Assembly: GCA_021773835.1 (NCBI GenBank)
Contig: JAJFJQ010000073.1
Coordinates: 372,001 to 436,000, forward strand
Reading direction: 5' to 3'
Source of the DNA: Gammaproteobacteria bacterium
GTDB lineage: Bacteria; Pseudomonadota; Gammaproteobacteria; Ga0077536
DNA length: 64,000 bases
The notes beneath the pieces were generated by a model. That model did no database searches. It was not told the DNA's origin and worked only from the letters and a program-made list of their open reading frames with translations. A program made the position numbers and the translations under genes. Of this stretch, positions 1 through 64,000 are shown in pieces (within the stretch, counting starts at the first letter, position 1; each line of letters starts with the position of its first letter).

Positions 1-1364
1 TCTTCGAAGTAATGGATCGTGAGCGTCCGCCCAAGGTCGTGAAACATAGCGCTCGTGAATGCATCCGCACTCCGACGAAATCCAATTTTAACTGCGATTA
101 CTTTGGCGAGAACCGAACTATGGAACGACCGGATCAGCGCATCGTGAAGGAGTGGACTGCCGTCGTTGAATTGCTGTTCGATAAGCGCCTTCGTTACGCA
201 CATGCGCATTTGCTCAAGTCCGAGCAACACGATGGCACGCGGCAGTGTCGTAATTTCCGTGTTGCCATAAAAGGCCGAGTTCGCGGCAGTCAAAACGCGC
301 TGCGACATCGTGATGTCCTTCGCAAGGATATTCGCAATGCGTTCTGCGGTTGCAGTGCTGCCGTCTGCGGTTAACTCCAATACCTTACTAATGTGACCGG
401 ACAGTGCGGAGAAGCCCTTCGTATGCTGCATTCGGCGGAGCAAAAATTCGGCGGTACTGTGACTGGTCGGTTGGCTAAGATCTGCGCTGTCACGTGGCAC
501 CCGAAACGTGTCCAGGTCTGCTTTCATTTCCAGGGCCGATGGATAGCGCATTTTGACTGGACGTTGCAGTGCCTTGTTGATCACTTGCTTGACGAATGGA
601 TCGCAATCGAGATCTGCCGTCGCGCTGTCAGCGTCGCCGTTGGCGATGTTATAGATGATCGTCTGATTGCCTGACCAGTGCATTAACCGTTTGCCGGCTA
701 GTAACTCGTAGAAGATCGAACCAAGGGTAAACACATCCGAGTGTGGTCCCAGCGGCGCACCGACGAAAGGCTCTGGAGACATGTAGGGGAGAGTGCCGCT
801 TATTTCGCCTTCAACGACTTGATCCTGGACCAAGGTTGAAATACCGAAGTCCGTGACTTTTGGAATCCCTTCGCGAGTTAGCAGGATGTTAGCCGGACTT
901 AGGTCACGATGGACGACGCCTTGACTATGAAGGTAGGCGACGCCAGCGAGGATTTGGCTAAAGAGTATGACTGCATCTGTAACACTCAGCTTTCCCTCGC
1001 GCTTGATTCGGTCTTTGAGCGATTCGCCGTCGATTAATTCGAATACCAGGTAACGCAGGTGGTGATAGGTGCCAACTTCGTACAAGGTAACGAGATTAGG
1101 ATGCTGCAATTGGCTTGCTATGCGGGCTTCGCTAGCGAGCTGATTTTCGTCAACTCCGAGCTCCGACGGCCGTAGAAGTTTTAGCGCAACCTGACGCGAT
1201 AGCCGTTGATCGGTGGCGAGGAGCACCGTGCCTTGCGAACCGCGGCCTAGGCATCGCTCGATTGTGAACCGATCGATTTGTGCCGGGATCGGGCGGCCGG
1301 CCGTTGAATTCGCTGCCGGACTGGAGGTTGAGGATTGAGCTTCCACCTTACTAGAGCGGCACAT
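1..1364 (-). CDS. Ser/Thr protein kinase fused to an HDOD domain (C-terminus cut by window edge)
   Basis: I translated the minus strand from ATG 1364 to the window edge and found no stop, giving about 454 residues. A eukaryotic-type kinase domain has the glycine loop GRGSQG at 40-45, the VALK lysine at K62, the catalytic loop HRDLSPAN at 152-159, DFG at 172-174 and an MSPEP activation-segment end. After about residue 320 comes an HDOD-like domain: a typical NILAKDITMSQRVL helix, LLGLEQMR, and SAMFHDLGR just before the edge. The usual HRDLKP lysine is serine here. Such fusions are thought to pass phosphorylation signals to an HDOD output module; the target is unknown. An in-frame stop lies just upstream of the chosen ATG, and no strong ribosome site is visible. 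The product is probably cytoplasmic, since no membrane helix is visible in the part shown. Confidence 0.9.
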   Translation of the reverse strand, partial: MCRSSKVEAQSSTSSPAANSTAGRPIPAQIDRFTIERCLGRGSQGTVLLATDQRLSRQVALKLLRPSELGVDENQLASEARIASQLQHPNLVTLYEVGTYHHLRYLVFELIDGESLKDRIKREGKLSVTDAVILFSQILAGVAYLHSQGVVHRDLSPANILLTREGIPKVTDFGISTLVQDQVVEGEISGTLPYMSPEPFVGAPLGPHSDVFTLGSIFYELLAGKRLMHWSGNQTIIYNIANGDADSATADLDCDPFVKQVINKALQRPVKMRYPSALEMKADLDTFRVPRDSADLSQPTSHSTAEFLLRRMQHTKGFSALSGHISKVLELTADGSTATAERIANILAKDITMSQRVLTAANSAFYGNTEITTLPRAIVLLGLEQMRMCVTKALIEQQFNDGSPLLHDALIRSFHSSVLAKVIAVKIGFRRSADAFTSAMFHDLGRTLTIHYFE

Positions 1365-1415
1365 CGGAGCGAAATCTTGAGAACCGCACGGGGAACCCGG
1401 CGGCCGGTACTGGAA

Positions 1416-1994
1416 TTAGTTGAGTGAGACGCCGAACCTGAAGCCGGCGCCGCCGTGGCGAGCGCCTCGATGACTCTGGCGAAAGCGGCTGTTACGTGCT
1501 CGATTTTGCGAGCGATGGCTAAGGCGTCCATGGCCCGGTTGTACGTGGTGCGGACCGCGTCGGAAGTTTGTGTGGCGATCGTCTTGAAACCGGCGGCCTC
1601 GCAGATTTCCACGATGGCCGGGGAAGCCGTAGATTGGAAAATAGTCACGGTAACCCGTCTGCGCTACTGGCGGCTGGGTGTAGGCCAGCGCGGCAGATTT
1701 CTCGGCTTGGATCCGGGCCTTCTCAAGGCTTAATTTATTTTTTGCCTCGCGTTCCTCACGCATGCGGTTCCACTGATTTGCGATGGAATAGTACTCGGCT
1801 TGTGCGTCGCGTTGGGGCGGATAGTTGTCGTCGATCTCGACGGTTGTTGCGCCATCGATTTCCCCTACCGGCGGGGCATCCGAGAAGTGGGTCACCCCAT
1901 CGTCATCGACCCAACTATGGATCGTCGTGGCCTCTGCAGGGTTAAATATGCTGCAAAGCAGCAGAAAAATCCAATGATTCGGTTTGCGCGGCAT
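1416..1994 (-). CDS. DUF4124 domain-containing secreted protein
   Basis: The 192-residue product starts with a hydrophobic signal-peptide-like stretch (residues 8-23). The DUF4124 signature follows directly, with the WVDDDGVTHFSDAPP core near residues 28-42. A charged helical segment (about 65-100) comes next, then an Arg/His/Gly-rich tail. DUF4124 proteins are exported proteins of unknown function, common in Gammaproteobacteria. The low-complexity tail is common in the family, but another minus-strand frame also stays open across 1247-1648, so the exact C-terminus is less certain. It lies 51 bp upstream of the kinase-HDOD gene on the same strand and may be cotranscribed with it. Confidence 0.7.
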   Translation of the reverse strand: MPRKPNHWIFLLLCSIFNPAEATTIHSWVDDDGVTHFSDAPPVGEIDGATTVEIDDNYPPQRDAQAEYYSIANQWNRMREEREAKNKLSLEKARIQAEKSAALAYTQPPVAQTGYRDYFPIYGFPGHRGNLRGRRFQDDRHTNFRRGPHHVQPGHGRLSHRSQNRARNSRFRQSHRGARHGGAGFRFGVSLN

Positions 1995-2140
1995 AATAGG
2001 TGAGACTACCAGATCTGGACAAAGTTTAGGCGGTTTTTGGAACCTGGTACGGCGATATTTGGCCTGCCGGTCGCGTTCTCACGGACATCGCGACCGTCGA
2101 CCTCGTGCAACTACAACCAATGAGATGAAGGAATGAAATA

Positions 2141-2512
2141 ATGTATGAATCGCTTAACGTATTCGGTGAGCCACTCGAATCCTGTGGCGCCGATCCAGTA
2201 ACCGGATTTTTCCGTGATGGCTGTTGCAACACTGCCGAGGAGGATCTCGGCTCGCATACCGTATGCGTTGAATTGACCCAGGCATTTTTGGAGTTTTCGG
2301 CGGCGAGTGGTAATGACCTGTCTACCCCGCGTCCTGAATTTGATTTTCCCGGTCTACAGCCAGGTGACCGTTGGTGCTTGTGCGCCGCACGCTGGCTAGA
2401 GGCGTTAGAGGCCAACGCCGCACCGCGGGTACATCTTACTCGGACCCATCTCAGCGCACTTGAAATCGTGTCACTGGAGAAGTTACGGACCTATGCCGCC
2501 GACCTCAACTAA
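2141..2512 (+). CDS. DUF2237 family protein
   Basis: The 123-residue protein matches the DUF2237 family along its full length. It has NVFGEPLESC near the start, then GFFRDGCCNT, SHTVCVELT, FLEFSAASGNDLSTP and the strongly conserved PGDRWCLCAARW segment. Several conserved cysteines (CC at about 28-29, and C-x-C near residue 80) suggest metal or redox chemistry, but no function is established. An upstream GAAGGA is a good ribosome-binding site for ATG 2141. It is followed after 28 bp by the ferric-reductase-like membrane gene. Confidence 0.9.
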   Translation: MYESLNVFGEPLESCGADPVTGFFRDGCCNTAEEDLGSHTVCVELTQAFLEFSAASGNDLSTPRPEFDFPGLQPGDRWCLCAARWLEALEANAAPRVHLTRTHLSALEIVSLEKLRTYAADLN

Positions 2513-2540
2513 GTGCCGTTGATTGCGGCGTTTTTGAACG

Positions 2541-3404
2541 ATGACAACGGAATCCACGGCGCGGCCCTCGGACGGTAGCGTTAGGACGCCGTCCGTACCG
2601 GGCGAGTATCAGTTGCCCGTGCATTTCGGCGTTGTTGTTCTGTGCACAATCACGCTGCCACTGGTGTTGTGGTTTATCTACCCGAAGGCGCCGCAAAACG
2701 GTTGGGGGTGGGACTTGCTAATGGGCACGGGTATGTTGGGAGCCGGCATGATGCTTGCGCTGCCGCTGGTCGCACCGAGAGTTTGGGTTTATTACGGAGG
2801 CGACGCACAAGCACTGAGATCCCTGCTTAACCTGCATCGTGATGTGAACTATGCGGTGCTTGTGCTCGTGCTTATCCATATTGTCGGTCTTGTAGTTATT
2901 GACCGGACGACCATCGAATACCTCAAATTATCTGCGCCGCTGTCGATGCTGGCCGCGACGGTTGCAAGCCTACTCCTGCTGGTCATTACACTCACTTCTC
3001 GATACCGGACCGCTCTACGGTTGCGCTATCCCAGCTGGCACGCGTGGCACGTTGGCATGTCAGTTTTGGCGATGACGTTTATGGCGTTTCATATCGTAGA
3101 TGCCGGCTATTACGTCAATTCACCGGTGAAAAAGGCCGTATTTATTGTGCTCGTCGCAGGACCGAGTCTAGTAACCTTTGGCCTTAGCCGATGGCATCGG
3201 AAATTTGGCTCAGCCACATGGCGGGGCTTGGATAGTCGTAGTCAGCCCGTATTGCAGTTGCCTGCGACGCGGGGTTTTAGTGTTCGCTTGGTCGTGCTCC
3301 TTGGCGTATTTTGGCTATTGTGGATGATCTGCTTTTCGATCCCTGATGGCGGCTCCCGCGGCGACGCTCAGGTGACGCTGTGTCGTGCAAGTGAATGCGA
3401 ATAG
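2541..3404 (+). CDS. Ferric reductase-like transmembrane protein (putative b-type heme)
   Basis: The 287-residue protein has about six to seven hydrophobic helices. Histidines are paired across two helical regions: LHRDVNY and LIHIVGL near residues 95-113, and WHAWHVGMS followed by AFHIVD near 165-192. This is the usual layout of ferric-reductase/cytochrome b-like membrane domains that carry two b hemes across the membrane. No FAD or NADPH domain is attached. Its stop overlaps the start of the tetraheme cytochrome gene by 10 bp. The two probably form one membrane electron-transfer unit, with this protein moving electrons to or from the periplasmic cytochrome. The electron donor and acceptor are unknown. 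Confidence 0.75.
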   Translation: MTTESTARPSDGSVRTPSVPGEYQLPVHFGVVVLCTITLPLVLWFIYPKAPQNGWGWDLLMGTGMLGAGMMLALPLVAPRVWVYYGGDAQALRSLLNLHRDVNYAVLVLVLIHIVGLVVIDRTTIEYLKLSAPLSMLAATVASLLLLVITLTSRYRTALRLRYPSWHAWHVGMSVLAMTFMAFHIVDAGYYVNSPVKKAVFIVLVAGPSLVTFGLSRWHRKFGSATWRGLDSRSQPVLQLPATRGFSVRLVVLLGVFWLLWMICFSIPDGGSRGDAQVTLCRASECE

Positions 3405-3742
3405 TGTTGGTGATAACACTGATCGCGATAAGCGTGATCGGTTACCGTGCGACGATGATTCGCAACGCGGCATTGTTGCCAGTTGCCTTTGAGCATCTCG
3501 ATCATAGTGATGAGGCTTGCATCACCTGCCATCACAACTACATTGACGATACCGGGTACGATTCGTGCTATTCGTGCCACAAGCATGACCCCACCGTGGC
3601 GTTGGAAATTGAATCGATGTTTCACGATTTCTGTCGCACCTGTCATATCGAAAAGGCGCAACTCGGCGAGGCTTCCGGCCCATTACGCGTCTGCGCGGAA
3701 TGTCACCACGAAGGCGGCCGCAGGTCGCAAAACCTGAACTGA
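3395..3742 (+). CDS. Small tetraheme c-type cytochrome
   Basis: The 115-residue protein has an N-terminal hydrophobic anchor or signal (residues 2-16) and four CxxCH heme-binding motifs: CITCH, CYSCH, CRTCH and CAECH. Extra histidines nearby (EHLDHSD, CHH, CHKHD, MFHDF) could serve as distal ligands, which fits a class III (c3/c7-like) low-potential cytochrome in the periplasm. It overlaps the preceding b-heme membrane gene by 10 bp, which supports translational coupling and a shared role in electron transfer. No catalytic subunit sits beside it. The alternative is a cytochrome c3-family subunit of an unlinked oxidoreductase. Confidence 0.85.
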   Translation: MRIVLVITLIAISVIGYRATMIRNAALLPVAFEHLDHSDEACITCHHNYIDDTGYDSCYSCHKHDPTVALEIESMFHDFCRTCHIEKAQLGEASGPLRVCAECHHEGGRRSQNLN

Positions 3743-3813
3743 TGAAAGCGTTGAGTTGATGGCGCCTTGGCACGCCTAGGATTTAATTTGAACCAGCGAA
3801 GTTGGAGAAAATA

Positions 3814-4533
3814 ATGTCGACTTATGTGATCGTGCACGGCGCATGGCACACAGGGGATCTGTTTGAAAACACGGCAGGCGTGATCCGTGAGGCAGGGCAT
3901 CGTGTGTTGCTTCCGACCCTGGTTGGAAACCTGCCAAACGGGTCCAAGAACGTCGGCTTGGTCGCTGCGATTCAATCTGCGATCGATTTTATCGAGGCGT
4001 CTCGAATCGAAGACTTCGTTCTCGTGGGTCACAGCTACGGCGGTATGATCATCACCGGTGTTGCGGATAAGCTTCTCCACAGTATCCGCCGGCTAGTCTA
4101 TTGCAATGCGTTCGTACCGAATAATGGTGAGTGCCTGAATGACATGGTGCCACCGAACTACGTCGAACTCTTTAACAGCATTGTCGCGGATGATGGATCA
4201 GTATCATTGCCGTACGCGATCTGGCGCGACGCTTTCATCAACGACGCCACCGCCGAACACGCAGAAGCAGCCTATGCGAAACTCAATCCGCATCCTCTTC
4301 AAACGTTTACCGACCCAATCGAGTTAACCATGAACCCAGCCGAGATGCCGATGCCGAAGTCCTACATTAACTGCACCGAAGACACTGCGTTACCGCAGAG
4401 TTTGGGTTGGCATCCGCGTTTATCGGAAAAACTAGGCCTGTTTCGCCTAGTGCAATGTCCGGGGAGTCACGAGCTGTGCTTCACCAATCCCGCATTATTA
4501 GCGGAAAAGATAATGCAGGCAGGACGCGACTAA
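3814..4533 (+). CDS. Alpha/beta hydrolase (EstC / hydroxynitrile lyase-like)
   Basis: The 239-residue protein is a compact alpha/beta hydrolase. The oxyanion segment VHGAWHTG is near residue 6, the nucleophile elbow GHSYGG near 75, and a C-terminal GSHELCF supplies the catalytic His. An acidic partner is plausible in the NCTEDTALP loop. Short hydrolases of this layout include methyl-ester esterases, pyrethroid-hydrolysing EstC and plant hydroxynitrile lyases. I chose ATG 3814 because GGAGA lies just upstream; a TTG at 3802 would add four residues. It ends 15 bp from the convergent crotonase gene. A role in releasing an acid or alcohol for the nearby oxidation genes is inference only. Confidence 0.85.
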   Translation: MSTYVIVHGAWHTGDLFENTAGVIREAGHRVLLPTLVGNLPNGSKNVGLVAAIQSAIDFIEASRIEDFVLVGHSYGGMIITGVADKLLHSIRRLVYCNAFVPNNGECLNDMVPPNYVELFNSIVADDGSVSLPYAIWRDAFINDATAEHAEAAYAKLNPHPLQTFTDPIELTMNPAEMPMPKSYINCTEDTALPQSLGWHPRLSEKLGLFRLVQCPGSHELCFTNPALLAEKIMQAGRD

Positions 4534-4548
4534 TAGACGGCTGCACCG

Positions 4549-5343
4549 TCACTCGCCCTTGAACGTCGGCTCTTCTTTTGCCAGATAGGCGCGGACCGCT
4601 TCAGCCATATCCTGCGTGCCGCGGGTCAATAGATTTTGATCCGCATCCATATGCATGATGCTCTGATCTAAGGCGCCGGCGATTTGGTTGATACTGCGTT
4701 TGATCATCTGCGCGCCAATAGGGGGTTTGTTGGCATATAAAGTGGCGAACTCCCGCGTCCGCGTCATGAGCTGATCTTCGGCAACGACCTCATCGAGCAG
4801 ACCCCATTCTAGTAGGGCTGGCGCGGCGACCAACTCGCCGCCGACGACAAGACGTTTCGCTCGCGCCGGCCCTACTAAATGAACGCATAGCGGCAGGCTA
4901 TGCCACATGAGATTCATGCCAAGATCAACCTCGGGGTAGCGCATGACACAGGTGGTCGAGCCGATGCGGAAATCGAGCGCCGTTGGAATACAGGCACCGC
5001 CGCCCATGGCGGCGCCGTTCCACGCAGCAACAGTGATTTGGTCCATATTATGGAGTGCGGTGATCGCTCGTGCGCCGATGCGGTTACGCCGCCGCCGCAG
5101 GAGCAAGGGCCCGGTAAATTCCGAATTGGGATCGGTAAGATCGAATCCGGAGCTGAAATGTTTGCCGGCGCCGGTAAAGATAACGACACGCGTATCGATA
5201 TCGTCGCGAAACGAGAGCGCTGCGTGCTCAATTTCGGTCAAAATCGCATAGTTCAACGCATTTGCCTTGTGCGGGCGATTGAACGTAACGGTGGCGATGG
5301 AGCCCTCTCGGGCGACAGTAAGATGCTGGTAATCCATGGTCAT
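4549..5343 (-). CDS. Crotonase-superfamily protein (enoyl-CoA hydratase/isomerase-like)
   Basis: The 264-residue protein has the crotonase fold landmarks FNRPHKANALN, TGAGKHFSSGFDL (first oxyanion-hole strand) and AAMGGGA (second oxyanion-hole strand). The position of the first hydratase glutamate (GGGxE) is cysteine here (GGGAC), while the second (YPE) is kept. Simple syn-hydration is therefore doubtful; isomerase, lyase or hydrolase activity is possible. I chose ATG 5343; a second ATG at 5337 is equally possible and neither has a clear ribosome site. It is divergent from the LLM gene at 5502. Confidence 0.85.
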   Translation of the reverse strand: MTMDYQHLTVAREGSIATVTFNRPHKANALNYAILTEIEHAALSFRDDIDTRVVIFTGAGKHFSSGFDLTDPNSEFTGPLLLRRRRNRIGARAITALHNMDQITVAAWNGAAMGGGACIPTALDFRIGSTTCVMRYPEVDLGMNLMWHSLPLCVHLVGPARAKRLVVGGELVAAPALLEWGLLDEVVAEDQLMTRTREFATLYANKPPIGAQMIKRSINQIAGALDQSIMHMDADQNLLTRGTQDMAEAVRAYLAKEEPTFKGE

Positions 5344-5501
5344 GTAGCGAGATTTTTTCTGACTCTTAAGACCGAGTATAGGGATTTGCCTACAAATCGC
5401 ACATTGAGGGCAACGGCAGGCGTAAACGGGTACCCGTATTGACATGCCCAACACACCGCCTTAGCCTGAGTCCGCACTCAAACTGACAGGTGGAGAACTC
5501 G

Positions 5502-6599
5502 ATGAAGCTGGGCTACTTCATGATGCCATTGCATCACATCAATCGGGATTATCACGAGACCTTGGAAGAGGATATGGAAGCGATAATCTATGCCGACGAG
5601 CTCGGATATAGCGAGGCCTGGGTTGGTGAGCATTATTCCTCCGCGGTCGAGCAGATCACGTCTCCGCTGATGTTTCATGCCAATCTGATCAGCCGGACCA
5701 AGCAGATCAAGCTTGCAACCGGCGTCATGTGCCTACCCCAATACCATCCGGCGGTGACCGCAGGCCAGGCGGCGATGTTTGATCACCTGAGCAACGGACG
5801 CTTCATCATGGGGGTTGGACCTGGCGGTTTGCTGTCCGACTTTGAGCTGTTCGGCGTCATGGACAAAGACCGTATGGAGATGATGGCCGAAGCGCTCGAT
5901 GCGATGCTCGAGCTGTGGGCGACAGACCCGCCCTATAGCATCCATGGAAAGCACTGGGACATTGAGATGAAGGATTGGACCCATCACGACATAAAACTCG
6001 GCTATGTGCCGAAGCCGTTACAACAACCGCATCCGCCGGTTGCGATCTCGGCGATGAGCCCCGCATCAAGTTCCCTTAGCTTCGCCGGAAAGCGAGGATA
6101 TATGCCGCTGTCGGCGAATTTTATCGCGAATTGGTCACTCAAAACGCATTGGCCAACCTATGTGGCCGGTGCCGAAGCCGGTGGACACACGGCGGATCCG
6201 GAAAACTGGCATGTAGCACGCAGCATATTCGTCGACGAGACCGATGCCGCAGCGGAGGCTTTCTCCACGACCCCCGGTGGCACCATGGATTACTACTACG
6301 AATATCTATTCACGATATTCGATCGGTCTGATTTCAAGGGGCCGTTCGTCGCGAACAAGGGTGATGACCCTGCAAAACTAACCCATGAGCAAGTACGAGA
6401 CGCCTGTGTCATTCACGGCAGCCCTGAGACGGTTGCGCGAAAGCTGCTTGAATTGCGCGAGGAGGTCGGCCATTTCGGTACCTTGCTATATGCCGCGCAT
6501 GACTGGGTCGACAAGGCCCGGATGAAGAACTCGATGCGGCTAATGGCCGAGGAAGTGATGCCGTTGGTCAATCAGGCGCTCGGGGTGAAAGCCGCTTGA
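5502..6599 (+). CDS. Luciferase-like monooxygenase, limonene 1,2-monooxygenase-like
   Basis: The 365-residue protein is a flavin-dependent LLM-family TIM barrel. The N-terminal MKLGYFMMPLHH strand, the WVGEHY motif and the ATGVMCLPQYHPAVTA and LSNGRFIMGVGPGG segments are typical. The overall pattern, including the long middle with YSIHGKHWDIEMK, resembles limonene 1,2-monooxygenase (LimB) and its relatives, which epoxidise a terpene double bond using FMNH2 or FADH2 and O2. The substrate here is not proven. ATG 5502 has GGTGGAG upstream; a GTG at 5490 is less likely. It is followed 7 bp later by a DUF427 gene and then two more LLM genes. Confidence 0.85.
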   Translation: MKLGYFMMPLHHINRDYHETLEEDMEAIIYADELGYSEAWVGEHYSSAVEQITSPLMFHANLISRTKQIKLATGVMCLPQYHPAVTAGQAAMFDHLSNGRFIMGVGPGGLLSDFELFGVMDKDRMEMMAEALDAMLELWATDPPYSIHGKHWDIEMKDWTHHDIKLGYVPKPLQQPHPPVAISAMSPASSSLSFAGKRGYMPLSANFIANWSLKTHWPTYVAGAEAGGHTADPENWHVARSIFVDETDAAAEAFSTTPGGTMDYYYEYLFTIFDRSDFKGPFVANKGDDPAKLTHEQVRDACVIHGSPETVARKLLELREEVGHFGTLLYAAHDWVDKARMKNSMRLMAEEVMPLVNQALGVKAA

Positions 6600-6606
6600 A
6601 TGCATC

Positions 6607-6888
6607 ATGAAGGCGGTGTGGCACGGAAGCGTTGTCGCCGAGTCGCAAGCGACCGTTGTTGTGGAAGGGGTTCATTACTTTCCGGCGGAATCAATTGAAC
6701 CGGCTAACTTTACAGACAGCGAAACGACGTCCGTGTGTTCGTGGAAAGGAACGGCAAAGTACAAGACCTTAATCGTCGATGGACAGTCCAATCCCGATGC
6801 TGCGTGGTATTACCCGGATCCAAAACCAGCTGCTGTTGATATCCGAGACCATTTAGCTTTTTGGAACGGCGTCGAAATTTTACCTTAA
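6607..6888 (+). CDS. DUF427 family protein
   Basis: The 93-residue protein is a complete DUF427 protein. It has the beta-rich start MKAVWHGSVVAES, a HYFP motif, the TTSVCSWKGTAKY segment and the AAWYYPDPK motif, followed by IRDHLAFW. DUF427 proteins are small, soluble, mostly beta proteins with no assigned reaction and are often found next to oxidoreductases. It begins 7 bp after the LLM stop, so it is very likely in the same transcript. A helper or binding role for the monooxygenase is inference. Confidence 0.88.
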   Translation: MKAVWHGSVVAESQATVVVEGVHYFPAESIEPANFTDSETTSVCSWKGTAKYKTLIVDGQSNPDAAWYYPDPKPAAVDIRDHLAFWNGVEILP

Positions 6889-6981
6889 ATGACTCGGTGA
6901 CGCGTTCTGGCTCTGCGGAGCCAGAGATCCTGCGTCTCGCAGATGAAATAATAATATGAGATTTATCGGAGGAAATAATCA

Positions 6982-7998
6982 ATGAGCGATCGTCAATTGA
7001 GTTTTGGGTTGTGGTACGACTTTCGGAATCCGCAGCAGTGGAAACAAAATGACACAGAGTTATATGAAAAATGCATCGCTCAAATCGCGCGCGCGGAAAC
7101 GATGGGTTTCGGCGATGTATGGTTGTCTGAACACCATTTTTTCGAGGATAACTATTCACCTTCGATGCTCGCAATTGGTTGTGCAATAGCGGCACGGACT
7201 AAAAAAATCCGCATCGGTACTAGCGTTCTGTTGCTCCCCCTACACGACCCCGTCAGGGTTGCAGAAGATGCGGCGACGCTCGATGTCATATCTGGTGGCC
7301 GGCTTGAACTTGGCCTCGGCGTTGGCTACCGGGTCGAAGAGTTTTCCGGTTGGCGAATCAATCCAAAAGAACGCGCCCAACGCATGGAAGAGGGGATCGA
7401 GGTCATACAAAGGTTGTTTGCGGGCGAAAAATTTACTTTCGACGGCAAACATTACCAATACACCGATATTCAGCTATTCCCACAACCAGTGCAGCCTAAA
7501 CCGAATGTATGGATAGCTGGATTTAGTAACGTAGCCGTACGGCGAGCCGCGCGGGTCGGATATGGTTATATTGCGACTGGCCCGATCAATGAGTTCTCGA
7601 AAAAGTACTGGGATGAACTCAAAAAGAACGGCAAAGATCCGAAAGACCACGAGATTGCCGGTGGCCACATGTGGTTGATCGTGTCGAAAGATCCGAAGAA
7701 ACGCTGGGCCGAGGCGGCAGAGCATTTCGCCTACCAGCAGAACTGGTATGGCAAGTGGTTTAAGGATGCGGGTATGTCATTCTTAACTGCCGTCGAGCCT
7801 ACACAGCAATCTCTCGAGGAGCATGGTTGCTTTATCGTTGAGCCAGATCAGGCTATCGAGATGATCAAAGAGTACGTCGCTGCGACCGGAACGTCGCGAT
7901 TTTATTCGTGGGCAGTGCCGCCGGGTCTCGACCCGTCTTGGAGTGACGAGCACCTCGAATTGATGGCGAGCGAGGTTATCCCGGCGTTTCGGGATTAG
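6982..7998 (+). CDS. Luciferase-like monooxygenase (flavin-dependent)
   Basis: The 338-residue protein shows the LLM barrel: WYDFRNP near the start, VWLSEHHF (the EHH motif common in LLM proteins), IRIGTSVLLLPLHDPVRVAE and SGGRLELGLGVGY. A GGAGGA ribosome site stands before ATG 6982. The family uses reduced flavin (FMN or F420) to oxidise or reduce small organic molecules; the substrate cannot be told from this sequence. It differs clearly from the 5502, 8052 and 10330 LLMs, so the cluster is not a recent tandem duplication. It lies 93 bp after the DUF427 gene. Confidence 0.88.
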   Translation: MSDRQLSFGLWYDFRNPQQWKQNDTELYEKCIAQIARAETMGFGDVWLSEHHFFEDNYSPSMLAIGCAIAARTKKIRIGTSVLLLPLHDPVRVAEDAATLDVISGGRLELGLGVGYRVEEFSGWRINPKERAQRMEEGIEVIQRLFAGEKFTFDGKHYQYTDIQLFPQPVQPKPNVWIAGFSNVAVRRAARVGYGYIATGPINEFSKKYWDELKKNGKDPKDHEIAGGHMWLIVSKDPKKRWAEAAEHFAYQQNWYGKWFKDAGMSFLTAVEPTQQSLEEHGCFIVEPDQAIEMIKEYVAATGTSRFYSWAVPPGLDPSWSDEHLELMASEVIPAFRD

Positions 7999-8051
7999 TG
8001 GTTAATGGGCTTAGATAACGGCGGTTCAACTGAGAGCTGGGGAATAAGAAT

Positions 8052-8942
8052 ATGGCAGGGAAATTAAGCTTACTGCAATGGACCGAGGGTACCGCCGGCC
8101 CAGCGCTGGTGGATGCCGTGCGGCGTTTTGAAAGTCTTGGCTACCATGAGATGTGGTTGCCGGAGATTTTTGGTCGCGAGCCGCTCTCGACAGCCGGATA
8201 TCTGTTGGCTAAAACGGACCGTGTACGTGTGTCGACCGGGATCCTGAATGTGTTCGCGCACGATGCGGATTCCGCGGCGCAAGCGGCTAATTGTCTGTCG
8301 GAGTTATCCGGTGGGCGTTTTACGCTTGGTCTAGGCGTTTCTCATCCGGTGCTGGTTGAGCCACGGGGACATACCTGGATATTGCCGGCGCCGAAGATGC
8401 GCACTTATCTCGATCGCATGGCCGTTGCGCCAATTGAAAGTCCGCCCGCAGATAAGCCGGCGCCGGTCATCGTCGCCGGTCACGGGCCAATCCTGATGCG
8501 GATTGCCGCCGAGAAAGCCGACGGTTCCTTTCTGTTCCTACAAACCACCGAAACAGTGAAGCAAGCGCGGCGGATTTTGGGTCCAGACAAGGAGCTGCAT
8601 GTCGCGGTACGTTGTGTGCTTGATCCTGATCCGGTCAGCGCCCGTGATCTCGCGCGACGTGCGTGTGCTTGGTATATGGCCCAACCGCCGTATCACAAAA
8701 TTTGGGCGTCGCTGGGCTACAGCGAGAAGGATTGGACTGAAGGCAGCGATCGCTTGATCGATGCACTGTGTGCGTGGGGTGATGCCGAGATGCTCAAGTC
8801 CAAGCTCGACGCCTACTATGATGCTGGCGCGACCCACGTCGTGCTCTATCCATGCAACCCGACCGAGGATTACAGTCCTGACAGCGCGGTATCGAAACAT
8901 TGGGAGTGGAAACTACTAGAGGCACTTGCGCCAGCGGCTTAA
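8052..8942 (+). CDS. Short luciferase-like oxidoreductase
   Basis: The 296-residue protein keeps the LLM strands: YHEMWLPEIFGREPL, VRVSTGILNVFAHDADSAAQAA and LSGGRFTLGLGVSHP. It is shorter than usual and lacks the long insertion seen in the neighbouring LLMs, which is common in F420- or FMN-dependent reductase-like members. The end has the family element GDAEMLKSKLDAYYDAGATHVVL. It starts at ATG 8052 behind GGGGAA and sits 53 bp after the previous LLM, probably in one operon. The substrate is unknown. Confidence 0.85.
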   Translation: MAGKLSLLQWTEGTAGPALVDAVRRFESLGYHEMWLPEIFGREPLSTAGYLLAKTDRVRVSTGILNVFAHDADSAAQAANCLSELSGGRFTLGLGVSHPVLVEPRGHTWILPAPKMRTYLDRMAVAPIESPPADKPAPVIVAGHGPILMRIAAEKADGSFLFLQTTETVKQARRILGPDKELHVAVRCVLDPDPVSARDLARRACAWYMAQPPYHKIWASLGYSEKDWTEGSDRLIDALCAWGDAEMLKSKLDAYYDAGATHVVLYPCNPTEDYSPDSAVSKHWEWKLLEALAPAA

Positions 8943-8987
8943 ATAAACGACGGAGTACGCCATATCTTCGCTGAGTGAATTCGGGAT

Positions 8988-10073
8988 CTAAATAACCCAA
9001 ACTTCGAATTCATCGTTCGTAAGCTTGATTTCGGCAAAGCTCGCCCGCGCGACCCGGTGGTGAAAGGTGCTGAGCGCGATTAACCAAACGGCCGTGATCC
9101 GCTCGGGCGGCGGCCCCATTGCCTGAAACACATCGTCGTAAACGTTACGCTTCTCGACATACCATTGACCCAAGGCGTCGTTGTGCGAGCGGATGACGTA
9201 ATGCGTCTCGCGCTCCTGCCACACGCGGATGGGGCACTGGAAAAATTCTCCAGGCTTTAGGCAACAGCTCCAGATCCAGGTCAAGTCCCGGCCGTTGTCA
9301 AATTCTGCTGCTAGTGAAATATAGTCGTGCGAGATTGCCTGGTCTTCCGGATCGACACTCGGATGTTCGTGCACTTGCCATCGCCATTGCATCGTGGTCG
9401 ACGACGTCAGCGGGAAATCGACCGGGTGTCGCAGTATTCCTTGGTCGTCGTCGGCGTGCGCATGGATAATCGAGCCCGAGGCGGTATGTTCGTGCTGATA
9501 GATCTCGGCATAGCCAGTTTCATGCAGATAATGCCAACCTGGCGGCGTCATTTTAGGTGCGCGCAAGCGCAGGATCTCGGCTTCGATCGGCTCCGGTGGA
9601 TAAGCTTCGGCACAGACGCTTTCAAGAGCTGCTAGCGCGTCCGTGCTGTACAATGCGATCGTTGCCTCGATTTGGCCGCTGAGTGATTGATACAAGGCTT
9701 CAGAAGATTGCAATTTGCCGAACTCATCGGCCCACATACCCATGTAAATGCCGAGTTCGAGTTCGCCGTTGACGTCGGCGACAAACGTGCCGGAGTTTGC
9801 ACAAAGGTTCACCGCTCGGCCCCCTGGATATACTCGTGCCCACAAATGGAACGGTGGCCCACCGTGAAGATGGCTACGCCGTTCGGACCACTGGATCACG
9901 CCGTCAGCGAACAGGCTATAAGTTTGGCCTCGCTGCAGGTGTAAACCTGTGCTTTGCCACGGTGGTACGTCGCCGGGTAACACGACGGATTTTACCGCCG
10001 CGATTTCGGCACACTTGGTGCTACCGAAAAACTCGGCGACCTGCTGAGCGACGGTTCCCGGACTAGATTGCAT
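8988..10073 (-). CDS. Hypothetical protein: possible LecA-like domain plus DUF3047-like domain
   Basis: I do not recognise a named gene. The 361-residue protein has no obvious signal peptide. Residues about 30-150 contain WQSTGLHLQRGQTYSLFADG followed by a Trp-rich stretch and NSGTF, which resembles the beta-sandwich of PA-I (LecA)-type galactose-binding proteins. Residues about 190-360 contain WRWQVHEHP, DYISLAAEFDNGRDLTWIWS and a late strand VYDDVFQAMG, which resemble DUF3047. Both assignments come from pattern memory, not a search. It lies convergent to the preceding LLM and divergent from the next LLM. Confidence 0.6.
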   Translation of the reverse strand: MQSSPGTVAQQVAEFFGSTKCAEIAAVKSVVLPGDVPPWQSTGLHLQRGQTYSLFADGVIQWSERRSHLHGGPPFHLWARVYPGGRAVNLCANSGTFVADVNGELELGIYMGMWADEFGKLQSSEALYQSLSGQIEATIALYSTDALAALESVCAEAYPPEPIEAEILRLRAPKMTPPGWHYLHETGYAEIYQHEHTASGSIIHAHADDDQGILRHPVDFPLTSSTTMQWRWQVHEHPSVDPEDQAISHDYISLAAEFDNGRDLTWIWSCCLKPGEFFQCPIRVWQERETHYVIRSHNDALGQWYVEKRNVYDDVFQAMGPPPERITAVWLIALSTFHHRVARASFAEIKLTNDEFEVWVI

Positions 10074-10329
10074 TGTTTATCCCTCGGTTTAGACCGACAA
10101 GCCGGCTCGACCTTATTGATTCAACATCGTACGATACTCCGCTACCAATTGAGAATGCTAACGTACTGGATGGGAACATGAAGATGCAGCGTAGCGAGAG
10201 AATCAACGATGCTAAGGATCTAAGGCCGATCCCAACAGCCAGCGATCTGATTTGGTGCGGTCAAGGCGCGCAGTCGGCATGCGATGTGTATGGCCTTACC
10301 GCCAATTTCGAAACGCAGGGAGTAACTGC

Positions 10330-11253
10330 ATGAGTGTTCGCCTTGGTTTTGGTTTGACTAACTATCCGTTTGACGGGCCACGCAGCTATTTTCGTTGGGC
10401 TGAATATCTCGAAGAAAGCGGCGTCGATTCGATGTGGCAGTCCGATCGTCTGGTGTCAACGGATAGCTATCTTGAATCTGTCAGTGCATTGGCGACGCTG
10501 GCCGGTTGTACCGAGAAAATAAAATTTGGTATGAATGCAATCGTAATACCACTGCGCGATCCCTTGGTGCTCGCGAAAGAATGCGCAACAGTCGACTACC
10601 TCAGTAATGGCCGCCTACTGCCAATGTTCGGTGTCGGTTATCCGAACGCGGCGGAATGGTCCGCGATGGGGGTCAGCCCCGAGCATCGCGGTTCTGTGGC
10701 GAACGAGATGTTTGAATTGATGAACCGTCTCTGGTCCGAGGAATCTGTCGATTACGAAGGTAAATATTTCCAGTACAAAAATGCCTCGATCGCACCGCGA
10801 CCGATCCAGCAGCCGATTCCGCTGTGGATCGGTGGTTCTAGCAAAGCTGCGGCTAAGCGCACCGCGCGCCTTGGTACCGGCTGGATTGGGGGTGCGGCAA
10901 CGCCTGCTGATGTAGGCAATACGATTGCCATGATTAAAGCGGAACTAAAAGTAGTGGGTCGCAGCATCGACGAAGATCACTACGGTGCCTCGATCGCATT
11001 TCGCATTGGTTCGACTGATGACGATGCGGTTAAAAACTCGCCACTACTGAAGCGGGCAGGGATCGGCGACGAGATCGATTTAAACCCGTTGTTTTGCGTA
11101 GGTGACGCCGCCAAGTTGACGCAACGCTTACGCGATTATGTCGCCGCGGGCGCCTCCAAATTTGTCTTGTTTCCCGTGAGTGCTGGAGACGCTGACACCT
11201 TCGACCAGACTCGTCGAGTGATTGAAGAAGTCAAACCGTTAATCGAAGATTGA
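10330..11253 (+). CDS. Luciferase-like monooxygenase (flavin-dependent)
   Basis: The 307-residue protein is an LLM with MSVRLGFGLTNYPF at the start, WQSDRL, IKFGMNAIVIPLRDPLVLAKE, LSNGRLLPMFGVGYP and PLWIGGSSKAAAKRTARLGTGWIG. ATG 10330 follows GGGAG; the frame is open upstream but that extension has no coding look. The last part ends with the helical LLM region. A crotonase gene follows 20 bp later and a CoA ligase overlaps that, so this LLM heads a three-gene transcript that oxidises and then activates an organic compound. The substrate is not known. Confidence 0.88.
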   Translation: MSVRLGFGLTNYPFDGPRSYFRWAEYLEESGVDSMWQSDRLVSTDSYLESVSALATLAGCTEKIKFGMNAIVIPLRDPLVLAKECATVDYLSNGRLLPMFGVGYPNAAEWSAMGVSPEHRGSVANEMFELMNRLWSEESVDYEGKYFQYKNASIAPRPIQQPIPLWIGGSSKAAAKRTARLGTGWIGGAATPADVGNTIAMIKAELKVVGRSIDEDHYGASIAFRIGSTDDDAVKNSPLLKRAGIGDEIDLNPLFCVGDAAKLTQRLRDYVAAGASKFVLFPVSAGDADTFDQTRRVIEEVKPLIED

Positions 11254-11273
11254 GATCGGAATAGAGAACCACG

Positions 11274-12104
11274 ATGACCCAAACGACCCTGATCACAAAT
11301 GTTGAAGATAAAGTGATGACGATTATCCTCAATCGTCCGGAGGTACTAAACGCCTATAACTACACGATGCACGCCGAACTACTCGCAGCGTTCGATCAGG
11401 CCGATGAAGATGATGAGGTCCGGGTGATCATTCTTACCGGCGCTGGACGAGGGTTTTGCGCGGGGATGGATCTCAGTGCTGGTGCCGACACTTTTAATCG
11501 CGCCGATAACACCAACATCGAATCTCATCGTGACGGCGGCGGTGAGTTGACCCAACGGATCTTCAGGTGCCGTAAACCGGTAATCGCTGCGATCAACGGC
11601 CCAGCAACCGGCGTTGGCTTGACTATGACTTTGGCCTGCGACTTTAGGCTCGCGAGCGAAGCGTCCAAGATGGGGTTCGTATTTGTCCAGCGCGGTATTG
11701 CACCAGATGCTTGTAGTTCCTGGTTTACGCCGCGAATTGTTGGTATTAGCAAGGCGCTCGATTGGTTTCTTACCGGCCGTGTGTTCAGTGCCCAGGAGGC
11801 TTTCGAGGGCGGTCTAGTTTCCGAGCTTTTAGCGCCAGGCGACTTGTTACCGCGGGCGCATGAGATTGCGCGCTCTATTGCCGACAAGACCAGTGCGGTA
11901 TCTGCGGCGATAGTACGACGATTGTTGTGGCAGATGCTCGGCGCGGCAGATCCGGGAGATGCCTTCCGCAAAGAATCGATGGCCTTGTACTATATGGGCG
12001 GTGCCGCAGACTCTCGCGAGGGCGTGAGTAGTTTTCTAGAGAAGCGTGCAGCGCAGTTTACAATGTCGGTTGCTAACGATTTTCCCGATTTCCTCGATGA
12101 CTGA
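11274..12104 (+). CDS. Crotonase-superfamily protein lacking hydratase glutamates
   Basis: The 276-residue protein has NRPEVLNAYNY, TGAGRGFCAGMDLS and NGPATGVGLTMTLACDFRLAS, so it folds as a crotonase with both oxyanion-hole strands. Where true enoyl-CoA hydratases have GGGxE and a later PE, this protein has TGVGLT and FVFVQ, so both catalytic glutamates are missing. It may act as an isomerase, thioester hydrolase or C-C bond lyase on an acyl-CoA. It overlaps the start of the CoA ligase gene by 8 bp, which supports a shared CoA pathway. Confidence 0.88.
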   Translation: MTQTTLITNVEDKVMTIILNRPEVLNAYNYTMHAELLAAFDQADEDDEVRVIILTGAGRGFCAGMDLSAGADTFNRADNTNIESHRDGGGELTQRIFRCRKPVIAAINGPATGVGLTMTLACDFRLASEASKMGFVFVQRGIAPDACSSWFTPRIVGISKALDWFLTGRVFSAQEAFEGGLVSELLAPGDLLPRAHEIARSIADKTSAVSAAIVRRLLWQMLGAADPGDAFRKESMALYYMGGAADSREGVSSFLEKRAAQFTMSVANDFPDFLDD

Positions 12105-13653
12105 AGCGCAATCATTCTCATCAGAATTCAACGCCGCGAGCTTTTTTATCGATCGCCACCTCGAAGCCGGGCGCCTCGACAAAATCGCCTACATTGATGA
12201 CGATGGCCGATATTCCTACGGCGAGCTAGCCGTTCGTGTAAACCGCGCGGGCAATGCGTTCAAGCAGCTAGGATTGCTCCCTGAAGCCCGAATTGCCATG
12301 ATTATGAGCGACAGTATCGAATTCGTCGCCGTATTTTGGGGCGCTATCAAGGCCGGCTTTATACCGGTACCCGTTAACACGCTGCTCACCGATGCTCACT
12401 ACACGTATATCCTTGGAGATAGTCGTGCACAGGTCCTTGTGGTCAGCGATAGCCTCTACGGCGCAGTCGAGCCGGCTTTGGCGGAGCAGCGGTATTTACA
12501 TCATGTCATTGTTGCCGGCGGTCGAAGCGGTCAACATCAAACGCTCGACGAGTTAAGCGCCATCGCCTCGTCGCAGCTCGATCCGTCGCCAAGCTACGCC
12601 GATGATGTTGCGTTGTGGTTATATTCATCAGGTTCGACCGGAAACCCCAAAGGAGTCAAGCACTTACACAATAGCTTGGTCTGCACCGCAGAAACCTATG
12701 GGCAACAAGTTCTCGGCATTCGATGCGACGATATTGTTTATTCCGCACCTAAATTGTTTTTTGCCTACGGACTGGGAAACTCAATGACCTTCCCCTTATC
12801 GGTCGGTGCGACAACCGTACTGAGTTCGGAGCGCCCAACGCCGGCACTTGTGATGGCGATATTACAGCGCGACCAGGCGACCTTGTATTTTGGTGTGCCA
12901 ACCTTGTACGCGGCAATCTTAGCGGATGAGGCGACGGGCTCGGCAGTTGGTTCGAGTCAACTACGCTTGTGCATTTCCGCCGGTGAAGCCCTGCCAGAAG
13001 ACGTTGCACGCCGCTGGGAGGACCGTTTTGATGTTCCGATCATCGATGGAGTTGGGTCCACTGAAATGCTGCACATTTTTCTGAGTAATCGTCCAGACGA
13101 CGTGCATTACGGTACCGCGGGATTACCGGTTCCGGGCTACGAGGCCAAATTACTCGATGAACGCGGTGCCGCAGTAAAGCAAGGAGAGATCGGCGAACTG
13201 GTTGTGAAAGGGGAGTCGAGTGCGGAAGGCTACTGGCACCAGCGTGCCAAGTCGCGCCGGACTTTCGTTGGTGAATGGACTTATACCGGAGATAAGTATT
13301 ATCAAGATGACGCGGGTTACTACTGTTTCTGTGGCCGCACCGACGATATGTTTAAGTCCGGCGGTAACTGGGTTTCACCGTTCGATGTTGAGGCAGTCCT
13401 TATCAGTCATTCGAAAGTGCTTGAGGCCGCGGTTGTTGGGCACCCGGACGCGCACGGCAATATCAAACCCAAGGCCTTTGTCGTTTTACGTGAGATCGAC
13501 GATCGGAGCGAGGCGCTTGTACAGGAGCTGCAGCAGCATGTACAAAAACATACGGAGCGCTGGAAGTATCCGCGTTGGATTGAGTTTCGGACGGAGCTGC
13601 CGAAAACCGCGACTGGTAAGATCCAACGATTTAAGCTCCGTCAGGATAGTTAG
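12097..13653 (+). CDS. Benzoate-CoA ligase-family acyl/aryl-CoA synthetase
   Basis: The 518-residue protein is an AMP-forming ligase. The P-loop motif YSSGSTGNPKG is near residues 178-188, VGSTEMLHIF sits at the A5 position, YTGDKYYQDDAGYY at A7/A8 and GKIQRFKLR gives the catalytic lysine near the C-terminus. The general pattern (FFAYGLGNSM, CISAGEALP, DMFKSGGNWVSP) is that of the benzoate/4-hydroxybenzoate-CoA ligase group, which converts an acid plus ATP and CoA to the CoA thioester. ATG 12097 overlaps the crotonase stop by 8 bp. The exact acid is unknown. Confidence 0.88.
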   Translation: MTEAQSFSSEFNAASFFIDRHLEAGRLDKIAYIDDDGRYSYGELAVRVNRAGNAFKQLGLLPEARIAMIMSDSIEFVAVFWGAIKAGFIPVPVNTLLTDAHYTYILGDSRAQVLVVSDSLYGAVEPALAEQRYLHHVIVAGGRSGQHQTLDELSAIASSQLDPSPSYADDVALWLYSSGSTGNPKGVKHLHNSLVCTAETYGQQVLGIRCDDIVYSAPKLFFAYGLGNSMTFPLSVGATTVLSSERPTPALVMAILQRDQATLYFGVPTLYAAILADEATGSAVGSSQLRLCISAGEALPEDVARRWEDRFDVPIIDGVGSTEMLHIFLSNRPDDVHYGTAGLPVPGYEAKLLDERGAAVKQGEIGELVVKGESSAEGYWHQRAKSRRTFVGEWTYTGDKYYQDDAGYYCFCGRTDDMFKSGGNWVSPFDVEAVLISHSKVLEAAVVGHPDAHGNIKPKAFVVLREIDDRSEALVQELQQHVQKHTERWKYPRWIEFRTELPKTATGKIQRFKLRQDS

Positions 13654-13817
13654 GCGCCCACATTGATGACCACCTCAATGGCCGCGGTCTGCCGTGCTTG
13701 ACCGCCAATCCTTATCAATCGCCAGGACGCGTTGGGGCCGCCGGCGATTGTCAGAATCAATGCCACACAAAATGGGTATGTCCACCTCGCTTGTGGATAT
13801 GTAACGTAGCGGGATCT

Positions 13818-14507
13818 TCAGATTGCCTTTGCTCGACGCCAGCCTAGTGTTGGAAGACAAGCAAGTAGTAACCACAGCGCCGCGGGTAGCGGCACAGTCG
13901 ATGCATTTAAGCCATCGATGCCGTATCCAATTAGTCCATTAGGACCCGGGGGCACGTCCACGTTAAAGGCGATTTTCACGATACCTGGACCCGATAGGTT
14001 GACCACTCCTTCCGGACCGATCCGCATCCCGTCAAATACGAGCGCTAGCGGAAGCGCGGAATCAACAAGCTCGTCCGCTGCGTTAAACGCCTGTACCGAA
14101 ACGCCGGTTGCCGCACCGCCATTTACTGCGATGTCAAATGGGTCTGTCATGGGATTCGGTCCTAACAGCGCCCAAAAGGAAAAATCGACGTCGGTGACCG
14201 GTATGGCAAACGTGATCTGTTGGGAAAAAGCCCACTCAAAGTTGCCATCGCGATAGAAATCCGGCGCATTAGCCCAGACCCATGCGCCGCCAGTGAATGT
14301 TGCGGAATTACTGCCAAACGGCACAGTCTCACCGCCGCCGGCCACGGGGATCTGCACCCACGTGCTGGGGTCTGCAACGTTTGGTACCGGCAGCCCGGTA
14401 GTATCGTGTTCGAATCCAGTCACATATTCTGCGTGCACGGTGGTTGTAAATATGAACCCGGCGATCAACGGTAATATTCGCTGCGCAATTGGGCGTAGAT
14501 CAGTCAT
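13818..14507 (-). CDS. VPLPA-CTERM sorted exported protein
   Basis: The 229-residue protein has a signal peptide-like start (residues 1-26, ending about TVHA). A beta-rich middle carries no recognisable catalytic motif. The C-terminus is the sorting signal VPLPAALWLLLACLPTLGW followed by basic RRAK. VPLPA-CTERM and PEP-CTERM proteins are cleaved by exosortases and displayed on or released from the cell surface, often in biofilm. Its ribosome site (AGGAAGGA) is clear. No exosortase gene is in the window. Its function in the matrix is unknown. Confidence 0.85.
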   Translation of the reverse strand: MTDLRPIAQRILPLIAGFIFTTTVHAEYVTGFEHDTTGLPVPNVADPSTWVQIPVAGGGETVPFGSNSATFTGGAWVWANAPDFYRDGNFEWAFSQQITFAIPVTDVDFSFWALLGPNPMTDPFDIAVNGGAATGVSVQAFNAADELVDSALPLALVFDGMRIGPEGVVNLSGPGIVKIAFNVDVPPGPNGLIGYGIDGLNASTVPLPAALWLLLACLPTLGWRRAKAI

Positions 14508-14878
14508 GGTGTCCTTCCTCCAGTAGCTCTTATTTATGTGCCCTACGGCGTTTGATTCTGGTCGGTGTGTTCGCTATTTCATTCGCGAGGTTCAAAATCG
14601 AGGTGCGACACTCAAATAAATTTGCAGGCGCGGGCAAGGAATTGGATTTGGGATCGTCTGCAGACGTCCGGGGTTAACCCGGCACTGGCAATGGATTGGA
14701 ACAGACAGAGAGGAGCCAACCAGGCACCGTCGATTGACTAAGGACGTGCTTCCTTAAGATCATCCGCACTAGTCCAGGTAACCGTACTATAAAACGGGGC
14801 AAACTGTTGGCGGTAATCCGCCAATCTAGTGCATCGTAGCGTTGCTACCGAAAAATTCGTTGCGGAGCGGCGGTAGGC
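14508..14878. other. 371-bp intergenic region with no gene seen
   Basis: This stretch lies between the start of the VPLPA-CTERM gene and the end of the GST gene, both on the minus strand. It must hold the promoter of the VPLPA-CTERM gene. I see its AGGAAGGA ribosome site just inside the boundary and a short near-palindrome (ccggggttaacccgg, 14669-14683), but no clear -35/-10 or sigma-54 element. Frames that stay open here are short and not protein-like. Confidence 0.5.
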
Positions 14879-15529
14879 TTAGGCCGATCTACGGTAATTC
14901 GGATCATCGAGTCCTTTGATCGGCATGAAGCCGGGAATTTGTTTGAATCGTTCGATCCATGCTTCGACGGCAGGGTAGGGGGTAAGTGAAATGTCTCCCA
15001 TTGGTGCCAGCGCAACGTAAGGGAAAACAGCGATGTCACCGATCGTCGGATGTCCTAATGCCAGCCATTGTCGCTCGTTGAGATGGGCATCAAGGATCTC
15101 TAGCGAGTGCCTTCCGCGGATCTGACCTTCTTCGACGTTTGCCTGAAAGTCGTGCGGCATACCATTGGCGGCGATCCCGAACGATAGGATTGCGCGTGCA
15201 CTGAATACACCGTATTGCACCCAGCTGGCAGCAAACGCGAGCCATTGGGCCACGTCCGCCATTGTCTCTGGGGTGTTGGGGAACCAGGTTCTTCGTTTGT
15301 CGTACTTCGTTGCCAGGTACAACAGGATCGCCATTGAGTCGACAAGTTCGACGTCGCCGTCAACCAAGGCAGGCACCTCACCACGGGGATTTACCGCCAA
15401 ATGTTCGGGTTGATGTTGGAGATCTTGCATGAGGTCGACATCGATCGCCTCGTAGGACAAATCGAGAAAAGATAATAGCAAGCGAACCTTGTAGCTGTTC
15501 CCGGATTCTTCGTAGGTATAGAGTTTCAT
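14879..15529 (-). CDS. Glutathione S-transferase family protein
   Basis: The 216-residue protein has an N-terminal thioredoxin-like domain with MKLYTYEESGNSYKVRLLL (serines typical of the GSH thiol site), the NPRGEVPALVDGD cis-proline motif and VDSMAILLYLA for GSH binding. A C-terminal all-helical domain follows, including the conserved LGHPTIGDIAVFPYVALAP. It probably conjugates glutathione to an electrophile, perhaps an epoxide or aldehyde made by neighbouring monooxygenases, but that is inference. It lies with two DsbA-fold isomerase-like proteins and a GFA protein, a group of glutathione-type enzymes. Confidence 0.88.
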   Translation of the reverse strand: MKLYTYEESGNSYKVRLLLSFLDLSYEAIDVDLMQDLQHQPEHLAVNPRGEVPALVDGDVELVDSMAILLYLATKYDKRRTWFPNTPETMADVAQWLAFAASWVQYGVFSARAILSFGIAANGMPHDFQANVEEGQIRGRHSLEILDAHLNERQWLALGHPTIGDIAVFPYVALAPMGDISLTPYPAVEAWIERFKQIPGFMPIKGLDDPNYRRSA

Positions 15530-15589
15530 GCATATTCCTCTAGGCGTGCAAAGATGACGTTTCTGAGCTGAGTGTACAGTTCGCGGCCA

Positions 15590-16246
15590 TCAAGCACCTA
15601 GGGATGCTTGTGCGGCCTTCGCTAGCGCATTTTCCAGGCGTTCATTGCCCCAGTACAGTTCGCCGTCGCTAATGAAAGTAGGGGCGCCGAAAATCTCTAG
15701 CTTATCCGCCGCTTCGGTACGCGCGCGCAGTTTAGCTTTTGATTCGGCACTGGTTGCGGTATCCATCACGACAGTGGGGTTTTGGCCGAGCAATTCCAAA
15801 CACGCTGTGATCACCTCGACATCGGCAATGTCGAGGTCCAGCGCGAAGTTAGCGGTGAAAACTCGCCGCACGAAGCCGCCAATCCACGGTGCCGAATCAA
15901 AGGCGCAAGCGATACGTGCGGCAAGCACGCTATTGCGTGGAAAATGTGATGGCTTATGGAACTCTAACTCATGCTCGTGGCACAGGCGCTGTAGGTCCTG
16001 CCACATATAGCGGCCCTTCGCTGGGTAAAGATTGAATGGTGAATCCGACCATCCTTGCGCCTGGAAAATTGGACCTAGAAGAAAGGCGCGCCAATGCACG
16101 GTAACGCCGTGAGCGACCGCAAGGTCTTCTACCCGTAGTGCAGCGGGGTAAGAATAGGTGCTGGCGAAATCGAACCAGAACTCAAGTTCTGGTGCTGCCG
16201 GCTGCGGAGTCGTTGGAAGGTCTGTGACCTCCATATTGATACTCAA
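15590..16246 (-). CDS. 2-hydroxychromene-2-carboxylate isomerase-like DsbA-fold protein
   Basis: The 218-residue protein has the kappa-class/DsbA fold start EFWFDFASTYSYPAAL, where the serine takes the place of the DsbA cysteine, followed by VHWRAFLLGPIF and a late IFGAPTFISDGELYWGNERLE. This is the pattern of HCCA isomerases, glutathione-dependent enzymes of naphthalene-type ring degradation, and of other GSH-linked proteins. The substrate here is unknown. It is 45 bp upstream of the RRM gene end and 60 bp from the GST gene. A second, different homolog lies at 16958. Confidence 0.85.
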   Translation of the reverse strand: MSINMEVTDLPTTPQPAAPELEFWFDFASTYSYPAALRVEDLAVAHGVTVHWRAFLLGPIFQAQGWSDSPFNLYPAKGRYMWQDLQRLCHEHELEFHKPSHFPRNSVLAARIACAFDSAPWIGGFVRRVFTANFALDLDIADVEVITACLELLGQNPTVVMDTATSAESKAKLRARTEAADKLEIFGAPTFISDGELYWGNERLENALAKAAQASLGA

Positions 16247-16290
16247 GTCATGCGCAAACTTTCGCGCAATTCCATTTCTACTAGACCATC

Positions 16291-16536
16291 CTAACGGCGC
16301 GGCTTCGCTTCGTTCACTCGAAGCGGTCGGCCATTGACCATCGCTTCGTTGAGTTCTTGGATTGCGGCTGCAGCTTCGGTAGCGTCCGGCATTTCGACGA
16401 AACCGAACCCCTTTGAGCGGCCCGACTCACGGTCCATGATAATTTTGGCGGAATCAACGGTACCGTGATCTTCGAACGAATTGCGTAAGTCTTCTTCACT
16501 CATGTCGTATGACAAATTACCAACATAGATATTCAT
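16291..16536 (-). CDS. RNA-binding protein with one RRM domain
   Basis: The 81-residue protein is almost entirely one RNA recognition motif. RNP2 is IYVGNL at residues 3-8 and RNP1 is KGFGFVEM at about 42-49, with a short basic C-terminal tail (AKPRR). Small single-RRM proteins of this type bind RNA and are often cold-induced in bacteria. An AGGAG sequence lies upstream of the start. Its place between metabolic genes looks incidental. It is transcribed on the same strand as its neighbours but has its own 421-bp upstream region. Confidence 0.92.
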   Translation of the reverse strand: MNIYVGNLSYDMSEEDLRNSFEDHGTVDSAKIIMDRESGRSKGFGFVEMPDATEAAAAIQELNEAMVNGRPLRVNEAKPRR

Positions 16537-16957
16537 CTCAGGCCTTATCTCCTAATACGTGCCACAAACAGAATGATCCAATCCAAGTGTCGGCACTTGC
16601 ACGAGGATAGGTTCGCTGGGATTAGAGGTATCGTTACGAATTCGATTAAGCCTGAGATCGCCCAAGATATTTTGAGATCCAATAGGTCGTAGTTTGGGGC
16701 AAGTAGCATGCATAGACGGGAGAATTTTTAGAGCGGGCTTGGGCTAGCGGTGGAATTCCTTATTCGCTGCGCCATCGATCAGTTTTACGGCTTCTACCTT
16801 CTAGGCTTAGTAACGCTTATGTGCGCGTATTTTTCAGTTATTCTGGACCTACATTCCAGAATATTCAACTCAAAGTTTCCGTGCCGTTGTACCGGTTTTG
16901 TGTGCGATGCAATACGTCGGGTATTTGTTGGTGCCGATTTGGTTTTAGGCGAGAACC
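16537..16957. other. 421-bp intergenic region upstream of the RRM gene
   Basis: No gene is supported here. The region should contain the promoter and 5' leader of the minus-strand RRM gene, whose family often has a long regulated leader. A plus-strand frame of 77 codons (16750-16983) starts inside but runs into the DsbA-fold gene, has no ribosome site I trust and is rejected. I see no strong hairpin or consensus promoter by eye. Confidence 0.45.
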
Positions 16958-17599
16958 TTAAACGGCGTCGATGTCGCCATTAACGATTCCGCGTACCGCC
17001 TCGCGTACACGGCCAAATCGTTCCGCACCCCAAAATAGTTCGTTCCCTACCAAATACGATGGTACGCCAAAGACCCCGAACGACTCTGCCTCCTGGTGGA
17101 TACGGCCAAGCAGTTGCCGACCTTCATTTTCGGCAAAATACAGAAAACCGGCACTGTCGATGCCGCTATCGTCTAAGGTGGCAACAATTGCTTGAGGATC
17201 CTCAATATTGAGCTCGCGCCGCCAAAACATTTCGAATACGCGATTATGGTAAGGCCGAAAATCGCCACTACGTTCGGCGAACAAAAATCCTAGATGTGCG
17301 ACCGTGCTGTCATAAATTTTGCGCGGTCCACGAATGGTTAATCCAAGTCGATTGGCCTCGCGCCGACAATCCATATAGGCGTATTTAACACGCCGCCATT
17401 GGTGTGCGTTGCGTGATTGTTCAATAACCTGGCCTTGTGCATCGAGTTGGGCCGAGCCAAGAAAGCTCGGAATATCTAAGGTATAGGGGCGCCATTCGAC
17501 GGTCACCTTACCGCTATCGCTCAATTGGAATAGTTCGGCCTGAGCCAGGTAGGCATACGGACTTTTGTAATCGAAGTAGTGGACGATAGTCCGTTGCAT
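16958..17599 (-). CDS. DsbA-fold 2-hydroxychromene-2-carboxylate isomerase-like protein (second copy)
   Basis: The 213-residue protein begins HYFDYKSPYAYLAQAE, the serine-bearing start of the HCCA isomerase family, followed by VEWRPYTLDIPSF. It ends with VFGVPSYLVGNELFWGAERF. It is a distant paralog of the protein at 15590 rather than a recent copy. It lies downstream of the GFA gene on the same strand, at the far end of the acetone-carboxylase transcript, with a 73-bp gap. The likely cofactor is glutathione; the substrate is unknown. Confidence 0.85.
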   Translation of the reverse strand: MQRTIVHYFDYKSPYAYLAQAELFQLSDSGKVTVEWRPYTLDIPSFLGSAQLDAQGQVIEQSRNAHQWRRVKYAYMDCRREANRLGLTIRGPRKIYDSTVAHLGFLFAERSGDFRPYHNRVFEMFWRRELNIEDPQAIVATLDDSGIDSAGFLYFAENEGRQLLGRIHQEAESFGVFGVPSYLVGNELFWGAERFGRVREAVRGIVNGDIDAV

Positions 17600-17672
17600 A
17601 TTGTTGGTCCTCAGTCTAGGAAACGGATTGGTCCAGGCCGATTACGCACGGTGGCAGTGGGACCGGGACGGG

Positions 17673-18083
17673 TCAGGCGTCGGGCGGTGGGTAGCCTTTA
17701 TACTGTGGTAGGTCATCGTTTATTTCGAACCAATCAGCTTTTGAGTCAACAAAGATGTGGAATTTGGGTGTTATCCCGGGGTCTTCGTCGAGCGTGCCAG
17801 CGGCGAGCCACAGGTGCTCCGGTGCCTGGTCCCATTCGAAGGTGAATTTCCCTCCGCAGTTTTTGCAGAAACTGCGCTGAACTTCCGGCGATGAGTTGAA
17901 ACGCCCAAGAAACTCGTTACCGCTAGTGAAGTGAAAATCTGCTTTCGTGACCTTCGCAAACGTGGTGTACGCGCTGCCGTGCGCCTTGCGACACATGCTG
18001 CAGTGACAATTTTCTAGCAATAAGGGAGCGCTTGATAATTCATATTTAACGTGCCCGCACAGGCAACTACCGTGCAATACCAT
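17673..18083 (-). CDS. GFA/CENP-V family zinc protein
   Basis: The 136-residue protein has the GFA fold cysteines: GSCLCGHVKY near residues 5-14, NCHCSMCRKAHGS near 25-37 and SFCKNCGG near 71-78, which bind zinc. The family includes the proposed glutathione-dependent formaldehyde-activating enzyme, but most members have no proven reaction and the Gfa enzyme role itself is debated. It is 17 bp after the quinone oxidoreductase gene, so probably in the same operon. A role in S-hydroxymethyl-glutathione or other thiol adducts is possible. Confidence 0.88.
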   Translation of the reverse strand: MVLHGSCLCGHVKYELSSAPLLLENCHCSMCRKAHGSAYTTFAKVTKADFHFTSGNEFLGRFNSSPEVQRSFCKNCGGKFTFEWDQAPEHLWLAAGTLDEDPGITPKFHIFVDSKADWFEINDDLPQYKGYPPPDA

Positions 18084-18100
18084 TGTGGTTCTCCGTCAAG

Positions 18101-19078
18101 CTAGCGAGTGATAACGATTTTGCCATAGAGTTCGCGGCTGTCCATTAGCCTGAGACCCTCAAGGGTTTGCTCGAAAGGGAGTTCGCGGTAGATGACCGGG
18201 TCAATTTTGCCGTCGGCTAACAATTCATAGAGGTGCAACTGGCAGGCTTCGGCTTTCTTGGGGTTACGTTGAAGATACTGGCCCCAGGCTAGGCCGACGA
18301 CGGACATGTTCTTTAGGAGCAGGCGATTGCATTCGATTTCTGGAATGCGACCGGACGCAAACCCAATGATGACTATGCGTCCTTCCCAATTAATGCAGCG
18401 TTTAACCTGGTCAAACAAGTCGCCACCGATTGGATCGTAAATGACGTCCGCGCCACGACCATCGGTAAGTGCCTTGACCCGTTCAACGATGTCCTCTTCG
18501 CGGTAATTGATCACATGATCGGCACCGAGTTTAGTACATACACTGAGTTTTTCTGCACTACCGGCGGCAGCGATGACTGTGGCGCCGAATGCTTTTCCAA
18601 GTTGTACCGCAGCCGTCCCAACACCGCCCGACGCACCGAGGACAAGCAGCACTTCACCGGCTTCGATCTGACCACGATGTTTAAGGCCGAAATACGACGT
18701 CCCATACGTTACGCTCAGCGCGGCCGCTTGGGTATCGGTGACGTGATCGGGAACCCGCCAGGCACAGTCGTTATTGACTAAAAAGAAATCGGCCAAGGTG
18801 CCACCCGAGTGATTGAAGCCGGCGACTCTTTGGCCGACTTCGAATTTACTACCGGTGCCTACCTCTACAACCGTACCTACGGCTTCGACTCCAGGTACGG
18901 CCGGTAACGCTGCCTTGTGTTGATAGAGACCTTGGATGATCAGCAGATCGGGAAAGTTGAGAGAAACCGCGGTCGTTTTGACTAATGCCTGGCCGTCGCC
19001 GACCGTCGGTGATGACCGTTCAACCCATTTAAGTACGGTGTCGAATTTTCCGTATTCGTTAAATTGCCAAGCGTGCAT
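18101..19078 (-). CDS. Zinc-free NADPH:quinone oxidoreductase-like MDR protein
   Basis: The 325-residue protein is a medium-chain reductase. It has MHAWQFNEYGKF, PGVEAVGTVVEVG, the Rossmann motif GASGGVGTAAVQLGKAFG near residue 146 and GADVIYDPIGGDLFDQVKR. The zinc-binding cysteine cluster of alcohol dehydrogenases is absent, which fits the quinone oxidoreductase/enoyl reductase branch. It reduces quinones or activated alkenes with NADPH. It starts 8 bp after the FAH-family gene and is followed 17 bp later by the GFA gene, so it belongs to the acetone-carboxylase-headed run. Confidence 0.88.
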   Translation of the reverse strand: MHAWQFNEYGKFDTVLKWVERSSPTVGDGQALVKTTAVSLNFPDLLIIQGLYQHKAALPAVPGVEAVGTVVEVGTGSKFEVGQRVAGFNHSGGTLADFFLVNNDCAWRVPDHVTDTQAAALSVTYGTSYFGLKHRGQIEAGEVLLVLGASGGVGTAAVQLGKAFGATVIAAAGSAEKLSVCTKLGADHVINYREEDIVERVKALTDGRGADVIYDPIGGDLFDQVKRCINWEGRIVIIGFASGRIPEIECNRLLLKNMSVVGLAWGQYLQRNPKKAEACQLHLYELLADGKIDPVIYRELPFEQTLEGLRLMDSRELYGKIVITR

Positions 19079-19086
19079 GCGGATGA

Positions 19087-19932
19087 CTAGGGCTCGGCGA
19101 TGACTTCATTTTCGATGTAGCCTAGATTCTGGATCTCGATCCGAACCTTATCGCCCACCTTGAGAAAGCGCTTGGGATCGAAGCCGATGCCAACACCACT
19201 TGGGGTACCGCTGAGTATGAGATCACCAGGCTCTAGGGTGAATGCCTGGGTTAGCGTCTCGATTTGTTCGAAGCAGTCGAACACCAAGTGTTTTGTATTG
19301 GAGTCTTGTCGCAACTCACCATTGACCCACGTCTTGAGGTCTAGGTTGTGCGGGTCGCCGACCTCATCCGGGGTGACTAGAAACGGTCCATAGGGGCAGT
19401 GTGTATCAAATGATTTTCCGAGAGTGAAGGTCTGTGCACGCATCTGCCAATCCCGAACGCTTCCATCATTGCACACACAGAATCCAGCTATCACCTCAAG
19501 GGCGCGCTCTTTTGGCACGTGTCGGCAGCGCTTACCGATGATGAATCCAAGCTCGCCTTCGTAATCGAGTTTGTCCGACACCTTCGGCATGTGCCACGGC
19601 GCATAAGGTCCATTGGCAGAGGTGGATTGTTTATTAAAAAACATCGGGAATTCGGGTGTATGAAGACCTGTTTCTTCAATGTGGTCTTTGTAATTTAGCC
19701 CAATGGCCAAGATCTTTGGCGGCCGCAAGACCGGGGCCATGAGTTCAACCTCGCTGAGTGGGATCTTGTCGCCCGATGTTTGTGCCGCCGTTGCCATTGC
19801 CTCATCGCCAGCTGCCAGTAGCGCGGACATTTCAGTAGGAAGGTCAGACGACGTTGAAAGGTCTATCAAGACCTCGCCTTCAGCGCGGCCGATACGGGTG
19901 CGTCCATTGTGGGTGAAGGTTGCGAGTTTCAC
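19087..19932 (-). CDS. Fumarylacetoacetate hydrolase family protein
   Basis: The 281-residue protein has the FAH-superfamily catalytic domain. GLNYKDHIEETG, the metal-site start DYEGELGFIIGKRC, NDGSVRDWQ and the late GDLILSGTPSGVGIGFDP are all present. Members hydrolyse or decarboxylate 1,3-diketo acids (fumarylpyruvate, acylpyruvates, oxaloacetate) using Mg2+ or Mn2+. It is 17 bp after the HyuA-like gene. In a ketone carboxylation pathway a beta-keto acid could be the substrate; that is inference. Confidence 0.88.
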   Translation of the reverse strand: MKLATFTHNGRTRIGRAEGEVLIDLSTSSDLPTEMSALLAAGDEAMATAAQTSGDKIPLSEVELMAPVLRPPKILAIGLNYKDHIEETGLHTPEFPMFFNKQSTSANGPYAPWHMPKVSDKLDYEGELGFIIGKRCRHVPKERALEVIAGFCVCNDGSVRDWQMRAQTFTLGKSFDTHCPYGPFLVTPDEVGDPHNLDLKTWVNGELRQDSNTKHLVFDCFEQIETLTQAFTLEPGDLILSGTPSGVGIGFDPKRFLKVGDKVRIEIQNLGYIENEVIAEP

Positions 19933-19949
19933 GATAACAACTCCTCGGC

Positions 19950-22124
19950 TTAGCGGTAGTGAAGGATGCGACGCGCGTCGATCGTCATCATGCGTTCTGG
20001 GGGAATAACGACGGTCGTCATAGGATCACGAATGATCGCCGGTCCCGGGATCTCATTGCCGGGTTTCAGCGCGGCCATCTCGTAAACTCTGAAGGGTGTC
20101 CAAGCATTTTTATGATACACGTCCCGAGTTTCAACATAGGCTTCTGAGTCCGGTTCAATCCCCGCTAGATCGTGCTCTGGCAGCGACGGCTGCGGTTTCG
20201 GCGCTACCGCCTCGAGGTTTACCGTCGTGAGTGCATAGCCGGCATCGGGAAAACGGGCGCCAGCCGGGTAGACCTTGGTATACATCGTTTCGAATGCATC
20301 GATAAGACGGGCTACGTCAGCAGGTCCTTCCATCTTACCGTCCGGCAAGCTCGTATCAAAGCTTTCGAGTTGGCCGATGTAATGCGCTGATACGCCGTAG
20401 CGGAAGGTGAGGCTGGCGGGGTCGATGCCTTCTTGCGTCATCTCCGCGCGTGCTTCGGCTTCGAGCGCTTCCCAGGTTGTTCGAATTTGCTTCGCCACAT
20501 CACGCAATTCGTCTTCAGATAGGCCGTTCGGGATAAGGAGTCGCGATCCCCGGTCATAGCGATGCATATATTCCGCACACGCTGCGCCGAAGGCGGAGAA
20601 GCCAGCAGCCCACGGCAGGGTTATGACATCGGCGAATTCGATACCTTCCGCGAAACCATACATATGCACAGGACCGGCGCCGCCGTAGTACAGCAAGGTA
20701 AAGTCGTGCGTATCGTAGCCCTTGGCCGCGACCATGGTGCGCAGTAGATCGCTCATCTCAGTATTGACGATATCTAGCACACCTGCACCTGCTTCATAGA
20801 CATCGAGACCGAGCGGATCGGCGACAGATTCCTTTAGCGCGGCGAGCGCTTTGTCCCGGTCGAGTTGCATGTGACCGCCGAGAAAGTAGTCGGGGTCGAC
20901 ATAACCGAGTGCGACATTAATGTCGGTAACCGTTAGGCGGTCGTACTTAAAACAAATTCCGACCTTCGCGCCGGCACTTTCCGGACCGACGTGTAAGCGT
21001 TTGTACTCGTCAACGTACACAACCGACCCTGCGCCGCTGCCGACCGAATCAAGTTCCACCATCGGTAGCGCGAGGCGATGCCCAGCGATATCGGCACTTT
21101 TGGTGATCCCAATACGTTTGTCCATCACCAGGCCGACGTCGAAACTCGTGCCGCCCATATCAGCCGTGACAACGTTATCGAGGCCGAGCTGCTCAGCTAC
21201 GAACTGTGCACCGATGAGACCACCGATGGGCCCTGAGATCATTGTCTCGTAGAGTCGCGGATATTCCATGTTTACCGCGCCACCGTATGACAGTAGCGTC
21301 AATAGACGTCCGTTATAGCCGTACGCTTGCGCTTGTTTCTCCACCGTAAGCAAGGATTCACGAACCTGTTCTGCAGCAAAACACTGGAACAATAAGCTCT
21401 TGAGACGGTTGTTCTCTTTCGATACTGGCGCGACATCGGCGGAGCAAACAACCGGTATATCGACACCGCGCTCTTGCAACACTGCTTGGCACAGTGCTTT
21501 CGCTTGATGTTCGTGGATCGGATCGACGAAAGAGTACAGAAACAGGATCCCTATCACTTCGACTTCCGCGTCCAGCAACGCGTTGGCTGCGGCGCGTACT
21601 TGGCCCTCGTGCACCGGAATTAAACTGGTGCCTGGTGGGAGGTGAATGTTGCCCTGATAACATCCACCGCCGAGTCTCTCACTGATGCCGTGGACGTTTT
21701 TTGGGTCGACCAGTGGGGTGGTATGTTTGTGTAGTTGTTGGTGGAGCGCCTCCGCCTGGCTTTGTCCAAGGTAGCTCAGACCGCCTTCCATTACCGTGAT
21801 GTCTTCAAATCCACGCGACACCAGCAGACCGATTTTACGACCGGTGCCGGTGAGTATGGTGTTTAGCATCCCGGTACCGCAGTAGATGTCGGCACCACAC
21901 ATACTATGTGCATCTTCGATACTAATACCGATCTGAGCGGCGGCATCGCTGGTCGATTCACGGTAGCTCAAGGGCTCGTCTTCGCGCCGCGAAATTGACT
22001 TGCCGACGGTAAAACTCCCGTCCGGTTTCACCAATATTGCGTCGGTCATGGTGCCGCCCGCGTCGAGGGCCAAGATGTATTGCCGGTCGCTTTGCGCGGC
22101 CGCAGTGGGTTCGCTCATGTTCAT
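19950..22124 (-). CDS. acxA: Acetone carboxylase beta-like / hydantoinase A family subunit
   Basis: The 724-residue protein is a HyuA/oxoprolinase-type subunit. It has an N-terminal nucleotide-fold start LALDAGGTMTDAILV and a second motif TADMGGTSFDVGLV, the two phosphate-binding loops of this ASKHA-like family. Its length is close to the acetone carboxylase beta subunit. In acetone carboxylase this subunit activates the ketone with ATP, and the alpha subunit and the gamma subunit complete carboxylation to acetoacetate. It is 170 bp downstream of the gamma gene and has its own inverted repeat near the start. Acetophenone or another ketone is a possible alternative substrate. ATG 22118 is a possible second start. 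Confidence 0.85.
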   Translation of the reverse strand: MNMSEPTAAAQSDRQYILALDAGGTMTDAILVKPDGSFTVGKSISRREDEPLSYRESTSDAAAQIGISIEDAHSMCGADIYCGTGMLNTILTGTGRKIGLLVSRGFEDITVMEGGLSYLGQSQAEALHQQLHKHTTPLVDPKNVHGISERLGGGCYQGNIHLPPGTSLIPVHEGQVRAAANALLDAEVEVIGILFLYSFVDPIHEHQAKALCQAVLQERGVDIPVVCSADVAPVSKENNRLKSLLFQCFAAEQVRESLLTVEKQAQAYGYNGRLLTLLSYGGAVNMEYPRLYETMISGPIGGLIGAQFVAEQLGLDNVVTADMGGTSFDVGLVMDKRIGITKSADIAGHRLALPMVELDSVGSGAGSVVYVDEYKRLHVGPESAGAKVGICFKYDRLTVTDINVALGYVDPDYFLGGHMQLDRDKALAALKESVADPLGLDVYEAGAGVLDIVNTEMSDLLRTMVAAKGYDTHDFTLLYYGGAGPVHMYGFAEGIEFADVITLPWAAGFSAFGAACAEYMHRYDRGSRLLIPNGLSEDELRDVAKQIRTTWEALEAEARAEMTQEGIDPASLTFRYGVSAHYIGQLESFDTSLPDGKMEGPADVARLIDAFETMYTKVYPAGARFPDAGYALTTVNLEAVAPKPQPSLPEHDLAGIEPDSEAYVETRDVYHKNAWTPFRVYEMAALKPGNEIPGPAIIRDPMTTVVIPPERMMTIDARRILHYR

Positions 22125-22131
22125 TACCTAT

Positions 22132-22148
22132 ACGACTACGGTAGTCGT
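22132..22148. repeat. Inverted repeat before the acxA-like start
   Basis: Arms ACGACTAC and GTAGTCGT are perfect reverse complements with one base between them. The repeat ends 7 bp before the acxA-like ATG at 22124. In the gap of the acetone-carboxylase-like operon it could be an operator or an RNA hairpin affecting translation initiation. With a one-base centre it is more likely a DNA palindrome than a stable RNA loop. Confidence 0.5.
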
Positions 22149-22294
22149 TGTTCAATCAGCGTAGTGTGAAATACCATCGCCAGATGGGACGTTGCATCTG
22201 GTCGGAACAGCTAGCTCGCTGCCGAGCAGTTGCCCCCAATCCGAACGTCGCGTCCTGGGTCCTAGGCGATGGTTAACTATTTTTGTCGGTGAGC

Positions 22295-22870
22295 TTAGCT
22301 CGCCTTTGCAGCCCATTGCTGGGTGACGGAATGGGTCTGATCTTGATACCACTCAGACGACTCGTCTTCTAGCGGACGGCCGAGGTATTCGCGATAAAAT
22401 TTATCCAAGTCCGGTAGCATTTCGAACACTATGGGATAGCCGGGCGCGACAACTTCGACTGCAAGTTGACTCGCGCAGTTTGGGCAGAAGAACTCTCGGA
22501 TCTCCTGCCAGCCGGGCTCGGGTACCGCTGGGGTCGGGTCGTAAACCTGCTGCATTTCTTCGAGCGTGCGCCGAGTCCGAATTTTACACGCTAGTTTCCA
22601 GTTTTTGCGGTAGTCGCAAAACTCGTGGCCGCATTCGCACTTAGCGACGCGCTGCTTGTCTGCGTTGATTACGATGTAAACCTTATCTCCAAGCCGCATC
22701 AAGATCTGGTCTTCCCAAGAAACGCGCTCTTGTAAGACGGCGATGTAGTTAATAAAACGATCCTTGTCCTTGCGATCCATCTTTAGCAGGCGGGTCGCAT
22801 TTTCAGCATCGATAGTGCCATCGATAAGCTGTTCGATCAGGTCTTTGCCAACGCTTGCTTCAATACTCAT
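22295..22870 (-). CDS. acxC: Acetone carboxylase gamma subunit-like
   Basis: The 191-residue protein matches the acetone carboxylase gamma type. It has a helical start and a Cys-rich centre, CECGHEFCDYRKNWKLAC, followed by EIREFFCPNCASQLAVEVVAPGYP, an apparent metal-binding arrangement. The gamma subunit is the most specific mark that separates acetone carboxylase from ordinary hydantoinase or oxoprolinase pairs. Its ATG overlaps the alpha gene stop by 4 bp (ATGA), so the two are translationally coupled. Subunit order here is alpha-gamma-beta rather than the usual beta-alpha-gamma. Confidence 0.88.
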   Translation of the reverse strand: MSIEASVGKDLIEQLIDGTIDAENATRLLKMDRKDKDRFINYIAVLQERVSWEDQILMRLGDKVYIVINADKQRVAKCECGHEFCDYRKNWKLACKIRTRRTLEEMQQVYDPTPAVPEPGWQEIREFFCPNCASQLAVEVVAPGYPIVFEMLPDLDKFYREYLGRPLEDESSEWYQDQTHSVTQQWAAKAS

Positions 22871-25113
22871 GATGCTAACTCTTCCAGGGTATAACCCGGC
22901 TCTACTTGCCAGAATCCACCGAACTCAAGATTGAACTTTTCAAAGCTCAGGCTCTGCGCGTACATCTCGCGAACTTCTGGGGTAAAGGTTTTCTCGGTGA
23001 TCCGTTGGCGTTCCGAATGCCACCAGCTTTCAGCAGTTTCGGATCCGTCGAGTCGCGCTTGGCGTAGTGCTGCGCGCTTCTCAGTAGTGCCGGCTAAGTC
23101 GACTTGCCACACGCCATTGCTATCTTGCGTTGCAATGACGCCATTCATCTCGCGAACAAAATCGTAGTGTGGGGTCATGCCGTCATTCAGATCCTTAATG
23201 ACGAGGTCCGGGTCGCGATCCAGCGGATCACCCCAGCCACCGGATGAACCTGCAGCGTCGACGAAAAGATCGTTATTTTCCAATGCGAGTTCCGGACAAT
23301 CCGTTTTCCAAACTTCGAGATTGTTGACTTTAAGTTTGCCTTCATCGACCATCTCTAGAAGCTCTGTCGCATCGCGCGGTGTTTCGCCGTCGGCGATCAA
23401 TTCTTCGAGGTTGGTGCCGCGCGCGGAGATCATAAATGAACCCGGGCCTGGGTAGGCACCACTCATGCCGAGGCCGACCGAGGGGGTGCAAGATAAGCCG
23501 CCATTTGGCCGGGTTAGCGCAACGTGCTTACCGGGATCGACACACCAATGGACGGCGGAATTCCCGGGTCCACCACGGTATTTGCCGTAGCCAAAAAATC
23601 CTTTCAATAGTTTGCGGCCGAGATAAAACAGCGGCGGTACGGTACTTTCGAACTCTTCCGCGTCGCCGATCGTGGCGATTTGCGACCATGCTGCCCACAC
23701 CAGTGGTTCACCGTCGCGATAGCACCAAGCACCGCGACCCGTGCCGCCAAGCCATTCGAAGTTGGTGAAGCCGTAATTGGATCCATCGGCTGCTGTACCC
23801 GCACCTTGGAATGCACCCCAGTTGCCATCAATCGTATACGCTTCTTCCAGGTAACCGCGTGAAAACGTAGCGCGCGAAATTGCGTTGAATCCGATACTGT
23901 TGAGTGCAACGGTTTGCGCCCACAGATTGGCATTACTAGTGTACTCGTTATCTGGGTTATAGATGCTGCCCTTGACGTAATTTCGTTGTACCGCAAGCTC
24001 GATACCCGCGGTGACTTTGGTGTTGTGGGAGAATGAATTGATCATGCCCAAGAACACCGCACAATCGGCGCCGCCTGGGGTCGCGTTATAGGAGTGGTAG
24101 CCCCATTTTGAACTACCCTCCGTATCGAGCAATAAGCCGTTTTCGTTTGGTTCGAGGCTAGCCCGTACGTGGATCAACGTATTTTTGTTGGCATGTGACC
24201 AAACGTTTTGCAGGCCTTCGTATTTAACCAAGCGGAAGGCACAGCCATTGTAGGTGCCGGGGATCAGTAAGGCCTTCATGTTGTCGAGGATCATGCGCCG
24301 GCTTTCTTCGATGATCTCGCGGATGGCACGTTTGTAATAGTCCATGCCGAATTCGTCGATCAGTTTATGCACCGCCTCATGGATCATGGCGCAACCGGCG
24401 AGGCGCATCTTGTCGTCGAGGATATTCATCGTCGCGGCGCGGGTGCGGCGTTCCCAGATCGCCTTCCACCAAGATTCTTGTTTTAGTTTGCGTCCCGTAC
24501 GCATCGGCGGACACACGAGTCCGTCCATAAAGGTGTCAACAGAGAAGGTTGCCCAACTGCCCGCGACTGGCGCACCGTTTTCCATCAGATGATTGATGCC
24601 GACGGCCCAACTAACGACTTCACCTTCAACAACGATCGGCACGAATGAATAGAAATCACCCGGGTGTGGCACACCCCCAGTCAAGCCGTCGCTAACGGCA
24701 TAGACATCGCCATCGTCGATGCCATCATTGATATCGTAATCGTTATCGGCCATGTACCGGATCGATACTGGGAATATCGCCGTATGTGAGAGAAAGCCGA
24801 GCGATACGGCAAGGGTATCGCCTTCTGGGGTTGCCAATCCCCACAGGGATTCGCCCATCTCCCGCGACCCCGGACTTGCGGCGACGAAGCGGGCGGATTC
24901 ACGGGCCGCAAGTACCGCGGCATGCATTTTTGCGTAAAAACGCTCGTATTTGATTGGATCGGCGTCGCGTAAGGAGAGTTCGGTGACGCCGTAGTAATGC
25001 CCGGTGGAGTTGGTCAGATGATCCCGCTTGTCCACTAGTTCGCGTAAGGTCGGGGTATCGCCGTCGGTACCTGGGGTCGTGAGCTGGTCGCGTTCGCTAA
25101 GTGCTTCCGCCAT
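22867..25113 (-). CDS. acxB: Acetone carboxylase alpha-like / hydantoinase B family subunit
   Basis: The 748-residue protein is a HyuB-type subunit, near the usual acetone carboxylase alpha length. It begins MAEALSERDQLTTPGTDGDTP and contains GDVYAVSDGLTGGVPHPGDF, the DP-rich HyuB strand region and SSGGWGDPLDRDPDLV near the end. The alpha subunit carries the carboxylation site in the known enzyme. ATG 25113 follows AAGGAGAAC, a strong ribosome site; the frame is open upstream of it but that part has no coding look. It heads the minus-strand run, and a perfect palindrome lies 45 bp upstream. Confidence 0.9.
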   Translation of the reverse strand: MAEALSERDQLTTPGTDGDTPTLRELVDKRDHLTNSTGHYYGVTELSLRDADPIKYERFYAKMHAAVLAARESARFVAASPGSREMGESLWGLATPEGDTLAVSLGFLSHTAIFPVSIRYMADNDYDINDGIDDGDVYAVSDGLTGGVPHPGDFYSFVPIVVEGEVVSWAVGINHLMENGAPVAGSWATFSVDTFMDGLVCPPMRTGRKLKQESWWKAIWERRTRAATMNILDDKMRLAGCAMIHEAVHKLIDEFGMDYYKRAIREIIEESRRMILDNMKALLIPGTYNGCAFRLVKYEGLQNVWSHANKNTLIHVRASLEPNENGLLLDTEGSSKWGYHSYNATPGGADCAVFLGMINSFSHNTKVTAGIELAVQRNYVKGSIYNPDNEYTSNANLWAQTVALNSIGFNAISRATFSRGYLEEAYTIDGNWGAFQGAGTAADGSNYGFTNFEWLGGTGRGAWCYRDGEPLVWAAWSQIATIGDAEEFESTVPPLFYLGRKLLKGFFGYGKYRGGPGNSAVHWCVDPGKHVALTRPNGGLSCTPSVGLGMSGAYPGPGSFMISARGTNLEELIADGETPRDATELLEMVDEGKLKVNNLEVWKTDCPELALENNDLFVDAAGSSGGWGDPLDRDPDLVIKDLNDGMTPHYDFVREMNGVIATQDSNGVWQVDLAGTTEKRAALRQARLDGSETAESWWHSERQRITEKTFTPEVREMYAQSLSFEKFNLEFGGFWQVEPGYTLEELAS

Positions 25114-25157
25114 CGTTGTTCTCCTTGGACTGAGCTGGGGTGATCTTATTAACCGGT

Positions 25158-25171
25158 CATTGTATACAATG
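25158..25171. promoter_or_regulatory. Perfect palindrome, likely GntR-type operator
   Basis: The 14-bp sequence CATTGTATACAATG reads the same on both strands. The core TTGTATACAA fits operators of GntR-family regulators of the FCD type. It lies in the divergent region between acxB-like and the LLM gene at 25355, 45 bp before the acxB-like start, where a repressor would block transcription. The regulator gene is not in the window. Confidence 0.65.
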
Positions 25172-25275
25172 TTCCGAAAGCCCGCTATATAGGTACGGAA
25201 TTTTTTGCAAATCATCCCAACATTGATTCGCTGGTAGCCACGTGAATCGAAAGTTCTAGAGTTCCGTGTCCTGAC

Positions 25276-25305
25276 TTGACCAGGGCTTTGCAAAATACCT
25301 ACGAT
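25276..25305 (+). promoter_or_regulatory. Sigma-70-like promoter for the LLM at 25355
   Basis: A -35 element TTGACC (25276-25281) and a -10 element TACGAT (25300-25305) are 18 bp apart. They lie 50 bp before the GTG start of the LLM gene, on the plus strand. Read by eye only. Confidence 0.5.
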
Positions 25306-25354
25306 AAGCCCCCCGCGCGACGGGTCAACGAGAACCCCATAGGAGACTAGACGA

Positions 25355-26377
25355 GTGAAGATTGCGTTCATGCCCGATACCCATTTCGGCGAGTACGACC
25401 AGAGCGACCCGCCAACACCGGAGCAAGTGGCAGACGCCATGGATCACTGCCTCGCCGAGGCGGAACTGGCCGAGAAAGTCGGATTCGATGGGATATGGGT
25501 ACCGGAGCGACATCAACGTCCAGAAACTTGGTGGCCGAATACCGTCACCATGTTGATGGCCTTAGCTGCGCGAACGAAACGGGTACAGCTCGCCTGCACG
25601 GTCATTCAACCGACGTTCCACGACCCCATACATCTCGCTGAAGCATTAGCCGCGATCGATAACTTAAGCCGCGGACGCTTTGCCTTTGGCGCGGGGGTCG
25701 GCTACCACGAGGACTATTTTCGTTGCTTCGGCGTACCGTTCGAAAGACGCGGCAAGCGCTTCGAAGAAGTCATGGATTGTATCGTTGGCGCGTGGACGCA
25801 AGATGAATTCAATTACGACGGTGAGTTCTTTAAGTATGAAGGCGTGCGGATGACGCCGAAGCCGTATCAACGACCGCGTCCACCGATCTGGATTGGTGCG
25901 TTTGCGCCGAAAGCGATGGACCGCGCGTTGAATTATGAAGGTTGGTGCTTGTGGTTTCCGCCGCACCCGGAGGTTCTCGGGCCTGAAGCCAAGTCGATGC
26001 GCGAACGTGCCGCTGAACGCGGGAAAAAAGATTGGCAGATAACCATTGGTTTTGAGGGTTGGATTGGCGATGAGCCTGATATCCGTGAAAAGCATGGTCA
26101 TCGCTGGGTTAAAGAATGGAGTTTCTACGCGGATAAAGGCCTGTCACCCGAAGTACAAGGCGCAACGATGTTGGACACGATTGAGAGCATGTTTCTATGT
26201 CTCGGCAACAAGCAGAAATGGATCGACCGCATGGGGGAGATGAAAGAAAAGGTCAATCCCGATCAACTTTGCATACGCACGCGCAATCCAGTCAATCCAG
26301 GCCAGCATTATCCATCCCGCACCGAGTGTTTGGAGCAGGTCGAACGTTTTGGTGAGATCCTAAACGACATTCGCTAG
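25355..26377 (+). CDS. Luciferase-like monooxygenase
   Basis: The 340-residue protein has the LLM motifs FDGIWVPERHQRPETWW, RVQLACTVIQPTFHDPIHLAEALA and LSRGRFAFGAGVGYHEDYF. Start is GTG 25355, with AGGAG upstream; no ATG nearby is better. It is divergent from the acetone-carboxylase-like operon and shares its control region. A second LLM follows 48 bp later. It may oxidise a ketone or alkyl precursor; the reaction is not known. It is not close to the other LLMs in sequence. Confidence 0.88.
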   Translation: MKIAFMPDTHFGEYDQSDPPTPEQVADAMDHCLAEAELAEKVGFDGIWVPERHQRPETWWPNTVTMLMALAARTKRVQLACTVIQPTFHDPIHLAEALAAIDNLSRGRFAFGAGVGYHEDYFRCFGVPFERRGKRFEEVMDCIVGAWTQDEFNYDGEFFKYEGVRMTPKPYQRPRPPIWIGAFAPKAMDRALNYEGWCLWFPPHPEVLGPEAKSMRERAAERGKKDWQITIGFEGWIGDEPDIREKHGHRWVKEWSFYADKGLSPEVQGATMLDTIESMFLCLGNKQKWIDRMGEMKEKVNPDQLCIRTRNPVNPGQHYPSRTECLEQVERFGEILNDIR

Positions 26378-26425
26378 TTTGGCTTGCCAACGGTCGTAAA
26401 TTTATACACACAGTAGGAAGCATCA

Positions 26426-27466
26426 ATGAAAGTAGGATTGCTGATCGGATACTCCGGTGCGAAATATCAGATCCCAATGGATCTGATACTCGAAGCAGAG
26501 TCAGCCGGGTTTGATTCCGTATGGTCAGCGGAGGCATGGGGCTCGGATGCAATCACGCCGTTGGCATGGATCTTGTCGCGCACGACTAAAATAAAGGCTG
26601 GAACAGCGATTTGTCAGATCCCGGCCCGCACCCCCGCAAATATGGCCATGACGGCGATGACCTTGGATCAACTTTCAGACGGGCGCTTCATTCTTGGGGT
26701 TGGTCCGTCTGGCCCACAGGTTATCGAAGGTTGGTACGGCGACGCCTACGGCAAACCGTTGGCACGTAGCAAGGAATACATCGAGATCATTCGGAAGATA
26801 TTGGCCCGTGAGGCGCCCTTGACGCACGACGGTGAGCATTACCAAATCCCCTATAACGGACCGGGCAGTTCCGGGCTTGGTAAACCACTCAAAAGCATCC
26901 TGCATGGCGATCCAGATTTGCCGATCTACACCGCATCGTTCACCCCGAACGGCGTGCGGATGGCGGGGGAGGTTGCCGATGGCTTTTTCCCCGTGTGGAT
27001 GAACCCCGAACGCTTCGATCTATTTGATGAACCGCTCAAGGCAGGTTTCGCCAAGGCGGGTAATGGCAAATCACTGGACAATTTCGATGTTGCTCCGTTC
27101 GTGCGCATGGCCATGGGTGATGACATCGCGAAATGTCGCATGCAGATCAAGCGAGGGCTTGCGCTCTACATCGGTGGCATGGGCGCCCGTAAAAAGAATT
27201 TCTATAACGATTACGCGAAGACGCTCGGTTACGCGGATGCGGCGGTGAAAATCCAGGATCTGTTTTTGTCTGGTGAAAAAGACGCAGCGGCGGATGCGGT
27301 GCCAGATAAGCTCGTCGATGAAACGGCCTTAGTCGGACCGGCCGGGCACATCCGCGAGCAGTTGGCGCGATGGAAGGCTGCGGCTGCCCGTAAGGAAGTG
27401 GGAACGATGATTGTCTCGGTGAATAGTCCCGCCGAGGCGAGGTTCTTGGCGACCGAGCTGCTTTAA
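26426..27466 (+). CDS. Luciferase-like oxidoreductase (possibly F420-type)
   Basis: The 346-residue protein has MKVGLLIGYSGAKYQ, FDSVWSAEAWGSDAITPLAW, the LSDGRFILGVGPSGPQVIEGWYG motif and a C-terminal LLM end. The EAWGSDA and GPSGPQV patterns are frequent in LLM members annotated as F420-dependent, but FMN use is equally possible in a gammaproteobacterium. An AGGAAG ribosome site precedes ATG 26426. It shares a transcript with the LLM at 25355. The substrate is unknown. Confidence 0.85.
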   Translation: MKVGLLIGYSGAKYQIPMDLILEAESAGFDSVWSAEAWGSDAITPLAWILSRTTKIKAGTAICQIPARTPANMAMTAMTLDQLSDGRFILGVGPSGPQVIEGWYGDAYGKPLARSKEYIEIIRKILAREAPLTHDGEHYQIPYNGPGSSGLGKPLKSILHGDPDLPIYTASFTPNGVRMAGEVADGFFPVWMNPERFDLFDEPLKAGFAKAGNGKSLDNFDVAPFVRMAMGDDIAKCRMQIKRGLALYIGGMGARKKNFYNDYAKTLGYADAAVKIQDLFLSGEKDAAADAVPDKLVDETALVGPAGHIREQLARWKAAAARKEVGTMIVSVNSPAEARFLATELL

Positions 27467-27723
27467 TTTTCCCGCCGACGATGTTCCGTGTGAGGGAACG
27501 TAAATTCGATCAAAACTTTAGCGCAACTACGTTAATTAGTTCTTATTTTGGCGTGCAACCTCGATCAATCGATTGAGAATCTCCTTTCCTAATTTCGACC
27601 CAATTTGAACCATTTTACCGCGGAGCGGATCCCACCGGGGAGGACAAGACTCCGGTGCACGCCCGCGCCTTGCGTTCGCGAGCCCGGAGAAATTATCGAA
27701 CACACCCTTGGGAGGGTAAACAA

Positions 27724-28443
27724 ATGCTCGTATTTCATCGACAGGCCGCGATTGTCGTACTCCTATGCAGCGCTTATCTGCCAACTGCCAGCGCCGTTGT
27801 CGTCGGACAAGTGGACGACTTCGAGGATGGTACGACGATGCATTGGACCGCCGGCGGTTTCAATCCTCTGATGCCCGTATTTCCACCGAATCCACCAGAG
27901 AATGTGTCAACCGGTGGCCCGGCGGGTGTTGATGATAACTACCTGTTAGTAACCGGCGAAGGTGGCGTAAGCGGGCCTGGCAGCAAATTGACGACATTTA
28001 ACTTGGACCGCACGTTTACGCCCACACAATGGGCCGGCGATTACGTTGCTAGTGGTGTTACGGGCATCAACCTAGACGTCAATAATTTCAGCGGGCAACA
28101 ACTAGACCTACGCCTGCTCTTTCTAGACCCTACGTTCACGCTAGCCGCGGCAACGAACGCCTCCGTAATTGTCGCTCCGGGAAGCGGTTGGGTGAATGTT
28201 TCTTTTGATGTGGACGTCGCTTCCATGACCGGGCTGGGCGGAGCTGATGTCGCAGATGTGATGGCGAATGTGTTTGTGCTGCGGCTGTATCACAGTCCCG
28301 GTGGTGGATTTCCCAATGCGCAGCCGACGTTCTTAGGCCAAGTAGGCTTCGACAATATCAGTGCCGTGCCGCTACCGCCGGCGATACTTTTTCTTTTGTC
28401 CGGCATAGCTGGTCTGTGGACGCGCCGTCGTTGCGCAGCTTAG
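27724..28443 (+). CDS. VPLPx-CTERM sorted exported protein
   Basis: The 239-residue protein has a signal peptide (residues 1-23, ending about PTASA). A beta-rich exported domain follows, with DDFEDGTTMHWTAGG at its start, and the C-terminus is VPLPPAILFLLSGIAGLW plus basic RRR. The VPLPP variant is close to the VPLPA signal at 13818 and is an exosortase-type anchor. ATG 27724 follows GGGAGGG. The domain (DFEDGT..WT, then VGQVGFDNI) resembles PEP-CTERM proteins of unknown surface role. It ends before a 10-bp stem hairpin. Confidence 0.82.
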   Translation: MLVFHRQAAIVVLLCSAYLPTASAVVVGQVDDFEDGTTMHWTAGGFNPLMPVFPPNPPENVSTGGPAGVDDNYLLVTGEGGVSGPGSKLTTFNLDRTFTPTQWAGDYVASGVTGINLDVNNFSGQQLDLRLLFLDPTFTLAAATNASVIVAPGSGWVNVSFDVDVASMTGLGGADVADVMANVFVLRLYHSPGGGFPNAQPTFLGQVGFDNISAVPLPPAILFLLSGIAGLWTRRRCAA

Positions 28444-28482
28444 GCAGTAGTTAATCTATTCCGAACCAAACGACGCGTATTG

Positions 28483-28506
28483 CGTTGGCGAGTTTCCTCG
28501 CCAACG
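28483..28506. terminator. Hairpin between convergent genes
   Basis: A perfect 10-bp stem (CGTTGGCGAG and CTCGCCAACG) with loop TTTC lies between the VPLPx-CTERM gene and the acyl-CoA dehydrogenase gene, which end facing each other. No T run follows, so it may be a bidirectional or Rho-assisted terminator. Confidence 0.6.
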
Positions 28507-28516
28507 TGACCGTCGT

Positions 28517-29689
28517 TCAATACGAACGCGGCATCCCGAGATCGTGTTGGGCGGTGTAGTTCAAGATCATTTCTTCGGAAACCGGCGCAAATCGGAATAG
28601 GCGTTGGTCGCGCCATAAACGCTCAACATGGTACTCGCTTGCGTAGCCCATACCGCCCATGGTCTGCATTGCTTGCATGGTCGCTTTGTCGCAGGCTTGC
28701 GAGGCAATGAGCTTTGCTAGATTGGATTGCGCGCCGTAGCTTTCGCCGGTGTCGCACAAGGTCGCGGCCTTATAGTTCATCAATTGCGCGCACGAAATCT
28801 CTGCATAGGCCTGCGCTAATGGGAACTGGATCGTCTGGTAGGCGCTGATTGGACGATCACCGAAGACCTTGCGATCGTTGGCGTAATCAACAGCAAGTTT
28901 AATCGCGAGCTCCGCACAGCCGACCAATCCGGCGGTAGTGACTATCCGCTCGGTGTTCAACACGTCGAGCAGTTCATGAAAACCTTTGTCCAAAGTACCG
29001 ATCAATTCTTCCGGCTCGATGCGCACGTCATCAAAAAATATGGTGCTGGAGTCAAGTGTGTTTGTGCCGAGTTTCTCGATCTTGCCGTGACTCAAGCCTT
29101 TGCGTTCAACGTCTATTAAAAACATCGTAATGCCATCGGTGCGACGTTTAACGTTTTCGCTCTTTGTGGTGCGCGCAATCACCAACATTTTTTGTGCAGA
29201 CGCAGTGCCGGTGATCCAGTGTTTCTTGCCGTTCAAAGTCCAGCCATCACCGTCTTTTGCAGCGAAGGTCGCAATCTCTAGCGTATTGGTGCCGGCGTCC
29301 GGCTCAGTGAGTGCCATGCAGCAGTTGAGTTCGCCCGTGATCAACGGTGGCAATAGCTCTCGCTGCATTTCTGGACTACCGTATTTACCAATCGCGACCC
29401 CGCCAAAGATTGGATTTACCATGAATAGCTGACCAACGGTACTGCCGCCCCCGCATTTCGATAATTCTTCAATCGCGATTGCCATCTCCAACATGCCGAG
29501 ACCGCTACCGCCGAATTCTTCAGGTAAGGTGATGCCACCGATACCCGCAGCACACACCTCTAACCAGAACTCACTTGGAAACTCTTTCTTCTTGTCCTGT
29601 TGGCGCCAGTAATCTAGCCCAAATTTTTCGCCGACTTTGCGAGCGGTGTCGGCGATCATGCGTTGTTCGTCTGTGAGACTGAAATCCAT
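28517..29689 (-). CDS. Acyl-CoA dehydrogenase
   Basis: The 390-residue protein has the acyl-CoA dehydrogenase fold: MDFSLTDEQRMIADT, CCMALTEPDAGTNTLEIATFA (FAD contact), DGWTLNGKKHWITG and the C-terminal QTMGGMGYASEYHVERLWRDQRLF. It oxidises an acyl-CoA to a 2,3-enoyl-CoA, passing electrons to ETF. It is 31 bp downstream of the E2 gene and closes the 2-oxoacid dehydrogenase transcript. The enoyl-CoA hydratase encoded two genes upstream could take its product. The chain type (straight, branched or cyclic) cannot be told. Confidence 0.92.
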   Translation of the reverse strand: MDFSLTDEQRMIADTARKVGEKFGLDYWRQQDKKKEFPSEFWLEVCAAGIGGITLPEEFGGSGLGMLEMAIAIEELSKCGGGSTVGQLFMVNPIFGGVAIGKYGSPEMQRELLPPLITGELNCCMALTEPDAGTNTLEIATFAAKDGDGWTLNGKKHWITGTASAQKMLVIARTTKSENVKRRTDGITMFLIDVERKGLSHGKIEKLGTNTLDSSTIFFDDVRIEPEELIGTLDKGFHELLDVLNTERIVTTAGLVGCAELAIKLAVDYANDRKVFGDRPISAYQTIQFPLAQAYAEISCAQLMNYKAATLCDTGESYGAQSNLAKLIASQACDKATMQAMQTMGGMGYASEYHVERLWRDQRLFRFAPVSEEMILNYTAQHDLGMPRSY

Positions 29690-29720
29690 GTGTTGAACCT
29701 CTAAGGATCGAAATCACCCA

Positions 29721-30947
29721 TTAAATTCGCGCTTGCGCGAGGATCAGCAATGGATCCTCGAGCAGCGCGACAACGGCCTCGAGTAGTCGGGCGCCATCGG
29801 CGCCGTTTAATACTCGATGGTCGCCGCCCAATACCAGGCCGAGTTCTTTACGCAACACCGGCTCACCGTCGTCGTCCGGACGAAAGACGGATTGTTGGCG
29901 ACCAACCCCTAGGATACTCGACTGCCCGGGGACGATTAAGGGGATGACTTGATCGATGTTGAAACTGCCGAGGTTGGTAACGGTGGTGGCCGCGCCGACC
30001 GAGGCGTCGGCGTCCAATTTACCGTCCTGGGCGAGCTGTACAAGGTGCTCGATCTGCAAGGCGTTCGCCGCCAGCCCATGGTCACCAAGGTTGCACGCTA
30101 CTGGGGCATGAATACCGTCTTCGATAGCGACGGCAATACCAACATTGGAACCGGGCAACACAAACAAGCGCTCGTTGGCCAACACTGTACGAAACTTCGG
30201 CGAATTGGCGATGGCGAGACCCATTGCCGTCGCTATCCAATGGGTCAAGGTAATGCGGCCGACTTCCGGCTTCTGTTTTAGTCCTTCGTGCAACCACAGC
30301 AGTTCTGAGATATCTGCTGTGGCGGTTAGATGGAAGTGCGGGATCTCGGTGTGTGAGCGCAGCATTTGGGCTGCGACAACTTTTTGTACGCCACGTAATG
30401 GGGTGCCGGCACCCAGATCTTCGATTGGATCTCCCTTTGCCGCTACCGATATCACCGGCTGTGCCGCGCACGCACGATTTACATCTGCTGCAACGATGCG
30501 ACCGCGAGGGCCAGTGCCGGACAATTGTGCAAGGTCGATACCGTGTTCTCTTGCGAGCTTGCGCGCGTGCGGTGAGGCGATGATGCGTTCGCCCGTTGCC
30601 ATCGGTCTATCGACTTGAGCGTCGTTGGCCGGTGGCGCTTCGACAATCGTTGCTGGTGTCTCAACTGGTTCAGTCGCCGGCGTTGTAACCGTTTCACCCT
30701 TGGGTCCCCCTGCCCAAACGCCGAGTGTCGTGCCAACGGGTACGGTCTCATCGACTTGGACCAGTATCGATTCAAGCACACCGTCACGTTCGGCCAGGAT
30801 CTCATTGGCAATTTTGTCGGTCTCGACAACGTAGAGAATCTCTCCGGCACGGACTGCAGTGCCTGGCTTGACCATCCATTCGACCATTATGCCCTCGGTC
30901 ATCGTGAGACCAAGTTGTGGTAATCGAATGAGATGGTCATCGGCCAT
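29721..30947 (-). CDS. 2-oxoacid dehydrogenase E2 (lipoyl acyltransferase)
   Basis: The 408-residue protein has one lipoyl domain (residues about 1-80, lipoyl-lysine motif VETDKIANEI), a Pro/Ala-rich linker, an E3-binding domain near 122-157 (ASPHARKLAREHGIDLAQL) and a catalytic domain ending with DHRVLNGADGARLL, the conserved His-x-x-x-Asp-Gly site. It transfers the acyl group from E1 to CoA. It follows the crotonase by 5 bp. The acetoin or branched-chain type is not settled. No E3 (dihydrolipoamide dehydrogenase) gene is in the window, so E3 must come from elsewhere. Confidence 0.92.
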   Translation of the reverse strand: MADDHLIRLPQLGLTMTEGIMVEWMVKPGTAVRAGEILYVVETDKIANEILAERDGVLESILVQVDETVPVGTTLGVWAGGPKGETVTTPATEPVETPATIVEAPPANDAQVDRPMATGERIIASPHARKLAREHGIDLAQLSGTGPRGRIVAADVNRACAAQPVISVAAKGDPIEDLGAGTPLRGVQKVVAAQMLRSHTEIPHFHLTATADISELLWLHEGLKQKPEVGRITLTHWIATAMGLAIANSPKFRTVLANERLFVLPGSNVGIAVAIEDGIHAPVACNLGDHGLAANALQIEHLVQLAQDGKLDADASVGAATTVTNLGSFNIDQVIPLIVPGQSSILGVGRQQSVFRPDDDGEPVLRKELGLVLGGDHRVLNGADGARLLEAVVALLEDPLLILAQARI

Positions 30948-30952
30948 GGGAT

Positions 30953-31741
30953 CTAGGTGCCAGTGAAATTTGCTGGGCGTTTTTCGAGGAAGGCCTGACA
31001 GCCCTCATGGGCATCGGCCGAATCCAGCACCAACCCGATCATGGCCTGTTCATACTGCAGGGCGGCCGGCATTGGCATGTCGGCGCCGTGCGCCATGCTA
31101 CGTTTTAATAGCTTCAGGATCAGCGGTGATTTGCTCGTGATCTTGGCCGCGATTTCTTTGACTCGCTCGACCAAATCTTCCGGCGCACAAACGTGATTGA
31201 CGAGCCCGTACTCTAGTGCTTCGGCGGCTGTGATTTGATCGCCGGTAAACATCATTTCTTTAGCGCGGCACGGGGGTAGTTGACGGATTAAACGCTGTGT
31301 ACCACCGGCGCCTGGAAATAAACCTAACGTGATTTCGGGCACACCAAGTCGCGCCTTCTCCGACACCACCCGGATGTCCGTCGCCAGAATGATCTCCGTG
31401 CCGCCACCAAGCGCCCAGCCATTAACCGCAGCGATAGTTGGTTTGTCGCAGAGCTCGACCCGCCGGAATACCCGATGGATCAGTTCTGCAAACTCTTGGT
31501 AATGCTGTAGTCCTTGGCGAGAATCTAGATCGGCAATATCACCGCCGGCAACAAAGGCCCGATCGCCGGCGCCGGTTATTACGATCACATAGACATCATC
31601 GTCGGCTTCGGCCGCAGTAAACTTTGCCTCGAGTGCCTCTAACGTCGGTGCATCAAGTGCGTTTAGCGTTTCCGGCCGGTTGATCGTGATCCAAGCCTGA
31701 TGATCGGCGACTTCCATAAGGATGCTGTTGTCGCTCGACAT
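30953..31741 (-). CDS. Enoyl-CoA hydratase
   Basis: The 262-residue protein has all hydratase landmarks: INRPETLNALD, TGAGDRAFVAGGDI, and both catalytic glutamates in ALGGGTEIILATD and RLGVPEITLGLFPGAGGTQRL. It should add water to a 2-enoyl-CoA. It is between E1beta and E2 (28 bp and 5 bp away), an unusual place, which ties hydration to the oxoacid dehydrogenase step. With the acyl-CoA dehydrogenase after E2 it gives an almost complete acyl-CoA oxidation unit. Confidence 0.92.
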   Translation of the reverse strand: MSSDNSILMEVADHQAWITINRPETLNALDAPTLEALEAKFTAAEADDDVYVIVITGAGDRAFVAGGDIADLDSRQGLQHYQEFAELIHRVFRRVELCDKPTIAAVNGWALGGGTEIILATDIRVVSEKARLGVPEITLGLFPGAGGTQRLIRQLPPCRAKEMMFTGDQITAAEALEYGLVNHVCAPEDLVERVKEIAAKITSKSPLILKLLKRSMAHGADMPMPAALQYEQAMIGLVLDSADAHEGCQAFLEKRPANFTGT

Positions 31742-31769
31742 AGTGGTCTCCTCCTGAAAAATGATGTTG

Positions 31770-32750
31770 TTATTGGACGATTTCTTTCACAACGGCGGCT
31801 AACTTTGCTGCGGACGGTGCATATTCGGATTCCAATGCGGGGGAATAGGGGACCGGGGTGTAGGGTGCACCGATGCGTCGGATCGGGGCGTCCAATTCGT
31901 CGAAGCCAATATCGGCCATGCGGGCAGCGATTTCGGCGCCGATGCCAAAAGCTTCCACCGCCTCATGCAAGATCACCAGGCGGTGGGTCTTTTTCAGCGA
32001 GGTCAATACGGCTGCCTCATCCCACGGTTGTACCGTACGAAGATCGATTATCTCGCAGTCAATCCCATCGTTAGCCAAATCAAGTGCCGCCGTCTCGGCC
32101 CAGTGGACGGCTGCGCCATAAGTAGCGATCGTGACATCGGTACCGGCTCTCGCGATGCGCGCCGTGCCGAGTGCGATCGACTCCGGATTTTCACCGAATG
32201 TATATTTCTTGGCGTACAGTGATTTGTTCTCGACAAATACGACCGGGTTTGGATTTTCAATTGCAGCCCGCAGCAGGCCGTAGGCGTCTTGTGAGTTTGA
32301 CGGGCAGGCGACGATCAGGCCTGGCACGTGGGCGAACCAAGCTTCGAGGCATTGCGAGTGCTGTGCGCCGGCATTCAGACCGCCGCCATGGGGGGTGCGC
32401 ACAACCAAGGGTGCGGAATTTTGCCCGCCAAACATAAAATGTGTTTTCGCCGATTGATTGACGAGCGCATCCATTGCCAGGGTGCAGAAATCCATGAACA
32501 TGATCTCAGCTACGGGTTTGTAGCCGGTAAGCGCAGCGCCTAGTGCCGTGCCGACAAGTGCGGCTTCGGAAATAGGAAAATCGAGTACACGCTGTGCGCC
32601 GAATTGGTCGAATAGTCCCCGCGTCACCCCGAACGGCCCGCCCGCAGCAGCGATATCTTCACCCATCAATATCACGCGCTCATCGGCGGCCATTGCGTCG
32701 GCTAAAGCGCGACCAATCGCTTGGCCAAAGCGTACCGGATCGCCACTCAT
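31770..32750 (-). CDS. 2-oxoacid dehydrogenase E1 beta subunit
   Basis: The 326-residue protein is a transketolase-type E1 beta. It begins with GQAIGRALADAMAADERVILMGEDIAAAGGPFGVT, has VLDFPISEAALVGTALGAALTG and the C-terminal GIGAEIAARMADIGFDELDAPIRRIGAPYTPVPYS. With E1 alpha it uses thiamine diphosphate to decarboxylate a 2-oxo acid or cleave acetoin. Its start overlaps the E1 alpha stop by 4 bp. It is most like acetoin/pyruvate-type E1 beta by eye. Confidence 0.92.
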   Translation of the reverse strand: MSGDPVRFGQAIGRALADAMAADERVILMGEDIAAAGGPFGVTRGLFDQFGAQRVLDFPISEAALVGTALGAALTGYKPVAEIMFMDFCTLAMDALVNQSAKTHFMFGGQNSAPLVVRTPHGGGLNAGAQHSQCLEAWFAHVPGLIVACPSNSQDAYGLLRAAIENPNPVVFVENKSLYAKKYTFGENPESIALGTARIARAGTDVTIATYGAAVHWAETAALDLANDGIDCEIIDLRTVQPWDEAAVLTSLKKTHRLVILHEAVEAFGIGAEIAARMADIGFDELDAPIRRIGAPYTPVPYSPALESEYAPSAAKLAAVVKEIVQ

Positions 32751-33745
32751 GATGCGTAGACTGCTAGCCTGGCATCGGCAAAGTCTGGTGCAGGCCCGGC
32801 TGTGGCGCGCTCGACGGCATCATCAATCTCAAGTGCGAGACGTGCCACGATATCGTCAAAAATCGGTTGCGCGATCCCGGACCTAATCAGTTTGTCCCGC
32901 AGGTAGATGATTGGATCCCGTTCGGCCAGTGTGGCCAGATCAGATTCGTCGCGATATTTTTGCGGATCACCCTCGAAGTGTCCATGAAAGCGCTCTACTT
33001 TGCATTCGAGTACGTATGGCTGCGCCTTGTTGCGCATCGCGCTCACAATATCGCCAGCGGCGTCCGTAACGGCGCCGACGTCGATGCCGTCAACGTACTG
33101 GTACGGTACGCCAAACGCCTTGGCCAATTTCTTTAAGTTGCCGCGAAATTGAAGGTCGGTGCGCGAAAATTCGCCCCATCCATTGTTCTCGCATACGAAT
33201 AGGCAGGGTAATGACCATAAGGCGCTTAGATTCAAACACTCATGAAAAACACCCTCAGCCAACGCGCCGTCGCCGAAGTAGGCGACACCAATATTTCCGC
33301 TATCGTCGAGTTTGTGTGCCAGCGCACTACCGGTCGCGATAGAGAGTCCGCCGCCAACGATGCCATTGGCGCCCAGCATCCCAATCGATGCATCGGCAAT
33401 GTGCATCGAGCCCCCGCGTCCTTTGCAGATCCCGTTTTGCTTACCCATCATTTCGGCGAAAAAGGGTGCGAGTTCCATCCCCTTCGCGAGTGCGTGGCCA
33501 TGCCCACGATGGGTGACGGCGATTGTGTCCGAATCACTGAGATGCCTACTAATGCCGACTGGAACAGATTCTTGCCCGATACTTAGGTGGATGAATCCGG
33601 GAATTGAACCATCAGCGAAGAGGCTCGACAGGCGCTCCTCAACCATTCGAATTCGCTGCATTAGGCGGTAGCAATCGATCAAAAGCTCACTTTCAGAAAA
33701 TGATAAGGGCTCTGGCGGCATCGATGTTGACGTCTCGTCGCTCAT
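32747..33745 (-). CDS. 2-oxoacid dehydrogenase E1 alpha subunit
   Basis: The 332-residue protein has the thiamine-diphosphate motif GDGALAEGVFHECLNLSALW...ENNGWGEFSRT near residues 157-190, KGRGGSMHIADASIGMLGANGIVGGG and the YVDGIDVGAV region. It begins the five-gene minus-strand operon (E1alpha, E1beta, hydratase, E2, acyl-CoA dehydrogenase). The upstream gene on the other strand is an LLM, so a shared divergent promoter region is likely at 33746-33894. Acetoin dehydrogenase is a possible identity. Confidence 0.92.
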   Translation of the reverse strand: MSDETSTSMPPEPLSFSESELLIDCYRLMQRIRMVEERLSSLFADGSIPGFIHLSIGQESVPVGISRHLSDSDTIAVTHRGHGHALAKGMELAPFFAEMMGKQNGICKGRGGSMHIADASIGMLGANGIVGGGLSIATGSALAHKLDDSGNIGVAYFGDGALAEGVFHECLNLSALWSLPCLFVCENNGWGEFSRTDLQFRGNLKKLAKAFGVPYQYVDGIDVGAVTDAAGDIVSAMRNKAQPYVLECKVERFHGHFEGDPQKYRDESDLATLAERDPIIYLRDKLIRSGIAQPIFDDIVARLALEIDDAVERATAGPAPDFADARLAVYAS

Positions 33746-33894
33746 AGCGAAGGGATCCTTGCTGATACAGGTTGGTGTGTCGGGCGTCGCTAGGGTAGCT
33801 ACGATGGCGTCATTGCGTCAACAAAGCAGATAACAGTTGATGGTAATGGCGACCGAAGCGCTAGAATGTGATGCATCAACAACGGATAGTCGCG

Positions 33895-35241
33895 ATGTCG
33901 TACGATAAAATGGCCTTGGTTGGATTTCTGCAGGCGCAGAATTGCTCGAACTATCCGGGGTCATGGCGTCATCCGCAAGCGCGGCAGGATTTCCTTACAG
34001 CCGACTACTATCAACATGTTGCAAAAACGCTGGAGCGTGGAAAGTTTCAGCTATTGTTTTTTGATGATCGCCTGGCCATGCCCGCTATCTATGGCGCCGA
34101 TCATGTGGCCGCAATTGAGAACGGTGTGCGCGTCGTGAAGATGGATCCAATAACGATCCTAGCGACGATCGGCGCGGTCACAGAGCGCATTGGACTCGGC
34201 GGCACGCTGTCCACGAGTTACTTCGAACCGTTTCACATCGCGCGGCAGTTTTCGACGCTCGACCACATGACCGGTGGCCGTGCAGCATGGAATGTCGTGA
34301 CCTCGCTAAACGATTCCGAGGCGATGAATATGGGTCGGGCCGAATCAATTTCACACGATGAACGCTACGATCGTTCAGATGAGTTTATGGACGTCGTATT
34401 GGGCCATTGGAATGCTTGGGCCGATGACGCATTAGTACTCGATAGAGAAAACGGTCGCTTTGCCGATGGAAGCAAGGTTGCGCGACTCGACCATCATGGT
34501 GAGTATTTTTCCTCTCGTGGACCATTCACCGTCCCGCAGACGCCACAGGGGCATCCGGTCGTGATTCAAGCTGGGCAAAGTGGGCGGGGCCGGGAGTTTG
34601 CAGTGCGTTGGGGGGAGCTCATCTTCGCGATCTTTCCGAACTTGGCGTTCGGGCAGAAGATGTATCGAGATATACGCGATGAGGCAAATCGACAAGGCCG
34701 CGATCCGGATTCATTTCGGATTGCACCCTTGATATACCCGATTGTTGCACCAACCCAGGCAGAAGCTGAAGACAAAGCTGCGTTGATTGAAGGCCTGGCG
34801 AAACCGATCGACGCATTAGCGTTACTTTCGGAGGTCCTTAATTTTGATTTTGCGACTAAAGAAATTGACGAACCGTTTAGTGATGACGAACTCGCAAATT
34901 TAAGTGGTCTGCTCGCTATCCGTGACCGCGTGCTGAGTCTGTCTGGAAAATCGAATCCGACCGTCGCAGATTTTATCGCGTTCAGTGCGCGGGGGACGAT
35001 CAAAGAGGCGCCAAATTTTGTTGGTACCGCGACTCAGGTAGCCGATGGACTGGAGCAGTGGTTTCGAGGCGGCGCATGTGATGGTTTTGTGATCGGCGCG
35101 AGCCACATACCCGGCACCTACGAGGATTTTGTGAACTACGTCGTGCCGGAACTACAAAAGCGTGGATTACACCAGGTCGACTACTGCGGTTCGACCCTGC
35201 GTGAGAACCTGGGATTCGCCGGCTACCGTGTTGCTAAGTGA
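33895..35241 (+). CDS. LLM of the NtaA/SnaA/DszA monooxygenase type
   Basis: The 448-residue protein has MALVGFLQAQNCSNYPGSWRHPQ at the start, RGKFQLLFFDDRLAMPAIYG, the LSTSYFEPFHIARQFSTLDHMTGGRAAWNVVTS motif and VVIQAGQSGRGREFAVRWGELIF. These mark the NtaA/SnaA/SoxA/DszA subgroup, FMNH2-dependent monooxygenases that cut C-N or C-S bonds (nitrilotriacetate, dibenzothiophene sulfone). The partner flavin reductase is not next to it. I chose ATG 33895; an ATG at 33871 would add eight residues. It overlaps the next, opposite-strand gene by 19 bp at the 3' end. Confidence 0.88.
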   Translation: MSYDKMALVGFLQAQNCSNYPGSWRHPQARQDFLTADYYQHVAKTLERGKFQLLFFDDRLAMPAIYGADHVAAIENGVRVVKMDPITILATIGAVTERIGLGGTLSTSYFEPFHIARQFSTLDHMTGGRAAWNVVTSLNDSEAMNMGRAESISHDERYDRSDEFMDVVLGHWNAWADDALVLDRENGRFADGSKVARLDHHGEYFSSRGPFTVPQTPQGHPVVIQAGQSGRGREFAVRWGELIFAIFPNLAFGQKMYRDIRDEANRQGRDPDSFRIAPLIYPIVAPTQAEAEDKAALIEGLAKPIDALALLSEVLNFDFATKEIDEPFSDDELANLSGLLAIRDRVLSLSGKSNPTVADFIAFSARGTIKEAPNFVGTATQVADGLEQWFRGGACDGFVIGASHIPGTYEDFVNYVVPELQKRGLHQVDYCGSTLRENLGFAGYRVAK

Positions 35242-37385
35242 TCCTTTGGTACGGCAGGTCCAACGCTAACGGGCACGCCGTTGTAGGCCGGCATGCCGGT
35301 TACCGGATCGACGAAGCGGTCGTCGGTCAAGTCATTGACGCTCACTGCCGGATGTTGGGCAGAAACCTTAAGGCGGACGCCATCCCGAGCATGATCGAAT
35401 CCATGCGGAATGCTCACAACCCCGGGTGTTATATCTTCGGTTGAGCTCACTGATAAGCACACCTCGCCCACTTTGGAGGTCACCCGAACGGTATCGCCAT
35501 CGTAGAGCTCGCGTAAGGCGAGGTCATCGGGATGCATGAGCAGGGTACAGAGGTTCGGACCACGCATCAGGCGCTGGCAGTTTTGAGTTTGCGTGTTTTT
35601 ACTGCGCACATGGCGGCGACCGATAAGGACTAAATCATAGCTTGCCGAGGCGGTGAACAGATCTGCCTCTACGCGTACTAAGTCGCTGACTAATTCATCT
35701 GGCGCACAATGGATCTTTTGGTCGTTTGTGTGCAGGCATTCAGGCATTCGTGATTCCATTGGACCCAGATCGATGCCATGCGGTGCACCCTTTAGTTTTT
35801 CAAGACTCAACTCGGCTGGATGGCCGGCGGCCTTGCCGTAATGACCGTTTTGCAACGCGAAATCGACCATCTCGGCCGGACTCACTGTCGGCTCGATCGA
35901 TACTCCTTTGCGCTTGGCGATGCGTTCAGCAAGTGCAACGAGGATCTCCCAGTCTGACATGCCATCATCGCTGGTTTCGATCGATGGCTGTATGAATTTC
36001 GTAACGTTACGCACGGCGAAACTGTAAAACGCGAGTTCATAGTGATCGCATTCCACGTGTGGAATCGCGGGCAGAATCACGTCTGCATGGCGTGAGGTCG
36101 CGGTAATGAACGGGTCCAGCGAGACCATGAAGTCGAGCGATTCGAGCGCCTTATCGAGCGTGGTGCCATTGGGGAACGATAAGACAGGGTTCGCAGCGAT
36201 ACACACGAAAGCGCGGATCTGCCCGTGGCCGGCGGCTATCATTTCTTCGGCGAAACTTGACGCGGGTACTTCGCCGCCGAACGAGGGTAGCCCACGGATA
36301 CGAGTGCGCCATTCGGCATAGCGACCCGGATCGATATTTGGGTCTCGGGTGAGATCGACCGCGGGTGTGTTAAGCATATAGCCGCCCGGTCGATCAAGAT
36401 TACCGGTTACGATGTTGATCAGCGAGAATAGCCATTGTGTGACAGCACCAAATTCTTGGGCGCAAGTCCCGATCCGGCCATACCACACGGCGCGCTCTGC
36501 GCCGGCAAAGTCACGCGCAAGTTGTCGTATTGCACTTGAGTCAATGCCAATGACCGCGGCCGCACGTTCCGCGGTAAATGGCTTTAGTACACGTTTTACT
36601 TCATCGAGCCCGTGCAGGAATGGCGATAATGCTCGGGGGTTGACCAGGTCTTCTTCGAACATCGTGCTAAGGATGGCTGCGGCAAAAGCTGCATCGCTAC
36701 CTGGACGAATAGCATGATGCGCTGTTGCGATTTTAGCCGTCTCCGTTCGCCGCGGGTCGATAACCACCAGTTGCCCTCCGCGCGCGGTGATCGCTTTCAG
36801 CCGATCGCGTACGCCGGGAGCGGTCATTAGACTGCCATTCGACGCCAGCGGGTTCGCGCCGGCCATGACCACAAACTCGGTGCGATCAAGATCCGGGATC
36901 GGCAAGAGAAACTGATGTCCATACATTAGCGCACTCGTCATCAAATGCGAGATATGATCGATAGACGCGAGCGAAGCGCAATTACGCGTGTTTAAGGCCT
37001 GACGTAAGTAACCCATGTGCGTCATGATGCCGTACACCGTGCCGTAGGCGTTGCCGATAAAATCAGCAACTGCGTCGTCGCCGTGACGCTTTTGTACCTC
37101 GACAATGCCGTCAGCCGCATAGTCCAGTGCCTCGTCCCAACTAATTTCCTGCCATCCCGCTTCGGTTCTCCGCATGGGTTTGCGCAGGCGGTCGGGGTCT
37201 GCATGCATGTCCTTGATGGCGGCGCCTTTCGGGCAGATGTATCCACGGCTCAGGGGATCGTCCTTATCACCTTTCACCGAGACGATATGGCCGTTTTGCA
37301 CTTTTATTTCCAAGCCGCACACGGCTTCACAGATATGACAATTTCGATAATGAGTGGTGACTTGCGGATCAGGAGAAGTAGCCAT
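35223..37385 (-). CDS. Molybdopterin-dependent oxidoreductase (DMSO reductase family)
   Basis: The 720-residue protein binds a 4Fe-4S cluster (CHICEAVC with the fourth Cys in GYICPKGAA, residues about 17-53) and the molybdopterin cofactor. The likely metal-ligand region is RNCASLASIDHISH, where no selenocysteine or in-frame UGA is seen. It has the C-terminal Mo-binding domain (LIGRRHVRSKNTQTQN). It looks like the large formate-dehydrogenase/thiosulfate-reductase-like group of unknown substrate. No signal peptide or partner Fe-S subunit is seen, so it is probably cytoplasmic. Its 3' end overlaps the convergent LLM by 19 bp. Confidence 0.88.
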   Translation of the reverse strand: MATSPDPQVTTHYRNCHICEAVCGLEIKVQNGHIVSVKGDKDDPLSRGYICPKGAAIKDMHADPDRLRKPMRRTEAGWQEISWDEALDYAADGIVEVQKRHGDDAVADFIGNAYGTVYGIMTHMGYLRQALNTRNCASLASIDHISHLMTSALMYGHQFLLPIPDLDRTEFVVMAGANPLASNGSLMTAPGVRDRLKAITARGGQLVVIDPRRTETAKIATAHHAIRPGSDAAFAAAILSTMFEEDLVNPRALSPFLHGLDEVKRVLKPFTAERAAAVIGIDSSAIRQLARDFAGAERAVWYGRIGTCAQEFGAVTQWLFSLINIVTGNLDRPGGYMLNTPAVDLTRDPNIDPGRYAEWRTRIRGLPSFGGEVPASSFAEEMIAAGHGQIRAFVCIAANPVLSFPNGTTLDKALESLDFMVSLDPFITATSRHADVILPAIPHVECDHYELAFYSFAVRNVTKFIQPSIETSDDGMSDWEILVALAERIAKRKGVSIEPTVSPAEMVDFALQNGHYGKAAGHPAELSLEKLKGAPHGIDLGPMESRMPECLHTNDQKIHCAPDELVSDLVRVEADLFTASASYDLVLIGRRHVRSKNTQTQNCQRLMRGPNLCTLLMHPDDLALRELYDGDTVRVTSKVGEVCLSVSSTEDITPGVVSIPHGFDHARDGVRLKVSAQHPAVSVNDLTDDRFVDPVTGMPAYNGVPVSVGPAVPKDHLATR

Positions 37386-37491
37386 TTACATCACGCCTCG
37401 GTGAATTGTCCGATATAGACAAGCGGGCAGGATAGCAATTTACGCGTCGCAAATCCTACTGACCTGCGCGGGTTCTGCGTCCCTTAAAATG

Positions 37492-38379
37492 CTATACAGG
37501 CTTGACCGATGGCTTCGCGAGTTCTATCGCGATCACCGCACCGACGACGAGTGCGACGCCGAGTAATTGCAGACTATTGAGTGTTTGCGCGAGCAGGAGA
37601 TATGCGAGCACGACACTTGAGACGGGTTCGACGTTCATTATTAAGGCTGTCCGCAAGGAGCCGATTTTTGATAACACGACGAATAAAAATACACTGGCGA
37701 AGGCGTAACACAGTGGTGCGCCGAGGAATCCTATCCAACCGCTCGTGGTATGCGGAAACGAGAATTTGCCGGAAAGGATCGATGCAGCGCAGAAGATAGC
37801 CATTGCGGTGCCTTGCATGTGCAGGGTGAAGGCGCGTGAGTCGCGTCCATGATGAATTCGTTCGTTTCCGATCAACAGAATCGCCACGCCAACCGCGGCC
37901 ATCGAAGCAAGGCCCACCCCAATTGCATTAGAATTCGTTCCGTTTGGATTTAGCGCCAATATGAGGCCGAGAAACGCCACGATTAAGGCGATTGCGAACT
38001 GCGGTCGAAATGGTTCTCGTCCACTCAACCACCCGACGCAGGCGACTAATATCGGATAGGTGTAAACGGTGATCACCACAAGCGCAACTGGCATGTGTTC
38101 GATAGCACCAAGCAATCCGTAGGAGCTGATCACCATGACGACGCCAAGCGCCAGTGCTGGGATTCGTAGGTGACGAGGAAGCGAGCGTGGTGCGCGGTGG
38201 CTGGCAAGGAATAGATATAAAATCACGAAGGACGCGGAGCTCCTAACGCTCAGGATAGATAGTGCATTACTACCCCCGGCGTAGGCCATTGCCGCAAATG
38301 TTGAATTTGCCGCAAAACTAACGGCGACTACGACGGCAAGGCTAATCGCGCGCCAGTTGAGTTGCTGCGGGGTTCCCAC
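37492..38379 (-). CDS. EamA/DMT superfamily transporter
   Basis: The 295-residue protein has about ten hydrophobic helices and two EamA halves. Typical elements include FAANSTFAAMAYAGGSNALSILSVRSSASF in the first half and FLGAPLCYAFASVFLFV in the second, with the closing VEPVSSVVLAYLLLAQTL motif. It exports or imports a small metabolite. Substrate specificity is not readable. It lies 52 bp from the SDR gene on the same strand. Confidence 0.88.
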   Translation of the reverse strand: MGTPQQLNWRAISLAVVVAVSFAANSTFAAMAYAGGSNALSILSVRSSASFVILYLFLASHRAPRSLPRHLRIPALALGVVMVISSYGLLGAIEHMPVALVVITVYTYPILVACVGWLSGREPFRPQFAIALIVAFLGLILALNPNGTNSNAIGVGLASMAAVGVAILLIGNERIHHGRDSRAFTLHMQGTAMAIFCAASILSGKFSFPHTTSGWIGFLGAPLCYAFASVFLFVVLSKIGSLRTALIMNVEPVSSVVLAYLLLAQTLNSLQLLGVALVVGAVIAIELAKPSVKPV

Positions 38380-38431
38380 CAGTGGATCGTTTACGCTGCC
38401 AGAGATTCAGTGGTTACGGTGTTTTTCGAAT

Positions 38432-39151
38432 TTACCAGTTCTCGACAGCGGTGCGTAGGTCAACTTCAAAAGACCAACCTGTTTTTGGTTGGCGATACAG
38501 GTATTCGAAGGCATCGACGATGGCTTCGATACTTATCATTTTTCCATCGCTCGCCTTTTCGTAGTAATCCGGGAAGCGTTGTTTGATTTTTTCCCCATGG
38601 ATCGCGCCATCGACAACCACGTGACCGACATGAATACCATCTTTCCCGCACTCTTTTGCCATTGCTTGGGCCAGCGTGCGTAGCGCTGCCTTTGACGAAT
38701 TAAACGCACCAAACCCAGCGCGACCACGTAACGACGCGCTAGCACCAGTGAACAACAGCGTGCCGCCCGCATGTTGCATACGGCGTATGGCTTCGCGTCC
38801 AAATAGAAATCCGCCGAAGCAGCAGATCTGCCAACTTTGAGTGAAATAGTCAGCCGTCATATCAATAATCGGGCCCGGCGTGTTATTGCCGGCATTGTAG
38901 ATTGCAGCTTCTACCGTGCCAGCACTTGCTGCCTGATCGAAGAGGGAGACAACGGCATCTTCATTCGTGGCATCGGTGACAACCGGAGTGGCTTTGCCGC
39001 CGCTGCCAATAATATTCGCCACAACGGCGTCAAGTTTTTCTTGGGTGCGGCCAGCGACGAAAACATGCATGCCGAGAGCGGCAAAGCGCGTCGCGAGCTG
39101 TGCGCCAAGGCCACGATCCGGGCCTACGCCAATGACGATTGCTGAGTTCAT
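38432..39151 (-). CDS. SDR-family oxidoreductase with atypical active site
   Basis: The 239-residue protein has the SDR nucleotide motif GVGPDRGLGAQLATRFA near residue 8 and the NAG element YNAGNNTPG. The usual catalytic Tyr of YxxxK is Phe (AFNSSKAALRTLA), although the Lys is kept. Reduction activity may therefore be weak or changed, or the protein may have a different role. I chose ATG 39151 because the longer frame adds no conserved sequence. It is upstream of the EamA gene on the same strand. Confidence 0.82.
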   Translation of the reverse strand: MNSAIVIGVGPDRGLGAQLATRFAALGMHVFVAGRTQEKLDAVVANIIGSGGKATPVVTDATNEDAVVSLFDQAASAGTVEAAIYNAGNNTPGPIIDMTADYFTQSWQICCFGGFLFGREAIRRMQHAGGTLLFTGASASLRGRAGFGAFNSSKAALRTLAQAMAKECGKDGIHVGHVVVDGAIHGEKIKQRFPDYYEKASDGKMISIEAIVDAFEYLYRQPKTGWSFEVDLRTAVENW

Positions 39152-39345
39152 GCTCGAAGTTCCGATATTTGTCTCAACAGGCAGGTTGCAGGGTGAGGCT
39201 ACTTTCGTCAAGGCGCCTTACTAGCGAGTGAACATTGGCGTTGAGTTTTGCTTGGCAAGAGTCGCGGCTGCATCGTGACCTAGGCTGGTAGCGGTACGAC
39301 TACTATGTGAAGATTGACTCGAGAACGACTCGAATCTAAGTAACA

Positions 39346-39873
39346 ATGAAAACGACATGGTACGTTGCTGGCGTAGTTTCACTGGTTGCCATCCTGACCA
39401 GCGCCTATGCAATGAGTGTCTCTCGACAATCCGCCGATTTATTGATTGTCCAGGCAACGACGGCGTCAGCCGCCCCGGCACGCATGGTCGCGCGGTGGAT
39501 GTTAAGCCGACTTGATCATTGCCCTGATGAAGATTTTCAGCCAACCACGCCAATCGGCTTTATCGTCGCAGGGTGGGGCCAAGCGGACGAGAATCAGCGT
39601 TCCGTAGACGTGCTCGATCTTTTGCTTGCAAATGGCTGCGATATCGATAGTTACGGCGACCGCGGCCTTACTCCGTTACATAGCGCGATTTTATTCAACA
39701 ATCTGGATGCAGTTCGGGCGTTATTGCAGCGTGGCGCAGATCGAAACCTACGCACTGCGATACAAAGCAGCGATGGCGGCCGTAAGATCGCTGTCGACGC
39801 GATAGCGTTTGCGCACTACCTGGATTCCACTGGCGGGGACGATCATTCGGCAATTATTGACGAACTGGAATAA
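39346..39873 (+). CDS. Exported ankyrin-repeat protein
   Basis: The 175-residue protein has an N-terminal hydrophobic signal/anchor (residues 5-23) and at least one clear ankyrin repeat, GLTPLHSAILFNNLDAVRALLQRGAD, with weaker copies before it (SVDVLDLLLANGCDI). Ankyrin repeats bind other proteins. It has no enzyme motif. It is probably periplasmic or membrane-linked. It sits 63 bp before another small exported protein. Confidence 0.8.
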   Translation: MKTTWYVAGVVSLVAILTSAYAMSVSRQSADLLIVQATTASAAPARMVARWMLSRLDHCPDEDFQPTTPIGFIVAGWGQADENQRSVDVLDLLLANGCDIDSYGDRGLTPLHSAILFNNLDAVRALLQRGADRNLRTAIQSSDGGRKIAVDAIAFAHYLDSTGGDDHSAIIDELE

Positions 39874-39936
39874 GATTCTGAATTGCATGCCATGGTTTAT
39901 CGGCATTTCACCAATCGTACGAAAAAGGAGCATTAA

Positions 39937-40245
39937 ATGCCTAACACTGGAATAAACAAAGCGAGATATTTAATTTGCGCGATCGCACTATTGATTGGAC
40001 TGCTTATCGCAAATAATGTTACTGCGGGTGGCCACAAAGGGAGTCACGGGGTGCCCGAGGCGTTTAAGGAACTGATCGAGATCAGCCTCCACGAAAAAGC
40101 AGGCTTAACGTTCTTCATGAACGGGCAGTCACTACCCGCTATCGTGACGAAAATTATCGACGAGCACACTATCGAGGGACGTAATCAGGAATATGGTCGG
40201 ATAATTATTCGGTTGAGCCGAGTGAATGCCATCGCGCGGAACTAG
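39937..40245 (+). CDS. Small exported protein, possible Sm/Hfq-like core
   Basis: I do not recognise a family with certainty. The 102-residue protein has an N-terminal hydrophobic segment (residues 10-31) then a His-rich spot (GGHKGSHG). The later GLTFFMNGQSLPAIVTKI, with a final strand RIIIRLSRVNAI, has the strand pattern of an Sm/Hfq barrel with a VNAI-like end. An AAGGAG ribosome site precedes ATG 39937. If the N-terminus is a signal peptide, an RNA role is odd; it could be a membrane-tethered adaptor. This is inference. Confidence 0.7.
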   Translation: MPNTGINKARYLICAIALLIGLLIANNVTAGGHKGSHGVPEAFKELIEISLHEKAGLTFFMNGQSLPAIVTKIIDEHTIEGRNQEYGRIIIRLSRVNAIARN

Positions 40246-40311
40246 GTCTTTCTCGCGTGTGACTAAGTCTTGCTGTTCCAGGTCAGCAAGCCAGCTTGTG
40301 AACAACCGTCG

Positions 40312-40671
40312 CTAGTTGCGGGGAACACCAAAATGGATTGAGAGATAATTGAGGATATTGGTTCTATTGGTTGGCCCAAGTCGGACCATTCCTTGCTCCT
40401 CAACCATCCAATCCAACAGTTCATCCCAATCCGACCGCGATAAGCCTTGTTGTTTGACAATTGCGAGCGAGTGGCAGGAACCGCACAACGCGCCGGTGAT
40501 CTCGCGTCCGGGGCCGGCAGGCCAGTCGTCGCCAAACGATGGCTGCGCCGAGGTTTTTCGTGGTGGTGTCGGATCTGACGGAACATGGGGGAGTTTAACC
40601 ACCTCGTCGGGCAAAGTACCTAAAGGCATCGCACCTATTAAAACTGCAGCAAGAACAAATCGATAATTCAT
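40312..40671 (-). CDS. Monoheme c-type cytochrome (sulfite dehydrogenase cytochrome-like)
   Basis: The 119-residue protein has a signal peptide (residues 1-18) and one CxxCH motif in GALCGSCHSLAIVKQQGLS. A Met that could be the second heme ligand sits in DWMVEEQGM. It starts 10 bp after the sulfite-oxidase-like gene stop on the same strand, the arrangement of SorA-SorB pairs. It should take electrons from the molybdenum enzyme in the periplasm. The start at ATG 40671 is supported by the signal peptide. Confidence 0.85.
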   Translation of the reverse strand: MNYRFVLAAVLIGAMPLGTLPDEVVKLPHVPSDPTPPRKTSAQPSFGDDWPAGPGREITGALCGSCHSLAIVKQQGLSRSDWDELLDWMVEEQGMVRLGPTNRTNILNYLSIHFGVPRN

Positions 40672-40681
40672 CGTCGCACCG

Positions 40682-41992
40682 CTAGGTGACGGTGACTCCA
40701 ATTCGGTGCATCGAGTTATTCAAATAGCCTTTTGGATTCCAATTAATGGCGAAGGGTTGCGACACTCCACGATCATCGGTCGCGCGTGCCCAGAGTTCAT
40801 AATACCCGACAGCAGGAAATTGGAAGTCCATTCGCCACCGCTGCCAGCTGTAGGGGTTTGGCGGCGGATCGAGGTCTGTCGCTTGCCAGGTTGCGCCAAA
40901 ATCGCCCGAGACGTCGACTGAACGTACACGTCGATCTCCGGCCCACGCGTGACCAGCCAAATGAATCCTTGGTTGTTTCAAATTCGTCCCCGTAGCATGC
41001 GAGGTGATAAGAGACTTTACTGGCATCGATTCGATAATTGCAAAATCCTCCTTCGGCACCTTCGCTCCTGGCGCCACGTTATATTTGGGTACGCGATAAG
41101 ACTTGCCAGTCATCTTCGCACCATCGTGCACAACATTGCGCAGCTCGATCCGCCGTAACCATTTTTGCCCCGTAGATGCCGGCCAACCGGGACAAATTAT
41201 TCGCGCTGGCGACCCGTGCAGGCTGGGGATTGGCTCGCCGTTCATTTCAAATGCGATCAACGAGTGCGCCTCCATTGCTTTCGCAATCGGAACACCCCGT
41301 GAGATCGGTAGTTTCTCAGGATCACCGGAGAGGTGTTTATCCATGCTGTAGTGGGCGGTGTAGATAGCGTTTTGTTTAACACCCGCCGCTTGCAATAGAT
41401 CGCGATAGCGCACGCCAGTCCATTTGGCATTACCGATCGCGCCGACGGTCCATTGATTGCCGCGCGCCGGGGGGTTGAATGCCGCACGACCGTTACCGCC
41501 ACATTCGAGTTGCAGGGCTAGCTCGACCGTTTCGAAGTTTGTTTTGAGATCGTTGAGGCTTAAGGTCAGCGGCCGATGTACTTCGCCATCGATGGTTAAC
41601 ATCCACTCGCCTATGTGCTCGGATGCGGTCTCCGGCGGGATGCCGTTGTTGCGCACGAAGTGCCGCGCAGTAGGGGTTATATCGTCATTGAGCAGATGGG
41701 CCGGGGTCTCGGCATTGATCGGGCGATCATTAAGTACTATCAATCCGTCCTTGCCGGGCAGTCTAAAGTTTTTTAATGAATCTGCCAGCGCGGCCGGAAT
41801 GAGGCCGCCGGGCATGTTTGCATGAAATGGAATCGCGGCGCCGACAATTGCGCTCATGCTAACTAAACCGGCGCGATGCAAAAAACCCCTGCGATCGGCC
41901 TTGGTGCGGCGTCCAAACACGACGTAATCGGCGCGCTCGGGATCGTTTGCATATAATTCACATAGACCACGTTCGTTAGGTTTTATTGTCAT
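40682..41992 (-). CDS. Sulfite oxidase-family molybdenum oxidoreductase (SorA-like)
   Basis: The 436-residue protein has a twin-arginine signal (RRGFLHRAGLVSMSAIVG, residues about 34-51) and the sulfite-oxidase fold. LECGGNGRAAF holds the molybdenum-cofactor cysteine, and RVPKYNVAPG and the dimer domain (DVSGDFGATWQATDLDP) follow. It is probably periplasmic and oxidises sulfite or a related substrate, giving electrons to the cytochrome encoded just downstream. Sulfite could come from sulfonate or thioether use by the nearby LLM of the DszA type, which is inference. Confidence 0.85.
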   Translation of the reverse strand: MTIKPNERGLCELYANDPERADYVVFGRRTKADRRGFLHRAGLVSMSAIVGAAIPFHANMPGGLIPAALADSLKNFRLPGKDGLIVLNDRPINAETPAHLLNDDITPTARHFVRNNGIPPETASEHIGEWMLTIDGEVHRPLTLSLNDLKTNFETVELALQLECGGNGRAAFNPPARGNQWTVGAIGNAKWTGVRYRDLLQAAGVKQNAIYTAHYSMDKHLSGDPEKLPISRGVPIAKAMEAHSLIAFEMNGEPIPSLHGSPARIICPGWPASTGQKWLRRIELRNVVHDGAKMTGKSYRVPKYNVAPGAKVPKEDFAIIESMPVKSLITSHATGTNLKQPRIHLAGHAWAGDRRVRSVDVSGDFGATWQATDLDPPPNPYSWQRWRMDFQFPAVGYYELWARATDDRGVSQPFAINWNPKGYLNNSMHRIGVTVT

Positions 41993-42095
41993 GTTGGTCT
42001 CTCATCACCTGATGTCACAGGACATTCGATTACCCAAGAAGTCTCACATATACAATGGTGTAATTGAAATACAAGCAGATTCAATGCTTCGATTG

Positions 42096-42338
42096 TCATC
42101 GATGGCACTCATTAACGCGTCGCCGAACATAGTTTATAAACTCTTTCCACTTCTCCACGTAGCTTGCACCATCAATTGGTTGCTTTGGATGGTGTGCTAG
42201 ATGTATATCCCAACGTGGGCTCGCCAATGTCATCAACACTTTTGTTTGCTGCGCTGGCAGCTCTTTAGCAATTGTCGTAATCTTTGGACACGAACGTTCA
42301 CACAACACATTATTTGCCACGAAGCTGCACTTAATCAT
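42096..42338 (-). CDS. Small hypothetical ORF upstream of the sulfite-oxidase-like gene
   Basis: The 80-residue frame has protein-like composition ([22 protein letters not shown], then [16 protein letters not shown]). I do not recognise a family; a loose likeness to SCO-type copper proteins (SCPK, then a strand) is too weak to name. Its start lies only 20 bp from the divergent carbonic anhydrase start, so both being real would leave little promoter room. There is no clear ribosome site. Confidence 0.3.
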
Positions 42339-42358
42339 TATTGCTGAAGGAGCAAACT

Positions 42359-42925
42359 ATGGGTCAAATCCTAGAGGAGGTCCTTGCGGCCAACGCTGAA
42401 TATGCGGCTGATTTCGGAGGCAAAGCCGACCTGCAAATGCCGCCGGCGCGACGCTTCGCAATTCTGACCTGCATGGATGCCAGGTTAGATCCGGCAAAGT
42501 TCGCTGGCCTCGTCGAAGGGGACGCGCATGTGATTCGCAATGCCGGCGGCCGTGCGAGTGATGACGCGATCCGGTCGTTGGTCATCTCTTACAAGCTTCT
42601 AGGGACAAAGGAGTGGTTCGTTATCCATCACACCAATTGTGGCATGGAGACATTCGACAATGAGATCATGGGCGACCTGTTGGGATCGAGTCTCGAAACG
42701 GCGACGATCGATGCCGACGGTTGGCACGATACGGGTAAAGGACCGGGAACGGCGGACGGTCGCTTTGTTCAGTGGTTGACAATCAAAGATCAGGAGATGA
42801 GTGTACTCGACGACGTCTCCCGCATACGTCGAAGCCCTATGGTACCGGCTACGATCCCGATCCGAGGATTTATCTATGACTGCGGCACCGGACAATTGCG
42901 CGATGTGCCTGGAGCCAGTGTGTAG
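42359..42925 (+). CDS. Beta-class carbonic anhydrase
   Basis: The 188-residue protein has the beta-class zinc ligands and motifs: CMDARLDP (Cys plus the Asp-Arg dyad) near residues 38-45 and HHTNCGM (His and Cys ligands) near 87-93. It hydrates CO2 to bicarbonate. An acetone-carboxylase-like enzyme in this window uses bicarbonate, but it is far away, so a link is only possible. AAGGAG precedes ATG 42359. Confidence 0.92.
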
Positions 42926-42999
42926 CGCACCTAGCTGATATGTACTGGCATAAGGCGACTGTGTGTATTGGCCACGGCCGCATGCAACGGACGTAGGAC

Positions 43000-44184
43000 A
43001 TGTCCCCAATAGCGCATGATCTGACGATTGCTAAACCGGACTATGCGGGCGGCTCGATCGTCAACCTGATGCGATCCATTGGCGATGCCTGCGGGGCCCC
43101 GGCGACGGCCTATGCACCGTTCCCGGAGATCGCGGATCGGCTTCGTGACGCTAAAAGAATTGTGCTACTTGTGATCGACGGCCTTGGCGCGGAACTTCTG
43201 CGATCGGTTGGCGGCAGCACTGTAGTCGCAAACCATCAAAGCGCTAAGCTGACCTCGGTGTATCCACCCACGACCGCCACCGCCATCACGACTTTCATGA
43301 CTGGGCACGCACCGCAGCAACATGGGCTTACCGGCTGGTTTATGCACTTTCGTGCCATTGGTACGGTTGCCGCAGTGTTGCCCTTCGTTCCGCGTTTTGG
43401 TTCAGAATCGCTAGCAGCTGCTGGCGTTGAGATGGGATCGCTAGTCGGCGGACCTAACTTTTTTGATGCGCTGAAGTGTCCCTCATCTGTCTTGCTACCC
43501 GAGGCGATCTACGATTCGGAGTTTAGCCAGCTGTTTGGTGGCCGTGCCAAGCGCGAGCCTTATACGTCGCTGGATGATTTCGCTGAGAAGCTCAACTGTC
43601 ACTGTATAAAAGCAGATGATGAGCGCTACGTGTATGCGTATTGGTCAGAGCTCGACCGCTTATCCCACCTGCATGGGCCATCGAGCCCAATCATTGCTGC
43701 TCACATTGATGAAATCGATAAAGCACTCGCGCCAATCATTGAGGCATGCGCCGGCAGTGGTACCGTATTGATCGTGACGGCAGACCACGGCTTTATCGAT
43801 AGCGGACCGACCGAGCGCGTCGATCTGGCCGACCACCCGGAACTGATCAATATGTTGAGTCTGCCGCTTTGCGGTGAACCACGCTCGGCTTTTTGTTACG
43901 TTCGCCCACAATGCACCCATGCGTTTGAGCAATATGTTCGCGCAGAACTCGCTGATGTCGCCCATCTGGTGTCAAGTGAACAATTAATTGATGAGGCTTG
44001 GTTTGGCTTAGGTCCGCCACACCCGGAACTCAGTGCGCGAATTGGTGACTATACGCTGCAAATGCGCGATCGCTTTACGATTGCCGATACGCTCCCGGGT
44101 GAAAGAAGATTGAACATGAATGGCGTGCATGGCGGCGCTGCCGCGGCAGAGCTCTATGTCCCACTTGTCTTGTCGGGACCATAA
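43000..44184 (+). CDS. Alkaline phosphatase/type I phosphodiesterase family protein
   Basis: The 394-residue protein has a divalent-metal start (IVLLVIDGLGAELL), the nucleophile region YPPTTATAITTFMTGHAPQQHGLTGW and the second metal motif VLIVTADHGFIDSG, then a late NGVHGG with the closing His. These are nucleotide-pyrophosphatase/phosphodiesterase or phosphopentomutase-like features. No signal peptide is seen, so it appears cytoplasmic. It could act on a nucleotide or phosphoester; the substrate is unknown. Confidence 0.85.
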   Translation: MSPIAHDLTIAKPDYAGGSIVNLMRSIGDACGAPATAYAPFPEIADRLRDAKRIVLLVIDGLGAELLRSVGGSTVVANHQSAKLTSVYPPTTATAITTFMTGHAPQQHGLTGWFMHFRAIGTVAAVLPFVPRFGSESLAAAGVEMGSLVGGPNFFDALKCPSSVLLPEAIYDSEFSQLFGGRAKREPYTSLDDFAEKLNCHCIKADDERYVYAYWSELDRLSHLHGPSSPIIAAHIDEIDKALAPIIEACAGSGTVLIVTADHGFIDSGPTERVDLADHPELINMLSLPLCGEPRSAFCYVRPQCTHAFEQYVRAELADVAHLVSSEQLIDEAWFGLGPPHPELSARIGDYTLQMRDRFTIADTLPGERRLNMNGVHGGAAAAELYVPLVLSGP

Positions 44185-44232
44185 CGGTGCATGCTTTTGT
44201 GTCGCTAGCTTACTGGTCGCTGCCGCGCCCGC

Positions 44233-44805
44233 TTACATCGCATCTTTATAGATACCATTCTTAGGCGCGGCAAAAACCTTTCGTACCATTGGCACGAACA
44301 AATCGAGGTCGAGTTTCGGTTTGGCCGCGTCAAAAGCCGGGTTGTCATACTTGGCGATAAATTGCTCGGTCAACTCGTAATGGTTCGAGTCTTTGTATTG
44401 ATCGCGCATATTGCGATCGAGGCCGATATGATGGAAAAAATTGTAACCCTGGAATATGCCGTGGTACTTGACCATCCAATGATGCGCTTCGCTAACGAAA
44501 GGCTCGATGATCGCCGCCGCAACATCGGGATGATTGGTGCTGCCAAGGGAATCGCCGATGTCATGTAATAAGGCGCAAACCACGTACTCCTCATCTTCGC
44601 CGGCATTTGCCGCGAGTTCCGCGGTTTGAAGGCTATGTTGCAGTCGGTCAACTGGAAAGCCGCTGTAATCACCGCCAAGTAGCGTGAGGTGGGCGATGAT
44701 GCGATCGGCCAATCCGGCCGCGAACTTGCGGTTTTCAGCCATGATCTGCTGCCAGTCTTCTTTCGTGCCCTCGGACAAGGATGAAAACGTCGGTCGTGCT
44801 GCCAT
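44233..44805 (-). CDS. HD-domain protein, possibly PhnZ-like oxygenase
   Basis: The 190-residue protein has HD-fold metal residues: LQHSLQTAELA, CALLHDIGD and HHWMVKYHGIFQGY. The small, single-domain form with a later His pair is seen in predicted HD phosphohydrolases and also in the mixed-valence di-iron oxygenase group of PhnZ. I cannot decide between phosphohydrolase and oxygenase. It starts 63 bp after the selenoprotein gene's stop on the same strand, perhaps in one transcript. Confidence 0.8.
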   Translation of the reverse strand: MAARPTFSSLSEGTKEDWQQIMAENRKFAAGLADRIIAHLTLLGGDYSGFPVDRLQHSLQTAELAANAGEDEEYVVCALLHDIGDSLGSTNHPDVAAAIIEPFVSEAHHWMVKYHGIFQGYNFFHHIGLDRNMRDQYKDSNHYELTEQFIAKYDNPAFDAAKPKLDLDLFVPMVRKVFAAPKNGIYKDAM

Positions 44806-44868
44806 GTGATATGTCCTCGAATACTGTTATTGCGATCGTTGTTCTACGCCCCATCGCCGATCGCGCGC

Positions 44869-45975
44869 TTAGCGATCAGGTGTATTGCGCGCCGACGGGT
44901 AGTCGTCTATCCCGAGTTCTTTGCGGTAGCCTTCGCTACCGGCCAAAAAGACGCCTTCTAGTGGGATGCCAATTGCATTCGCTGCGCGATCGTTGGTGCT
45001 GAAATTCGCCGCAATCGCTGCGGCTTCGACGAGTCCGGCCGAGCCCATGCATTCAAGCAGCGCCGTTCTAGCTGGTCCAAGCGCAGAGTTGTCGGGACCA
45101 CAGACTGCATCCGTGAACCGCAGCAGGACATCACCGTGTTCAACGCCGCTATCGAGATTTGAATCGATAGTGGCGGCCAAATTAACTGAGATATTTTTTG
45201 CTTCGGCGCTCGCACGGAGCATCCATACGTGTGACGTGGTTCAGTAAAAACATTGATTGATTGCAGAAACCCGGGCGGCAACGAGTTCGACCTGCGGCCG
45301 GCTTATGCTCGGGTCTAGGGTGAAGACTGGGTTCATGAACTCTTCAAGCAAAATATATTGGGAGCCCCCGTTGCGGATCAGCCCCTTTGCCTCCTCAGGT
45401 ACGAGGCTCAACGAGCGGTAGATAAACGGTGCGGCTTGAGGGTCGTTGCTGCCATAAGTGTCGATGGCTTCGTCGCCACCGCGGCGTCCGCCCGGGATAC
45501 TTTGAACCCATGCGCCTTCGTCTTTTGCCGCAGCCGGGCGTTTTCGCGTTGGCTCACCGGCTTGCGGCTCGGGCAGCGCCCGGGAGCGCACGCCAATGCC
45601 CCGCGCAAATACGTCTAAGGCGCTCGCTCGCGCCACAATACCCACCGTTTCGGTATATTCGGTGTCGGTGAGACCTGCAGCAATTGCCTCATCGAAAAAA
45701 CTGCGGTCGAGGTCATTGGTGGAAACTGCGACTTGTCGGGCGACCTTACGTGCCGCCTCGGGCAGATCAGCTGCTGTAACGTCGTCACTGCTGTCCCCGT
45801 CCAGTGGATCTTGCAAGCCTTCGGCACAGCGTGCGTCGCGGGCCTCTGCGACGATGGCGCAACGTTGGGCAGCGTTCCACCAGGTGCCTGGTGCGGCAAA
45901 GGATTCAAGTGCGGCGGTGTGGGCCTCGACGATGGCGTTTCTAACTGGGAATTCGAAATCATCGTATAGCGCCAT
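44869..45975 (-). CDS. AhpD/carboxymuconolactone decarboxylase-family selenoprotein (in-frame UGA at 45241-45243)
   Basis: Two same-frame stretches are joined by one UGA. Upstream of it the protein ends VELVAARVSAINQCFY; after it comes TTSHVWMLRASAE. The UGA is residue 245 and completes CxxUxxxH (C242, U245, H249), exactly the AhpD CxxCxxxH redox motif with Sec for the second Cys. Without the UGA the core motif would be split across two proteins and make no sense. The full product is 368 residues: an N-terminal AhpD-like half (WWNAAQRCAIVAEARDARC) and a C-terminal half with the redox site. AhpD-type enzymes reduce peroxides or protein disulfides. ATG 45975 follows GGAG at good spacing; an upstream start at 46011 is less likely. 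The SECIS-like hairpin at 45205-45224 supports this. Selenoprotein genes (selA, selB, selC, selD) are not in the window. Confidence 0.85.
45205..45224 (-). promoter_or_regulatory. Candidate bacterial SECIS hairpin
   Basis: Read on the minus-strand mRNA, starting 17 nt after the UGA: GG, a bulged A, UGCUC, loop CGUGC, GAGCG, CC. The stem pairs GG with CC and UGCUC with GAGCG (one U-G pair). The loop lies about 25-29 nt after the UGA and has G as its second base, which fits the loose bacterial SECIS rule (loop within about 16-37 nt, a G among the first loop bases, short stem). Found by eye, not folded by a program. Confidence 0.6.
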
Positions 45976-46109
45976 AATAATTGCTCCGTTGGATCCGATA
46001 GGATTTGTCACTGGTGCGGCATGCGTGATATTGCCATTAGGAGCATACTATTCTACCGCGGCCATGGCTGCACCCTTACTAACCTTCGCTTAACCGAGAG
46101 GACCGGCGT

Positions 46110-46895
46110 TTGAAATACGAATATATTGCCGTAACCGCGGCCGACCACATTACCCGGGTGACCCTCAATCGCCCTGAAGTTCTCAATGCTATCAACCAGC
46201 AAATGCACGATGAGCTGCAGCATACCTTTGATCAGTTTGCTCACGACGATGATCAATATCTGTGTGTTATTTCCGGCGCTGGGGAACGGGCATTTAGTGC
46301 AGGTAGCGACCTGAAATCAATCGCCAAACGTGGCAAATCGCATGATTATCCTAAGAGCGGATACGCTGGATTGATCGAACGTTTCGAACTCGACAAACCT
46401 GTGATTGCGGCTGTTGATGGCGTTGCCGTAGGCGGCGGATTCGAAGTGGCGCTGGCCTGTGACATTATCATTGCAACCGAACGATCACGCTTCGGTCTCC
46501 CGGAACCACTCATCGGCGCGGTCGCACTCGGTGGTGGAGTGCACCGGCTTGCACGCCAGATCGGACTGAAACAAGCAATGGGTTTGATACTTACCGGTGA
46601 CATAATTGACGCGAAAAAAGCAGAGCATATGGGAATCATCACGCAACTCGTGGATCACGATGTACTTGAAGATACGGTCAACGACTGGTGTCGGCGGATC
46701 CTCCGATGTGCGCCACTCGCGGTTCGCGCATCGAAACAAACGGTACTACGTGGCCTAGACGAGCCCAGCTTGGAAGATGCGATGCGCAATCAACAGACGT
46801 ATCCAACATTTAAACTATGCTATAGCTCAGAAGACAAACGCGAGGGTGCGAGATCGTTCGCCGAAAAGAGGCCGCCTGTTTGGACCGGCAAGTGA
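46110..46895 (+). CDS. Enoyl-CoA hydratase (crotonase family)
   Basis: The 261-residue protein has LNRPEVLNAIN, ISGAGERAFSAGSDL, and both catalytic glutamates in AVGGGFEVALACD and FGLPEPLIGAV. It should act as a true hydratase. It begins with TTG at 46110; GAGAGGA is a good ribosome site. The gene is divergent from the selenoprotein gene; the 134-bp gap between starts holds both promoters. Its exact substrate is unknown. Confidence 0.88.
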   Translation: MKYEYIAVTAADHITRVTLNRPEVLNAINQQMHDELQHTFDQFAHDDDQYLCVISGAGERAFSAGSDLKSIAKRGKSHDYPKSGYAGLIERFELDKPVIAAVDGVAVGGGFEVALACDIIIATERSRFGLPEPLIGAVALGGGVHRLARQIGLKQAMGLILTGDIIDAKKAEHMGIITQLVDHDVLEDTVNDWCRRILRCAPLAVRASKQTVLRGLDEPSLEDAMRNQQTYPTFKLCYSSEDKREGARSFAEKRPPVWTGK

Positions 46896-46919
46896 TCTTC
46901 ATCAATCGGACCGAAACAC

Positions 46920-48143
46920 CTACGCGAAACAGCCAGCCGCGTGGCCCGATGACCAGGCCCATTGAAAATTAAAGCCACCGAGATGTCCGGTTACATCGAC
47001 GACCTCGCCGATAAAATACAAGCCCGGTTGGCGTTTACTTTCCATCGTTCGTGAAGAGATTTCGTCGGTATCTATGCCACCGACGGTGACCTCCGCGGTA
47101 CGATAACCTTCCGTTCCGGACGGTTTGAGTACGCAATGATGTAGATCAAAAGCGACGGATTCGAGGGCGCTATCGGACCATTGAGCAAGCGCTAAATCCG
47201 GATGCTCAGGCCAGTACAGTTGTTCTAATTCTGCTACGAGGTTTTTTGGGAGCTGCTTCGACAATAAATTGCGCAGTAATAGTTTCGGCCGTGCCACCTT
47301 AGATGCGCTAAACCAATGGTTCAGGTCGACGCTGGGGAAGAGGTTAAAAATAACTTGCTCTCCCTCGATCCAATAGTTTGAAATTTGTAAAGCTACCGGG
47401 CCGCTCAATCCCCTGTGAGTAAACAAGAGCGCTTCGGTAAAGCTGACGGAATTATTCCTGCCGATCGCGGCGTTCGTTTTAACCTGAGCTTCACAATCGA
47501 TTGATACGCCGGCGAGACGCACACATACATCTTTAAAGGCGTTGCTAAATACCAAAGGCGCTAGGCCGGCGCGCGTTTGTATTAGCTCCAATCCGAACTG
47601 TCTGCCAAGCTCGTAGCCGTAACCGCTAGCCCCCATTCTAGGGATAGATAAGCCACCTGTCGCGACGACGAGCGAGACAGTCTTGAATTGTCCTGCGGAG
47701 GTTTTGATCTCGAAGCGACTACCTTTTGACTGTAGCGGACGGATATCACTTATGGCGCAATCCGTTCGTATTGTTACCGCAACGTCCGCGCACTCCTTCA
47801 GTAGCATAGCGACGATTTCTTTTGCGGAGTGGTCGCAAAAAAGTTGACCGTGCTTGCGTTCATGGTAGGCAATGCCATGTTTTTGCACTAAGGCAATGAA
47901 GTCCCATTGGGTATAGCGGCTGAGTGCTGATTTCGAAAAGTGTTGGTTGGCCGAAAGGAAGTTATCCGGGCCGACGTTTATATTAGTAAAATTACAACGT
48001 CCGCCACCGGACATAAGGATTTTTTTCCCGACTTTATTGCTGGATTCGATTATCAGTACACGGCGGGAGCGTTGGCCGGCGGTAATTGCGCACATGAGGC
48101 CGGCCGCTCCGCCGCCGATTATCACAACGTCATATTCGAGCAT
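46920..48143 (-). CDS. HI0933/YhiN-family flavoprotein
   Basis: The 407-residue protein begins with an FAD-binding Rossmann motif VVIIGGGAAGLMCAITAGQ and the HI0933 pattern GRCNFTN, followed by VATGGLSIPRMGASGYGYELG. The late GLYFIGEVVDVTGHLGGFNFQWAWSSG is the family hallmark. YhiN-type flavoproteins bind FAD, with no settled reaction. It ends 24 bp from the convergent hydratase gene. Confidence 0.9.
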   Translation of the reverse strand: MLEYDVVIIGGGAAGLMCAITAGQRSRRVLIIESSNKVGKKILMSGGGRCNFTNINVGPDNFLSANQHFSKSALSRYTQWDFIALVQKHGIAYHERKHGQLFCDHSAKEIVAMLLKECADVAVTIRTDCAISDIRPLQSKGSRFEIKTSAGQFKTVSLVVATGGLSIPRMGASGYGYELGRQFGLELIQTRAGLAPLVFSNAFKDVCVRLAGVSIDCEAQVKTNAAIGRNNSVSFTEALLFTHRGLSGPVALQISNYWIEGEQVIFNLFPSVDLNHWFSASKVARPKLLLRNLLSKQLPKNLVAELEQLYWPEHPDLALAQWSDSALESVAFDLHHCVLKPSGTEGYRTAEVTVGGIDTDEISSRTMESKRQPGLYFIGEVVDVTGHLGGFNFQWAWSSGHAAGCFA

Positions 48144-48541
48144 TAGGTCACCGCCACAATGTGATGCGCGACTGTGGCTGCATGGCTACTTATCGTTCGC
48201 ATGCTTGTCCCTCATGGATTGTCGGTTTCGATTGCGCTGAGCACTTCTAGTGCGCGCTCGCCGGGAGCGCGATAGGCGAACCGAGTATACGGATTTTCGC
48301 CATTTCTTGGGCTCTATCGAGGCTCCACAAGACGTCGAAACCAGCCGGATTCGGTCCGTCACGATGCTGAGAATGACGCATTTTTTGCGCGGATAATGCC
48401 GGTGCACGGGACGTTCATGACGGTAGGGAGAATGTCTGGCTCAAGAATTCACCATATCGGCCGACTCTAACTAATGAGTAGTGCTCACCGATTTCATGGG
48501 CGACAGCTGCGTGCGGACAACAATAACGAACTCTATGCTTC
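48144..48541. other. 398-bp intergenic region, no gene seen
   Basis: It lies between the divergent YhiN-type gene and the GGDEF/EAL gene, so it should hold two promoters. One hairpin is visible (CGCGCTC, loop GCCGG, GAGCGCG, 48253-48271). A minus-strand frame of 73 codons has no ribosome site and a basic, unlikely composition; I do not call it. Confidence 0.45.
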
Positions 48542-51031
48542 ATGAATAATCGACTGCGCGATTCCCTGAACGATCTGTTTAGCGCCGGCGTCGATCCCCA
48601 CGAGGTCGATCCTCATACTTACCTAAAGGTCCAAACGACTAGCGCCGCGTTAATGGTCGGGGTTGTTGCTTCATTTGCTTTCGGCGGCTTTTATGCGGCT
48701 TTTTCGCCGCTGCTGAGCTGGCTACATTATGCGAATGGGGCTTTCTATCTCATGGCTTACATCTATTTCCGTTATCGCACCGATTTTGCGGCGGTGACTC
48801 GTGCATGCTGTAGCGCGGCGGTTGTTGTAACTTGGATCGTCAGCTGGACGTTTGGCGGCGTGGTTTCACCAGTAGTCGCGTGGTTTATTTTGCCCGCTAT
48901 TGCGTCCTCACTGATTCTCGGTGGACGTGATGGATGGTTTTGGATCGTTGTCGGATGTATTGGCGCCACCGCACTTTTGCTCCTTGAACAGCTGGGGGTA
49001 TTGCCGGCAAACAGCATTCCTACAGTCCACCAATCCACTGCTTTCTATCTATACTGTTTGTCCTTAGCGCTCGTAGTCGCAGTACTATTTTCATTTTGGA
49101 TTGCGCGCCAACGTGTACTCGAAGCGCAATTAAACGTTACGGTCGCGCAATCGAAACGCGATGCCTACCTAGCCGGCCTACTGGCAGACTCCGCGGCGAT
49201 AGCCAATGGGAGTTTGGCATTTGAGCGAGCGTGCCCAGCATGCCTGTCACTATTGTGCGAAGCAAATGGATGGGGCGCTGGTCACATTTGGCATGTGACC
49301 AGTGAGCACGGGCTGTTGAGCAGTGGTATATGGCAATTCAGTGAAAATTCGGAATGGTCCGAATTGGCAGCACGGACCGACGACCTCAGCGGCGCTGCGG
49401 ATGTTATAAGTGCCGCTATCTCGGCAAAAACGGTGGCGCCGATCCTTGACCTTGATTTGGCGACTGATCCACGTTTTGCCGAACCGCTACCGAACGGGCC
49501 TGTGTGTACGCTTAGCTGGCCGGTAGAAGTTGGCGGTCGGGTTGAGCTCGTACTTGAATTTTTTAGTCGCATTCCAATCACACTCGACGATGAACTAAAG
49601 ACCTTGCTTGGCCATGTGGCAGTGCAGCTCTCGCACGTACGTATGCGCCAAATAGAACGCGAAAGGGCAGAAAAGCTAGCCTTTATTGATCACGTAACGG
49701 GACTACCTAACCGTGCTGGGTTTGAGCATTTGTGTGCCCAGAAATTGAAGGATGCAAAACGCAGGCAATCATGTGTAGCCATGATGTTCGTCGATCTCGA
49801 CGGCTTTAAGCGGGTGAATGATTCGCTCGGCCATGCCGTCGGCGATCGGCTGCTGAAAACTGTAGGGGAGCGTCTCGAACAGCATGTGCGACCCTCTGAC
49901 ATTACGGCAAAACTGGATCAAGGCCTTGGGGCACTCGCTGCCCGACTCGGGGGCGACGAATTTACGCTGGTGCTATGCGATCTCGACGACGCGGATGGCG
50001 CCGCGACAGTTGCGAGACGCTTTTTAGATATGCTCTCAACGCCAATCGATGTTGGTTTTCAAGAGGTCAATATCGGTGCAAGTATTGGCATCGCACTGTA
50101 TCCGGATGATGGTCAAACCGTATCCGATCTCATGCGTATGGCAGATGCGGCTATGTACGAGGCTAAGGCGCGACCGGGAAATCAGTATTGCTTTGCGACC
50201 GCCGCCTTGAACGATACGATTCAGCGACGTCTATGGATTGAGAGCGAGTTGCATCGGGCGATCCGGAGCGACGAACTGCGCCTTGAGTTTGTCCCGATTG
50301 TGGCGTCGACATCAGGGCGAATTATAAGCAATGAAGTATCATTACGTTGGCCACATCGGGACGGTGAAATCCCCTTCACGGAGTTCTTTGCAGTCGCCGA
50401 GTCCAGCAACCTAGTGTGTGAACTTGGATTGTGGACGATCGAGAAGGCATGTGCCGCAATCGCAGAGCACCGATGGAGTAGTCGTAACAACATTAGGATA
50501 AGTTTAGATATCTCTTTGTTGCTGCTGCAGCAGCCGAATTTCGTCGACAACGTCAGTGAGATACTGCGACGCTACGATTGCCCGGATGGCGTGCTCGAAT
50601 TTGAGTTTTCTGAGACTGGTGCGATCTTGAAACATGAGGAATGCCGCAAGAACGTGCGCAGGCTCCACGACCTCGGGATCCGGATCGTGCTCGACCGTTT
50701 TGGCACCGGTTATTCCTCATTAGTTGATCTCAGCGAACTGCCGGTGTGGCGGATAAAGCTCGATCGGAAATTTGTTGAAGCGGTGAATGTCGCCGACGGT
50801 AATCGTTCGATGGGGCGTGCGATTATCGCGATGGCACACAGCATGGGCGTTGAAACGACGATCTTCAACGTAGCCACTGCAGCGCAAGCCCAATGGTTAC
50901 GAGAAATGGGATGCGATGCGATGCAAGGTGGTTGGGTGGGAAGGGCAGCGAAGGTGCCGAATCAGTGTAGAGTTCACGCGCTGACGGATGGGACTCACGG
51001 AGAGCCGGTCTCAATCGATAGTCCGGCTTAG
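48542..51031 (+). CDS. Membrane GGDEF protein with degenerate EAL domain
   Basis: The 829-residue protein has several N-terminal membrane helices (about residues 33-190), a GAF-like middle and a GGDEF domain with canonical RLGGDEF at 468-474, so it likely makes c-di-GMP. The C-terminal EAL domain is altered: EAL is EVS at about 598-600, the DDFG site is LDRFG, and the usual E in the AEGVE motif is missing (TTIFNVAT). Phosphodiesterase activity is thus unlikely; it may bind c-di-GMP or regulate the cyclase. The gene is convergent with HerA, 7 bp apart. Confidence 0.9.
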   Translation: MNNRLRDSLNDLFSAGVDPHEVDPHTYLKVQTTSAALMVGVVASFAFGGFYAAFSPLLSWLHYANGAFYLMAYIYFRYRTDFAAVTRACCSAAVVVTWIVSWTFGGVVSPVVAWFILPAIASSLILGGRDGWFWIVVGCIGATALLLLEQLGVLPANSIPTVHQSTAFYLYCLSLALVVAVLFSFWIARQRVLEAQLNVTVAQSKRDAYLAGLLADSAAIANGSLAFERACPACLSLLCEANGWGAGHIWHVTSEHGLLSSGIWQFSENSEWSELAARTDDLSGAADVISAAISAKTVAPILDLDLATDPRFAEPLPNGPVCTLSWPVEVGGRVELVLEFFSRIPITLDDELKTLLGHVAVQLSHVRMRQIERERAEKLAFIDHVTGLPNRAGFEHLCAQKLKDAKRRQSCVAMMFVDLDGFKRVNDSLGHAVGDRLLKTVGERLEQHVRPSDITAKLDQGLGALAARLGGDEFTLVLCDLDDADGAATVARRFLDMLSTPIDVGFQEVNIGASIGIALYPDDGQTVSDLMRMADAAMYEAKARPGNQYCFATAALNDTIQRRLWIESELHRAIRSDELRLEFVPIVASTSGRIISNEVSLRWPHRDGEIPFTEFFAVAESSNLVCELGLWTIEKACAAIAEHRWSSRNNIRISLDISLLLLQQPNFVDNVSEILRRYDCPDGVLEFEFSETGAILKHEECRKNVRRLHDLGIRIVLDRFGTGYSSLVDLSELPVWRIKLDRKFVEAVNVADGNRSMGRAIIAMAHSMGVETTIFNVATAAQAQWLREMGCDAMQGGWVGRAAKVPNQCRVHALTDGTHGEPVSIDSPA

Positions 51032-51038
51032 TCCGTCC

Positions 51039-52511
51039 TCAGCGTTTGCCGAACAGGGAGCCCATAATGCCGCGGACCAGTTGACGCCCGATATTACTGC
51101 CAATCGCGCGCACCACGCTTTTGGCCATGGCCTCGCCGATCGATTGACGATTACTGGAACGTTTCGGTTTGCTCGCCGCCGATTTTGCTTTCTCTTCAGC
51201 TACTCCAGCCTGTTTAGCTTCGGCGCGAGCTTTTAATTTTTCATAGGCCGATTCCCGATCGACCGACTCCCGATAGCGCTCCGCAAGATCGCTCGAGGCG
51301 ATGATCTGATTGCGTAGGGCCTTAGTGATTGGCCCGATTTTTGAACATGGCGGACGGATCAAGGTGCGTTCCACCGGACTTGGATCACCTTTGCCTTGCA
51401 GTACTGAAACGAGCGCCTCACCAGTGCCGAGCTCAGTGATGACCTGCACGGTATCAAGCTTGGGATTTGGGCGGAACGATTCTGCAATTAACTTAACTGC
51501 TCTCCGATCTTTCGGTGTAAAGGCACGCAGTGCGTGTTGGATCTTTAAGCCAAGCTGACCTAAGACGGATTCCGGTATATCCAGTGGACTCTGGGTGACG
51601 AAATACACCCCGACGCCTTTTGAGCGAATCAACCGTACAACCTGCTCAACTTTATCCAGCAGTGACGGCGGTGCGGAGTCAAATAATAGGTGCGCTTCGT
51701 CAAAAAACAACACGAATTTCGGCGTTTCGCTATCGCCTTGTTCGGGCAATTCTTCGAATAGTTCGGATAACAACCAAAACAGGAAGCAGGCATAGAGATC
51801 CGGCGCCTTAGCGATTACCTGCGTTGCGTCGAGGATGTTAATAACGCCGTGACCATCTTCATCGGTGACCATCAGATCGTCGATATCAAGCGCCGGCTCG
51901 CCGAAGACCTTATCAGCTCCTTGTTCTTCCAGCGTCAGCAGGCGTCGCTGGATCGCACCGATGCTAGCACCCGAGATGTTGCCGTATTCGAGTTTTAGCT
52001 CTTTCGCATTTTCACCGACCCAAACCAGCATCGATCGCAGGTCTTTTAGGTCGAGTAGCAGCAAGCCATTATCGTCCGCAATGCGGAACGCGGCATACAT
52101 CACCCCAGTCTGCGTGTCGTTCAAGTTCATCAAGCGCGATAGCAGCAGGGGACCCATCTCAGAAATCGTGAGTCGTATGGGGATCCCGGTCTTTCCGAAC
52201 AGATCCCAGAATACGACACTGCTGCCTCGGAAGGCGAAGTCATCTATGCCAATGCGTTGAACCCGTTCGTCGACCTTGGGGTGCGGTTTGCCGCTCTCGG
52301 CAATTCCAGACAGATCACCTTTAATGTCGGCAGCGAAGACTGGAACACCCATGCGTGAGAAGCCTTCCGCCAAGATTTGTAAGGTCACCGTCTTGCCAGT
52401 GCCGGTTGCTCCAGTTACCAGGCCATGGCGGTTTGCCATTCGGCCCAACTGGGAGACATGCTTCCCCTCTGCGCCGCCTACTAATAAGGCGATGCCTTCC
52501 TCTTTGCTCAT
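51039..52511 (-). CDS. HerA-like/DUF853 ATPase
   Basis: The 490-residue protein has an N-terminal Walker A motif GATGTGKTVTLQILAEGF, and Walker B-like FVLFFDEAHLLFDS near residue 270. A RPPCSKIGP stretch lies near the C-terminus. DUF853 proteins are hexameric helicase/translocase-like ATPases of uncertain role. The C-terminal tail is Lys/Ala-rich and basic (AKSAASKPKRSSNRQ). No partner nuclease (NurA) is next to it. Confidence 0.9.
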   Translation of the reverse strand: MSKEEGIALLVGGAEGKHVSQLGRMANRHGLVTGATGTGKTVTLQILAEGFSRMGVPVFAADIKGDLSGIAESGKPHPKVDERVQRIGIDDFAFRGSSVVFWDLFGKTGIPIRLTISEMGPLLLSRLMNLNDTQTGVMYAAFRIADDNGLLLLDLKDLRSMLVWVGENAKELKLEYGNISGASIGAIQRRLLTLEEQGADKVFGEPALDIDDLMVTDEDGHGVINILDATQVIAKAPDLYACFLFWLLSELFEELPEQGDSETPKFVLFFDEAHLLFDSAPPSLLDKVEQVVRLIRSKGVGVYFVTQSPLDIPESVLGQLGLKIQHALRAFTPKDRRAVKLIAESFRPNPKLDTVQVITELGTGEALVSVLQGKGDPSPVERTLIRPPCSKIGPITKALRNQIIASSDLAERYRESVDRESAYEKLKARAEAKQAGVAEEKAKSAASKPKRSSNRQSIGEAMAKSVVRAIGSNIGRQLVRGIMGSLFGKR

Positions 52512-52765
52512 TCGCTGTGTCCCCGTAACGCCATTTTGGCGCGATACTCGTGCATAAATTGCCGATAATTTTCAACTGTACCCTAGGCCGAAGCGGATCC
52601 AAAACCGACCGAAAAGTATTCCCGATCCCATTTTCTCGTGCCGAACCCGTCGCTCTGGATTGAACGGCCTAGAAGTCGCATAATCCCCGCCTCAGCGACA
52701 GCGCTCGTAGATCATCGGGGCGCCATAAGGACCGTACGAATAATGAATCTGGAGGAGACCGATTA

Positions 52766-53173
52766 ATGGCTTATAAGATTGACGAAATTGAAGGTATAGG
52801 ACCCGCATACGCGGCGAAACTAAACGACGCCGGTATCAACACGACCGATGACTTTCTCAAACTATGTTGCGATGCTAAAGGACGCGAGACCGCGGCGACG
52901 AAGACGGGCATCAGCGAATCAATGCTGCTGTCCTGGGCGAATATGGCGGATCTCATGCGAGTCAACGGCATCGGACGTCAATACGCCGAGATCTTGCATG
53001 CCTCCGGTGTCGATACGATCAAAGAGCTTCGCCAGCGCAATGCTGAGAATCTCGCGGCGAAGATGAAAGAGGTGAATGACGCCAAGAACCTTGCAAATGC
53101 CTGCCCCAGCCAGTCCGTAGTGCAAGACTGGATCGACAAAGCTCAAGGCATGGACCCGCTAATTACCCACTAA
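52766..53173 (+). CDS. DUF4332 helix-hairpin-helix protein
   Basis: The 135-residue protein has two helix-hairpin-helix-like repeats: IEGIGPAYAAKLNDAGINTTDDFL at the start and RVNGIGRQYAEILHASGVDTIKEL in the middle, with the DUF4332 pattern. Such domains bind DNA non-specifically or other proteins. A GGAGG lies just upstream of the ATG. It has its own terminator-like hairpin after the stop. Confidence 0.9.
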   Translation: MAYKIDEIEGIGPAYAAKLNDAGINTTDDFLKLCCDAKGRETAATKTGISESMLLSWANMADLMRVNGIGRQYAEILHASGVDTIKELRQRNAENLAAKMKEVNDAKNLANACPSQSVVQDWIDKAQGMDPLITH

Positions 53174-53186
53174 ATTTGATGTTCTC

Positions 53187-53224
53187 CGGCCGGGGTGGGT
53201 GCAACGTCTTCCCCGGCCGATTTG
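53187..53224 (+). terminator. Hairpin after DUF4332 gene
   Basis: Stem arms CGGCCGGGG and CCCCGGCCG (9 bp, perfect) enclose a 15-nt loop and are followed by a short run of T. It starts 14 bp after the DUF4332 stop, so it probably ends that transcript. Confidence 0.65.
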
Positions 53225-53537
53225 TCCCTAAACGCGCTTATTCGGCGCGTCGCTAGTTACCCTCGAGCAATCAACTTCTACGTCCAATTGGATGCTGTTG
53301 AAGCGTCTTTCAATTGTTACTAAGTGTTAAGTATTTGTTTAAAAACAATAAGTTATACTGCTTATAGTGTGACCTCTTCGACAAACTAGCCGGTAAATCG
53401 GACCGCGTTCACACCTTATCGGATCCGACCTGGTTCAAAACCGAGCCACCATCTAAAACTACAGTCAATGCAAACGCAGGCCGAGCGGGAAAAGCTCGAC
53501 CCGGCAAATATCGAATTTGACTGAGAGAGATGGAACG
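53225..53537. other. 313-bp AT-rich intergenic region, promoter likely
   Basis: The stretch 53310-53370 is A/T-rich, with TTGTTT and TATACT/TATAGT elements before a long leader of the next gene. The spacings (13 or 22 bp) are not ideal, so I do not name one promoter. No open frame of interest lies in it, and I see no sigma-54 element here. Confidence 0.45.
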
Positions 53538-54101
53538 ATGAAAAACTTAATAAAGGCTGCATTACTGAGCTTCGCATTTAGCGCACCTGCCTACGCCGAT
53601 TTTTCCGGTGATTTCGCCTTTGGGTTGTGGACGCAGGCACTCGATGGCGGGAGTATCGTCGACGGCGGTGTCGGATACGTATCGCTAACCAGCAGTAACG
53701 GCGGCGGCGGTGCTTCATTCACAGACTTCACCATAACGGCCCTGTCGGACTTGACCGTGACCTTCGATTGGGATTATTTGACCAGCGACACTGACGGCGC
53801 TAACTGGGACCCCTTTGGTTATCTCGTGAACGGTACTTTTACGCAATTGACCGTCAATACCGGGCTCGACGCCCAGAGTGGCACGGGCGTTACGTTTGCC
53901 GTACTGACGGGCGACGTGTTTGGTTTCCGCGCTTTTTCACGCGACAGTATCTTCGGCGCGGCAACGACGAGTGTTACCGGCTTCTCCGCGGTCCCGCCAG
54001 TGGCTGCGGTACCCCTACCGTCAAGCCTATCGCTACTAAGCTGCGCATTTGGCGGGGTCGTACTGGTCCAACGCCGCCGGCGCGAAAATGGAAAAGCCTA
54101 A
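53538..54101 (+). CDS. VPLPx-CTERM sorted exported protein
   Basis: The 187-residue protein has a signal peptide (residues 1-20, ending about PAYA). A Gly/Ser-rich beta domain follows, and the C-terminal sorting signal is VPLPSSLSLLSCAFGGVVLV plus basic RRRR. ATG 53538 is chosen because it begins the signal peptide; a TTG 21 bp upstream is in frame but unlikely. The VPLP variant matches two other genes in this window. Surface or biofilm matrix location is likely; function is unknown. Confidence 0.82.
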   Translation: MKNLIKAALLSFAFSAPAYADFSGDFAFGLWTQALDGGSIVDGGVGYVSLTSSNGGGGASFTDFTITALSDLTVTFDWDYLTSDTDGANWDPFGYLVNGTFTQLTVNTGLDAQSGTGVTFAVLTGDVFGFRAFSRDSIFGAATTSVTGFSAVPPVAAVPLPSSLSLLSCAFGGVVLVQRRRRENGKA

Positions 54102-54136
54102 GTAAACTAATAACCAAGATCTAAGAACTAGAACCT

Positions 54137-54166
54137 AAAGGCCCTTTAGACGGGGCCTTTTTTTTT
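54137..54166 (+). terminator. Rho-independent terminator
   Basis: An 8-bp perfect stem (AAAGGCCC and GGGCCTTT) with loop TTTAGACG is followed by a run of T, the classic form. It ends the VPLPx-CTERM transcript 35 bp after the stop. Confidence 0.92.
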
Positions 54167-54249
54167 GTTCCGACGTTTGATGGATGCAATACGGTGCGCG
54201 GCGCTATACTCGTGGCGTCCGCTTCATCGGTATCGCCTCGAGTTGACGC

Positions 54250-54969
54250 ATGGCCCTGCTGTATCAATTTGCTGCTTCTCCCTATTGCGAAAAAGCGCGT
54301 TGGGCACTCGATCACAAGGGTGTGGATTATCAATCAGTTAATTTGATCCCGGGGCCGCACCGTAAGGTCACCCGCAAGATTGCAAAAAAAACTTCGGTGC
54401 CGATCCTTGTCGATGGCGCCAAAATCGTGCAAGGGTCGGCCGAGATCATCTCTCATCTCGAAATATCCGCGCGACATCCACCCTTGACCCCAACCAATAG
54501 CCAAGATGCATCCATGGCGCACGAATGGGAGCGATTCCTCGACCGCAATCTAGGCGTGCCCTTGCGTGTGTATTTTTATCATTATGCGTTTCTCGATCGC
54601 GCATCGATCACTGCGTTTTTGTTGCATGATGGTCCGTGGTGGGGTCGCATGCATTATTTCTTTAGCTTTCGAGGATTAAAGCGAGCAATGAAAAAAACCA
54701 TGGGGATAGATGCCGCGGCTGCTGAGGCGGCCCGGGATCAACTCCTGGTGACCTTCGATCGACTCGATGAGCGCTTGAAAGACCACAAATTCCTCGCCGG
54801 ACCGCAGTTCAGCCGGGCCGACCTGACCGCGGCCGCGCTGTTATTCCATTTTTGGACCGATGAGTGGGCAATGCCAGCGCAAATCACGGGGCTTTTTGAT
54901 GGACAAAAAGAGCGTCTATTCTACCAATGGGCGCAGAACATTTATCGCGACTATCGTAAACAGAGTTGA
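54250..54969 (+). CDS. Glutathione S-transferase family protein
   Basis: The 239-residue protein has a thioredoxin-like start (LLYQFAASPYCEKARWALD) with SPYCEK at the thiol-binding site, TSVPILVDGAKIVQGSAEIISHLE, and an all-helical C-terminal domain with GPQFSRADLTAAALLFHFW. The Cys-bearing start is like the omega/microsomal and Cys-GST branches. It is followed closely by a methyltransferase gene (stop 54969, next start 54978). The substrate is unknown. Confidence 0.88.
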   Translation: MALLYQFAASPYCEKARWALDHKGVDYQSVNLIPGPHRKVTRKIAKKTSVPILVDGAKIVQGSAEIISHLEISARHPPLTPTNSQDASMAHEWERFLDRNLGVPLRVYFYHYAFLDRASITAFLLHDGPWWGRMHYFFSFRGLKRAMKKTMGIDAAAAEAARDQLLVTFDRLDERLKDHKFLAGPQFSRADLTAAALLFHFWTDEWAMPAQITGLFDGQKERLFYQWAQNIYRDYRKQS

Positions 54970-54977
54970 GTAATGGT

Positions 54978-55574
54978 ATGGATGAATCGAAGCCGTTTGC
55001 GCCGTCGTGCGAACGAAACAAAGACGCGATACTGGCGGTCCTGCGGCATTACTTAAACGGCGCCGCTGACGTCTTGGAGATTGGCAGCGGTACGGGCCAG
55101 CATGCCGTCTACATGTGCGAGAATTTACCGCATCTACGCTGGCAAACTTCGGACCTACCGTCTCAGCACGCGGGCATTCGCGCATGGATAGCGGCGTCGG
55201 GACTCACAAATGTACTTCAGCCACTGGATCTAGATGTCAATGCACTGAAGTGGCCAATCGGATCAACCGAGGCGGTCTTTACTGCGAACACGGTCCATAT
55301 TATGTCTTGGCGATCGGTCCAGGCCTTGTTTGCCCGCATCGGTGATGTGCTGAATCCCGATGGGCTGCTCCTGATTTACGGACCGTTTAACTATGACGGC
55401 CGGTTTACGAGCGACGGCAATATTCGGCTTGATGAATTTATCAAGCGTAATGACAGCGATTCCGGGATCCGGGATTTTGAAGCCGTGAACGAGCTGGCCG
55501 AGACCAATGGGCTGGTCTTGGTTGAAGACATCGAAATGCCGGCGAACAATCGCCTGCTTGTCTGGCGGCGATAA
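54978..55574 (+). CDS. DUF938 class I methyltransferase
   Basis: The 198-residue protein is the DUF938 type of SAM-dependent methyltransferase. It has FAPSCERNKDAILAVL, the SAM motif VLEIGSGTGQHAVY and SDLPSQHAGIRAWI, then LLIYGPFNYDGRFTS, the usual family ending. The methylated substrate is not known. The frame is open to TTG 54966, which would overlap the previous stop; ATG 54978 is preferred. Confidence 0.9.
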   Translation: MDESKPFAPSCERNKDAILAVLRHYLNGAADVLEIGSGTGQHAVYMCENLPHLRWQTSDLPSQHAGIRAWIAASGLTNVLQPLDLDVNALKWPIGSTEAVFTANTVHIMSWRSVQALFARIGDVLNPDGLLLIYGPFNYDGRFTSDGNIRLDEFIKRNDSDSGIRDFEAVNELAETNGLVLVEDIEMPANNRLLVWRR

Positions 55575-55688
55575 GTATCTGGATCACAACAAGACGCTAG
55601 CGCCGGCTAGACTTTGCGTCGTGACTACATATGTGCACAATAAGCCGCCAGTAGCCAGCGCTACCGCATTTATCAATAGGGGAGAGAA

Positions 55689-56582
55689 ATGAAGTTGAGT
55701 AAAACGTCGCGTCTCGCGATTGCCCTCTGGTGCGCAAGCATCGTTATTCCGGTAGCTGCAGAATCGCCAGCGGGCATGCGTCTGTACGTGTTGAACTCCG
55801 GCTCTTTATCCCTTGGAAAGGGTGCGCTTCAGAATTTAGCACCCATGGAGCCGCAGATCCGGATCCCGGTGGCGATGTTCGTGATTAAGCACCCGAAGGG
55901 CAACGTCATGTTCGACACGGGTAATAATGACAAGATCATCGACGACCCGAGCTATTGGGGACCGAATTTCGCCGCACTAAAACCAGTGAACACACCGGAA
56001 GTTTCGATCGAATCACAACTCGCCCGGATCGATATGAAACCGGATGATATTACTTACGTTGTGGTAAGCCACATGCATCTGGATCACGGTGGTAACGTCG
56101 GCAAGTTTCCGAATTCGACTTTAATCATTCAGCGCGACGAGATCGAGTACGCCATGTTTCCCGACGAACCCTTCGCCGGCGCCTTTATTCCGGGTGACGT
56201 AGCTGAATTGCGATCAGGTGTCGGCGAGAAAAAGCCGAATGCGATCCCAATGCTGGTTCTCGAAGAATCAGACCTGGATATCTTCGGCGACGGCAGCATA
56301 ATCGTAAAACGTGCACGTGGACATACCAAGGGCGGTCAAATGCTAGTTGTGCGCTTGCCAAATACAGGGACCGTTATCTTAACCGGCGACGCCGCCTATT
56401 TTCGTGAAAACGTAACTAAGAGTATCCCGCCGAACATCGCACTTGCATACGATCCTGCCGGGATTATGCGTGGTTACGAATGGATCAGATACATGATGGC
56501 AAGTGAAGGCGCGGACTTTTTTACGTCACACGATCCGGACGTGTTTAAGGCCTACAAAAAAGCACCGGAGTACTACGACTAA
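55689..56582 (+). CDS. Exported metallo-beta-lactamase-fold hydrolase (lactonase-like)
   Basis: The 297-residue protein has a signal peptide (residues 1-24, ending about VAAES) and an MBL fold. The metal site VVSHMHLDHGGNVG matches HxHxDH, the ARGHTKGGQMLVV strand gives another His, and the late region TGDAAYF supplies Asp. The arrangement is that of AHL lactonase-type proteins and other periplasmic MBL-fold hydrolases. ATG 55689 follows GGGGAGAG. A quorum-signal role is possible but unproven. Confidence 0.85.
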   Translation: MKLSKTSRLAIALWCASIVIPVAAESPAGMRLYVLNSGSLSLGKGALQNLAPMEPQIRIPVAMFVIKHPKGNVMFDTGNNDKIIDDPSYWGPNFAALKPVNTPEVSIESQLARIDMKPDDITYVVVSHMHLDHGGNVGKFPNSTLIIQRDEIEYAMFPDEPFAGAFIPGDVAELRSGVGEKKPNAIPMLVLEESDLDIFGDGSIIVKRARGHTKGGQMLVVRLPNTGTVILTGDAAYFRENVTKSIPPNIALAYDPAGIMRGYEWIRYMMASEGADFFTSHDPDVFKAYKKAPEYYD

Positions 56583-56685
56583 GGACTCCTGCATTTCAGC
56601 CACGGTCACTGTGCGATAGATGCATCGTCGGAACGAATTTTGCCGGCGCTGTAAGTGCCTATGTGGACCCTGATCAACTAGGACC

Positions 56686-57408
56686 GTGGCTTCACCACTC
56701 GTCATCGCATCGGGACTAACCAAGCGCTTCGGCCGGCGCTTGGCCGTGGATAACGTTTCGTTCGCAATCAACTCAGGCGAAGTGCTTGGATTACTCGGTC
56801 CTAATGGGTCTGGTAAGAGCACGATCTTACGCATGTTAGTGGGTTACCAGCGCCCAAGCGCCGGCACGGCGACCGTAGCGGGATACGATGTGATTAAAGA
56901 TGGCAGCGCTGCCCGCGCGCACCTTGGTTACGTTCCCGAAGATGTGCCGCTCTACGATACGATGCGAGTTGAAGAATTCTTAAAGATGATGGCGGGCCTT
57001 AAAGGAATGCCCATTAGTCATCGCAATGATGCAATTGAGCGGGTCTGCAGTGATATGGGTCTTGCCGACGTTCGCCGTCAATCGATACGCCAGCTGTCCC
57101 GGGGTTACCGGCAGCGGCTTGGTATCGCCCAAGCGTTGCTTAATGATCCACCGCTACTCATTTTTGATGAACCGACAAATGGGCTCGACCCACGACAGAT
57201 CATCGAGTGTCGGGAGCTCATTTTGAGGCTCGCTGGCGATCACGCAGTGTTGGTGACCTCACACATTCTCAGTGAGATCGAAAAACTAGCTGATCGCGCT
57301 GCGTTTTTACTCGATGGCCGTCTGCTCGCAATCGATGATTTGAAAACAAGCGGGTCAAGCCCGGTGGACCTAGAATCGCGTTTTCTAGAACTGACGGGCG
57401 CCCCATGA
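56686..57408 (+). CDS. ABC transporter ATPase (Gld/NodI-like)
   Basis: The 240-residue protein has Walker A GPNGSGKST near residue 39, signature LSRGYRQRLGIAQALLND and Walker B LLIFDEPTNGLDPRQ. It is of the CcmA/GldA-like type. The start is GTG 56686 behind AGGA. It heads a group with a permease, a Gld-type protein and a DUF4340 protein, which in other bacteria act together in an ABC export or gliding-type system. Confidence 0.9.
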   Translation: MASPLVIASGLTKRFGRRLAVDNVSFAINSGEVLGLLGPNGSGKSTILRMLVGYQRPSAGTATVAGYDVIKDGSAARAHLGYVPEDVPLYDTMRVEEFLKMMAGLKGMPISHRNDAIERVCSDMGLADVRRQSIRQLSRGYRQRLGIAQALLNDPPLLIFDEPTNGLDPRQIIECRELILRLAGDHAVLVTSHILSEIEKLADRAAFLLDGRLLAIDDLKTSGSSPVDLESRFLELTGAP

Positions 57409-57504
57409 CGAAAAACGCCCCCAGACTTGTCCGCCGCGGCACCGCACATCCGTCTTGTGCGGGTCGAGAAGTAAGGCGTGTGCTCGACAGGGCGTCAACG
57501 AGTG

Positions 57505-58233
57505 ATGAAGGACATGGGTAAGTTTCGCCGTACCACTCCGTTGGTCGTACTGTATCAAAAAGAAATGACAGCGATATTTTATTCGCCGATCGCCTATGCG
57601 GTGATTGCAGTGTTTAGTCTACTAATGGGTTATACATTTTGTGCTCAGCTCTTCCACACGCGCGGCTTGAGCCTCGTGCCGATGTTGTTTCAAGCGGCGT
57701 TGCTGTTGATTCTAACCGTTCCCTTGTTAACCATGCGCCAGTTCGCTGAAGAGCGCCGTAGCGGTACCTTGGAGTTGTTAATGAGTACGCCGGTCAGCGA
57801 TCTCGCCGTGGTACTTGGGAAGTTTCTTGCGAGCCTGAGCCTAGTCGCTGTTCTGTTATGTCTGATGCTGGCCTATCCGATTGCGCTCGAGCTTGTCGCC
57901 GAGCCTGATTGGGGGCCAATCATTAGTGGTTATATCGGTTTATTTATGTTGTCCAGTGCGCTGATTGCCGTGGGACTTGCGATCTCTGCACTGACATCGA
58001 ACCAAATGGTCGCGGGGGTACTCTCGATCGGCTTGTTCTTACTGTTGTGGATGGCAGAAGTGCTTGGGGTTCTGTTACCCGCACCGTTTGACCAGATGGC
58101 GATCGGACTCTCTTTAGATGCACGCTTCATGCCGTTTGCAACGGGCGCGGTTTACCTTTCGGATTTTGGTTCGTTTTTAACGTTCACGCTACTCGGGATC
58201 CTCGCATGCGTGAGCGCATTGGCGCGGCGTTGA
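57505..58233 (+). CDS. ABC-2 type permease (GldF-like)
   Basis: The 242-residue protein has about six membrane helices and conserved TMRQFAEERRSGTLELLMSTPVSDLAVVLGKFLASL, the ABC-2/GldF hallmark. The start is uncertain: ATG 57505 or 57514 give the same membrane protein, while GTG 57478 is possible. It pairs with the ATPase before it and the GldG-like protein after it. Confidence 0.85.
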   Translation: MKDMGKFRRTTPLVVLYQKEMTAIFYSPIAYAVIAVFSLLMGYTFCAQLFHTRGLSLVPMLFQAALLLILTVPLLTMRQFAEERRSGTLELLMSTPVSDLAVVLGKFLASLSLVAVLLCLMLAYPIALELVAEPDWGPIISGYIGLFMLSSALIAVGLAISALTSNQMVAGVLSIGLFLLLWMAEVLGVLLPAPFDQMAIGLSLDARFMPFATGAVYLSDFGSFLTFTLLGILACVSALARR

Positions 58234-58245
58234 AGTACGCTCGAG

Positions 58246-59772
58246 GTGGCTAGCAATATCATTTGGTTCGGCGGTTGGCTGCTTGCGATATTCGGGTTAT
58301 TCGTTGTGGGCTTACGCTTGTCCGAGTTGGTGTTGGAGCGCCGAGGTCCGAAGTTGCGCATCGGCGTGGGGATCGCCGCCCTTGGCCTCGTTGCCACGGT
58401 CGCCGTTCTTGCCAGCGCCGCGTTAACCCGACATGACCAGCATTTTGATCTCACCAGTGAACGTGTCTTCACGCCTGATCCAAATGCACTTGAAGTCATC
58501 GCGTCGCTAGAGCGCCCCGTTCGTTTGACATATTTTTATCGTGCCTCCGATCCGGAAGGGAAGCGCGCGCGGCGTATCGTCGAACTTTTAGCGCAGCACA
58601 ATCGTCTACTTAGCGTCTCCACCGTTGATCCCGACGTTCATCCAAGCCTGGCCCAATCAGCTGGGCTAAAAATCTACAACGCGGCGTTGCTTGAGGCCGA
58701 TGGCCGTCGATTAATGATCCACAGCACAGATGAGATCGACATCGCCATCGGCATTCAACGCGTACTGCGCGAGCGCCGGATCGAAATTTGCTTTCTCGAC
58801 GGCCATGGCCAATATCCGAGTGATAACTATGAATTCCACACCCACGCGGAGAACCTTGGCGGCCATGGCATGGATCACGCGCACGGTGCGGCTGACGCGG
58901 TGATTGAGACTACGAGTCATGGCGTAGGGCGGCTGCGACGTTCGCTTGAGGCTTTAGGTTATGACATACGCGTCATCTTGCCGGCAGTCGCCGGGGTGAT
59001 TGATAAAAGTTGCCGAGTCGTGATCGATGCGGGGCCCCGCTCGGCGTATGCGGCACTCGAAAGTTCGGCGCTGGCGCAATACCTCGACTCTGGTGGTTCC
59101 GCCTTGTTGCTGTATGACATCGGCTTTCCGATCAGCGCTGAGCACGCACGAATCATTAAGCGGCTCGGACTTCGTGTTGAGCAGGACGTGGTTATCGATC
59201 CGGCGCTCCACTATGCAGCCGATCAAGAAATGGTTGCCGTAACAGCCTATGAATCGCACACGGTAACCGAGCGCATGTCCTTCACGTTCTACCCAGGGGC
59301 ACGATCACTTGTTCGGATGACGCCGGCAGGCGGTATCAGTTTGTCGCCGCTTTTCTACAGCAGCAATAAAAGCTACCGGCAATCCATTTCGGATCACAGC
59401 GACAGCGAAAGCATTGAACATGCACATCAACATGATGTTGACGGTGGTGAAGGCCCGCATCTACTTGCCGCTGCCAGCAGTGGCAGCTTTGGAGATGCAA
59501 GTGCCGGGCAGTTCCGCGCAATCATCGTTGGTGACGCGGATTTCGCAACGAATTCGTTTTATCCTTATATGTCGAACAATCGCATCGCCCTCGCGATGGT
59601 GCGTTGGCTCGCTCGAGATGAGGGTAGTGGGGCGATCAGCGCACGCATCCCCGTGCCCGAAACCGTGGAATTGACTAACCGGCAGCGGCGCCTGTTTGTC
59701 GTTTGGCTCGTAATTGTGCTGCCCGGATTGATCGCGGGTCTCGGCGCTTTCGTCTGGTGGCAACGCCGTTGA
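58246..59772 (+). CDS. GldG-like ABC-associated membrane protein
   Basis: The 508-residue protein has two N-terminal helices (about 5-24 and 40-60), a large extracytoplasmic region (RVFTPDPNALEVIASLERPVRLTYFYRASDPEGKRARRIVELLAQ) and one C-terminal helix (about 485-503). This is the architecture of GldG-type proteins with an ABC-type uncharacterised substrate-binding domain. It begins with GTG 58246. The region near residue 200 is His-rich (EFHTHAENLGGHGMDHAHG). Confidence 0.85.
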   Translation: MASNIIWFGGWLLAIFGLFVVGLRLSELVLERRGPKLRIGVGIAALGLVATVAVLASAALTRHDQHFDLTSERVFTPDPNALEVIASLERPVRLTYFYRASDPEGKRARRIVELLAQHNRLLSVSTVDPDVHPSLAQSAGLKIYNAALLEADGRRLMIHSTDEIDIAIGIQRVLRERRIEICFLDGHGQYPSDNYEFHTHAENLGGHGMDHAHGAADAVIETTSHGVGRLRRSLEALGYDIRVILPAVAGVIDKSCRVVIDAGPRSAYAALESSALAQYLDSGGSALLLYDIGFPISAEHARIIKRLGLRVEQDVVIDPALHYAADQEMVAVTAYESHTVTERMSFTFYPGARSLVRMTPAGGISLSPLFYSSNKSYRQSISDHSDSESIEHAHQHDVDGGEGPHLLAAASSGSFGDASAGQFRAIIVGDADFATNSFYPYMSNNRIALAMVRWLARDEGSGAISARIPVPETVELTNRQRRLFVVWLVIVLPGLIAGLGAFVWWQRR

Positions 59773-60329
59773 CGGCCGACCAGTGTGCGTCCAAAGACGG
59801 GTTGATAACCCTGGTTGCTCTCGGCTATTTACTGGTGATGTTTTATAGCGGCTCCGAACCAACACATGAGAATCTGATCCAGGCTGTAAGCGATGGCGTT
59901 TTGCATTCAGCACCACACGATATCGTCGAGATCGAAGTAACTAGGCTGGGCGATCGGCGGCGCTATCAACGGCGCAACGCTAAATGGTATGACGCATCAA
60001 TAAATGCGCCACTAAATATGACGCAAGCGAGTGAGTTGGAACGCGCAATCACCTTCATGCGTACGGCGGCACCAGTGCGAATATTGCGTCCAGAAGAAAT
60101 CGCGGATGTCGATGGTGACCCGTTCGGTCTTGAACGTCCGCTCGTCGCGATAGAATTGTCGACTATCAGCGGACCTGTTCTCAGTGCAAGATTCGGCCAA
60201 CAGGCACCTGACGGAATACTCCGTTACATGCGGCTCGAAGGGCAGGCGGAGGTCTACTTAATGTCTGGCTTCGTCGGTAACGCATGGCAAGAAGTTGCGT
60301 CGTTCGAGGAATCGGGCTCCCGCAATTAA
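59757..60329 (+). CDS. DUF4340 family protein
   Basis: The 190-residue protein has one N-terminal membrane helix (about residues 15-32), then a DUF4340-like beta-rich domain, with VTRLGDRRRYQRRNAKWYDAS near the middle and ELSTISGPVLSARFGQQAPDG later. DUF4340 genes often follow Gld-like operons, as here, and overlap. I choose GTG 59757, which overlaps the GldG-like stop; TTG 59769 is an alternative. Its role is not established. Confidence 0.7.
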   Translation: MATPLTADQCASKDGLITLVALGYLLVMFYSGSEPTHENLIQAVSDGVLHSAPHDIVEIEVTRLGDRRRYQRRNAKWYDASINAPLNMTQASELERAITFMRTAAPVRILRPEEIADVDGDPFGLERPLVAIELSTISGPVLSARFGQQAPDGILRYMRLEGQAEVYLMSGFVGNAWQEVASFEESGSRN

Positions 60330-60364
60330 ATATGGTGGTGGCTTGCGGGTTGCAGGTCCGCGGT

Positions 60365-62383
60365 TCAAACCGGCTCGGCAATCACCTCAGTGGCGTGTAC
60401 GCTCGAACTCTCACCCATGTCGGTTTTCACTGGGGTGTGAACAACATTCACGTTCATCGCATTACCTTCGAGTGATGGCCAACGACCTTTGTACGACACA
60501 GCCGTACCCGGAAGCACGTCATTATCGATGCGGGCCACGAGTTCGATCGCGCCACTTTCGTTGCGCAGCCGCAATTGCGCACCATCAGAAACCCCAATGC
60601 GAGCAGCGTCAGTGCCGTTGAGTCGCACGTTGGCAGGTCCCGATTGTTCCGCAATATGCGGATCGTTCGCGTAGGAGTCATTCAGCCGCCATTTCGACGC
60701 CGGGGTTAGCAGACGCAAGCGCCCATTTTGAGTCGGCGCATCGACGAAGGGTTGCGGTGTTCTGGGTAAACCCTGTTTCTCGGCCGCCTGCGAGGCGATT
60801 TCTATCTTGCCGCTTGGGGTCTCAAATTTCCCGTCGGCATACATCGGCATCGGCTCGTCGCTGAGATAAAAATGGCCGCGTGATTTCAATTCACTGAAAT
60901 CGAATCCGGTATTCATTTCCGTCATCATGCGATCGATCAGTGTTTTGTCGTCCTCGAACAGTGCGGCTTCGGTTAAACCCATCTTTGCGGCAAGGCGTCG
61001 AAAAATTTCCTGATTGGGCAGGCTTTCACCGACCGGCTCGTTCACTTTAGCTTGGGCGCCCATGTGTAGGTGAAAATAACTGAAGGTCACATCGTCAAAC
61101 TCAAGAAAACTTGCGGCCGGTAACACGATATCGGCGTAGGCAGTGGTGTCTGTTGGAAAACAATCGATGGCCACGGTGAAAAGATCTTCGCGGGCAAATG
61201 CTGTACGTAACGCACCTTGATCGGCGGCAGAGGCGAGCGGGTTAGTGTTCCACGACAGCATTGCCTTGAACTCGTTGCGGTCCGCTAGTCGCACGGCGAG
61301 GTCCATGTGGCTCACGGTTTTACCCGCTTGCTTGACGAGGTTGGTGCCGCCGAGGGTATCCAAATCGATGCCGGCGAAAGCCGGGGTGTAGTTCATGTAG
61401 CAGAAGCCAGCGCCGGGCTTACCGACATTGCCGGTCAGGCTCGGCAGCAGACCGACCGCGCGCATGACGTTGCCGCCGGTCGGCTGGCGTTGCAATCCCT
61501 GGCCGCACCACAGTAGCGCGGGCCCGGCCGCATATAATTCCGCTGCCCGCATGATGGACTCGACCGGGACCCCGGTCTGCGCGTGGGTCCATTGTGGATT
61601 GCAGCTGTCGATCGTTGACGCGATTTCATCGGCGCCAAGCGTGTGTGCATCGATGTAATCCTGATCGAACTTACCCATATCACGGAGCACATGGAGTAGG
61701 CCATAAGCGAGCGCCGCATCCGAGCCTGGCCGCAACTGCAGGTGTAAGTCCGCGCTTGCAGCAGATTCGGAGCGTATCGGATCAACCACAATCACTTTCG
61801 CAGGGGAATCAACCAGCCAATGTTCATGTGCATGCGGTGCCGAATGCGATGGGTTTGCCCCCCACACCACAATGCAGCTGGAATCCTTAGACGTCCGAGG
61901 ATCGAATCCCTTTACCGAATTCCCGAATTGTAGGCCCCAAGCAACGTGACCTGCGGCGTTACAGATACTATCCGGATCGACAACGGAGGCGCCTACGTGG
62001 TTGAAAAAGCGATCCGGAAACTTATAGGCGAGCAGCGACAGCGTGCCCGAGTAATGTGTGTGCAGGATCGCTTCAGCGCCGTCGCGCTCAATGATCCGAT
62101 TTAGATTGGTCGCGATCGCTTCCAATGCTGCATCCCAGGAGACGCGTTCAAATTTTGCCTCGCCCTTGTTGCCGATCCGACGCAATGGATAATTTAATCT
62201 CGCCGTCGGATCCTGCCACACCCCGTTATAGGCGATGGCGCATTTACTACAGAGTCGCCCGCGAGAGACGGGGTGATCGGGGTCGCCGAGGATGCGCGGT
62301 GCCGCATTGTCACGGATTTCGACGAGCATGCCGCATCCGTCATAACAATCGCGCGGACAATTCGTGCGGATCATGTTTTTCAT
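60365..62383 (-). CDS. Molybdopterin-dependent oxidoreductase (second, DMSO reductase family)
   Basis: The 672-residue protein has a 4Fe-4S start, NCPRDCYDGCG with the fourth Cys in GRLCSKC (residues about 7-48). DPDSICNAAGHVAWG marks the likely Mo-ligand region, where I see Cys and no in-frame UGA. The C-terminal Mo-cofactor domain is present (LNDSYANDPHIAEQSGPANVRL). It is cytoplasmic by look (no signal). A longer frame to 62431 adds no conserved part. It is not close to the enzyme at 35223. Confidence 0.88.
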   Translation of the reverse strand: MKNMIRTNCPRDCYDGCGMLVEIRDNAAPRILGDPDHPVSRGRLCSKCAIAYNGVWQDPTARLNYPLRRIGNKGEAKFERVSWDAALEAIATNLNRIIERDGAEAILHTHYSGTLSLLAYKFPDRFFNHVGASVVDPDSICNAAGHVAWGLQFGNSVKGFDPRTSKDSSCIVVWGANPSHSAPHAHEHWLVDSPAKVIVVDPIRSESAASADLHLQLRPGSDAALAYGLLHVLRDMGKFDQDYIDAHTLGADEIASTIDSCNPQWTHAQTGVPVESIMRAAELYAAGPALLWCGQGLQRQPTGGNVMRAVGLLPSLTGNVGKPGAGFCYMNYTPAFAGIDLDTLGGTNLVKQAGKTVSHMDLAVRLADRNEFKAMLSWNTNPLASAADQGALRTAFAREDLFTVAIDCFPTDTTAYADIVLPAASFLEFDDVTFSYFHLHMGAQAKVNEPVGESLPNQEIFRRLAAKMGLTEAALFEDDKTLIDRMMTEMNTGFDFSELKSRGHFYLSDEPMPMYADGKFETPSGKIEIASQAAEKQGLPRTPQPFVDAPTQNGRLRLLTPASKWRLNDSYANDPHIAEQSGPANVRLNGTDAARIGVSDGAQLRLRNESGAIELVARIDNDVLPGTAVSYKGRWPSLEGNAMNVNVVHTPVKTDMGESSSVHATEVIAEPV

Positions 62384-62952
62384 AATGGCTAACCTTCGAT
62401 TTGAGCGAGTGCTGCGGTAATTTGCCAACATTGGCGACCTTGAGACTGCTATTGTAGCGCCGAATGGGCTTCGGCGAGTGGCAGAAATCGGTCTGGCAGC
62501 TTACGGTCGTCGTTGTGCTAGCGGATTTTCGGGAATCATTCCGAATTGCATACACGGCGCCGTAAATGGGTGCTCTAGTGGCCGATCACGCCGCTCAGCG
62601 AGTCTGTGTTTTTACCGTGGCATCACGGTCTTTAAAGACTGGATTTTATGTGAAATTGAATTCGGTGAAGCTAGGGAACCGAATTGAATAAACCTGTCAA
62701 AATATTTTACACAGTAATTCTGGTCTATTTTCGCAAGTAACTTATTGTAATAAAAGATAAAAACTCCTTTCTGCAACACCTTGAAGGACACTTGGTCGGT
62801 AAAAACGGTGTAAAGATCGTTGACAAATGAAAACTCGACAATTCGTAAGCTGCTCTTTTCAAACAGTATTTTAATTTGGCACGCGAATTGCTTTGTAGAC
62901 ACCAAGACTTAACATTAGCTGGTTGATTAAATAGCTCGAAGGAGTATTAGAA
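62384..62952. other. 569-bp region with AT-rich part and sigma-54 promoter
   Basis: It lies between the divergent Mo-enzyme gene and the PEP-CTERM gene. The part 62690-62950 is clearly richer in A and T than the rest. It holds a sigma-54 promoter (separate entry). A 97-codon minus-strand frame (62612-62905) runs through the AT-rich part but has no ribosome site and a low-complexity look, so I do not call it. Confidence 0.5.
62876..62892 (+). promoter_or_regulatory. Sigma-54 (-24/-12) promoter for the PEP-CTERM gene
   Basis: The sequence TTGGCACGCGAATTGCT matches the sigma-54 consensus strongly: TTGGCACG at -24 and TTGCT at -12, with exactly 10 bases between the GG and the GC. Its start site would be about 50 bp before ATG 62953. 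PEP-CTERM genes are known to be controlled by the PrsK/PrsR pair with sigma-54, so context and motif agree. Confidence 0.85.
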
Positions 62953-63762
62953 ATGAATCTCAGAAGAATTTTAATCGGACTCGCGGCAGCACTAAGCATG
63001 CCTTCGGCGTTCGCTGGCAGCGTGTTCCTGACGGGGCACGACATCCTGCTTCATGGCGGTCAGGATGGCTACGATGTCGCGATTTTGGACTACTTACGCG
63101 GCGGAGGCCCATCGCCTCTCGCTGGCGAGATAGCCCGTGCCGACTACGATATCCTCTATATTAACGGGGGCGTTACGAACCCGACAAGCCGCTATGACGC
63201 GGCCGGATTCGGCACAACGACGACCCTTGATTTGACCACCGTGGCTGACGAAGCCGCATTTGCCGCGGCGCTTGTTGGTATTGATGTCATCGTCTACCCG
63301 TGGGCCCCGGCGCACACTCAGGACGATGTCGATGAATTCAACTTGTATTCTGGGGCGATAGCGACTTTCTTTAACGCCGGCGGCGACATTTTTGCGAACT
63401 CAGGCGTTGGCAAGGCCAACTACTATGATTTTCTCCCGCCGGGCGCCACAACCTCGACGGCACCACTGTCAGGATCTAGCGGCTTTACGGCAACCGCAGC
63501 TGGCGCCGCGCAGATCGGTATGACGGCTGCCCAAATGAATGGCCGCCCAACCCACAATGCCTTCTCTGGGGCTGCTCCCGCGTTTACCGTGATGGAACTA
63601 AAGGACGGGATGCAAGACGTTTCGATTGGTTTGCGCGACGGGATGATCGTGGACGATATCATTACAACGACGGGTTCAACGGATATGCCAGAGCCGGGCA
63701 CGGTTACCCTGCTTGGGCTTGGGCTCATCGCGGCAATGCGACGACGTCGCACCGCTCGCTAG
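62953..63762 (+). CDS. PEP-CTERM sorted exported protein
   Basis: The 269-residue protein has a signal peptide (residues 1-21, ending about SAFA) and a C-terminal PEP-CTERM signal: MPEPGTVTLLGLGLIAAM plus basic RRRRTAR. The middle (SVFLTGHDILLHGGQDGYD and later YPWAPAHTQDDVDEFNLYSG) looks like an exported domain of unknown role. The ribosome site (GAAGGAG) is clear. Sigma-54 control is visible upstream. It is the only canonical PEP signal here; the other three are VPLP-type. Confidence 0.88.
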   Translation: MNLRRILIGLAAALSMPSAFAGSVFLTGHDILLHGGQDGYDVAILDYLRGGGPSPLAGEIARADYDILYINGGVTNPTSRYDAAGFGTTTTLDLTTVADEAAFAAALVGIDVIVYPWAPAHTQDDVDEFNLYSGAIATFFNAGGDIFANSGVGKANYYDFLPPGATTSTAPLSGSSGFTATAAGAAQIGMTAAQMNGRPTHNAFSGAAPAFTVMELKDGMQDVSIGLRDGMIVDDIITTTGSTDMPEPGTVTLLGLGLIAAMRRRRTAR

Positions 63763-63817
63763 CGTGTAGGCATAACCATATTGAAAATCGATCACAGATT
63801 GTGAGCTTGTAAGTGAC

Positions 63818-63845
63818 TTTAGCGGGGTCCTCGGACCCCGCTAAA
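63818..63845. terminator. Strong bidirectional hairpin terminator
   Basis: Perfect 13-bp arms (TTTAGCGGGGTCC and GGACCCCGCTAAA) with only two bases between them stand 55 bp after the PEP-CTERM stop. No long T run follows on the plus strand, but the A/T-rich ends make it a likely terminator in both directions. No gene is seen from here to the end of the window. Confidence 0.7.
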
Positions 63846-64000
63846 ATCCGCCAGGACACGACCCTCACTAGTCTCCAACCCGCTACTCCCTGTTACCCAA
63901 AGATGACGTCGAACCCTTCGGCGTCCATTCGTATCGGACATCGACTCCACGCTCCGTGCTTTCTAGAACGGACGACGTTGTATAAAATGGCTGACCCCAA

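Follow-up and report, generated by a model that had tools for sequence, protein, structure and literature searches.

The active site of AhpD is described as a relay of Glu118, Cys130, His132, Cys133 and His137 in the protein of M. tuberculosis and of Glu36, Cys48, Tyr50, Cys51 and His55 in PA0269 of P. aeruginosa (PMC3141380), with identical spacing in both (Glu, then Cys at +12, His or Tyr at +2, Cys at +1 and His at +4). AhpD-like selenoproteins with a CxxU motif are on record as the families AhpD-like 1 and AhpD-like 2 (PMC2398784), and a CxxU AhpD-like selenoprotein is given under TIGR01926 in a 2026 review (PMC13188914). Table 1 of the same review lists the NCBIfam family NF041238 (AhpD_rel_CFYUT, "alkylhydroperoxidase-related (seleno)protein"), also with CxxU, in its predicted-with-high-confidence part and cites Zhang et al. 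2005 (PMC13188914). The corresponding entry of the 2005 Sargasso Sea selenoproteome study is "hypothetical protein 1", represented by four CxxU sequences and presented there without functional evidence (PMC1088965). For every cluster that study demanded two or more Cys homologs, and its table row for hypothetical protein 1 reads 4, 7, 0 and 5 (given here without column headings); cluster rule and table together imply that Cys homologs of this protein exist (PMC1088965). Within the open-licence literature that was searched we found no functional study of the NF041238 family, and its identifier occurred there in the 2026 review only (PMC13188914).

The locus of the present study lies in a 64-kb window, by which we mean the whole stretch of DNA that was analysed, and comprises the following features:

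45975-44869, minus strand: predicted AhpD-related selenoprotein gene (NF041238), ATG 45975 to TAA 44869, 368 residues including Sec245
45288-45229, minus strand: AhpD core codons E230, C242, Y244, U245 and H249, the putative proton-relay residues
45246-45244, minus strand: Tyr244 codon UAC directly before the UGA, UAC in 19/19 copies
45243-45241, minus strand: UGA within the frame, occupying the second-Cys place of CxxC and predicted to encode selenocysteine (U245)
45223-45205, minus strand: predicted bacterial SECIS-like hairpin, from the consensus fold and pair counts of 19 homologs

An ORF listing with translation table 11 gives two separate ORFs at this place, an upstream piece at 46011-45241 (minus strand; 256 aa with an upstream GTG as start, 244 aa if ATG 45975 is the start) and a downstream piece at 45222-44869 (minus strand; 117 aa), a break that an earlier note on this DNA had anticipated for ordinary annotation. 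The same note had claimed that the two adjacent ORFs are one minus-strand frame split only by the UGA, and the translation of 45975-44869 bears this out, with the TGA at 45243-45241 as the single internal stop and TAA as the terminator. The joined translation reads C242-F-Y-U245-T-T-S-H249 around the UGA, which agrees exactly with the proposed position at the second Cys of a CxxCxxxH motif (C242, U245, H249) and includes the CFY-U/C-T motif of the NF041238 name (C242 F Y U245 T). Against NF041238 the joined protein scored 352 bits (cut-off 175) over model positions 1-356 of 357; the upstream piece alone matched positions 1-238 and the downstream piece alone positions 246-356, which are adjacent parts of the model and confirm that the sequence on both sides of the UGA belongs to one family. 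Because the pieces match these two parts and the TGA has an identical codon position in each of the 19 copies described below, the split of the frame is not due to chance. The two short genes are really one gene, in which UGA is most likely read as selenocysteine. Gene prediction with TGA as a stop would cut it in two, and the correct reading restores a whole redox protein.

The window gene thus belongs to an already named family and to a kind of protein recognised since 2005. It shares with NF041238 the length, the CFYUT motif and Sec at the second Cys, and no defining difference was found; its genome has three TGA copies. The long CxxU form pointed out in the earlier note is therefore real, but it is not a new variant, being NF041238 and traced by the 2026 review to the 2005 study (PMC13188914). 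New here are local facts only, namely three TGA copies in one genome, the lack of a Cys form among the copies found in the order and, for a related genus, the linkage of the gene to selA. The sole Pfam match was CMD (PF02627), at 31.7 bits for the joined protein against a cut-off of 23; the upstream piece reached 20.5 bits, below that cut-off, and the Pfam scan of the downstream piece gave no match. The joined protein scored 43.2 bits against TIGR01926 (cut-off 81.8) and 14.7 bits against classical AhpD (TIGR00777, cut-off 191.95), below the cut-off in each case. With the peroxidase-related enzymes of TIGR01926 it shares the C-terminal AhpD core (solved relatives 6k40, 3c1l, 2pfx, 2oyo and 2prr), but these five solved chains comprise 188-197 residues, whereas the window protein has about 180 extra N-terminal residues.

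Glu230, Cys242, Tyr244, U245 and His249 are invariant in 19/19 aligned rows, and their spacing is identical to that of the AhpD relay. By relay spacing the UGA falls at the place of Cys133 of M. tuberculosis AhpD and of Cys51 of PA0269 (2o4d, 165 residues), which both have Cys where the window protein has a predicted Sec. In AhpD it is Cys133, not Cys130, that attacks the peroxide. A profile of the C-terminal half retrieved the solved single-domain AhpD-like structures 6k40 (E 2.2e-12) and 3c1l (E 4.1e-11), and a Cys of each is aligned to the UGA column. Weaker relatives with a CxxC...H motif were found in the window genome (L015, L016, L017) and at locus L027, and the fourth weak hit of the same search, L018, had no such motif. 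Homologs with Cys at the UGA column, which the earlier note had proposed to look for, are thus present.

Homologs were collected with NF041238 at a threshold of E<=1e-20, and only candidates from a loose first look were scored. The taxonomic family yielded 19 copies in 13 of 36 genomes, and the order-level search covered the same 36 genomes; in the samples of the class (369 genomes) and the phylum (398 genomes) a single genome matched, in both cases the window genome. Identity of the homologs to the window protein ranges from 32 to 62%. Each of the 19 copies, one of them (L042) cut by a contig end, contains exactly one internal TGA, always at the same codon, and no other stop. Three of these genes, that of the window and two more, lie above the cut-off in the window genome itself, all with TGA at this codon. 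A full-length Cys form of NF041238 was not found in the searched genomes (369 of the class, 36 of the family and order, 398 of the phylum), and an exchange of Sec and Cys within the full-length family is therefore not seen among them. A pattern search for related loci gave one locus in genome contigs, coding for a CxxC protein of 193 residues, and none in viral contigs; its motif-spanning peptide patterns miss TGA forms because they had C in place of U.

From the UGA onward, 60 bases align without gaps across the 19 copies. The consensus fold is a hairpin of five core pairs; its stem begins 19 nt and its loop of 5 nt begins 24 nt downstream of the UGA. For the window gene this corresponds to a core stem of 45221-45217 with 45211-45207, possible lower pairs out to 45223/45205 and the apical loop CGUGC at 45216-45212, likewise with a gap of 24 nt between UGA and loop. 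The loop is CGUGC in nine copies, CGUGA in eight, and CGGGU and CGGGC in one each. With its position just 3' of the UGA and a small apical loop containing G, the predicted hairpin agrees with the description of SECIS-like elements, for which a small apical loop with a guanosine is given (PMC1088965). Taken as seven pairs over the 17 distinct rows, it has 85.7% of its cells paired (shuffled mean 78.1) and a covariation score of 0.309 (shuffled 0.201), values reached by none of 500 shuffles in either case, and slid versions were lower (at best 53.8% paired and a covariation of 0.120). Two of five covariation measures did not exceed the shuffles, namely pairs changed on both sides (364/500 as high) and further pair types (500/500). 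Columns 27 and 33, the third base of the Leu codon and that of the second codon after it, form C-G in 11 copies and U-A in the other 8 and are never mixed; a single change on the tree suffices for the switch. The pair 24-36 is G-C in nine copies, A-U in six, G-U in two and broken in two. The sister copies L013 and L037 differ at this pair, G-C to A-U, which is most simply explained by a change independent of the one that gave A-U in genus g278. Being short, the hairpin is not stable in prediction: folds of single sequences over a 51-base piece differ among themselves and often from the consensus. From codon +8 to codon +12 downstream of the UGA, synonymous codons agree at a rate of 0.571 as against 0.362 for the whole gene (16 non-redundant copies). 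The UAC that directly precedes the UGA in all copies compares with UAC in 63/143 of the other Tyr codons of these genes; the naive probability of this (about 2e-7) is too extreme, because the rows are related.

All four genes for selenocysteine synthesis and insertion whose presence the earlier note had made a point of checking occur in the window genome, which is 98.18% complete and comprises 6.14 Mb in 74 contigs. On contig C47, selA (431451-432824, 599 bits) and selB (432851-434740, 421 bits), both over cut-off, are directly followed by tRNA-Sec (selC, at 434844; called by ARAGORN and Rfam), and selD was found with 294.8 bits, also over cut-off. A second Rfam match to tRNA-Sec (C26; 49.3 bits, gathering score 47) is a tRNA-Ser according to ARAGORN. 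The selD match lies inside an ORF of 798 aa (L010:133-2529, contig C55), the first part of which resembles, by eye, an NADH dehydrogenase-like flavoprotein and the last part a SelD with Cys; it is probably a representative of the known Ndh-SelD fusion, a type already on record (PMC2398784). Among the family genomes selA is present in 13/13 carriers of the gene, but its co-occurrence with the gene is weak support when taken alone, because 18/23 non-carriers also have selA. More telling is the situation in genus g278, where five of six genomes carry the gene and all five have it immediately 5' of selA and in the same orientation, with 78-83 bases between the model matches; in the ORF maps of this genus a crotonase precedes the gene and a selB-like gene, assigned from its start sequence only, follows selA.

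Taken together, the frame at 45975-44869 very probably encodes an NF041238 selenoprotein, the UGA of which would be read as selenocysteine by means of SelB and a short hairpin and the C-terminal domain of which is of the AhpD redox type. This is the interpretation already given in the earlier note, which had named as objections a genome lacking selB and selC, homologs lacking Cys or Sec at this column, and a sequencing error turning UGC or UGU into UGA; none of them was encountered. TGC and TGT are only one base away from TGA, so that a nonsense mutation in a pseudogene or a sequencing error could have produced the stop from a Cys codon. An error is untenable because 19/19 related copies in 13 genomes carry the TGA, and a pseudogene is contradicted by the same conserved codon, including the three paralogs of the window genome, by the absence of any other stop inside any copy, and by coding constraint downstream in the copies compared. 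Differences 3' of the TGA are commonest at third codon positions in 9/9 copy pairs, as they are 5' of it; for the window copy the downstream differences at the three codon positions are 0.358, 0.341 and 0.618 against L031 and 0.125, 0.167 and 0.417 against L042. Such a third-position bias would not be expected of a dead 3' remnant. The ratio dN/dS is below 1 on both sides of the TGA in 4/6 pairs, those for which both sides were computable, the window copy not being among them and dS lying near or above saturation in several. On the conserved TGA and this downstream constraint we reject both the pseudogene and the error, whose probability we regard as negligible.

A UGA acting as a true stop would leave two proteins, one of 244 residues and one of 117 residues restarting at 45222. 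Both pieces are ORFs with possible start codons, and 8/16 non-redundant copies have ATG or GTG at the place of the restart, but the other eight have CTA, CTG, ATC or GTA there. The active-site motif and the NF041238 model run across the UGA, and termination would part C242 from H249; Sec machinery and hairpin are present besides. A full-length protein would also result if UGA were read as Trp, as in a code 4-like genetic code, or by plain leaky readthrough. However, TGA terminates genes of NF041238 itself, for example the L013 copy of the same genome, tRNA-Sec and SelB exist, the homologous residue is Cys, and the hairpin fits the insertion of Sec. Both proposals are rejected on these grounds; the stop with restart appears very improbable and decoding as Trp or by leakage still less probable. 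Sequence comparison supports the insertion of selenocysteine well.

Comparison of sequences supplies the frame, the family, the machinery, the conserved UGA, the hairpin and the relay residues, and from these we infer the actual insertion of Sec and, further, peroxidase or disulfide-reductase activity, substrate and reductant. Guided by the short stem-loop that lies just downstream in the mRNA, SelB with Sec-tRNA(Sec) would decode the UGA at 45243-45241 as selenocysteine, and the C-terminal AhpD-type redox domain would thereby have this residue where CxxC has its second Cys. The selenolate of U245 could then attack a hydroperoxide (or a disulfide), C242 would resolve the intermediate as a selenenylsulfide, with E230, Y244 and H249 presumably relaying protons, and the protein would be re-reduced by a thiol of the cell or by a lipoyl donor. 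The most likely function is that of a selenol peroxidase or a disulfide oxidoreductase.

As to the N-terminal half, the description in the earlier note of a long form with two halves holds for the length of 368 residues, but tandem AhpD halves are not established. An hhalign comparison of the two halves was non-significant (probability 0.8%, E 0.069, 39 columns only), and the N-terminal half matched AhpD 6k40 weakly (E 0.63) over the last part of that structure (residues 124-188), its weak matches being confined to the last helices. An AlphaFold2 model from the window sequence alone was unusable (pLDDT 33.5). At a guess, this half may have arisen by duplication and then decayed, which would resemble the situation in human Sestrin2; that protein is AhpD-like, and only one of its two halves is catalytic (PMC4674687). 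The layout with one active half is the arrangement suggested by the wording "two-half", and the likeness is one of layout; the catalytic half of Sestrin2 is N-terminal, whereas the AhpD redox domain of the window protein is C-terminal.

Concrete handles on function are offered by the selA-linked arrangement together with the multi-copy, Sec-only pattern. In 5/5 stretches of genus g278 (L045, L046, L049, L050, L051) the string of genes is adjoined by the crotonase and a double-length acyl-CoA dehydrogenase, followed by genes resembling xanthine dehydrogenase or 4-hydroxybenzoyl-CoA reductase, three of them in four stretches and one in the shorter L046. A model scan of L049, the sole stretch scanned, identified the crotonase (NF005073), the acyl-CoA dehydrogenase, and FAD and molybdopterin subunits; the third gene of that last set codes for 158 aa. 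A crotonase of one similarity cluster occurs at 10/19 loci within the surrounding 3 to 16 kb, directly upstream in all five g278 loci, divergent and adjoining at the window copy, and in genome G392 likewise divergent but separated by a small ORF. A close relative of the g278 crotonase with about 78% identity lies 2-4 kb from the second copy of the window genome and from a copy in G391. As a functional link this neighbourhood is only a weak hint, because crotonase matches are numerous (27 in G399 and 34 in the window genome, four of the latter in the window) and the window crotonase shares only about 34% identity with the g278 enzyme. The four matches in the 64-kb window are at C71:376555, 383304, 402959 and 418143 (window positions 4555, 11304, 30959 and 46143). 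The occurrence in the order in Sec form only, the three copies in some genomes and the crotonase-selA-selB-like string of g278 are the grounds for a further reading, in our view an unlikely one, that the protein is a principal client of the Sec apparatus and acts as a redox partner in acyl-CoA catabolism, perhaps by removing hydroperoxides formed there, with a UGA context (the UAC in front and the hairpin behind) kept beyond the needs of the protein.

Further along the minus strand the window contains two more genes of note:

44805-44233, minus strand: HD-domain gene (PF01966), 63 bases after the stop of the selenoprotein gene
41992-40682, minus strand: molybdopterin oxidoreductase of the sulfite-oxidase type (Oxidored_molyb and Mo-co_dimer)

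The HD-domain gene scored 37.9 bits against TIGR03276 (PhnZ-like oxygenases), under the cut-off of 214.6, and had no match at E<=1e-8 in the stretches of the other loci, those of L060 and L039 being uninformative in this respect as they end at or near the gene. Next to the molybdopterin oxidoreductase, further along this strand, lies the gene of a small protein that carries a CGSCH motif (40701-40312; motif recognised by eye) and is possibly its cytochrome.
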